Of a DNA stretch of 33,418 bases, positions 1 through 33,418 are shown one piece after another. This DNA is from Polyangium sp. 15x6. GTDB lineage: Bacteria > Myxococcota_A > Polyangia > Polyangiales > Polyangiaceae. The notes beneath the pieces were generated by a model. The model saw nothing but the letters and a program-made list of their open reading frames with translations, ran no database searches and was not told the DNA's origin. The stretch covers positions 1 through 33,418 of the forward strand of contig NZ_JASBQE010000121.1 in assembly GCF_029960785.1 (NCBI RefSeq). The letters run 5' to 3'. The position numbers and the translations under genes were made by a program. Position 1 is the first letter of the stretch. Each line of letters starts with the position of its first letter.

Positions 1-237
1 GCCCGTGCCGCCGACGCCGCCCGTGCCGCCCGTGCCGCCGACGCCCCCCGCGCCGCCCGTGCCGCCGCCGCCTTCGCCGCCGACGCCGCCCATGCCGCCC
101 GAGCTGCCATCGTTTCCACCCTCGCCGCCGGGGTTCGTGCTCGTGGCGCAGCCTTGGAGCGCGGCGGCTGCGAGGAGCAGGCCTGTGGTCATCGAAGCGA
201 GTGAGGTCGGGAAGAACGTACGGCGGCGTTGTTTCAT
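1..237 (-). CDS. Lipoprotein N-terminus with Gly-rich linker (partial, runs off the left edge)
   Basis: Only the first 79 codons are present; the frame is open to base 1. The ATG at 237 is preceded by GAGGA about eight bases upstream. The product has a basic n-region (MKQRRR), a hydrophobic stretch and the lipobox LQGC, so it should be lipidated and anchored in the envelope. From about residue 36 it becomes almost pure Gly with Ser, Thr, Val and Glu in GGxGG repeats, the flexible linker common in Polyangiales lipoproteins. The functional domain lies outside the window, so no function can be given. The repetitive linker DNA produces a proline-rich reading on the opposite strand that is not a gene. 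Confidence 0.8.
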   Translation of the reverse strand, partial: MKQRRRTFFPTSLASMTTGLLLAAAALQGCATSTNPGGEGGNDGSSGGMGGVGGEGGGGTGGAGGVGGTGGTGGVGGTG

Positions 238-340
238 CGGTGGTTCCTCGTGCACTGCGGAGGAGATGAAAGGACACTCCGGCGCGCCCGTTCGGCGCGC
301 CAAGCAGACAGACGCTTACGGTAGCCGACGGGCTGACGCA

Positions 341-397
341 ACGTCCGCGCACGAGCGAAGCTCTCTTCTCCTTCGGGTGCAGAGAGCGCGCGGACGT
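341..397 (+). promoter_or_regulatory. Bulged hairpin with UUCG tetraloop upstream of the sigma-like gene
   Basis: The arms ACGTCCGCGC (341-350) and GCGCGGACGT (388-397) are perfectly complementary. Inside them GCTCTCT (360-366) pairs with AGAGAGC (381-387), leaving a nine-base bulge (351-359) on the 5' side only. The apex is a 3x3 internal loop closed by CC-TTCG-GG (370-377), which in a plus-strand transcript is a cUUCGg tetraloop. The 3' arm ends 14 bases before the GTG at 412, where a ribosome would bind. It may be a 5'-UTR control element or a terminator/attenuator in the divergent region; no U-tract follows. The structure is seen in the sequence; the function is inferred. Confidence 0.5.
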
Positions 398-411
398 GCC
401 AAGACCGACGC

Positions 412-765
412 GTGCGCCCCGTGATCCAGAGCATCATCGACGAGCTCCTCGCTCGTCATCACCGATCGGGACGAGTCGACCTCAACGACATCGCGGAGGT
501 CATCGGCCCGCGTGGTGTCTCCTACGAGGAGGTCGACCACATCGTCGAGCGCCTGGAGGCCCTCGGCCTCGTGGTCGGCGAGCCGATCGACGCGGACGAG
601 GTGACCGTGATGAAGCGCGTGCTCGGCGCCGCGCGATCTCTCCGCACGACGCTCGGACGAAACCCGACCATCGCGGAGATCGCCCTGTCTTCGGGGCACC
701 CGGCTCACGTCGTGCGGCGCGCGCTCGAGCGTGGGGTCTCGCCGCGCGTGGTCCGGAGCTACTAG
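412..765 (+). CDS. Mini-protein with sigma-70 region 1.1-like and region 3-like segments
   Basis: This is a 117-residue protein. Residues about 5-55 resemble sigma-70 region 1.1, the DNA-mimicking autoinhibitory domain: a helix (IIDELLARHH), then GRVDLNDIAEVI, then an EEVDHIVERLEALGLVV helix and an acidic tail (DADE), in the same order as E. coli RpoD. Residues about 68-105 (LGAARSLRTTLGRNPTIAEIA) resemble sigma region 3, with the GR-P-T-EIA signature. Region 2 (-10 recognition, core binding) and region 4 (-35 recognition) are absent, so it cannot be a working sigma factor by itself. It may modulate RNA polymerase or another sigma factor. The start is GTG at 412 or GTG at 421; neither has a clear Shine-Dalgarno. 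It lies 15 bp before the LptA-like gene and is probably co-transcribed with it. Confidence 0.7.
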   Translation: MRPVIQSIIDELLARHHRSGRVDLNDIAEVIGPRGVSYEEVDHIVERLEALGLVVGEPIDADEVTVMKRVLGAARSLRTTLGRNPTIAEIALSSGHPAHVVRRALERGVSPRVVRSY

Positions 766-780
766 TGATAGAGTGAGGCC

Positions 781-1269
781 GTGCCGCTCGGCCCGCGCCT
801 CTCCTTGGCTCTCGCGCTGCTCGCGACGACGATCGCGCCTCGATCGCTCGCCGAGCCTCCGAAAGCCGCGCCGCCGCCCAAGGAGGCGGTGGAGCTCTCC
901 GCCGATCAGCTCGACATCGACATCGCGGCGAAGCGCGCCGTGCTCGAGGGCCACGTGCGCCTGACGAAGGGCGGCCTCGTGATGCGCGCGCCGCGCGTCG
1001 AGGTGCGGTACGACGAGGTGCCGAACGTGACCTGGGCGAAAGGCACGGGCGGGGTCGTCGCGGAGGTGAAGGGCGTGCGCGCGGAGGCGCCCGAGGTGGA
1101 GATCGACCTCGGCAAGCAGATGCTGTCGCTGCGCGGAGGCGTGCGCCTTCAGCGAGGGGCGGGGTGGATCAGCGCGGAGAAGGCGACGATCGATCTCGTC
1201 AGCCTGAAGGTCTCGCTCTCCGAGGTGAAAGGCGCGATGCCGGTGCCGGAGGGCGCGGAGAAGAAGTAG
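781..1269 (+). CDS. LptA/OstA-like periplasmic protein
   Basis: This 162-residue protein has an N-terminal signal peptide (to about residue 24, ending near SLAEPP) and a single OstA-like beta-jellyroll domain. The characteristic run is LSADQLDIDIAAKRAVLEGH followed by VRLTKG, VMRAPRVEVRYDE and later MLSLRGGVRLQRG. LptA bridges LPS from LptBFGC in the inner membrane to LptDE in the outer membrane. The length matches a short LptA. The start is GTG at 781, 15 bp after the upstream stop. It is the left counterpart of lptB, which sits about 30.6 kb away in the same orientation. It ends five bases from a convergent gene. It could also be an LptC-like or non-LPS OstA paralogue, so no firm symbol is given. 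Confidence 0.75.
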   Translation: MPLGPRLSLALALLATTIAPRSLAEPPKAAPPPKEAVELSADQLDIDIAAKRAVLEGHVRLTKGGLVMRAPRVEVRYDEVPNVTWAKGTGGVVAEVKGVRAEAPEVEIDLGKQMLSLRGGVRLQRGAGWISAEKATIDLVSLKVSLSEVKGAMPVPEGAEKK

Positions 1270-1274
1270 GGGGC

Positions 1275-1979
1275 TCAGCTCTCGGCCGGCGCGAGGCACG
1301 ACAGCGCGGGGTCGAGCTCGTCGTCGGACGCGCTCTCGGCCTTCCGGCTCCCCTCGACGACCGGGAAGATCACGTCCTGCAGCTCGCGGTTGCGCGGGAA
1401 GGCGGCGCGGACGACGCCGATCACCTTGTCGACGGCGTCGTGGTGGGCGTCGCGCAGCGCGAGCTCGACCTTGAAGGCCTCGTCGTGGGCGGCGAGGGCT
1501 TCGAGGTGCGCGGCGACGGCGCCTTCGAGGGTCGAGAGGGCGGTGAGGAGCTTGGGCAACCAGGCGGCGCGGTAGCCGTCGATCCCGACGAGCTTTGCGT
1601 TCTGGAGCCGGTCGACGAGCTCCTTCAGGGGTTTGACCTGGCGTTTCCCCATGGGGATGACGACGGGGCGCAGGCCTTTCGGAAAGAGGCACGCGCAGAG
1701 ACGACCACGCCGGCCGCCGTCCTCGATTTCCGCGGCGCGGAGGGACGAGCGAATCACGCGCTCGGCGCTGAATTCGGCGAACCGGAGCGCGGCGCGGGTC
1801 TCGACGACGGGGATGCGCAGGGCGCGGCGCTTGTCGTGCTGGGCGCCGAGGGCGTCGTTGACGGCGCGGATGTCGCTCGCGGCGGCGGCGGTCTCCGGGA
1901 ATTGCGAGAGGCCGGCGGCGAGGTCGACGCCATACTCGAAACGAACGGTCGACGAGACGTTGGGGCGATACTTGCGCAT
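1275..1979 (-). CDS. Protein of unknown function, 234 aa
   Basis: I do not recognise a named family. The protein is cytoplasmic in character, with no signal peptide or membrane segment. Much of it should be helical, with a conserved-looking centre (GLRPVVIPMGKRQVKPLKEL), then LLTALSTLEGAVAAHLEALA and an acidic C-terminus ending APAES. The ATG at 1979 has AGGGAA about eight bases upstream. Codon use is typical of the window, so it is probably a real gene. Its last 20 bases recur almost unchanged at 6012-6031, suggesting that a paralogue or relic once lay there. It converges with the LptA-like gene with a five-base gap, and the tandem repeat block lies upstream of its start. Confidence 0.7.
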   Translation of the reverse strand: MRKYRPNVSSTVRFEYGVDLAAGLSQFPETAAAASDIRAVNDALGAQHDKRRALRIPVVETRAALRFAEFSAERVIRSSLRAAEIEDGGRRGRLCACLFPKGLRPVVIPMGKRQVKPLKELVDRLQNAKLVGIDGYRAAWLPKLLTALSTLEGAVAAHLEALAAHDEAFKVELALRDAHHDAVDKVIGVVRAAFPRNRELQDVIFPVVEGSRKAESASDDELDPALSCLAPAES

Positions 1980-2110
1980 GATGCTTTCCCTGGGCCCGAG
2001 GCCCGGTGTGTGTAGGTTCGGCGAGCCCGCGCGGAGGGGCGCGCGAGCGAGTGCCCGTTGAACGACAGGCAGAAGATTTCATTCGAGGAGGAGCAGGAAC
2101 GCGACGCCGG

Positions 2111-2412
2111 CGTGGTCAGCGAGGGTTGATCGGCGTCAGCGGTTGCTCCTCGAGATGTGCAGCGGGTGTTGACGCTCGTCAGGGGGCGCTGGTCACGATG
2201 TGCAACGGGTGTTGACGCTCGTCAGGGTGCGCTGGTCACGATGCGCAGCGGGTGTCGGACGCTCGTCAGGGTGCGCTGAACACGATGTGCAGTGGGGGTC
2301 GACGCTCGTCAGAAGGCGCTGGTCACGATGTGCAGCGGGTGTCGGACGCTCGTCAGGGGGCGCTGAACACGATGAACGACGGCGGTTGATGCGCGTCGAG
2401 GGAGGCGCGTCG
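2111..2412. repeat. Tandem repeat of 43/44 bp: five good copies with degenerate flanks
   Basis: Unit starts (GATGTGC or GATGCGC) fall at 2154, 2197, 2240, 2284 and 2327, giving periods of 43, 43, 44 and 43; a decayed sixth copy begins at 2371. The unit is roughly GATGTGCAGCGGGTGT, then T or CG, then GACGCTCGTCAGGG and a GCGCTG core. Two variants occur, one ending CTGGTCAC and one ending CTGAACAC. Every good copy contains GACGCTCGTC, a GACG/CGTC dyad. A degenerate copy is visible at about 2111-2153. The block fills the 443-bp gap between the glycoside hydrolase stop and the start of the 234-aa gene; no gene is credible inside it. Confidence 0.9.
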
Positions 2413-2422
2413 CCATTTTCAC

Positions 2423-3979
2423 CTATTGCGCGATGAAGATCTGCGGCGAGCCCGTGAGGGAGAGCGGAACGCTCCCGCCCGCCGGCGTGAGATCGGTGGC
2501 CGCGCCGGTCTTGCCATGGTCCCACGCATACGCCTTGATCGGCCCGCCCGCGGCGAGCGAATACATCGCGCTCGCGTCCTCGCTGGTTCCGGCCGTCTTC
2601 GCCCACAGGACATAGGCCGCTTTCCCATTCGCGAGCCGGAACGCCGCGCCGCCGACCGCCTCCGGCAGCGCGAGCGCCGCCGTCGCGCTCGCGTCGAACG
2701 CGGCGCCGGAGAGGAGCTGCCCGTGCGTTCGATACGCGACGCCCGTATCCGTGAGCTTTGCCTCGGTCGGCGCGCCGAGCTTGATGACATCGTAATACAG
2801 GCCCATGTAGTCGAAGGAGCTGTTGCTCGCGCCGAGCTCCGCGTTGTCGGTCAGGAGATACCAATCGACGCCGTCGATCCCCTCGGCCTGCGCGGTGGTC
2901 ATCACCTTGAGGATGTAGTTTCTCGCGTATTCCGCCCCGCCCGGGCCTGCGCCGATGAGCTCGTGCGGCGCCCCGCTCTCGGTCACCACCCACGACTTCC
3001 CATTGACGCCCGCGGCGTCGAGGACCTTCGCGAGAGCGTCCCTGGAAGCGACGAAGCCGTTCACGCCGACGTCCGAGCTGCCCGGCGAGAAGACCGGATA
3101 ATAATGGAAGCTCAGGACGTCGAAATACTTCGCGCCCTTCTCGGGGTAATCGGCGCTCACGGCTCCGCCGTCGGGGTTGTCCGTGTAACGGAGCACGGCC
3201 GAGAGGAAATTCGGGTATCCGATCCCGCCGAGCGCGATCTTCGCGTCCGGATCGGCCTTCAGCGCGGCCTCGCGCGTCACGCGGAGCATGCGGATGTAAT
3301 CGAAGATGGAGCCATGAAAGCGCGGGAGCTGCTCCTTCGTGGGCGGGTCCTTGTCCCAGTTCACCGTCACCTGCCAATCGGCGACCCAATCAGGCTCGTT
3401 CCACACCTCCCAGACCTTCACCCAATCCTTGTAGGTGCTCACCGTCTTGTGCACGTACGCTCCCCAGTAGTTGTCGGGGTTGATCGTGCCGTCCTCGAGG
3501 AACACGGGTTGATACAGGTTCTTCGGCATGTACTCGGCAATCTGCCAGTCCGGCGTGCCCGCGGGCGCCGTCGAATGTTCGGCCGTGGGGGTGGTCAAGA
3601 AGGCGACGTGGTTCGACATGCCGAGCGCCGCGTATTGCTTGATGTCCTCGACCTCGATCTCGTAGCCCCACGTCGTCAAGTGCTGCTCGGGCAGCGAGAT
3701 TCGCTGGCTGTCGGCGCCGGCCTCGCGCGCGAGCTTCGCGAGCTCCGGGTCGCTCCAGGTGGGGTGGCGGTGGCCGGCGTTGATTCCATGCCGGAATGGC
3801 CCGCCGAGCCCGTTGCCGTTGCCGCCGGCGCCGCTGCCCCCTTGGTCGCTACCGCCGCTGCCGGCGCTGCCGCCTCCGCCGGTCTCCCCCGCGGCGGAGC
3901 CGCTTTCACCGCCGCCCCCCGAGCACGCGGCGGCGAGAACGAGAAGGGATGCGGAGAGAATACGGATCATCGAACGCAT
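2423..3979 (-). CDS. Lipoprotein glycoside hydrolase, clan GH-A type
   Basis: This 518-residue lipoprotein has the lipobox LAAAC (Cys19) and a Gly/Ser linker at about residues 20-60, followed by a TIM-barrel glycosidase. The acid/base is probably Glu195 in WEVWNEPDW and the nucleophile Glu334 in VVTESGAPHE; NEP on strand 4 and E on strand 7 are the clan GH-A signature, closest in feel to families 5 and 39. A C-terminal beta-sandwich-like region (about 400-518) ends in GSPQIFIAQ. It would hydrolyse a glycan at the outer membrane or cell surface; the substrate cannot be read from sequence. The ATG at 3979 has GGAGGT eight bases upstream. It follows the LysR gene by 46 bp on the same strand, so the two may be co-transcribed. 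Confidence 0.85.
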   Translation of the reverse strand: MRSMIRILSASLLVLAAACSGGGGESGSAAGETGGGGSAGSGGSDQGGSGAGGNGNGLGGPFRHGINAGHRHPTWSDPELAKLAREAGADSQRISLPEQHLTTWGYEIEVEDIKQYAALGMSNHVAFLTTPTAEHSTAPAGTPDWQIAEYMPKNLYQPVFLEDGTINPDNYWGAYVHKTVSTYKDWVKVWEVWNEPDWVADWQVTVNWDKDPPTKEQLPRFHGSIFDYIRMLRVTREAALKADPDAKIALGGIGYPNFLSAVLRYTDNPDGGAVSADYPEKGAKYFDVLSFHYYPVFSPGSSDVGVNGFVASRDALAKVLDAAGVNGKSWVVTESGAPHELIGAGPGGAEYARNYILKVMTTAQAEGIDGVDWYLLTDNAELGASNSSFDYMGLYYDVIKLGAPTEAKLTDTGVAYRTHGQLLSGAAFDASATAALALPEAVGGAAFRLANGKAAYVLWAKTAGTSEDASAMYSLAAGGPIKAYAWDHGKTGAATDLTPAGGSVPLSLTGSPQIFIAQ

Positions 3980-4025
3980 GGCACAACCTCCGTCGTAAAA
4001 AAGAGATGCGCCACTCTACGTGGAT

Positions 4026-4952
4026 TCAAAGCTCCCGCGCAATCCGCAAGATCTCCTCGCGCAGCCATCGATGCGCCGGACCGTTGTCGTACGACGAATG
4101 CCACACCATCGAAATCGCGGATTTGGGGAGCGTGATCGGCACCTCCGCCGTGGAGAGGTCGAGCGTCTTTGCCGCGGCGAGCGCCACGCTCCGGCGCAGC
4201 GTGGCCACGGCGCGGAGCCGGCGGAGCAGGTAGGGGACGCCCACCGCGTGCGGCGTGCTCAGGGCGATGCGCCGCTTCAACCGGCGTTTCGCCAGCGCGG
4301 CGTCGATGCCGTCCTCCAGGTCCTTTCGTGACGAGATCCGGACGTGCGGGATTTCGGCATAATGCTTCGCCGTCATGGGCACGGGCAGCTCGTGCCCGTG
4401 GGGATCGAAGAGGCACAGGTACGTGTCGCCCGCGCAGATCACGCGGCGCTTGTGGTGCGTGCGGCCTTCGCCGAGGACGCCGATCGCGAGGTCGAGCTCG
4501 GCGGCGTCGAGCATGTCGGGGACGTCGGCCGGCGCGAAGGGGCGAATCTCGATCCGCACGTTGGAGCCGAGCGCCTCGAGGTGCGCGAGGAGCGGCGGGA
4601 GGAGGGCGATCTCCATGTCGTCGTACACGGCGATGCGAAAATGCCGCTCGTCCCGCGCGGGATCGAAGGGCGCGCTCGCCTGGAGCGTCGCCTGGATTCC
4701 GGCGAGCGCGCTGCGGACCTGCGCCGACAGCTCGCGCGCGCGCGGCGTCGGTCGCATGCCGCGCTCGGCGCGCACGAAGAGCTCGTCGCCGAAGAGGTCA
4801 CGCAGGCGCGCGAGGTTGTGGCTCATGGCCGACTGGCTGAGGCCGAGGCGCGCCGCGGCCCGCGTCACGTGGCGCTCCGTCAGGAGAGCATCGAAGGCGA
4901 CGAGCAGATTGAGGTCGAGCCTCGCCAGATGCGTGTGATCGATGATCGTCAT
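4026..4952 (-). CDS. LysR-family transcriptional regulator
   Basis: This 308-residue protein has a typical LysR layout. The N-terminal winged helix-turn-helix (about 10-70) includes LNLLVAFDALLTERHVTRAA and GLSQSAMSHNLARLRDLFGD; the latter is the recognition helix segment. The effector-binding domain spans about 95-300, with FRIAVYDDMEIALLP and DLAIGVLGEG in the usual positions. It resembles the NodD/PhnR/SyrM-like group in its opening LARLDLNLLVAF. It is divergent from the alpha/beta-hydrolase lipoprotein across 75 bp and lies upstream of the glycoside hydrolase, so either neighbour may be its target. No strong Shine-Dalgarno precedes the ATG at 4952. The inducer is unknown. Confidence 0.93.
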   Translation of the reverse strand: MTIIDHTHLARLDLNLLVAFDALLTERHVTRAAARLGLSQSAMSHNLARLRDLFGDELFVRAERGMRPTPRARELSAQVRSALAGIQATLQASAPFDPARDERHFRIAVYDDMEIALLPPLLAHLEALGSNVRIEIRPFAPADVPDMLDAAELDLAIGVLGEGRTHHKRRVICAGDTYLCLFDPHGHELPVPMTAKHYAEIPHVRISSRKDLEDGIDAALAKRRLKRRIALSTPHAVGVPYLLRRLRAVATLRRSVALAAAKTLDLSTAEVPITLPKSAISMVWHSSYDNGPAHRWLREEILRIAREL

Positions 4953-4992
4953 GCGCCGTATCGGTTGGATTCAGCGCAGCCGAGGACCTACG

Positions 4993-5005
4993 TCAAGGCC
5001 TTCCA
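4993..5005. promoter_or_regulatory. Candidate LysR box (T-N11-A) in the divergent intergenic region
   Basis: The 75-bp gap between the LysR gene and the hydrolase contains TCAAGGCCTTCCA, a T-N11-A motif around the 8-bp palindrome AAGGCCTT (4995-5002). It lies 22 bp before the hydrolase ATG and just upstream of its GAGGAGG ribosome binding site (5013-5019), a position that would suit repression or autoregulation. T-N11-A is a loose motif and chance occurrence is common. Confidence 0.25.
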
Positions 5006-5027
5006 CGCACGCGAGGAGGTGCTTTCG

Positions 5028-6044
5028 ATGAGGAATGCGACGGAGACGCGGGGCCGGCGAGCCGGGGCGCTCGCGTTTTGGATGTTCTCGATGGCGGCAG
5101 GTTGCGGCGAGGCGCTGCCCGCGGCGCCGTGCGTCCCGGTCGTGGCCGCGAAGGCGGAGAGCGCCGTCGCCGAGGACGGGCGGCTGCCGCCCGCCAAGCA
5201 GATTCACGTGAAGACGCCGGATGGATTGTCGATTGCCGTGCAGGAATGGGGCAATCCGAGAGGCCCCGAGGTGCTCTTCATTCACGGGCTCTCGCAGAGC
5301 CACCTCTCGTGGGCGCCGCAGATCGGGAGCAGCCTCGCGAAGGATTTCCGGATCGTGACGTACGACCTGCGCGGGCACGGCGTTTCGGACAAGCCGATCG
5401 AGGCGAAGTATTACGAGGAGGCGCGACGCTGGGGGGACGAGCTCTGGGCCGTGATCGAGGGAGCGGGTCTCCGGCATCCCGTCGTCGTGGGATGGTCGCT
5501 CGGAGGTGTGGTGATCCTCGATTACCTGCGGGCGTATGGGGACGGGGCGCTGGGCGGCGTCGTGTTCGTGGACGCAGTGACGCGCCTCGATCGCGCGCTG
5601 CTCGGCGAGATGCCACCGCTATGGTCGGAGGACCTGTCGACGAGGATCGGGGCCATGCGGCAATTCCTCCGGGATTGTTTCGTCGTGCCGCCGCCCGCCG
5701 CGGTGTTCGAGACGATGCTCGTGTACAACGCGATGGTGCCCGTCGAGGTGCAGGGCGCGGTCGGGCATATCCCGCTCGACGGGGCGGACGAATCGCTGCG
5801 GGCGCTGTCGGTGCCGGCGCTCGTGATTCACGGGGCGGAGGATCGCCTCGCCAAGGTCGCGATGGCGAGACGCACGGCGTCGCTCGTGCGCGGCGCGCGG
5901 CTGTCGGTGTACGAGGGGGTGGGGCACGCGCCGTTTTACGAGGCGCGCGAGAGGTTCAATGCGGAGCTGGGTGGGTTTTTGCGAGAGGTGGCGGGGAAGA
6001 GAGAGGGGGGATCAGCTCTCGGCGGGCGCGATGTTCGTCAGTAA
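5028..6044 (+). CDS. Alpha/beta-hydrolase lipoprotein
   Basis: This is a 338-residue protein with a lipobox at MAAGC (Cys26) and an alpha/beta-hydrolase fold from about residue 58. The oxyanion HG is in VLFIHGLSQ, the nucleophile Ser157 in VVGWSLGG, the acid is probably Asp272 in VIHGAEDRL, and the base is His300 in GVGHAPF; the catalytic set is complete. The sequence is of the epoxide hydrolase/haloperoxidase/esterase type, but the substrate is unknown. The start is ATG 5028 with GAGGAGG at 5013-5019; longer in-frame upstream starts overlap the LysR gene and are rejected. The 3' end overlaps the convergent beta-helix gene by seven bases. The last about 15 residues look like an added tail and coincide with a 26-bp segment shared with the 3' end of the 234-aa gene. 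Confidence 0.88.
   Translation: MRNATETRGRRAGALAFWMFSMAAGCGEALPAAPCVPVVAAKAESAVAEDGRLPPAKQIHVKTPDGLSIAVQEWGNPRGPEVLFIHGLSQSHLSWAPQIGSSLAKDFRIVTYDLRGHGVSDKPIEAKYYEEARRWGDELWAVIEGAGLRHPVVVGWSLGGVVILDYLRAYGDGALGGVVFVDAVTRLDRALLGEMPPLWSEDLSTRIGAMRQFLRDCFVVPPPAAVFETMLVYNAMVPVEVQGAVGHIPLDGADESLRALSVPALVIHGAEDRLAKVAMARRTASLVRGARLSVYEGVGHAPFYEARERFNAELGGFLREVAGKREGGSALGGRDVRQ
6006..6031. repeat. 26-bp segment shared with 1269-1294 (3'-end scar)
   Basis: Bases 6006-6031 match 1269-1294 at 24 of 26 positions. At 1275-1294 the segment is the stop and last codons (APAES-stop) of the 234-aa gene on the minus strand. At 6012-6029 the same minus-strand reading gives IAPAES-stop but is cut off from any upstream gene body. 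This suggests loss of a paralogue here, with the junction near 6032. Confidence 0.4.
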
Positions 6045-8269
6045 CAGGGGCTCATCGCGCTCGCGATGCCGGTGCCGTCGAAGTTCGCCATCAGCGGTGG
6101 GAGGCCGCCGTCGGTGAACATCAGCCGCGAAGACAGGCCCCACTGCGCGGTTCCGAGAGATTGCACCCAGCGCAGCGAGAATTCTTCCCAATCGCCGACG
6201 ATGTCGTCCTTGCCGTCGCCATCGACGTCGGCGACTTGCAACTGATTGATCGTGGTGCTCGTGCTCTTGACGTCATCCCAGTCGGAAAAGCCTGCCCAGG
6301 CGATCGACCAGGATCCCGCGAAGTTGGCGCCGACGGTGAAGATATCGTCCCACCCGTCGCCGTTGAAGTCGCCGATCCTCGTCTGAGACAGGCTGGTCAC
6401 CGGCGACGCGATCTTCAGGCTGCTGAACGCGCCCGTTCCATTCAAGGAGACCTTGAACCTGCCGTCGATGATCGACAGGATGTCCGACGCACCATTGCCG
6501 AGGTTGTCGAACACGACGATGTTGTCTACCGAGGGGCACTCGTCGGTCCGCGTGACCGTGGTCGGCGTGCCTGTGCCGCCCGAGAAGAAACGCCAGGTGC
6601 AGCCATCGATGGCCAGGATGTCCGTCGTGCCGTCATTGTCGAAGTCACCTAGCCTGACGCCCTCCGTCGAGGAAGGCAGTACGGCCAGAGGGACAACCGT
6701 CTGACTATGCCAGGTCGAGCCGACCGACGACGGGATGAAGTAGGTGGACGACAACTCCCCCAGTCCGTTGCGCATCACCAGGAAGATGTCTTCCTTGCCG
6801 TCGCCATTGAAATCGCCAGTCTGGTTGCGTCCTGTCGGGTCCGCGTTGAGGAGCCCCTCGGAGCCTTGGCTGCTCGGCCCATAGTGCGGCGGCCCCACGA
6901 GCGCCGTCCGGCGGCACCAGCGCTCGGTGTTACCGCACTGCTCCAAATCGGTGGCTTCCCAGGTGTTACCACCGTCGTTCCAGACGTTTCCGAGATAATA
7001 CTTCTGGGCGACTCCGCATGCGTGGTCCTCGCATTCCTCAGGATGGTTGGAGCAGTTGTCGAAGTAGTGCGCGCCGGTGAGAGGAATTCCCCTCACATAG
7101 AGAGTGTCCCGCGTCTCCTCCGGGGAGTCCTCCTCGACCGAAAGCCAGATGGTGTTGTCGTGGACCGAGATCTCATCCATCGCATAGCTGCAGTACGCGA
7201 AGCTCTGCACCAGACCGCTGTCTTCGTTGTCCGGGATCTCGAGACGGCCGCTGCACCAAAAGGAGTCGTCGTAACATGCGCCGCATTGTCCCCCGCCGGA
7301 CGACTCACCCCATCCGTGGGTCTGGAATCCGCAGAGCGCCCCGTACACGAGGTTATCTCTGGCTTCGTACCCGAACTCCCCCGATCCATCCGAATCCAGG
7401 ACCACCCGAAGCTGGGAGGCGCGGTTCCATCGGAACATCATATCGAGCTCCCCGTTCACGCCCGGATCGAGCATGGCGACGCCTTGGCCATACCGCCCGT
7501 TCGGCACCCGGGCCCTCGAATGGTGAAGGTAATTGTGATGAACGTCGGTGATATGATCGTCGGAGCCGTTGTTCAGGCCGATGAGGAACTTCCCGAACCC
7601 GGAGATCTCGCAGTTGTCGATCTCCAGGTTGTCGAAGCCATGGTTCACGACGCCCGCGCTCGGCGTGGAATGGAAATAATCGGGATCGATGCCTTCGATA
7701 CGCAACCCCGTGATCCGGACATCGTCGCCGCAGACATGGATGACGCCGCCCCCCTGCGTGGTGCCGTCGGGCTGCTTCAGCCGGAAGCCGGGGGAGTTCC
7801 ACACCATGGGCGAATGGAAGATCCAGTTGGCGCCTCTGCCGCCCGCCAGGGTGACGCCCGCGGGAATGCAGATCGGCTCCTCGAGCTCGATGGTGTCGGT
7901 CGGGTTTCCCAGGCTCCCCAGCATGACGACGTCGCCGCTCACCGCCGTGCCATGCGTCTCGCCAAATTGAGGACAACGAAACTGATCGACGACTTGCGTG
8001 CACCGAAGCAGGTTCTTCAGATCGGCAAAGGTGGCCGGGGTCTTGTTTCCCCCCGTGAAGACGTCGGGATAGCCGCGGCCACCGCCGAAACGCCAGGAGT
8101 CGGTGGTGGCAGGGTTGTCGTGCGGGAAGCTCGGCCAGTTGAACGCCGAGGCGTTCCCAGGGAGGAGCGCGAGCAGCAGGCCCAGGCCGAGCGCCGTGCC
8201 CAAAGCTCCTTTCCTTTCGGCACGCTTTCCGGCCGTCTTGCAATATTCTGGAACGAAACGGTCAAGCAT
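6038..8269 (-). CDS. Secreted beta-helix protein with C-terminal FG-GAP/VCBS repeats
   Basis: This 743-residue protein has a long n-region and a signal peptide ending at NASA-FNWP near residue 42. Residues about 45-470 read as a right-handed parallel beta-helix of the pectate-lyase-like kind, with turns such as VTLAGGRGANW, VRITGLRIEGID, LEIDNCEISGFG and ITDVHHNYLHHS. Many Cys residues suggest disulphides. From about residue 485 there are five FG-GAP-type calcium-binding repeats (DFNGDGKEDIF, DFDNDGTTDIL, NLGNGASDIL, DFNGDGWDDIF, DVDGDGKDDIV), which normally build a beta-propeller or integrin-like domain. It is probably exported and may bind or cleave pectin-like polysaccharide, but catalytic residues are not clear. 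The ATG at 8269 follows AGGAGA. Confidence 0.82.
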   Translation of the reverse strand: MLDRFVPEYCKTAGKRAERKGALGTALGLGLLLALLPGNASAFNWPSFPHDNPATTDSWRFGGGRGYPDVFTGGNKTPATFADLKNLLRCTQVVDQFRCPQFGETHGTAVSGDVVMLGSLGNPTDTIELEEPICIPAGVTLAGGRGANWIFHSPMVWNSPGFRLKQPDGTTQGGGVIHVCGDDVRITGLRIEGIDPDYFHSTPSAGVVNHGFDNLEIDNCEISGFGKFLIGLNNGSDDHITDVHHNYLHHSRARVPNGRYGQGVAMLDPGVNGELDMMFRWNRASQLRVVLDSDGSGEFGYEARDNLVYGALCGFQTHGWGESSGGGQCGACYDDSFWCSGRLEIPDNEDSGLVQSFAYCSYAMDEISVHDNTIWLSVEEDSPEETRDTLYVRGIPLTGAHYFDNCSNHPEECEDHACGVAQKYYLGNVWNDGGNTWEATDLEQCGNTERWCRRTALVGPPHYGPSSQGSEGLLNADPTGRNQTGDFNGDGKEDIFLVMRNGLGELSSTYFIPSSVGSTWHSQTVVPLAVLPSSTEGVRLGDFDNDGTTDILAIDGCTWRFFSGGTGTPTTVTRTDECPSVDNIVVFDNLGNGASDILSIIDGRFKVSLNGTGAFSSLKIASPVTSLSQTRIGDFNGDGWDDIFTVGANFAGSWSIAWAGFSDWDDVKSTSTTINQLQVADVDGDGKDDIVGDWEEFSLRWVQSLGTAQWGLSSRLMFTDGGLPPLMANFDGTGIASAMSPCY

Positions 8270-8393
8270 CGTGGTCTCCTGCGGCCCAGGCGTTCGAGCT
8301 CCCGGACACGCCGCGCGTGCCCCCTATCACGAACGCGCGGTATCCAGGGGGAAAAGCAGGGTTTCCACCACGCCCCGAGGTCCAGGGCCGGGC

Positions 8394-9638
8394 TCAATGC
8401 GACGGTGCCGCGAGGAGCTCGAGCGCGCGCGAAAGAATCGCATCCTCGCCCGGCCCGTCATGCCCGACGAGGTCGACGCGCTCGGGCGGCAGCCAGCGGT
8501 GCCGCGGGGTGCCGTCGACGTGGAAGAGCCGCTCGACCGGGATCGCGAAACGAATTCCGCTTTGGCTCAGGGTGGACGACGTGATTGCGCCCTTGAGCCC
8601 GGCCATGGGCGTGCCGACCACGACGCCCCGGCGCATCGCATCGACGCCGATGGCCATGCCCTCGCCCATGCTCCCCGTCCAGTGATCGACGAGCACGGCG
8701 AGCGGTTTTTCGTACGTGAAAGGGCCACGCGGCAGGACGTACTGGACCCATACCCGGCTCCGCCCCTGCCAGCCGACGCCCGGCAATTCGTGCTTCTGGT
8801 AGGGCAGGGGCTCCCGCACGAAGCGCCCGAGCAGCGCCTCGGCGACGGCGCTGTTGCCGCCGCTCGGCGTGTCGCGCAAGTCCAGCACGAGCGCGCGGCA
8901 ATCGGCGAGCGCGGCGAGCGCGGCGTCGAAGGCGGGGACCAGCGCATCGTCGCCGAGGGAATTGTGAATCCGGAGATAACCGACGCCGCCCGCGAGTTTG
9001 CGCTGCTCGAGCATTCCGTCGCCGGACGGGACCTCGGGGGCGGCGAGGTCGATGTCGCGCGGGCCTTCCGCGGTCACGACGCGGAGGCGGCGCCGTTCGT
9101 CATGGCGTCCGGCGAGGAGGCTGCGCAGCGCCCAGGCCTGCGCCGCGGGGTCGGAGCTCGACGTCCGCAGCCGCTCCACAATGGCCCGCGCGACGGGGAC
9201 GCCGCCGATCGCGACGACCTCCTGTCCCGCACGCAGGCCCGCTCGCGCCGCGGCGCTGCCCGGCCGGACCTGCGTGACGATCGCGCGTGCTCCATCGAGC
9301 TCGGCCCACAGATCCGCGCCGCTCGGCACGAGGCGATACGAATGTTTCGTATTGGTGCCGAGATGCGCATGGGCGTCGTGCAGCTCGTCGAGCACGACCT
9401 CGAAGAGGGCGACCTGGTCCGCTTTGTTGTGGACGCTGTCCGCTCGCGCGGCATACCGCCGGCGCACGGTATCCCAGTTGATCGACTGCTCCCCGAAGTA
9501 GCCGTAATTCTCGCCGATCTCCGCCAATAACTGGTCGACATCTGCCGCGACGCCACGCGGCGCCGAGGCGCAACCGGAGAGCATCGTGAAGAGGGCCATG
9601 GCGAACGAAGCCGCAAAGACGCGCATGCCATGGCCCAT
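8394..9638 (-). CDS. S41-family (C-terminal-processing type) peptidase lipoprotein
   Basis: From ATG 9638 the product has 414 residues with the lipobox LSGC (Cys23); ATG 9626 is an equally possible start, and an upstream in-frame start at 9680 would bury the signal peptide. Residues about 118-160 look PDZ-like ([20 protein letters not shown]). The catalytic domain has [12 protein letters not shown] at about 251-262, then the probable nucleophile Ser323 in [11 protein letters not shown] and the general base Lys349 in GLKGAI; the 26-residue spacing fits S41 peptidases. It should act in the periplasm or on the cell surface. It lies 124 bp upstream of the beta-helix gene on the same strand. Confidence 0.85.
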
Positions 9639-9748
9639 TAGCCGAGCGTCCGTCCTCGTGCAACCGACCTCGGGGAACACCTCGGGGGGAGAGCACGTTT
9701 TCGCGGCCGAGGAAAAGCGATGCGGGGTCCCTGGTTCGGCCTCCCTCG

Positions 9749-10251
9749 TGGCCTTACTCCCCCGAGGAGCGGGCCGTATTCGTCGCCTGTCTGGAGGGAG
9801 CGGCGGACGACGCCTCGTCCCCGCTGCGTGTGCTGCTCGCCATTCGCTCGGACTTCCTTAGCCCCGACGGCAAGCGCATCGTCACCGGCTCCCAGGACAA
9901 GACGACGAGGGGATGGAATGCCGATGGCACGGGCGAGCCCATGGTGCCGATTCACCGGTCAACGGCGTGGCGTGGAGCCCCGATGGCAGGCGCATCGTCA
10001 CCGGGTCCGACGACGGGGTTGTGCGGATATGGACCGACCTCGAACCGCTCCACGGCATCGACGACCCGAAGTTATGGACCGCGACCACCTACTGCATGCC
10101 CATCGAGCGCCGGATGGAGCTCCTGCGCGTGACCGAAGCCATGGCCCGCGAAAACCAGGAAGCCTGCCTGCGCCGCGTCGATTTGCATCTCCATGCCGTG
10201 CATGCGACCCTCCGAAGGCCGCGAGATGATGACCACGCGGTGCTTCGGTGA
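9749..10251 (+). pseudogene. Decayed STAND-NTPase/WD40 protein (internal deletion plus frameshift)
   Basis: The first frame (9749-about 9955) begins in the middle of a STAND NTPase ([31 protein letters not shown]). Immediately after SDFL it jumps to a WD40 blade ([15 protein letters not shown]), where intact family members have several hundred residues of NTPase between these points. The next blade ([20 protein letters not shown]) and the family-typical C-terminus ([20 protein letters not shown]) continue only in the next frame (to 10251), so a frameshift lies near 9950-9960. No start codon context or N-terminus survives. These proteins are usually large signalling or defence-like ATPases, but this copy cannot be functional. 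Confidence 0.8.
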
Positions 10252-10255
10252 AACC

Positions 10256-11053
10256 ATGCGCCACATTGTCTTTTTTGCTTTCCTTGCCCTCCTCGCCGGC
10301 TGCGAAAACCCGCTCCCCGGCACCCATCCAACCGAAAAAGACGCAGGTGTAGACGGCTCCACACCCACGGGACCAGGAATCCTGGGAATCCTGAAGGACC
10401 ACGCGGATCAGCCGATCGGCGGAGGCAAAGTCCTCGCCTGCATGGCGACCCTTTGCCTCTTCGGCGACGCCGCGCCGGACGGCCAATTCCATTTCCCGAT
10501 CGAACCCACGGCCGAGGTCGCATTGAAGACCCTGCCGGACCCGACGGCCACGCCCCGCAAGTCCGCCGCGCTTTGCCCCGTGCGAATCGTCGATTCCTCG
10601 CTGATCGACGTGGGATCGCTCCACGTCCCGAGCCTCCCGGAGGGCGCGCTCCTCGGGCCCGCCGCGCAGGATCCGCAGACCCTCACGGCCGGCGACGGCC
10701 TCGTGCTGACCTTGCGTGTCGCCGATCTCATGCCTTATCTCGGGGATACCCTCGTCGATGTCGCCGCGCGGCGCATTCCGCCGCCCCAAGTTTGCCCGTG
10801 GGTCGTGCCCGAGGGCGAGGAGCTCGTCGCCGTGTATGCCTTGCACCCCTTCGCCGCCGTGAGCGCCTCCCCCATTGCCGTTCGAGCCCCGTCGGATGTA
10901 CCCTCCGGCACGAAAGTTCGATTTCGAACGATCAGCGAGATCGACGGCGCCTTCTCGGAGCCGGTCCCGGGCGAGGCCGATGGCACGAGCGTTGCGACGG
11001 CGCCGCAGATGGGCATCACCGAGCTGACCTGGCTCGTGATATCAAAAGAGTGA
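10256..11053 (+). CDS. Lipoprotein with a carboxypeptidase-regulatory-like domain
   Basis: From ATG 10256 the 265-residue product has a short n-region (MRHI), a hydrophobic core and the lipobox LLAGC at Cys15. ATG 10229 is an alternative in-frame start. After an acidic, Pro/Thr-containing linker, residues about 35-90 (GILGILKDHADQPIGGGKV, ... APDGQFHFPI) resemble the small beta-sandwich carboxypeptidase-regulatory/Cna-B-like fold. The rest (about 100-265) is beta-rich with no family I recognise. It is 22 bp upstream of the beta-propeller/TlpA lipoprotein on the same strand and probably shares its transcript. It starts just after the WD40 pseudogene stop. Confidence 0.75.
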   Translation: MRHIVFFAFLALLAGCENPLPGTHPTEKDAGVDGSTPTGPGILGILKDHADQPIGGGKVLACMATLCLFGDAAPDGQFHFPIEPTAEVALKTLPDPTATPRKSAALCPVRIVDSSLIDVGSLHVPSLPEGALLGPAAQDPQTLTAGDGLVLTLRVADLMPYLGDTLVDVAARRIPPPQVCPWVVPEGEELVAVYALHPFAAVSASPIAVRAPSDVPSGTKVRFRTISEIDGAFSEPVPGEADGTSVATAPQMGITELTWLVISKE

Positions 11054-11075
11054 CCTGGCACAGAAAGGCACGACC

Positions 11076-13001
11076 ATGACGCTTCCTTCGTTGCGACGAA
11101 CAATCTCCCGCACACGCGCCGCGCTCCTCGGCGCATCCTCGCTCCTGCTCATCGCCGGTTGCTCCGACGCCCCGCCGCCGTCCCAGACCCCGGGCCTGAC
11201 ATGCGGAGAGGGCACGCAGGCGGTCGGCCGCGAGTGCGTGCCGACCGCGCTCGAACCCGGGCATTACTTGAGCCCGCTCGTTCAGCTCCAGAACCTGGCC
11301 GAGGTCGGTAGCCATACCGACGAGGTGCGTATCCGCGAGGACAATCTGCTCCTCAATTGCAGCTACACGTTCAACGTGATCGACGCCGAGCACGCGAACG
11401 ACATGGAGGCCCTCACGGGCGAGGGTCTCAAGCATACGATCCCCGGCGATACACGCACGCCCGGTTGCAAGCACCTCGCCTGGGACGAAAACCTCGTCTT
11501 CACCACCCACCTCGGCAACATCCGGAACCCCGCCTTCCTGAGCGGCTGGGACATCACCGATCCCGAGGCGCCCGTGCAGCTCCCGGTCCTCCAGGAGCCC
11601 GGCATCAGCTACGAAGGCGTCGACGTCGCGAATCACCACATCTTCGTCGGCCTCCACGAGAATGGCCTCGGCGTGTACGATTACGACGCGGCCAATGGCT
11701 TCACGCGCGTCGGCAGCCTCGGCGGCTTCACGAATGCGTGGGGCATCGCCGCGCGCGGCAATCACGTGTTCGTCGCCGACGGCATCGGCGGGTTTGCCAC
11801 GGTCGACGCCACGGATCCGGCGAAACCCGTGGAGCTCGGGCGCGTGGCCATCGGCGGCCAGGCCCGCGGCGTCGTCGTCGACGGCAATTTCGCGTATGTG
11901 GCCGCCGGCTCCGCGGGCGTCGCCGTGGTCGACATCGCAGACCTCGCGAGCCCGAAGGTGGTCGGCCGGGCGGAGATGCCCGGCACGGCGCTCCGCATCG
12001 CGTTCTCCGAGGGCCGTATCTTCGTGGCCGCGTGGAATGACGTGCGCGTCTACGACGTGACCACGCCTTCGGCCCCGCGCTTCGTCGCCGCCGTCCGCAT
12101 TCCGCGGCCCTTCGATTACGAGGACGCCGATCGCGAGCTGCCGACGATGCGCACGTTCGGCGTGGCCGCGCGGGGGCAGGACGTCTTCATCGGCGCCTGG
12201 GAAAACCCGTATTCGTACCGCCTCGAGCCGGACCGCCTCGCCCCCAACATTCGCCTCCCCGAGACGTCGGCCCGCCTCGATTTCGGCAAGGTCGCGTCCG
12301 GCGCCTCGAAGACGATCCAGATCCCGGTCACGAACCAGGGCACGGCGCCGCTCACGCTGGTCGACAACTGGATCAGCGGACATGCCTTCAGCGTCGAGCC
12401 GAAGCAGGCCCGGATCGAGCCGGGGGAGACGCTCTCGCTCGAGGTGACGTACGTCGCGTCGTCCGCCGAGGAGGAGGTCGGGTATTTGCTCATCGTCTCG
12501 GACGACCCCGCGGCCCCGGTGCGCAAGGCGTATCTCGTCGGCAATGCGCCGGGCGTGACCCTCGGCAGCCCGCTGCCCGCCACGACGGCGACCATGCTCG
12601 ACGGCACGACGTGGACGTCGGAGGCCTCGGCCGGGAAGGTGCTCTTGCTCAGCTACTTCGCCACGTTCTGCCCGGTCTGCGCGAATCACCTCCCGGACGT
12701 GGAGGAGCGATTCTGGCAGTCGTATCGGGACAAGGGGCTCGAAATCGTCGCCCTGAATCCGCGGGAGACGAGCGACAAGATCGGCGACGTGCAGGCCTAT
12801 TGCGAGAACATCCGGGTCTCCTTTCCGCTCGGCATCGAGGAGCCCGCGAGCACGTACGCGGCCGTGACGACGAACTTCGTCGGGCCCAATCCATTCCCGG
12901 TCGACGTGATCGTCGGCAAGGACGGGACCGTCCGGTACGCGAGCCACGAATACGATCCGGACGCGATGGCCGCGGTGATCGAAGAGCTACTCGCCGAGTG
13001 A
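11076..13001 (+). CDS. Lipoprotein fusion: LVIVD-type beta-propeller repeats, ASH-like domain, TlpA thioredoxin domain
   Basis: This 641-residue lipoprotein has the lipobox LIAGC (Cys29). Residues about 100-390 contain LVIVD-type beta-propeller blades (GVDVANHHIFVGL, GIAARGNHVFVAD, GVVVDGNFAYVAAG, AFSEGRIFVAAW). Residues about 395-490 look like an ASH/HYDIN-type Ig domain (LDFGKVASGASKTIQIPVTN). Residues about 500-641 are a TlpA/ResA-like thioredoxin fold with the active site Cys532-Pro-Val-Cys535 (YFATFCPVCANHLPD) and the cis-Pro loop GPNPFPVDVIV. The last domain would do thiol-disulphide exchange outside the cytoplasm, while the propeller may be a docking surface. It is 22 bp after the upstream lipoprotein gene and probably in the same operon. 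Confidence 0.85.
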   Translation: MTLPSLRRTISRTRAALLGASSLLLIAGCSDAPPPSQTPGLTCGEGTQAVGRECVPTALEPGHYLSPLVQLQNLAEVGSHTDEVRIREDNLLLNCSYTFNVIDAEHANDMEALTGEGLKHTIPGDTRTPGCKHLAWDENLVFTTHLGNIRNPAFLSGWDITDPEAPVQLPVLQEPGISYEGVDVANHHIFVGLHENGLGVYDYDAANGFTRVGSLGGFTNAWGIAARGNHVFVADGIGGFATVDATDPAKPVELGRVAIGGQARGVVVDGNFAYVAAGSAGVAVVDIADLASPKVVGRAEMPGTALRIAFSEGRIFVAAWNDVRVYDVTTPSAPRFVAAVRIPRPFDYEDADRELPTMRTFGVAARGQDVFIGAWENPYSYRLEPDRLAPNIRLPETSARLDFGKVASGASKTIQIPVTNQGTAPLTLVDNWISGHAFSVEPKQARIEPGETLSLEVTYVASSAEEEVGYLLIVSDDPAAPVRKAYLVGNAPGVTLGSPLPATTATMLDGTTWTSEASAGKVLLLSYFATFCPVCANHLPDVEERFWQSYRDKGLEIVALNPRETSDKIGDVQAYCENIRVSFPLGIEEPASTYAAVTTNFVGPNPFPVDVIVGKDGTVRYASHEYDPDAMAAVIEELLAE

Positions 13002-13121
13002 CCCCGCCGCCGCGGCCACTCCCGGTCAGGGCGTGAAGCTTGCGCCGGAAAATACACGTTTTCACGATTGCGAGGAAGCCGGTGGCGGCACCGAGTCCGA
13101 AGGCGCGCTACGCTTCCCCCA

Positions 13122-13973
13122 ATGCTCGCCCGGTCGCGCGTCCTCGCGGTAGGCGCCATGCTCGGCGCTCCCACGCTCCTGCTCGTGTCGTGCGATCGAG
13201 CGCCCAATGCCTCGTCGACGCCCACGGCCGCGCCCACGGCGCAACCGCCCCCGCCTGCATCGAGCGCACCGACCCCTTCCGCCGCTACGCTCCCGCCGCT
13301 CGGCGGTGATTGGCTCGTGCGCCTTCCGCTCGAAGGATTTCGTGAGGCCGTGATCGCGGCGCCCATCGGGACGATATCGCCGCGGCCCGTCCTGATCGGC
13401 GTGCACGGGTCCCGCGATCGCCCCGAATGGGCTTGCGGCGAGTTTCTCGGCGTGACGAAGGGATACCCGTTCATCCTCTGTCCCCACGGAATTGCTCTCC
13501 GCTCCGGGCCGGAGCCGCTGTTCGGGTTCGCGACGTCGGAGGAACTCGAGCGTGAAATCGACGCGGGCCTGAAAGCGCTCCGCGAACGCTTCGGGCCCTA
13601 CGTGGCCGAGGGGCCGATGATTTACGGCGGGTTTTCCCGCGGCGCCTTCCTCGGCGTGCCGATCGTCGCGGATCATCCCGCGCGTTTTCCCGTCGTCGTC
13701 CTCGGCGAGGGAGGACAAAGCTCGTGGACGGACGACCGCGCTTCCCGGTTCGCGCGCGGCGGCGGCAAGCGTGTCCTCTTCGTTTGCTCCACGGCGGCTT
13801 GCGAAACGGCGACGCCGCCCGCGCTCGCCATTTTGACGCGTGCAGGCGTCGAGGCGAAGATGATCACCGCCGGGCACATCGGCCATATCGTCGACGATCG
13901 CGTGGTGACCCTGATCCGCGGTTCGTGGCCGTGGCTCGTGCGCGATCGGACGGGACCGCTCGGGCCCTGGTGA
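13122..13973 (+). CDS. Alpha/beta-hydrolase-like lipoprotein
   Basis: From ATG 13122 the product has 283 residues, a signal peptide with the lipobox LVSC (Cys24), and a Pro/Ala/Ser/Thr linker at about 27-60. The hydrolase-like domain has HGSRDRPEW (about 95-103), the nucleophile elbow Gly-Phe-Ser172-Arg-Gly in MIYGGFSRGAF, and His residues at 252 and 255 in AGHIGHIVDD that could supply the base. The acid is not obvious, so activity is uncertain. An upstream in-frame start (13068) lacks a signal peptide and is disfavoured. Its TGA stop abuts the stop of the convergent hybrid kinase; together they make the palindrome TGATCA (13971-13976). Confidence 0.8.
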   Translation: MLARSRVLAVGAMLGAPTLLLVSCDRAPNASSTPTAAPTAQPPPPASSAPTPSAATLPPLGGDWLVRLPLEGFREAVIAAPIGTISPRPVLIGVHGSRDRPEWACGEFLGVTKGYPFILCPHGIALRSGPEPLFGFATSEELEREIDAGLKALRERFGPYVAEGPMIYGGFSRGAFLGVPIVADHPARFPVVVLGEGGQSSWTDDRASRFARGGGKRVLFVCSTAACETATPPALAILTRAGVEAKMITAGHIGHIVDDRVVTLIRGSWPWLVRDRTGPLGPW

Positions 13974-15881
13974 TCAAGCCAGACGCCCCTCCCGCTCATT
14001 GCCGAGTTTTTGCAGGAGCTGCCGCACGGCCTCGAAATCCGGCGGCTTCGTCAGGTGAAGATCACACCCCGCCGCGCGTGATCGCTCCCGGTCCTCGTCC
14101 CGCCCATACCCGGACAGCGCGACGAGCAGGACCTCATGACCCCAAGGTTCCCGGCGGAGCTGCCGCGCGACCTCGTATCCATCCATGCCCGGGAGGCCGA
14201 GATCCAAAAAGACCACGGTCGGCCGGACGGCCCGCGCCGCCGCGAGCGCCGAGGGGCCGTCATGAGCCCGCTCCACCTCGTGCCCCAGCATTTCCAGGAG
14301 CAGGGAAAGCGTCTCCGCCGAATCCCGATTGTCGTCCACCACCAGCACCCGCAAGCTCTTGGCCCCGTCGACGTCCCCACGCGATCCGGATTCGTGTTCT
14401 GCGGTCTCCCCATTCGACGTTGGCAGCCGGACCGTGAATGCGCTGCCCTTGCCCAGGCCCGCGCTCTCCGCCAGCACCGCGCCGCCGTGCATTTCGACGA
14501 GCTGCTTGACGAGCGTCAACCCCACGCCGAGCCCCCCTTGCGCCCGGTCGAGGGACACGTCGCCCTGCGTGAACAGGTCGAAAATGCGCGGGAGGAGCGC
14601 CGCGTCGATTCCCATGCCAGTGTCCGTGATTCGCACGACCGCCTCGGCGCCTCTCCGCGTGGCCGTGATGCCGAGTTGCCCTCCCTGCGGGGTGAATTTG
14701 GCCGCGTTGTTGAGCAGGTTCGCGAAGACCTGCGTCAGCCGGGTGAGGTCCGCGCGCACTTGCACCGGCGCGGACGGTAAATGCACCACGAGCGCCTGTT
14801 TTCGCGATTCCACGAGCGGACGCACCATTTCCACGGCTTGCGTCACGGCCCTGCCGAGGTCGATGAGCTCGGAGTGCAGCGTGATCTTCCCCCGGCTCAC
14901 CCGGGATACGTCGAGCAGGTCGTCGACGAGCCGTGACAACGTCATGACCTGACGCTCGATGATCACGCAGGCGTCTTGCACCCTGGTATCCCCGAGCGGG
15001 GCCGTCTTGTATCGTACGATGGTCGCCGCATTGAGGATCGGCGCCAGCGGATTGCGGAGCTCGTGGGCGAGCATGGCGAGGAATTCGTCCTTGCGTCGGT
15101 CCGCTTCCTGGAGCTCCTCGGTCCGCGCTCGGAGGCCCTCCTCCAGCTTTTTGCGCTCGCTGATGTCCTCCACGAGCCCGTCCACCACCGTCCGCCCGTC
15201 CTCCTCGCCCACACGCTCGCTCACCCGCGCCCAGACCCGCGACCCGTCCGGCCGGCGCACCTCCATTTCGCGCTTCGCCATGGCCCGCCCGCTCTCGGTA
15301 TCGCGGACCTTGTCCGCCTGCTCAGGCGGCGAAAGGAGCGCTTCGATGCTCGCCGCTCGCGCCTCCTCGAGCGTCCTCCGGCCGATGACCCGCAAAAACG
15401 CGGGATTGCACGAGAGGAGCTCGCCCTCGGCGGTGGCGCGAAAAACCCCGACGTCGAGCGCGTCCGTGAGCCGCTGGAGGTGGTTCTCGACCTGCGCCAG
15501 CCGCCGCTTGGCCGTGGCCCGATCCATCGCGTGCCGGATGGCGAGCGGCAGCCGGGCCATTCGCTGGGGGCTCTTCACCACGTAATCGTCGGCCCCGGAC
15601 TTCATGGCCTCGACCGCCACCTCCTCGTTCCCGCTGCCGGTGAACAGGACGACCGGGACATCGGGCCAGTGGCGCTTGACGAACTGCAGCACCTGAATGC
15701 CGTCCGTCCATTGCATCAGGTAATCGGTCACGACGGCGTCGTACCCGCCCCGGGCGAGCGCCCGTTCGAACCCGGCCTTGTCGAAGACCTCGTCCGCCTG
15801 GGCATCCGGAAACTCGTGCGACAGGAGCCGGATCGCAACGAGGCGGTCGTCCGGGTTGTCGTCCAGGACGAGAAAACGCAT
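13974..15881 (-). CDS. Hybrid histidine kinase: REC-PAS-HisKA-HATPase-REC
   Basis: This 635-residue soluble protein carries an N-terminal receiver (1-120; acceptor Asp53 in VVTDYLMQ, Lys103), a PAS domain (about 135-245), a HisKA domain with His273 in LAHELRNPLAP, a HATPase (about 390-490; N box NLLNNAAKF, G boxes DTGMGID and GLGVGLTL) and a C-terminal receiver (about 510-630; FLDLGLPGMDG, LTKPP). The receiver at the front suggests it is switched on by phosphotransfer, with the rear receiver passing phosphate onward. It starts four bases after the stop of the single-domain receiver gene, as the last gene of a three-gene operon. No DNA-binding output lies in the operon, so targets are elsewhere. 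Confidence 0.93.
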   Translation of the reverse strand: MRFLVLDDNPDDRLVAIRLLSHEFPDAQADEVFDKAGFERALARGGYDAVVTDYLMQWTDGIQVLQFVKRHWPDVPVVLFTGSGNEEVAVEAMKSGADDYVVKSPQRMARLPLAIRHAMDRATAKRRLAQVENHLQRLTDALDVGVFRATAEGELLSCNPAFLRVIGRRTLEEARAASIEALLSPPEQADKVRDTESGRAMAKREMEVRRPDGSRVWARVSERVGEEDGRTVVDGLVEDISERKKLEEGLRARTEELQEADRRKDEFLAMLAHELRNPLAPILNAATIVRYKTAPLGDTRVQDACVIIERQVMTLSRLVDDLLDVSRVSRGKITLHSELIDLGRAVTQAVEMVRPLVESRKQALVVHLPSAPVQVRADLTRLTQVFANLLNNAAKFTPQGGQLGITATRRGAEAVVRITDTGMGIDAALLPRIFDLFTQGDVSLDRAQGGLGVGLTLVKQLVEMHGGAVLAESAGLGKGSAFTVRLPTSNGETAEHESGSRGDVDGAKSLRVLVVDDNRDSAETLSLLLEMLGHEVERAHDGPSALAAARAVRPTVVFLDLGLPGMDGYEVARQLRREPWGHEVLLVALSGYGRDEDRERSRAAGCDLHLTKPPDFEAVRQLLQKLGNEREGRLA

Positions 15882-15885
15882 GAGG

Positions 15886-16338
15886 TCAGGCGACCTCCGT
15901 GTCCGCCCGTCGATTGAGGTTGAGCCAGTAGACCCCGAGCGCCTTCACCGCGTCGAGCAGACCCTCGAAGCTGACGGGTTTGACCAGGTACGAATTGCAC
16001 CCGAGGTCGTACGCCTTCCGCATATCGGTGTTCTCCATCGACGACGTCAACACGACGACCGGGAGACGCTTGAGCCCCGGCTGCTGCCGCAGCCATTCCA
16101 GGACCTCCAGCCCCGAGCGCCGCGGCAATTTCAGATCGAGCAATATCAAGGCCGGCAAGGGGTGCGTCGCGCGGTCGTCGTACGGGGGCCGCCCGGACAG
16201 GTAGTCCACCGCCGTATCCCCGTTGTCCACGATGCGCAGCGGGTTCACGAGCTGGGCTTTCTTGAAGGCGCGGCGAATCATGAGCACGTCGGTCGTATCG
16301 TCCTCGACCACGAGCACGCCGATGTCCGCGACGTTCAT
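15886..16338 (-). CDS. Single-domain response regulator (Rcp1-like receiver)
   Basis: This is a 150-residue stand-alone receiver. The acidic pair is in VLVVEDDTTD, the acceptor is Asp68 in LILLDLKLP, and the switch residues Thr and Lys are in VVVLTSSMEN and NSYLVKPVS. The RRSGLEVLEWLRQQ stretch and the long loop PPYDDRATHP are typical of Rcp1-type receivers that pair with phytochrome-like kinases. The ATG at 16338 overlaps the stop of the upstream kinase (ATGA), which indicates translational coupling; a longer upstream frame overlapping the kinase is rejected. It probably shuttles phosphate from the membrane kinase to the downstream hybrid kinase. Confidence 0.93.
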   Translation of the reverse strand: MNVADIGVLVVEDDTTDVLMIRRAFKKAQLVNPLRIVDNGDTAVDYLSGRPPYDDRATHPLPALILLDLKLPRRSGLEVLEWLRQQPGLKRLPVVVLTSSMENTDMRKAYDLGCNSYLVKPVSFEGLLDAVKALGVYWLNLNRRADTEVA

Positions 16339-18674
16339 ACGCCCTCCTGCTTCGGCAGCTCGATCCAGAATCGGCTCCCGCCGGTCGGATTGGGCTCGAC
16401 CCCGCACGATCCGCCCATCCGCTCGGCGCTTTTCCGCACGATGGCAAGGCCGATGCCGGTGCCCGGGTAGGCCTCTTGCGCGTGGAGACGCTCGAAGACC
16501 CGGAAAATGCGCTCCCGGTGCTCCGGCTCGACGCCGATTCCGTTGTCCTCGACCCAGAGCCGCACGCGATCGCCGCGGTCCTCGGCATACACGTGCGCCA
16601 CGGGCTTCTTGCCCGCCTGCACGAATTTGATGGCGTTTCCGAGGAGGTTCGTCACCACCTGCCCGAGCGTCGTCCGATGCGCGACCACCAGGCCGAGCGG
16701 CCATGCCACGGTCACCTCGGCCCTGCGCTCGCGAATCTCCGGCCGCATCTGCCCGAGGACGTCGGTGAGGACGCTGTCGAGATCGAGCGGTTCGGGGCGA
16801 ATCGCCTCCCGCGCCAGCCGTGCGTACGCGAGCAGGTCCTTGATGAGGTTGTCCATCCGGACCGCGGCCCCCACGATACGCTGCGTGTAGTCCCTGGCCT
16901 CGGCGGGCAGCTCCTCCGCGTAATCCTCGAACAGGGCGTCGGCGAGGGAATGCATGTTGCGCACAGGGGCCCGGAGATCGTGGGCGATCGTGTAGGAAAA
17001 TGCCTCGAGCTCCGCGTTCGCCTCGGAGAGTGCCCGGGTGCGCTCCTCGACCCGCTGCTCGAGCGCGGCAGCGAGCCTTCGCACCTCCTCCTCCGCTCGC
17101 TTTCGGGCCGTGATGTCACGAGATACCCCGACCAGGCCGACGACGGCCCCGCTCGCGTCCCGGAGCGGCGCCTTCGTCGTCAAATAGGTCCGGACCGCGC
17201 CCGGCGGGCCGAATTCCTCTTCGTCCGTCACCTCCCGCCCGCTCGTCATCACGGAACGATCGAGCTCCGCAATGCGGCGGCCCTGCTCGGCTTGCGGGGC
17301 GAAGTCGACGTCGCGGCGTCCGATCGCCTCTTCCTCGGTGCGTCCGATCGCGTGCAGCGTGGATGGGTTCGCGAGCGTGAGCCGACCGGCGGCGTCCTTT
17401 GCATAAATGAGGTCGCTCGTGGCCTCGGTGACCGCTCGCAGGAGCGCTTTCCGTTGCTGGAGCGCCTCCTCGGCCTCGACCCGCTCGGTCACGTCCTGAA
17501 AGACGACCATGGCCCGCAGCGGCTCACCCCGCTCGTTCCGGATGATGGTGGCCGTCACGCGCACCCGGATTTCCCGCCCGTCCTTGCGGACGTACCGCGT
17601 TTCGCTCTCGAACATGGGGCGCTCGCCCCGCACGGTCGCCTGAAAGCGCGCCCAATCCGCGGCCCGGTTGTCCGGGTGCGTGACCTCGGGGAACGTCATT
17701 GTGGCGAGCTCGTCCGCGGTGCAGCCCGTGATTTCGCAGAGCATGTGGTTCACCCGCAGAAATCGCCCGGTCGCGAGGTCCACCTGCGCCTCGCCGACCC
17801 CGGCTCGCTCGAAGGCCTCGCGGAACTCTGCTTCGCTCGCCGCGAGCCGCCGTGCTGCTTCTCGTTTGGTCGTCCCGTCCTGGAACACGAGCACGACCCC
17901 GCGGATCCGCCCGGTGTCGTCCAGGATCGGCGCGCCCGAATCCGAAATGGGGTATTCCCGTCCATCGCGGGCGAGCAGCAATGTGTGGTTGGCGAGCCCA
18001 ACCACGGATCCCTCCTGCAAAACCTTCGTGACCGGGTCTTCCATGGGCTCTCGATCGGGCTCGCCCACGATGCGGAACACCTCCCGGAGCGGCCAACCGA
18101 CGACGTCCGCCTCTTTCCATCCCGTGAGTTTTTCCGCGGACGGGTTCATGAAGCAAACGCGCCCGACCTCGTCCGTGGCGATGACCCCGTCGCCGATGCT
18201 TCGGAGCGTGACGCGCAGCCACTCCTCGCTCGCCTGCGTCTTTCGCTCGGCGATCTCGGCGCGGCTCCGGGCGCGGTGGAGCGAATCCGTCAAATAACTC
18301 AGGCCGCCGCCGGTGAAGAGGAAAAGCGCGAGCTGTGCGTGGACCACCTGCATCGAGAGCCCGAGCTCGAATCGTGGGCGCAGAATGAAGAAGGTGGCCG
18401 AGAGGGCGGCCAGGACCATGGCGAAGAGCGCCGCCCGCAGCCCGCCGTACCAGGCCGTGGCCATGACGGCGAGGGTGAAGACGAGGAAAGGGGAATGCTC
18501 CTCGAGCAAGGGGGCGAGCGCGAGCCGGATCGCCGTCACCACGGCGACGGCCGCGATGGCTACACCATACCGCGCGAGGATCCGCTTGCCGGTCCGTTGA
18601 CGAGGCGGCTTCGGGCTCGCGCTCGCCTGCGGAGTCGACCACACGGGCGAGCTCGTTCGGGCGTCGTACAACAT
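16335..18674 (-). CDS. Membrane-anchored multi-PAS sensor histidine kinase
   Basis: This is a 779-residue kinase. Residues about 30-130 form a DUF4118-like membrane domain of the KdpD type (VTAIRLALAPL, LVFTLAVMATAWYGGLRAA, SATFFILRPRF). There follow three PAS/PAC units (about 145-265, 275-400, 405-530), a coiled linker (RLAAALEQRVEERTRALSEA), a HisKA domain with the phospho-His in YTIAHDLRAPV, and a HATPase domain (NLLGNAIKF, VEDNGIGVEP, GTGIGLAIV). HisKA of the HDLRAP type is typical of phytochrome-like kinases, but there is no GAF/PHY module or chromophore cysteine. The ligand is unknown. It is the first gene of the three-gene operon and overlaps the next gene by four bases. Confidence 0.93.
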   Translation of the reverse strand: MLYDARTSSPVWSTPQASASPKPPRQRTGKRILARYGVAIAAVAVVTAIRLALAPLLEEHSPFLVFTLAVMATAWYGGLRAALFAMVLAALSATFFILRPRFELGLSMQVVHAQLALFLFTGGGLSYLTDSLHRARSRAEIAERKTQASEEWLRVTLRSIGDGVIATDEVGRVCFMNPSAEKLTGWKEADVVGWPLREVFRIVGEPDREPMEDPVTKVLQEGSVVGLANHTLLLARDGREYPISDSGAPILDDTGRIRGVVLVFQDGTTKREAARRLAASEAEFREAFERAGVGEAQVDLATGRFLRVNHMLCEITGCTADELATMTFPEVTHPDNRAADWARFQATVRGERPMFESETRYVRKDGREIRVRVTATIIRNERGEPLRAMVVFQDVTERVEAEEALQQRKALLRAVTEATSDLIYAKDAAGRLTLANPSTLHAIGRTEEEAIGRRDVDFAPQAEQGRRIAELDRSVMTSGREVTDEEEFGPPGAVRTYLTTKAPLRDASGAVVGLVGVSRDITARKRAEEEVRRLAAALEQRVEERTRALSEANAELEAFSYTIAHDLRAPVRNMHSLADALFEDYAEELPAEARDYTQRIVGAAVRMDNLIKDLLAYARLAREAIRPEPLDLDSVLTDVLGQMRPEIRERRAEVTVAWPLGLVVAHRTTLGQVVTNLLGNAIKFVQAGKKPVAHVYAEDRGDRVRLWVEDNGIGVEPEHRERIFRVFERLHAQEAYPGTGIGLAIVRKSAERMGGSCGVEPNPTGGSRFWIELPKQEGV

Positions 18675-18730
18675 TTCATGCGTGTACGTAGCCAGTGCGC
18701 AAGACCTCAGGGAGCCTTCCGCAGGAAGTT

Positions 18731-18763
18731 GATTCCGCGCGGCCGAACGGGCCGAGCGGAGTC
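18731..18763 (-). terminator. GC-rich hairpin 3' of the DUF1254/DUF1214 gene
   Basis: Arms GATTCCGCGCGGCC (18731-18744) and GGCCGAGCGGAGTC (18750-18763) pair at 12 of 14 positions, plus one G-U, around a five-base loop. The stem lies 17 bp after the stop of the minus-strand gene. No T-run follows on the minus strand, so it may be a terminator without a U-tract or an mRNA 3' stabiliser. It also lies upstream of the kinase operon start. Confidence 0.4.
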
Positions 18764-18780
18764 GTCATCGGGATGGGTCG

Positions 18781-20208
18781 TCAGCGCATGCGACGGACGC
18801 CGGGTGGTACCCACGCCTGGTCCAGCACCGATTGCATCGGCCAGTAGAGCCGCAACATCAGCGCGAAACGACCCGACGGCGCCGGGAGCCAGTTCGACTC
18901 CTTGCCTTCGCCGGGCGATTCGTGCTGGATGTAGAGATCCAGCGAGCCATCGTCATTGTAGTGAAGATCGTCGCGCGGACCGAGCGTGTAGCGATTCAGC
19001 GCATTGTCGTAGAAGAAGTACCGTTCATTGTACATCGTCAGCGACCAGAACCCGTTCGCCTGGGGCAGCTTGCCGCTCGGGAAGTGCAGCACGTACGCGT
19101 GGTCGCCCGACAGCGGCCTGCCTTCGGCGTCGACATCCGTGAGCGGATAGACGGCGTCTTGCGGGAGATTGGCGCCGAGCCCGACATAGGTGATGTAGGC
19201 GCGCTGGAGGTAATCGGTACCGTAGGTGCCGGTCCTGAGAGAAAACGTCCAGCCGTTGAACTGCGACCCGGCGCTCGGGGCATGGGCCAGAATGTCTCGG
19301 AGCGCGGCGTCGGGCACGCGGGAAAGGGCCTCGAGCTCTGCTGGGGAAAACCTCCGAGGGTCGAACGCACGTCCTGGGACGATGCCGAGTTTCGCGAGCT
19401 TTTCCACCATCGGAGCATCGGCAGCGGCCGGCGGGTTCTTCGCCATCGCGTCGGCGAGAATCCCGAAGAAGGACGGGGCTTCGAGGGCGTTGACCTGATC
19501 CCGGACCGCGGTCGTCATATCGATCGAGGGGTCGACACGGCCTCGCGGTGGGATGTACTCCGTGCCCCAGGCGCTCAGCGGAACGAGCTTGTACTGATTC
19601 TGTAGGGCGTTCACGGCCGCGAAGTCTTTCTCCGTGCCGGAGCTGTAGGTGCGTCCGATGATCCAGACGATGTTCGTCGGTGCCTCGATCTCGGTGACGC
19701 CGGCGGGAAGCTCGCCGTGCCAGCCGGGACCCGTGATCGCATAGTCGTGCGCTTTGCCTCCCACGGTGCGCTTTCCCGGTGACGCGAACACGTTCGTCCA
19801 AGCGTCGAGCATCGGGAACAGGTAGTAGCGATTCCCCATTTCGGGAACGCTCAGGATGTAGGGCTCATCCGACAAATCCAGCCATGCCACGGAGTAGAGC
19901 GTATCGGCGTTGGGCGCCGTGACGTCCCGGAAATTCGCATCAGGGTATCTGCGAACATTCGCGAATTGACCCATCGGAGCGCGTGTTTGCGTGGGCTCGG
20001 CGACGTTCGTCATGACCCTTCGGGTCATTTCCATCGTGACCAGCGGGTAGCCATAAACATAAACGTCCTTGCCCAGCGCGAACACCTGGTCCGGAGTCAG
20101 AGACCCACCACCATCTCCGAGCCCGGGCTCGAGACCCACCGCGGCAGACGACGTGAGAAGCGACGACAGCGCGACGACGGGAAAACATCGCGTAAACAAC
20201 GTTGCCAT
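18781..20208 (-). CDS. DUF1254/DUF1214 secreted protein
   Basis: From ATG 20208 (GAGGAGGA six bases upstream) the product has 475 residues with a signal peptide near residue 24 (LTSSAAVG). A further upstream in-frame ATG at 20316 would add 36 residues with no signal character and is disfavoured. The DUF1254 part (about 40-170) includes DVYVYGYPLVTMEMTRRVM, NADTLYSVAWLDLSDEP and RYYLFPMLDAWTNVF. The DUF1214 part (about 330-450) includes FPSGKLPQANGFWSLTMYN and RYTLGPRDDL. The family is widespread and periplasmic but biochemically undefined. Its 3' side carries a strong hairpin. Confidence 0.88.
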   Translation of the reverse strand: MATLFTRCFPVVALSSLLTSSAAVGLEPGLGDGGGSLTPDQVFALGKDVYVYGYPLVTMEMTRRVMTNVAEPTQTRAPMGQFANVRRYPDANFRDVTAPNADTLYSVAWLDLSDEPYILSVPEMGNRYYLFPMLDAWTNVFASPGKRTVGGKAHDYAITGPGWHGELPAGVTEIEAPTNIVWIIGRTYSSGTEKDFAAVNALQNQYKLVPLSAWGTEYIPPRGRVDPSIDMTTAVRDQVNALEAPSFFGILADAMAKNPPAAADAPMVEKLAKLGIVPGRAFDPRRFSPAELEALSRVPDAALRDILAHAPSAGSQFNGWTFSLRTGTYGTDYLQRAYITYVGLGANLPQDAVYPLTDVDAEGRPLSGDHAYVLHFPSGKLPQANGFWSLTMYNERYFFYDNALNRYTLGPRDDLHYNDDGSLDLYIQHESPGEGKESNWLPAPSGRFALMLRLYWPMQSVLDQAWVPPGVRRMR

Positions 20209-20382
20209 GCGTCCATCCTCCTCGTCGACGGTTTGCAACTCGCATACCGAGGTGACGATTTGGGGGATGATCACGTGGTCGGAGCCGCTCGGGCGAAATC
20301 GCAGGGGAGTTTGCATCCCCCGGACTCCGGGAAAATTGCCCTTGGGGCTCCCGCTCCGAGCGGGTTCCTCCTGAGCCGACGC

Positions 20383-20963
20383 CTACTCGAGAAAGGCGCA
20401 CTCGATCCCGGCGAGCGTGAGCCCCCAATCGTCTCCGATGTTCCAGCGGCGGAGCTCGGCGTCCATGATACGGAGCGCCTCGTCGACGTGACGGAAATCG
20501 TGGACTTGGTTCGACACGTTCCACCGTTCGATCGGTCCGCTCGTTTCGCCGCAGGCCCCGGCCCCCACGGAACTGGCGTTGTCTTTTCCGAGCTCCGCCC
20601 GCAACGCCCCGAGCGTCGACATGCCAAACGACATGAAGTGGACGTTCGGGCACGCCTTGGCGTCGGGCTTGTCGCATTCGTTCGGTTTGCGCTGGGTGTA
20701 TTCGATCCGGCGCTTTCCGTGGCCGTGGACGCGGATGTAATATTGCGGTGAGTCCGGATATTGACCCCGACAGGTCTTCGGCGGATCGAACGAGACCCCA
20801 TCGGCGCTCGAGACGAGCGTAATCTGCGAAGGCTGCCCTTTCACGATGGCAACGGGGCAGCGGTCCGCGGCCCGCAGCCGGCAAAAGCGGCGCAGACGAC
20901 GAGGACGAGCGCGCATGCGAGGCCTGTCCTCGCGGTTTTCTGGAAGCAGATACGGATCGACAC
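20383..20963 (-). pseudogene. Frameshifted lipoprotein gene (unknown family)
   Basis: The body (about 20383-20850) reads as an intact frame with VKGQPSQITLVSSADG, YYIRVHGHGKRRIEY, FMSFGMSTLGALRAEL and a C-terminus ending GIECAFLE. That frame's own upstream reading is Arg-rich and lacks a signal. One frame over, from GTG 20963, there is a textbook lipoprotein signal (MSIRICFQKTARTG, then ACALVLVVCAAFAGC) that hits a stop (20842-20844) just as the body begins. A one-base frameshift near 20840-20870 therefore separates signal from body. It may be a true pseudogene or an assembly error. I do not recognise the family. Confidence 0.7.
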
Positions 20964-21357
20964 GGCCAAACCGTCTTACTGAGATTGGCATGCTCCTGGC
21001 AAGCTACCGTGCGGTTCGCGCAGACCAATTCCTGCTCTTCCAGCGTGCTGGCCGCAGGGGCCACGTCGTCGCCCCGCGGCCGCCTCGTTCGACGTGCCTC
21101 TCGGGAGACCTGTCACGCCATCGTTACGCTGTCACGACGCAATGACAGCAGAAGAGCGCGATCGTCACGTGGGCGCTACAGTGTCATCCTGGATGTATGG
21201 CTCCCGAGGACATACATCCCGTGTTTCGCGCTGGTACGGTGGATGCAGTCGGAGGCTCGTGACCACCCACGAATGGAGGGGTTGGTCTCCGCCGTGGCCT
21301 GCGCCGATCCGGCGCTGGGGTCATTCCATTCACGATCCTTGTATTGGGGTTTCGCTG
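20964..21357. other. 394-bp divergent intergenic region
   Basis: This gap separates the frameshifted lipoprotein (-) from the M23-like gene (+) and should hold both promoters. I see no credible gene in it. It contains several TGTCA/TGACA motifs (21111 TGTCACG, 21130 TGTCACG, 21143 TGACA, 21182 TGTCA) and a perfect inverted repeat at 21191-21219. Confidence 0.6.
21191..21219. promoter_or_regulatory. Perfect 9-bp inverted repeat, candidate operator or hairpin
   Basis: GGATGTATG (21191-21199) and CATACATCC (21211-21219) are exact reverse complements around an 11-base spacer. They lie 138 bp before the M23-like ATG and directly after a cluster of TGTCAC half-sites. The arm composition (AT-rich for this genome) stands out. 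No T-run follows, so an operator fits better than a terminator. The regulator is unknown. Confidence 0.4.
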
Positions 21358-23370
21358 ATGAACCGCAAGCTGAAGCATCTCTGTTCATTGCTTGGTCTCG
21401 GGGTCGCGTTCGCGTCGCCTTCGGTGGCGCAGGCCTACCGCATGAAGTTGCCGTGGCGTGGCGACAGCCTCCCGGGAAACACCTACATGACGTATGCGCA
21501 AACAGCGCACGGAACCTGTCCGCCCGAGTGGCCTTATTGCCAGCTCGACCTGTGGGCGAAGCGCTGGGATTCGTCGCTCGGCGCATGGTCGGAGTCCGTG
21601 ACGCCCGGGCAGGCGACGGCAAGCAATACGCCGTCGGATCACGTGTCATGGAACATGCCGATCCACTCGCCCGTGGATGGAGAGGTGATCGCCTGTTGGC
21701 GGCGCATGCCGGATGACGACGTGAATGGGGACGCGGTCAACTGTCCAGGTGGCGGTAACAACGGCGTCTGTATGCGAGCTGGCAACTTCGTCGCCATCCG
21801 GACGGAGGACGACATGGTCGTCGTGCTGGCCCACCTGAAGCAGGACAGCATCAGCTCGGAGCTTTGCCCGATCACCACCATTTACAATTACAGCAACCCG
21901 GTCGCCTGCACCGAGTTCGGGGACGGTTGGACGAAGATCGTCCCGTCGACGGTCCTCACCACGCCCAAGCCGATTCGCAAGGGGGAGCTGGTCGGGCGGA
22001 TCGGCGACTCCGGCGCGGCCGCGTGGCCGCACCTGCACATGCACGTCAAGCCGTACGACGAGACCAGCCTGGGTGAGCCCTGTCTCGGGTACGCCGAGAT
22101 GCTCGAGTTCGACGAGGCCTGGAGGCAGCCGATCAGCAGCTCGGCGAATGCCGATAACGATGAGTGGTCTCGAATGGATGGTTCGGGCTGGTACTTCGGG
22201 TCGGGTCAGCGAAACCTCTTGTGGAGTGATCCGCAGGGGATCCGCCGCGATTCGATCGACGTGGACGTCGGCATCAGCTCGTCCGTCATGGTCACCACCA
22301 CCGATCCATTCTGGAACACGGTCGAGGGCGCTGCCGTTTACATCAACGAGGATCACAACCTGGAGGCCGTCGGCTTCGCGATCGAGTCCGACGACACCTT
22401 CACGCTGGGCACGATCGTGGAGAGGAGCACGGCCACGGCGGTCGACGCCGCGACGATCAATCCAACGGCGAAGGACTTCGTCGCCACCATCCGCAACGGC
22501 AGCGGCAAGCTGCAGCTCGTTCCCTACACCTTCGGGGCGAACAACAGCCTCATCGAAAGCACCGCCGGGGGCTACACATCTCTCACCGACGTCAGCATCG
22601 TCAAGGCGACCACCGCTCCGAACCACGACGGCGTGACCGTGGCGCACAAGAATACCAGCACCGGGTATCTCCAGGTGTCCAACTTCGGAGCGACGTCGCT
22701 GCTCGTCCCGAACGTCGACCTGCGTGGCTCGGCGATCTCCAGCTCGGTGGTCCACGACGTCGACATCGCCCGCGTGGTGGCAGGCAAGGCGCTGGGCGGC
22801 GATGCCGGCACATTCCGGGGGGTCGTCACCGCCGAGCGCCGTGGCTCGGACAATGCCGTGGTCGTTCGCTCCTGGTCGATCAGCACCAATGGCATGACCG
22901 TCTCCCAGGCCGGGAGCGTGGTCGCGTCGAAAGCTTCCGGCGGAACCCTCACGGCGTCCGATGTCGACATCTCGGTCGTCGGCAATGGAAGCCGTGAATT
23001 CGCGGTCGTGTCGGCGCGGGAGGTGACGACCGATGCGCTGTGGGTGCAAGTCTATCAGATCTCGAGCCTCGGCACGCTCACGCGCCTGTCGGAGTGGGAC
23101 GCCGGGCCGATCTCCGCCCTCTCGTCGGTCAAGGTCGGTGATCGCGATGTGGCCGTCGGCGTGGTGACCGGCGGCAGCCTGAGCGTGCTGTCGTTCAGCG
23201 TGGATGCGAATGGCATCCTCGGCCGCGCGGGCACGCGGGACGCCGGGCCGATCTCGGCCGTCGCCCTCGGCGCGACCCCGTTCTCCGAGCACCTCGTCGC
23301 CGCGGTGACCAACTCGGCCGGCAATGTCGAGCTGATCCACTACATCACGAATTACAGCACCGCACTCTGA
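21358..23370 (+). CDS. Secreted M23/LytM-like protein with beta-repeat C-terminus
   Basis: From ATG 21358 the product has 670 residues and a signal peptide cleaved after AQA (residue 26). Residues about 90-235 have the LytM beta-barrel pattern: HVSWNMPIHSPVDGEVIAC, then FVAIRTEDDMVVVLAHL (His159), KGELVGRIGDSGAA, and PHLHMHV (His225, His227). In active M23 peptidases the first motif is H-x3-D; here it is His95...Asn99, so the zinc-ligand Asp is replaced and activity is doubtful. Residues about 260-670 are Ser/Thr/Val-rich, propeller-like repeats with recurring DAGPISA segments. The upstream in-frame extension lacks a signal peptide and is rejected. Confidence 0.8.
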   Translation: MNRKLKHLCSLLGLGVAFASPSVAQAYRMKLPWRGDSLPGNTYMTYAQTAHGTCPPEWPYCQLDLWAKRWDSSLGAWSESVTPGQATASNTPSDHVSWNMPIHSPVDGEVIACWRRMPDDDVNGDAVNCPGGGNNGVCMRAGNFVAIRTEDDMVVVLAHLKQDSISSELCPITTIYNYSNPVACTEFGDGWTKIVPSTVLTTPKPIRKGELVGRIGDSGAAAWPHLHMHVKPYDETSLGEPCLGYAEMLEFDEAWRQPISSSANADNDEWSRMDGSGWYFGSGQRNLLWSDPQGIRRDSIDVDVGISSSVMVTTTDPFWNTVEGAAVYINEDHNLEAVGFAIESDDTFTLGTIVERSTATAVDAATINPTAKDFVATIRNGSGKLQLVPYTFGANNSLIESTAGGYTSLTDVSIVKATTAPNHDGVTVAHKNTSTGYLQVSNFGATSLLVPNVDLRGSAISSSVVHDVDIARVVAGKALGGDAGTFRGVVTAERRGSDNAVVVRSWSISTNGMTVSQAGSVVASKASGGTLTASDVDISVVGNGSREFAVVSAREVTTDALWVQVYQISSLGTLTRLSEWDAGPISALSSVKVGDRDVAVGVVTGGSLSVLSFSVDANGILGRAGTRDAGPISAVALGATPFSEHLVAAVTNSAGNVELIHYITNYSTAL

Positions 23371-23470
23371 CGAACCGCGCCGCGCGGGCTCCGATTCCAG
23401 CGGTGGGCGCCCGGAGGTTTCGTGCGCGGGCGACGCACAGGCCTTGCGTTCTCTCCGGCTCTGCGTCTCC

Positions 23471-25129
23471 ATGAGAGACGTGAACGATCTCAGGACACTC
23501 CCGAGCCACTTCCTCGAATGGCTCCTCGACCTGCCGCCCGCCGAGACGCGCGACATCGTCGTGGAGCGTGATCTCCGGGTGCCCATGCCCGACGGCACGG
23601 TCCTGCTCGCCGATCGGCATGCTCCGCGCGACGCCAAAAAGCGCCCGCTGATCCTCGTTCGCTCCCCCTACGGGCGCACGGGTCCTCTCGGCGTGATGCT
23701 CGGCCGGCCCTTCGCCGAGCGCGGCTTCTCCGTCCTCGTCCAGAGCTGCCGCGGCACGTTCGGCTCCGGCGGCGCGCTCGATCCCTTCCGCACCGAGAAG
23801 GACGACGGCCTCGCCACCCTCGCCTGGCTCCAAGAGCAGCCCTGGTTCTCGGGCGAGATCGCCACGTTCGGACCGAGCTACCTCGGCTTCGTGCAATGGG
23901 CGATCGCCCGCGACGCAGGCTCCATGCTCAAGGCGATGTCCCCCCAGATCACGCTCTCCAATTTTCGCGACTTCAAGTATCCCGGCGAGAGCTTCTCGCT
24001 GGATGGCATGTTGCGCTGGACGCACCTCGTCCATATCCAGGAAAAACCGATCCACGAGCATGTGCTCGCCCGCATCGCCGCGCGGCGCTCGTTCGAACGC
24101 GCCTTCGCGCACCTGCCGCTCGCCGAGGCGGATCGGATGGTCATCGGTCACCGGGTCGGGTTTTTCCAGGACTGGCTCGAGCACAATGCCCCGGGCGACC
24201 CGTGGTGGGAGCCGGCGAACCATAGCGGCAGCGTGGCCGACGTGATCGCGCCCGTGCTTTTCACCGGCGGCTTCTACGATATCTTCCTGCCCTGGCAGCT
24301 CCGGGATTATGCCGCGCTCGTCGCGGCGGGCCAGAAGCCGTACCTCACCCTCGGCCCCTGGTCCCATACGTCGAGGCCCCTCTTCAAGGAAAGCATTCGC
24401 GAGTCGCTCGCCTGGTTCCGCGCGCACCTGCTCGGCGATCGCAGCCTCCTGCGCGAGGCGCCCGTGCGCATTTACGTGATGGGCGCGGACGAATGGCGTG
24501 AATACCCGAGCTGGCCCCCGCCCGGCGTCCGCACGGAGCGTTATTACCTCCAGCCGAACCGCGGCCTCGCGCCAAAACCCCCCGCAGCGTCGTCGCCCGA
24601 CCATTACCGCTACGATCCCGCCGACCCCACCCCGTCCGTGGGCGGCGCGCTCCTCAACGAGGAGAGCGGGCCCCAGGACAACCGCGCCCTCGAAGCGCGT
24701 CGCGACGTATTGACCTACACGACGCCTCCGCTCGACCGCAACGTCGAGGTGATCGGCCCCGTGTCCGCCGAGCTCTTCGTGCATTCGAGCCTCGCGCACA
24801 CCGATTTTTTCGTCCGCCTTTGCGACGTCGATCCATCCGGCCGATCCGTGAACCTATGCGACGGCATCCTGCGCCTCGTCCCCGGCCGACCCGCGCCGAG
24901 GCCCGACGGCACGCTGGCCATCACGATCGAGCTCTGGCCCACCGCGCACCGCTTCCGCCGCGGCCACCGCATTCGCGTGCAGGTCTCGAGCGGCGCGCAC
25001 CCGCGTTTCGCCCGCAATCCCGGCAGCGGCGAGCCGCTCGCCACCGCGACGCGGCTCGTCCCCGCGGACCAGACGGTGCATCACGATCCGGAACGCCCCT
25101 CGGCGATCGTGCTCTCGGTGCTCGGCTGA
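23471..25129 (+). CDS. CocE/NonD-family alpha/beta hydrolase (X-Pro dipeptidyl-peptidase type)
   Basis: From ATG 23471 the product has 552 residues, close to the family norm; a TTG 27 bp upstream is possible but less likely. The PepX-type catalytic domain holds Ser136 in TFGPSYLGF, Asp270 in TGGFYDIFLPWQ and His299 in LGPWSHTS, in the order and spacing of cocaine esterase. A helical cap lies at about 150-245 and a C-terminal jelly-roll (about 310-552) includes VRIYVMGADEW, GPVSAELFVHSS, and HRIRVQVSSGAHPRF. There is no signal peptide, so it is probably cytoplasmic. It may cleave acyl esters or amides, or proline-containing peptides. No clear Shine-Dalgarno precedes it, and it is 100 bp after the M23-like gene. 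Confidence 0.92.
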   Translation: MRDVNDLRTLPSHFLEWLLDLPPAETRDIVVERDLRVPMPDGTVLLADRHAPRDAKKRPLILVRSPYGRTGPLGVMLGRPFAERGFSVLVQSCRGTFGSGGALDPFRTEKDDGLATLAWLQEQPWFSGEIATFGPSYLGFVQWAIARDAGSMLKAMSPQITLSNFRDFKYPGESFSLDGMLRWTHLVHIQEKPIHEHVLARIAARRSFERAFAHLPLAEADRMVIGHRVGFFQDWLEHNAPGDPWWEPANHSGSVADVIAPVLFTGGFYDIFLPWQLRDYAALVAAGQKPYLTLGPWSHTSRPLFKESIRESLAWFRAHLLGDRSLLREAPVRIYVMGADEWREYPSWPPPGVRTERYYLQPNRGLAPKPPAASSPDHYRYDPADPTPSVGGALLNEESGPQDNRALEARRDVLTYTTPPLDRNVEVIGPVSAELFVHSSLAHTDFFVRLCDVDPSGRSVNLCDGILRLVPGRPAPRPDGTLAITIELWPTAHRFRRGHRIRVQVSSGAHPRFARNPGSGEPLATATRLVPADQTVHHDPERPSAIVLSVLG

Positions 25130-25186
25130 CGCGCCCGCGCGCTCAGCTGCTTTCGCGCCATTGATCACGGCGGGCGCCTTCTTCGG

Positions 25187-25212
25187 CGACCTACTCGACG
25201 ATCCAGTGCGAC
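25187..25212 (-). repeat. 26-bp segment shared with 27168-27193
   Basis: Bases 25187-25212 match 27168-27193 at 25 of 26 positions. In both, the minus strand reads SHW-(I/T)-VE-stop, the end of a gene. Here the ending is attached to only a short open stretch immediately 3' of the pectate lyase stop, so it looks like a surviving tail of a deleted copy. The rest of 25130-25279 holds no gene. Confidence 0.45.
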
Positions 25213-25279
25213 TTCCCGCCTGTCACGCCCCAACGCCGGGCCGGCGGGACTTCCTCGGGCAGGCGGCGCCGGCGGCTCG

Positions 25280-26845
25280 TCAGTAGTTCCACGCGACGCA
25301 GTCGGTCGTCGTGCGAACGACGAACTCGGCCAGCGTGCGCATGTTTTGCACGAACTTGCTCGTATCGTAATAGTCGCCCGGGGTGGCGCCGCTCCGCGGG
25401 CCGCTCGGGCTGTACGTCGTGATCCACCGCTCGTTGTTGATCGCCGTGTCGACGGCCTGCGCTGTGTCGGCGCGGAGCTGCTGGCACGAGCGCTTCATCA
25501 CGGTCGTGTCGGTCGCCAGACGGTCGTATTCGGCGTGGATCGCGGCGAGCTGCGACGGGCCCACCCACCCGTAGTTCTGGTAGGTCGGCGGCGCAGGAGA
25601 GAACTGGACCGGGTAACCGCCGGGCTTCACGGTGTAGAAGCCGATGTTCGACGGCGAGGTATCGTCGAGCTCGATGTAGCGGTGGAGCAGCGTGTCGTTC
25701 GCGTGGTCGACGGTCTCGAGGTAGGCGAGCGCGGTCCCGACCGCGTCACGGTTGGCCGGCACGCTCGGGTCGAGCTGGTAGAGGCGGAGGAGCGCCCACA
25801 TAACGTCCTGGCTCTCCTGGCCCGCGATCGCCGGAGCTTCCCAGCTGCGCGCCCAGCGCGGCTGCATCTGGATGTCGTACTGCTGCGCCCAGGCGGGCTG
25901 CGGTTGCGGCATCTGCGCGCGACGAAGGAAGCCGCCGTATGCGGTGAGCATGGCCTGGTAGGTTGCGGCCTGCGCGGGATAGATCTCCCTCGCCCAGTAC
26001 AGCATCTCCACGAAGGCCGTCGCGAGGTTGTCGTTCAGCGTCGGGTCGTCCCAGTACTCGTTGGTGTAGGAGTTCGCGTAGCAGTTGGCGAGGCCGCACG
26101 AGGTCCCGATCGAGGGCGGATAACTCGCCTGGAGCGCCGGCCGCGCGGCGACGGGGCCGGAGAACCCCTGCGGAAAGCCGCCGTTCGTCGGGAACTGCGA
26201 GGCCTCGACCCGCGCGCGGGCGTACGAGGAGGAGCCGGAGATCGCCGCATCCGCGAACCCGAGCAGGTGATCGGTGCGCATGATCGCGATGAGCGCGTTC
26301 TGCGTGGCCTGGTCGTCGTAGCTCGTCGTCGTGCAGCCGCCGCAGCTGCAGCTCGCCGTGGTGTTGAGGTAGCACCCCTTCAGCGTCGGCGTCGGCTTGA
26401 AGTCCGCGTAGAGGCGCCAGCCCCCCGACTTGATCTGGCCGTGACGCAGCGCCATCGCCGCGTCGAGCGCGTAGGTCTCGAGCGCCGGTGTCGCCGGGTC
26501 GGCGAGCGCGGCCTCGACAAACGCGATCGTCACGTCCGCCGTGCCGGGCGACTGGATCATGATCTGATCCTCGTCGAGCTGGATATCGCCCCAGCGCTCG
26601 CTCAGGTTGGTGGCGTTGTGGTGCCACGCATACCCGCCGTGACGCGCGACGAAATCGTGAAAGAACTTTGCCCCGTTCCGCATGCGCCCGAGCGCCTTCT
26701 GGCGGAGCGGAGTCGAGGCCGCCTGCTCCGCCTCGCCGAGCTCGATGATGGATTGCGAGTCGTCGCTCTCCAGGTCGGTGTTTGTCGCGACGCAGGCGAA
26801 CGTCGAGAGGGCGGGCAAGAGTACGAGCGCGAGAAGTTTCTTCAT
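25280..26845 (-). CDS. Pectate lyase, polysaccharide lyase family 10 type, lipoprotein
   Basis: This 521-residue product has a signal peptide with a probable lipobox STFAC (Cys18). The helical (alpha/alpha)3-toroid-type PL10 domain spans about 45-510. Recognisable family blocks are YAWHHNATNLSERWGDIQLD (about 72-91), the MPQPQPAWAQQYDIQM block (312-327) and RWARSWEAPAIAGQESQDVM (330-349). A Cys-rich insert (CSCGGC, about 166-171) is an oddity. PL10 enzymes cleave polygalacturonate by beta-elimination with calcium. It would act outside the cell on plant pectin. The start is ATG 26845. Confidence 0.82.
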   Translation of the reverse strand: MKKLLALVLLPALSTFACVATNTDLESDDSQSIIELGEAEQAASTPLRQKALGRMRNGAKFFHDFVARHGGYAWHHNATNLSERWGDIQLDEDQIMIQSPGTADVTIAFVEAALADPATPALETYALDAAMALRHGQIKSGGWRLYADFKPTPTLKGCYLNTTASCSCGGCTTTSYDDQATQNALIAIMRTDHLLGFADAAISGSSSYARARVEASQFPTNGGFPQGFSGPVAARPALQASYPPSIGTSCGLANCYANSYTNEYWDDPTLNDNLATAFVEMLYWAREIYPAQAATYQAMLTAYGGFLRRAQMPQPQPAWAQQYDIQMQPRWARSWEAPAIAGQESQDVMWALLRLYQLDPSVPANRDAVGTALAYLETVDHANDTLLHRYIELDDTSPSNIGFYTVKPGGYPVQFSPAPPTYQNYGWVGPSQLAAIHAEYDRLATDTTVMKRSCQQLRADTAQAVDTAINNERWITTYSPSGPRSGATPGDYYDTSKFVQNMRTLAEFVVRTTTDCVAWNY

Positions 26846-27171
26846 GAATACGACGCGTTAGCACACCACCTGTCGGGCTGATAGCTCAACCTTCCCAGGA
26901 CAAACCCGATGCGCTATCATCGCTGGCGTGGACTCTCGCCTCGACACCACCTCACTGCGCCTGGTGTGGACCGTCTTTCCAGGCGTGGACCTCGTTGCCT
27001 ACCAACTCGCCAGCGTGACCGCGGTCTTCTACATGCTTGGTCCGCGTGACGTTCCGATCCGGACGTGGAACCTGGCCGAGGTTCTCGCCCAGCGCGACGC
27101 CACCGGGCTCGCCCTCACGGTCGGGCAGGCGTAGAAGCCCCTCCGCGAGCTCCACGAGCGTATCCGCCGAC
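26846..27171. other. Intergenic region, at most one doubtful short reading frame
   Basis: The best candidate is GTG 26928 to the stop at 27134 (+), 68 codons (GVDLVAYQLASVTAVFYMLG). After the stop the same frame continues plausibly (KPLRELHERI), so it may be a piece of a decayed gene. It has no ribosome binding site and no recognisable family. A TGATAG/CTATCA pair (26879-26884, 26915-26920) flanks the presumptive promoter region of the pectate lyase. Nothing else is supportable. Confidence 0.3.
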
Positions 27172-27193
27172 CTACTCGACGGTCCAGTGCGAC
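27168..27193 (-). repeat. 26-bp segment shared with 25187-25212
   Basis: This is the partner of the segment at 25187-25212 (25 of 26 identical). Here it is the natural 3' end (SHWTVE-stop) of the Cys-rich remnant. Confidence 0.45.
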
Positions 27194-27639
27194 CGACGGC
27201 AGGAGAAGGTGCTCGCGCTGTTCTTGTTCGGTGATGCCGAGCCCTTCGGCGTCCCGCCGGAGCGCGAACACGTACCATGAACGTACGTCACGCCCGTGAC
27301 CGCCTTGGCTCCGATGGCGCGCCCTGGGGGCAGGACGTCGACGCATTTCTCCTTGGTAGACGCAAGGCTGGCCTGCGCGAACTGCGACGAACACACGGCG
27401 TCGTCGTAGAGCCGAAGCGATCCCATGCACGCGCTCCCCACCGCCCCGCACTCGCACGCCTCGCAGCCGAGATCATCGATCGGCTCGTGGGGGGACATCT
27501 CGTGACGTTCATGGTTGTAGTTGTCCGGGCATGGCTCCATCACGCCCTTGCCATGCACGCAGTAGAGCGCGCTCGAGCCGCTTTTTCGCCGAGGCTTCCG
27601 AGATCCCGAGCGTTCAACGGGGAGCCGTACGCGCACCAC
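27172..27639 (-). pseudogene. C-terminal remnant of a Cys-rich secreted protein
   Basis: From about 27561 down to the stop at 27172 the minus strand reads as a plausible extracellular Cys-rich protein: CVHGKGVMEPCPDNYNHE, GCEACECGAVGSACMG, LYDDAVCSSQF, EKCVDVLPPG, GVTYVHGTCSRSGG, ending SCRRSHWTVE. Regular Cys spacing and low Arg content mark it as coding. The open frame extends to 27639 but that part is basic, has no signal peptide and overlaps the isochorismatase 3' end by 26 bp. The N-terminal half of the gene therefore seems lost. The last 22 bp recur beside the pectate lyase gene. The family resembles Cys-rich lipoproteins of Polyangiales from memory; function unknown. Confidence 0.5.
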
Positions 27640-28177
27640 GAGCTGGCCACTCCGCGCACGTAATGATTTCCGCTCCCCTGTTGCGAAAGACGGTGTCGAC
27701 GAGGAGCTCGTGCACCGCCGGGTCCGGGTCGGCGCACCCGTCGCGGAGCACGGTCAGCCCGTAGCCCCGGTCCGACGCGTCGTACAGCGTGGCGGCGACC
27801 ATGGCGCTCGTCGCGACACCAGTGAGCGCGAGCGAGTCCACGCCGCGGGCGCGGAGCACCAGATCGAGATCCGTTCCTGCGAACGCGCTCGTGCGCCGCT
27901 TGAGCACGACGACGTCGTCCGCGGTGACCTCCAGCGCGACCTCCGTACCCGGCGAACCCTCGTGGAACAGGTCACCGGCCCGGTGGAAGGCCGCGAAGAC
28001 CTCACCCGCCAAGTCCGCGCCGTTGGCCCGAAACGCAGTACGCACGAACACGACCAACACCCCGGCTGCGCGGGCTCGCGGCAGCAGCTCGGTCACCGGC
28101 GGCACCACGGTCTTCGTGAACGGGTAGTTGTCGAGAATCCCGACCTGGAGGTCACCGACGATCAGCGCGCTACTCAT
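27614..28177 (-). CDS. Isochorismatase-like hydrolase lacking the catalytic Cys
   Basis: This 187-residue protein has the isochorismatase-like Rossmann-type fold: Asp9 in LIVGDLQVGIL, Lys93 in VVLKRRTSAF, and the loop TGVATSAMVAATLYDASDRGY at about 119-139. In active cysteine hydrolases (nicotinamidase, N-carbamoylsarcosine amidase) this loop is GVaTnxC; here Met126 stands where Cys should be. Related proteins with GVATSG-type loops exist, so this is probably a Cys-less subfamily rather than a decayed gene. The start is ATG 28177 with GAGAAG upstream. It sits alone in a zone of gene relics. The substrate is unknown. Confidence 0.85.
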   Translation of the reverse strand: MSSALIVGDLQVGILDNYPFTKTVVPPVTELLPRARAAGVLVVFVRTAFRANGADLAGEVFAAFHRAGDLFHEGSPGTEVALEVTADDVVVLKRRTSAFAGTDLDLVLRARGVDSLALTGVATSAMVAATLYDASDRGYGLTVLRDGCADPDPAVHELLVDTVFRNRGAEIITCAEWPARGARTAPR

Positions 28178-28261
28178 GGCGCGAGCTTCTCCATCCGGCG
28201 GCCCACCGTCAACAGCACACCGACGCCGGGACGGTCTCCGACATCCCGCTTCACATGTCCC

Positions 28262-28423
28262 TTACAGCTTGAACAGCGCCATCGCTGTCTCGCCATCCCT
28301 GATCGTCACGTTCCGCGTGCGCGCCCCGCACTTGACCACGTGCACGCCTGGGGGAAGCGGCACCCGGAGCGTTGGGGTCAGCATGCCGAGTATCAACAGA
28401 AGCGCAATGTGCCAGCAGCTCAC
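28262..28423 (-). pseudogene. Short PEGA-like C-terminal tail
   Basis: A 53-codon minus-strand frame, too short for most gene finders, ends LRVPLPPGVHVVKCGARTRN, VTIRDGETAM, ALFKL. The pattern L-PPG-H-V, then a beta pair and G-T/A before the end, is that of a PEGA domain as found at the C-terminus of myxobacterial kinases and lipoproteins. The frame is closed upstream by a stop, so it is either a small peptide gene (GTG 28423) or, more likely, the tail of a lost gene. It lies 85 bp before the isochorismatase-like gene. Confidence 0.35.
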
Positions 28424-28959
28424 GACCGGCGAGGTCTACCACTGCCATGAAAGCTTGTTCGCCAGGGAGCGAGACTCCGTTTGTCAGGGAACGACGGACG
28501 AAGCTAACTGCGTTCGAGACGCTGGAATATCAGCTTGACCGCAATGCCCAGCAACCCGAGCCCCAAGGAGCGGTGGCCCTGCGACGCGTGCGGCGGCTCG
28601 ATGTTGAGCCACGGTCCGACGTGCCTCTCGCACATCTTCGGCAGCACGCGCGAGCACTGCCAACGGCCCGGCCCGGTCGAGCGGCAATCCAGTGGCCATG
28701 CGCAATACGCCCACCGTGGACGCGAACGCGCGTCCCTTCGGCAGCTCCTCGGTGTACGTCTGGGGTATGGGTTGCAACGAGCAAGATCCGCCCACGTGCG
28801 AACCCGTAAAACTCTTCTCCGCTCGGGATCGGCGTCGTTCGTCCCAGCGTCGGCCGATCCCGCATCGACCGTAGCACGAACGTCCGCGCCGCGATGGCAA
28901 GCGTCGCCTTCGCATCCGGATATGCGTGCAAATGCTCTCCTGCGACCACGCGGGCACGT
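28424..28959. other. Debris region with no intact gene
   Basis: No frame on either strand gives a coherent protein. The minus strand has coding-like patches that change frame, such as EEFYGFARGRILLVATHTPD in one frame and KMCERHVGPWLNIEPPHASQ followed by GHRSLGLGLLGIAVKL (a possible membrane segment, to a stop near 28504) in another. I cannot assign a family. It reads as decayed DNA between the transposase relic and the PEGA-like tail. Confidence 0.4.
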
Positions 28960-29070
28960 ATTCACGCTCGAGCCGGTCATTCTCGGAAGCGCACGGAAGG
29001 CGGGCTCTCCCGTCGTATCATTCCGCACATAGACCCCGTCCAGCGCGAGCCCGTGCAGCGCTCCCGACAC
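28960..29070 (-). pseudogene. Relic of an IS91-type (Y2) transposase
   Basis: About 35 codons on the minus strand read ALHGLALDGVYVRNDTTGEP then AFRALPRMTG, which matches the block that follows the H-x-H motif in IS91/IS801-like transposases (H-x-H-x-L-x-LDGVY, then F-x-LP-x-T). The reading loses similarity on both sides. The catalytic tyrosines and zinc-finger are absent. Assignment is from memory of the family pattern. Confidence 0.45.
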
Positions 29071-29157
29071 GGAGTCGCCCCTGGCGGTCTGCCGGGAGCA
29101 ACATGCTACTGCCAGAAACGTGACCCGTGTGACCGAGCGGTACTATCGTCGCCCACC

Positions 29158-29865
29158 ATGAATATTCGAGGGACGTTGGCCGCGATCGCCGTGCTCGCGG
29201 CGGCTGTGGCTGGGACAGCAGCTTCCCCCGCGCGCGCCAAGAGCGCCCCTTCCGCCCGCGCCAGACAGCCGGTGATGGAGGTGATCCACCGGATCGAGCA
29301 GCGCCTGCGGACCACGCGCTACGTACACGTCACGCGTGTCGACGAGCGCGCGGGGCGCTACGAGTTCGACTGCTCTGGCATGGCCGCGTGGGTGCTCTCA
29401 CGAGCGGCCCCTTCCGCCCACGCCGCCGTGATGCGGCGCAACGGGCGTGGTCGCCCGGTTGCCCGCGACTACCATGATGTGATTGCTGCCGCGCCGAAGG
29501 ACCATCCGCGCGGCCCATGGCTGCGCGTGGCGCGAATGGCCGACGTCCGTCCCGGCGACATCATCGCGTGGCGTAAACCCGCCACCGTCGTGTCGCAGAA
29601 TACGGGGCACGTCGCCTTCGTCGTAGCGCCGCCGCAGCGGCTCGACCGCGCCGGCCACCGCTACCTGGTCCGTATCGCCGACGCGACGTCGATTCCACAT
29701 GGCGACGATACGCGCGCGGAGCGCAAGCGCACCGGCTTCGGTTATGGCACCATGCTGCTGTACCTCGACGAGCCGCACGGCGAGCCCACCGGGTTCGGCT
29801 GGTTTGGCTCTCCGAAACGTATCGATTTCCGCACACATGTCGCGATCGGCCGCGCTGTCTTTTAG
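29158..29865 (+). CDS. Secreted NlpC/P60-like cysteine peptidase or amidase
   Basis: From ATG 29158 the product has 235 residues with a signal peptide (about 1-27, ending SPARA). The NlpC/P60-type core has the nucleophile Cys72 in YEFDCSGMAAWVLS, DVRPGDIIAWRKP at about 129-141, and His151 in NTGHVAFVVAPP; a polar third residue probably lies in VRIADATSIPHGDD. The Cys-then-His order and the PGD-I turn are characteristic. Such enzymes usually cut cell-wall peptides or amides. The upstream in-frame extension is Arg-rich and rejected. It is bounded by relics on the left and a hairpin on the right. Confidence 0.82.
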   Translation: MNIRGTLAAIAVLAAAVAGTAASPARAKSAPSARARQPVMEVIHRIEQRLRTTRYVHVTRVDERAGRYEFDCSGMAAWVLSRAAPSAHAAVMRRNGRGRPVARDYHDVIAAAPKDHPRGPWLRVARMADVRPGDIIAWRKPATVVSQNTGHVAFVVAPPQRLDRAGHRYLVRIADATSIPHGDDTRAERKRTGFGYGTMLLYLDEPHGEPTGFGWFGSPKRIDFRTHVAIGRAVF

Positions 29866-29876
29866 CGGCAATGAAA

Positions 29877-29916
29877 GGTCCGCCGCCCCTGGCACGCGTT
29901 GGTGCCACTTCGGACC
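29877..29916 (+). terminator. Nested hairpin 3' of the NlpC/P60-like gene
   Basis: GGTCCG (29877-29882) pairs with CGGACC (29911-29916), and inside it GGCAC (29891-29895) pairs with GTGCC (29902-29906) around GCGTTG-type loop sequence. It begins 12 bp after the stop codon. No U-tract follows, so this is a weak terminator candidate. Confidence 0.35.
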
Positions 29917-30262
29917 GTGACCGCCCTTTGGGGCGTCCCCGGAGCCGACCCACGGAGGACCCTTCTCGCCGTCCTCGTCCAAGGCGAGGGCGACATCGAG
30001 ACCGCGTCGGTGGCTCACGATGCCGCGCGCTGTCGGATGCCGACGAATGGGGAACCCGCCCTCGCCGACCCGCCCACGACGGAATCACGCGCAACAGGAG
30101 GCATCGCCGGCGATATCCGAACTGTGGCGACGTGGACACCAGCCTGCTCTGGACGGCGCCCGGGTGAGCCTCGGAGTCCATCTGATATTCGAAGTATGAG
30201 CCAAGAATCGCGGGGTTGGCGACCCGGGTGAGAACCACCGGACTCCTACTCCGCTTCCGCTC
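29917..30262. other. Intergenic region without a recognisable gene
   Basis: Both strands are open for long stretches because of GC bias. The minus strand has a patch that looks less random (ILGSYFEYQMDSEAHPGAVQ) but no family, start or partner frame. I see nothing supportable here beyond possible decayed sequence. Confidence 0.4.
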
Positions 30263-31795
30263 TTACGGCGCTCCCAGCTCGAAGAAATTCCGAATTCGAT
30301 TGAAGAGATCCCGCTCCGCCTTCACGACGGACGGCGCGGCCTCGCTCGCCACATCGACACCCTGCCGCGCGGCCCGCAGCTCCTCGGCCCGCTGCGCGAG
30401 CACGGCGGCGAGCTCCCGGGCGAGCTCGGGTCGCTTCTCGATCACCCGTTGAAACGGTCCTTTTTCGAGCCGGAAGCATTCCACGTCGGTCTCGGCGCTC
30501 ACGGTGGCGAGCCGCGGCGTACCCGTGAGCAGCGACATCTCGCCGAAGAAGCTCCCGGGCCCGAGCTTCTTCACCGGGAGCTGCCGACCGTTCTCGGAGA
30601 TGCGCACGAGGGCCGTGCCGTCCTCGATGAGATACACGCAATGCTGCTCGGCGTCGCCCTGATGCGCGATGATCTCGCCGCGCGTGAACGGCGCGTATTT
30701 GAGCTGCTCGGCGAGCTCGGTCCGCTCCGCGTCCGAGAGCGCCTGGAAGAGTGGCACCATTTCCAGCAGTTGCTTGCGCCTCGAAAGGCGCTTCGCGTGC
30801 TTCTGCGCCGCGCGGTTCGCCTCCTCGGTGACCAGGACCGACGCCGCGGGAATGGCGAGGTGCATGCCCGCGCGCTCCAGCGCGAAGAAGATACGCGTGC
30901 GGACGTCGGAGTCGGTTGGCGTGTCCATGTCGAGGTCGGTCAGCCAGTACCGCAATGCATAACGCCCGTAGGACTCGCCGAGATCGAGCAGCACGCAGCT
31001 CGGCGCGGGGTCCTCCGCGACATTCGGCATCTTCGCGTTTTTCACGGCGTCCCGCACCACGTCGATGACGTCCGAAGGCTGGTACCGGAAATCGACGTTG
31101 AAATGGATCACGCGGCGCAAATACGAGGGTTTGCCCTGGCGGCGTCCGAAGACCGTCACCTGGGATTTCATGAGCACGTTGTTCGGCACGAGCACCGTCT
31201 CCCAGTTGCCCGTCTCGATCGCCGTGTATCGCCAGCGTATCTCCGCGACGCGACCGCTCACGTCGTTCACCTTGATGCGGTCGCCGACCTCGATGGAGTT
31301 GTCGAGCTGGAGCGCGAGACCGCCGGCGACGTTGCCGATGACGTCCTGCAAGGAGAAGCCGAGGATCGCGGTGAGCACGGCGCTCGTGGCGATGAGGCCC
31401 GAGAGGTTGATGCCCGCGCGGCTCGTGATGGTCACCGCCGTGACGACCGAGAAGATGGCCACCGTCACGTCCTCCACGATGCGCGGCGCGTGCAGGCGGA
31501 GGCGCGGCAGGATGACGTGGAAGAGCAGCACGGCCGCCGCGCCCACGAACGCGACGCCGCCAAACACCGCCGCCGGGATGCGGATCTCGTCCACGAACGA
31601 CGAGCCCACCACCGCGAGCGCCGCCGCCCCGAGGAGCGAAACCAAGTGCATCGAGAGGAAGAAGCCGAGCGGCCGGAGCCGCGGCTCGCTCGACGTGGAG
31701 AACCGGCTCGCCACGAGCGCGATCACGAGCGCCGTAAGCAGCCAGAACGTGTGCGCGAGGAGCGCTTCCTTCCAGAGCGCGTAGAGGAAACTCAC
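30263..31795 (-). CDS. MscS-family mechanosensitive channel with C-terminal cyclic-nucleotide-binding domain
   Basis: This 510-residue protein starts with about four hydrophobic segments (about 12-30, 45-65, 75-95, 108-130). The MscS pore-lining helix and beta domain follow at about 120-210: LTAILGFSLQDVIGNVAGGL, LDNSIEVGDRIKVND, VPNNVLMKSQV. The MscS alpha/beta cage extends to about 330. Residues about 345-465 are a cNMP-binding domain with FGEMSLLTGTPRLATVSAET, keeping the Glu and Arg that hold the cyclic phosphate and ribose. A helical tail ends at 510. It should be an inner-membrane channel gated by tension and modulated by cAMP/cGMP or a dinucleotide. It is divergent from lptB with a 49-bp gap. 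Confidence 0.93.
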   Translation of the reverse strand: MSFLYALWKEALLAHTFWLLTALVIALVASRFSTSSEPRLRPLGFFLSMHLVSLLGAAALAVVGSSFVDEIRIPAAVFGGVAFVGAAAVLLFHVILPRLRLHAPRIVEDVTVAIFSVVTAVTITSRAGINLSGLIATSAVLTAILGFSLQDVIGNVAGGLALQLDNSIEVGDRIKVNDVSGRVAEIRWRYTAIETGNWETVLVPNNVLMKSQVTVFGRRQGKPSYLRRVIHFNVDFRYQPSDVIDVVRDAVKNAKMPNVAEDPAPSCVLLDLGESYGRYALRYWLTDLDMDTPTDSDVRTRIFFALERAGMHLAIPAASVLVTEEANRAAQKHAKRLSRRKQLLEMVPLFQALSDAERTELAEQLKYAPFTRGEIIAHQGDAEQHCVYLIEDGTALVRISENGRQLPVKKLGPGSFFGEMSLLTGTPRLATVSAETDVECFRLEKGPFQRVIEKRPELARELAAVLAQRAEELRAARQGVDVASEAAPSVVKAERDLFNRIRNFFELGAP

Positions 31796-31844
31796 GGGCG
31801 CACCCTACCAGCTCGCCGCTAAGCTCGCCTCCCCACCGCGCTCG

Positions 31845-32552
31845 ATGTCGCTCCTCGCCTCCTCCCTCACCGTGCGTCTCTCGGGTCGCACGCTCCTTCA
31901 CCACGCCTCGCTCGAGGCGCGGCCGGGTGAGGTCCTCGCCGTCTTCGGCCCGAGCGGCGCCGGCAAGACCACGCTGTTCCGTGTGCTCGTCGGCGAGCTC
32001 GTTCCGCTGGAAGGGAAGGTCGTCCTCGCAGGTGAAGACGTGACGCGCCTGCCGCTGTACGAGCGCGCGCGCCGCGGCCTCGGCTACGTCCCGCAGACGC
32101 CGAGCGTGCTGCCCGATCTCTCGGTGCGCGACAACCTCGCCGTCTTCGAACGCCTCACCCGACGCGCTCGCTCGCTCGGCGCGCCCGATGCGCTGACGAT
32201 CGCCCGTGATCTCGGCCTCGACGGCCTCCTCGACATGCAGGCTGCGCGCCTCTCCGGCGGCGAGCGAAGGCGCCTCGAGATCACGCGCGCGCTCACGGCC
32301 GCGCCTCGGGTCCTCGTTTGTGATGAGCCGTTCGCGGCCGTCGATCCGCTCGGCGCGACGCGCGTCGCTGAGCGACTCCGTGCCCTGGCCGACGCCGGGG
32401 CCGCGGTCCTCGTCTCCGATCATCATGTCGATGCGGCTCTGCGCCTCTGCGATCGCGCCGTCCTCCTCCTCGATGGAGAGATCGCGCTCGAGGCCTCGCC
32501 CGAGGGTTTTCGAGCCCACCCGCTCGTGCACTCTCGTTACTCCGCGACGTGA
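31845..32552 (+). CDS. lptB: LPS-export ABC transporter ATPase LptB
   Basis: This is a 235-residue ABC ATPase: Walker A GPSGAGKTT (35-43), Q-loop YVPQTPSVLP, LSVRDNLAVF, signature LSGGERRRLEITRAL (136-150), Walker B VLVCDEPFAAVDPLG (D160, E161) and H-loop LVSDHHV (His193). The LSGGERRR signature and the DEPFA-VDP block are those of LptB. LptB powers extraction of LPS by LptFGC. The gene is followed by hpf and ptsN, the conserved LptB neighbourhood, which supports the call; rpoN, normally between lptB and hpf, is absent. The start is ATG 31845 with no strong Shine-Dalgarno. Confidence 0.9.
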   Translation: MSLLASSLTVRLSGRTLLHHASLEARPGEVLAVFGPSGAGKTTLFRVLVGELVPLEGKVVLAGEDVTRLPLYERARRGLGYVPQTPSVLPDLSVRDNLAVFERLTRRARSLGAPDALTIARDLGLDGLLDMQAARLSGGERRRLEITRALTAAPRVLVCDEPFAAVDPLGATRVAERLRALADAGAAVLVSDHHVDAALRLCDRAVLLLDGEIALEASPEGFRAHPLVHSRYSAT

Positions 32553-32595
32553 CCGCGAAATCTTGCCCGCGGGGATTGTCCGGGCGTCATCGCGG
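32553..32595 (+). terminator. Nested hairpin immediately 3' of lptB
   Basis: CCGCGA (32553-32558) pairs with TCGCGG (32590-32595), and GCCCG (32565-32569) pairs with CGGGC (32581-32585) inside. The stem starts at the base after the lptB stop. GTTTCGTC follows but there is no real U-tract. It may end or attenuate the lptB transcript before hpf. The rest of 32596-32827 holds no gene and probably the hpf promoter. Confidence 0.35.
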
Positions 32596-32827
32596 GTTTC
32601 GTCGAGGACATGTGGTGGCTCTGTAGCTCGATGGAAACGAGGCGTGGCCCGGCAAACGTAGTGGTCACGCCGAAGGTCACGGGCCGCGGGCCGGCATCGT
32701 TGCGACGCCCAAAGCGCATCTTATCCACGCGCGTCGGCTCGACCTGCAGTGGTACGATGAGCGTTGGCGCTTGTGACGAGCGCACCTCTGGCGCTTCGCC
32801 CCGGAAGGAAAGGAAGGAAAGCCTTCG

Positions 32828-33187
32828 ATGAACATCGCAATCACGTTCCGACACATGGTGGGCACGGACGCGGTGAAGCAGTACGCGCATGACAAGGTCG
32901 CCAAGCTGCAAAGGTTCCTTCGTCAAGCCATGACTGCGCAGGTGACGTTGTCCGTCGAGGGCCTCGATCACATCGCGGACGTGAGAATCTCCTCGGGCAG
33001 CCAGCAGTTCCACGCCACGGTCCGCAGCCAGGACATGTACGCCTCGATCGACAAAGTCATCGACAAGCTGGACCGACAGATCGAAGCGGACAAGACGGCA
33101 AGCATGGCGAAGAAGCGCGGCGGGACGAGCGCGGCCGAGTTCGCGGCCGAGGCCCACGAGGCGGCCGAGGGGCGCGCCCGCGACTGA
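32828..33187 (+). CDS. hpf: Ribosome hibernation-promoting factor, short form
   Basis: This 119-residue HPF/YfiA-type protein opens MNIAITFRHMVGTDAVKQYA and continues YAHDKVAKLQRFLRQAMTAQ, DVRISSGSQQFHATVRSQD and MYASIDKVIDKLDRQIE; these are the beta-alpha-beta core and the conserved helix-2 block of the family. It should bind the 30S decoding centre and silence ribosomes in starvation. It lacks the C-terminal dimerisation domain of long HPF. The Ala/Glu-rich tail (about 100-119) is low complexity. The ATG at 32828 follows a purine-rich GGAAGGAAA. It lies 275 bp after lptB and 155 bp before ptsN. Confidence 0.95.
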   Translation: MNIAITFRHMVGTDAVKQYAHDKVAKLQRFLRQAMTAQVTLSVEGLDHIADVRISSGSQQFHATVRSQDMYASIDKVIDKLDRQIEADKTASMAKKRGGTSAAEFAAEAHEAAEGRARD

Positions 33188-33239
33188 AGGCGAATTCCAC
33201 GCTGTACGCCCTCGCCAGGCGAGCCTTTCCGTAGTAGGG

Positions 33240-33260
33240 CTCGGCCGTGCTTCCGCCGAG
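33240..33260 (+). terminator. Small hairpin between hpf and ptsN
   Basis: CTCGGC (33240-33245) and GCCGAG (33255-33260) pair around nine bases. No U-tract follows; a G-run does. It is a weak candidate for a terminator or processing site between hpf and ptsN. Confidence 0.2.
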
Positions 33261-33342
33261 GCACGGGGGGGACAGGCAACGATCGACTCGACGGCGCAAC
33301 AGGCGGCGCACGCCCCGCTCTCCCAACCCCCCCGGCACGATC

Positions 33343-33418
33343 ATGGGTGTTCTCGAGATCCTGAGCGCGGACCACGTCTCGGTGGCCAACGAGGTCGAGG
33401 GCGTCGTCCGCTCCAAGC
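33343..33418 (+). CDS. ptsN: PTS IIA-like nitrogen-regulatory protein PtsN (first 25 codons, partial)
   Basis: The frame starts at ATG 33343 and runs off the right edge. The 25 residues MGVLEILSADHVSVANEVEG, then VVRSK, fit the PtsN N-terminus (a short helix, then L-x-D-x-V, then S-K preceding EALE-x-L). Position directly after hpf is the conserved one. PtsN is the terminal phosphate acceptor of the nitrogen PTS. Only the first strand and helix are visible, so the call leans on synteny. Confidence 0.65.
   Translation, partial: MGVLEILSADHVSVANEVEGVVRSK

Follow-up and report, generated by a model that had tools for sequence, protein, structure and literature searches.

A stand-alone protein of Polyangium predicted to join sigma-70 region 1.1-like and region 3-like domains

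Introduction

Region 1.1 is a part of primary sigma factors. In the free holoenzyme it occupies the downstream-DNA (primary) channel of RNA polymerase, and in free sigma it masks DNA binding. The main hold of sigma on the polymerase is provided by regions 2 and 4. Sigma 3 is described in an excerpt of PMC4598750 as a three-helix bundle that contacts the DNA just upstream of the -10 element, and alternative sigma-70 factors are described, in a passage of PMC11119718, as being without region 1.1. In PMC4598750, 109 sigma factors are reported for Sorangium cellulosum.

Here we describe a 117-amino-acid protein of Polyangium sp. 15x6 that resembles parts of several of these systems. The closest is the group 1 sigma factor RpoD/SigA, which likewise carries a region 1.1 and, C-terminal to it, a region 3. 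RpoD/SigA also has regions 2 and 4 (the RpoD of the same genome is an open frame of 651 aa), whereas neither is detectable in the 117-aa protein, and RpoD keeps the residues presumed to contact the extended -10 element, which the small protein has mostly lost. The delta subunit (RpoE) of Bacillus RNA polymerase is likewise a small separate protein. Delta has a long acidic C-terminal tail, whereas the C-terminal half of the protein described here is a basic, region 3-like domain (net charge +2 to +8 in 44/44 members). The NMR structure of sigma-A region 1.1 is said, in an excerpt of PMC10141391, to resemble a domain of delta. HARE-HTH was not among the Pfam matches listed for the open reading frame and its family members, the lists for the members comprising 25 families only.

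Two further comparisons rest on the same excerpt (PMC10141391). In the split sigma factor SigO-RsoA, sigma domains are divided over two proteins, which supply sigma 2, 3, and 4, whereas the 117-aa protein carries regions 1.1 and 3; its neighbours in the window, of which the three downstream ones were scanned with Pfam, did not include a sigma partner. ECF (group IV) sigma factors have a likewise reduced domain set and are listed there with sigma 2 and sigma 4, so that the 117-aa protein has the two domains that they lack. The literature searched, mostly outside subscription journals, held no description of a comparable protein.

Results and Discussion

A conserved open reading frame

The window (the whole stretch of DNA analysed, 33,418 nucleotides) is an entire contig of a 13.4-Mb genome. 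The open reading frame at 412-765 was chosen as a gene by our own codon-position scoring. It and its two domains are as follows.

412 to 765, plus strand: stand-alone protein with sigma 1.1-like and sigma 3-like domains, 117 aa, GTG start (open frame, codon-position scoring, dN/dS)
430 to 600, plus strand: region 1.1-like acidic domain, residues 7-63 (Pfam, charge, hhalign, Foldseek, VIA-align)
586 to 747, plus strand: region 3-like basic three-helix domain, residues 59-112 (Pfam, PDB profile search, hhalign, VIA-align)

The frame is under purifying selection, with dN/dS of 0.12-0.33 in all 15 pairs formed by the six same-genus copies. Family members are 110-130 aa long (44 aligned), and internal stops are absent from all 61 class-level matches.

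Sequence evidence for the two domains

The stronger of the two signals lies in the C-terminal half. Pfam Sigma70_r3 matched residues 68-113 (E = 7.7e-7; 29.6 bits, above the cut-off of 25.3), and the same family matched 30/30 members, the window's included, at E <= 0.1 (best, 5.9e-10). Pfam HNH_repeat matched fewer members and more weakly (12/30; best, 3.3e-6). The GRxPT..EIA core was retained in most of the 44 members (G in 36, R in 39, P in 39, T in 32, E in 38, I in 36, and A in 39). For profile-to-profile comparison, we used the alignment of the 44 members and an alignment of RpoD from 13 genomes of the same bacterial family, these being 13 of the 28 RpoD frames extracted; several of the RpoD frames are cut at a locus end, and the region boundaries supplied to hhalign were set by us. 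Under these settings the C-terminal half matched RpoD region 3 (probability, 95.8; P = 7.5e-9), the other regions giving probabilities of 2.2 at most. When the two whole alignments were compared, the region 3 match alone was reported (probability, 91.6), and its aligned part stops at the RpoD residues KIAKE, which presumably lie at about the start of region 3.2 (the sigma finger).

For the N-terminal half, Pfam Sigma70_r1_1 matched residues 7-63 with an E value of 0.0043 and 17.4 bits, under the cut-off of 22.5. Most individual scores in the family likewise fall under this curated cut-off, which is exceeded by the gene of a relative (G007; 23.5 bits). At E <= 0.1, Sigma70_r1_1 matched 20/30 full-length members and, when N-terminal halves were searched alone, 24/44 (best, 4.7e-5), the window's protein being included in both counts. 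The next Pfam families reached at most 3/44 N-terminal halves: MarR_2 (3/44), the archaeal MCM winged helix (3/44), and DUF3349 (2/44). In the whole 13.4-Mb genome, RpoD and the protein of ORF 412-765 are the only r1_1 matches at E <= 1. By hhalign, the N-terminal half matched RpoD region 1.1 (probability, 89.5; P = 2e-6), with probabilities of 0.3 or less against the other regions and 60.8 against nearly the whole of RpoD. When the N-terminal profile was searched against PDB sequences, the top match was the unrelated 'Ap3' (E = 0.0067), and those to RpoD (2k6x; E = 0.38) and SigA (7l7b; E = 5.9) were not significant. Sequence comparison thus gives a weak signal for region 1.1 whenever this region is considered by itself.

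The two signals were also seen together. When the profile of the 44 members was searched against PDB sequences, the four top chains were RpoD/SigA, each with two matched stretches; the three displayed as alignments have a region 1.1 stretch followed by a region 3 stretch. In this search the region 1.1 stretches scored 12.7-15.2 bits (own E values, 0.18-1) and the region 3 stretches 22.5-26.4 bits; non-sigma chains, including a designed protein (E = 4.7e-5) and a TetR regulator (E = 1.1e-4), appeared at lower ranks. The single ORF sequence, searched against PDB chains, found no sigma factor (best E, 0.33), so the family profile is needed to see the likeness. NCBIfam gave weak sigma-factor matches alone for ORF 412-765 (E = 0.02-0.14), and PHROGs gave two weak matches of unknown function (E = 0.043 and 0.12). 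There was no match in PADLOC or in a plasmid search with the single ORF sequence.

Regions 2 and 4 were not found in these comparisons. With either half, the hhalign probability was at most 0.5 against RpoD region 2 and at most 0.7 against RpoD region 4, represented by a piece truncated at locus ends. No region 2 family was among the Pfam matches listed for the ORF or the 30 members; of the region 4 families, r4_2 was matched in 2/30 members and r4 in 1/30 (best E, 0.026). Because regions 2 and 4 are missing, the protein does not belong to the sigma-70 family. The RpoD of the same genome, an open frame of 651 aa, retains region 1.1, and the gene is therefore an addition rather than a piece of a split RpoD.

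The halves are oppositely charged throughout the family: in 44/44 members the net charge of the N-terminal half is -2 to -13 and that of the C-terminal half is +2 to +8. The N-terminal half (mean, -6.8) is less acidic than RpoD region 1.1 (-10 to -14 in 13/13), and the C-terminal half exceeds RpoD region 3 in positive charge (mean of +4.5 versus +1, the latter in 13/13). Position 102 is R in 36/44 members, and position 103 is R in 22/44 and H in 11/44; both sit in the third helix of the C-terminal domain. The residues aligned with an R, an H, and an E that are present in 13/13 RpoD sequences are kept in only 2, 1, and 9 of the 44 members, respectively. We take these to be the extended -10 contacts (E. 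coli R451, H455, and E458), in which case the residues that read this element appear mostly to have been lost.

Predicted structure

AlphaFold2, run on the family alignment, gave a model with a mean pLDDT of 76.0 and a pTM of 0.44. Helices are predicted at residues 3-16, 24-31, and 38-50, with short strands, and then at 61-81, 87-94, and 98-109; residues 110-117 have pLDDT below 50. Given the pTM and this poorly modelled end, the relative placing of the two domains is not predicted. With the whole model as query, the top Foldseek match in the PDB was 5mww, the sigma 1.1 domain of Bacillus subtilis SigA (probability, 1.00; target TM, 0.62; E = 0.11). VIA-align placed residues 59-112 on region 3 of Staphylococcus aureus SigA (8x6f; Z = 8.8, rmsd of 1.1, 53 residues aligned) and residues 1-60 on 5mww (Z = 7.6, rmsd of 2.6, 60 residues aligned).

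The N-terminal domain was also predicted alone (mean pLDDT, 78.1) and searched against 350,542 PDB chains with Foldseek. Ranks 1 to 3 were 5mww (E = 0.019), the SigA model 9a58 (E = 0.038), and RpoD region 1.1, 2k6x (E = 0.064), all of which include region 1.1. For this predicted domain the E values are modest, and it is the rank order that carries weight. VIA-align gave Z scores of 7.6 for 5mww, 7.2 for 9a58, and 7.0 for 3ol3, which are tied under the rule of the tool, and 3.3 for 2k6x; by the tool's own note, a Z below 8 may mean a common arrangement. The matches further included RecX and DUF3349 folds.

Taken together, these analyses indicate that the two domains very probably are sigma-like and that a region 1.1-like domain is fused directly to a region 3-like one. 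The sequence-only reading had proposed just this arrangement, without regions 2 and 4, and the profiles and the predicted structure bear it out, each half matching its own region. Neither a confident match to an unrelated winged-helix family nor a predicted fold unlike that of region 1.1 turned up, the two findings that the reading had named as speaking against it. Its further statement that the protein has no DNA-reading domains is too strong in that region 3 itself contacts DNA, although most of the residues presumed to read the extended -10 element have been lost.

As a side observation, the region 1.1-like domain is similar in fold to 3ol3, a DUF3349 protein of mycobacteria (Z = 7.0, rmsd of 2.1, 56 residues aligned). 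On these models, DUF3349 is a possible unrecognised relative of region 1.1.

Distribution

In a single-sequence search, 56/108 genomes of the bacterial family, the window's own included, had a match at E <= 0.001. With the profile at E <= 1e-10, 61/317 genomes of the class, again including its own, had one match each, so presence within the class is patchy; among 377 genomes sampled across the phylum, 20 matched, 2 of them outside the class. A single-sequence scan of genome contigs, which misses distant relatives, found six loci, in Polyangium and Sorangium only. Since the profile searches of genomes covered the window's own phylum (Myxococcota_A) only, absence of the family elsewhere cannot be claimed. 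An order-level profile search at E <= 1e-3 matched 177/183 genomes; this count was set aside because it includes partial matches, mostly of the region 3 part in long frames.

We also considered, and rejected, the idea that the gene compensates for a degenerate region 1.1 in RpoD. The median RpoD r1_1 scores were 65.0 bits in 50 carriers and 65.6 bits in 45 non-carriers, a comparison from which 11/106 genomes without an r1_1 row (3 of them carriers) were left out and which did not include the carriers G062 and G065. The relationship between score and gene presence had a P value of 0.04 by genome and 0.087 by genus mean, with mixed directions within genera.

Genomic context

Downstream of the gene, the window contains the following features.

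781 to 1269, plus strand: lptA-like gene with an LptA/LptD_N domain (PF03968, E = 3.2e-11; TIGR03002, E = 7.3e-11, below cut-off)
31845 to 32552, plus strand: lptB-like ABC ATPase about 30.6 kb downstream of lptA, its name resting on its position next to hpf
32828 to 33187, plus strand: hpf (S30AE ribosome hibernation factor)
33238 to 33417, plus strand: ptsN-like frame, beginning only, cut by the contig end (own profile, E = 7e-6)

The lptA-like gene lies 15 bp downstream of ORF 412-765 on the same strand. Of the three downstream neighbours searched in Pfam, one is LptA-like and two had no match. About 30 kb of other genes (1275-31800) lie between lptA and the lptB-hpf-ptsN group. In two same-genus genomes (G086 and G088), the gene and hpf are on the same strand and about 25 and 36.5 kb apart.

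The context survey covered 58 loci, from 58 of the 63 carriers (E <= 1e-10). Nine contain lptA, nine contain hpf (at a distance of 32 kb in the case of the window), and seven contain a DUF3516 helicase together with a small gene of unknown function, the loci being 3.5-12 kb long (the window, 33 kb), so that a neighbour absent from a short locus may reflect truncation. Counts for lptB were excluded because its profile also matched other ABC ATPases (L055, L073, L079, L081, and L187). Elsewhere the gene adjoins hpf-ptsN-hprK-rapZ, the DUF3516 helicase, or other genes, and it has no fixed gene neighbour. The sequence-only reading had paired the gene with lptA and drawn from this a link between transcription and envelope biogenesis; the co-occurrence survey shows the pairing to be local, not general. 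A partnership with LptA was accordingly rejected as a general key to function, lptA occurring in so few loci and other neighbours elsewhere.

In G006 and G046 the order is homologue-lptA-lptB-hpf-ptsN-hprK-rapZ, and in Sorangium (L006, L046, L047, and L050) and in G007 (L052) it is homologue-hpf-ptsN-hprK-rapZ. The E. coli counterpart is the operon lptC-lptA-lptB-rpoN-hpf-ptsN-rapZ-npr; a shared rpoN operon is described in the excerpted part of PMC4635465. All 17 carriers examined have rpoN. Three of them (G058, G064, and G082) have it beside hpf and carry the 1.1-3 gene at a different place. The remaining 14 have rpoN more than 1 Mb from hpf or on a different contig; of these, 13 have the gene with lptA or hpf, and one (G051) has it with neither. 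Thus, among these 17 genomes, the former rpoN operon begins with the 1.1-3 gene only if rpoN itself is no longer part of it. This pattern may stem from a single evolutionary event and is no proof of a functional exchange.

In seven loci (L054, L056, L060, L061, L065, L067, and L070), the gene follows a DUF3516 DEAD-box helicase, named from L056, and a small protein. The small proteins of L056 and L067 had no Pfam match, and in L056 the small gene and the 1.1-3 gene overlap by 4 bp. A divergent gene of 600-700 aa adjoins the 1.1-3 gene in seven loci.

Possible function

Lacking region 2, which binds the core, and region 4, which reads the -35 element, the protein is not expected to function as a sigma factor. 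The explanation that we tentatively prefer, which may well prove wrong, is that a sigma 1.1-sigma 3 fragment here forms a diffusible protein that modulates RNA polymerase in trans. The acidic N-terminal domain would enter the downstream-DNA (primary) channel of the polymerase as a DNA mimic, and the basic C-terminal domain would serve as an anchor, docking close to where sigma 3 binds or on adjacent DNA, with no recognition of the extended -10 element. The core enzyme, or holoenzymes whose sigma is without region 1.1 (ECF, for example), would thereby be kept off DNA; alternatively, the effect might be to tune open-complex formation. That the gene contexts vary is what one would predict for a trans-acting factor. 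With regions 2 and 4 missing, binding to RNA polymerase could be weak. A more specific proposal, which we regard as rather improbable, is that the protein supplies in trans the domains that ECF factors are missing (1.1 and 3), serving either as a common gatekeeper for ECF holoenzymes or as a plug by which idle polymerase is kept off DNA, in bacteria rich in sigma factors such as Sorangium cellulosum. The operon-head position in one sub-clade and the adjacency to hpf in some genomes would fit a role in polymerase hibernation.

RNA polymerase need not be the target. The protein could be a small DNA-binding regulator in which the basic domain binds DNA and the acidic domain masks it as long as the protein is free, much as region 1.1 does in free sigma. 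The opposite charges of the halves in 44/44 members, a C-terminal half more basic than RpoD region 3 (+4.5 versus +1), and the arginine at position 102 (36/44) and arginine or histidine at 103 (22 and 11/44) in the third helix all are consistent with this. Loss of most of the presumed extended -10 contacts (kept in 2, 1, and 9 of 44) and a predicted secondary structure with no extra dimerisation element argue in the other direction, and we consider such a regulator possible, if somewhat unlikely. A mimic of region 1.1 could also act on sigma itself, as an anti-sigma factor or sigma chaperone that binds sigma and locks its compact form, and the title of one fold match of the N-terminal domain (2k6x) indeed refers to the region 1.1-induced compacted structure of a group 1 sigma factor. 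This seems improbable, given that sigma-factor genes did not recur beside the gene in the neighbourhoods examined, part of which were scanned with Pfam, and that the strength of RpoD region 1.1 does not clearly track gene presence (65.0 versus 65.6 bits).

Two other explanations concern the origin of the protein. If the N-terminal domain were an ordinary winged helix convergent with region 1.1, only the region 3-like half would be sigma derived. That would suit the mostly sub-cut-off r1_1 scores, the first place of 'Ap3' in the N-terminal PDB search, the Pfam matches to MarR_2 and archaeal MCM (3/44 each) and DUF3349 (2/44), and the tie between the DUF3349 structure 3ol3 and 5mww (Z of 7.0 versus 7.6). 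We judge it quite improbable nonetheless, as region 1.1 leads by members (24/44, the next family reaching 3), is specifically matched by hhalign, and holds Foldseek ranks 1 to 3. That the gene is a decaying remnant of a duplicated rpoD is extremely unlikely. It is short and without regions 2 and 4, G076 has the C-terminal part alone in a 76-aa frame, and G095 has a weak match with two stops; set against these are the dN/dS of 0.12-0.33 in 15/15 pairs, the 61 class matches without an internal stop, and the narrow length range of the 44 members (110-130 aa).

If the protein does modulate RNA polymerase in trans, then a domain of sigma can work on its own as a regulator of the enzyme, in cells whose RpoD retains region 1.1. 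It would offer a compact natural reagent to probe the roles of regions 1.1 and 3 in isolation from promoter recognition, in bacteria with an unusually elaborate regulation of sigma factors.

Other features of the loci

One ORF in L071 looked ECF-like by eye. In the window, a tandem array at 2154-2374, between the genes at 1275-1979 and 2423-3979, has a unit of about 43 bp (also seen as 87 bp) in about five copies with 86% matches. Positions 1-303 contain GC-rich short tandem repeats, and the minus strand there codes for a Gly-rich frame that is cut by the contig start and looked secreted by eye.
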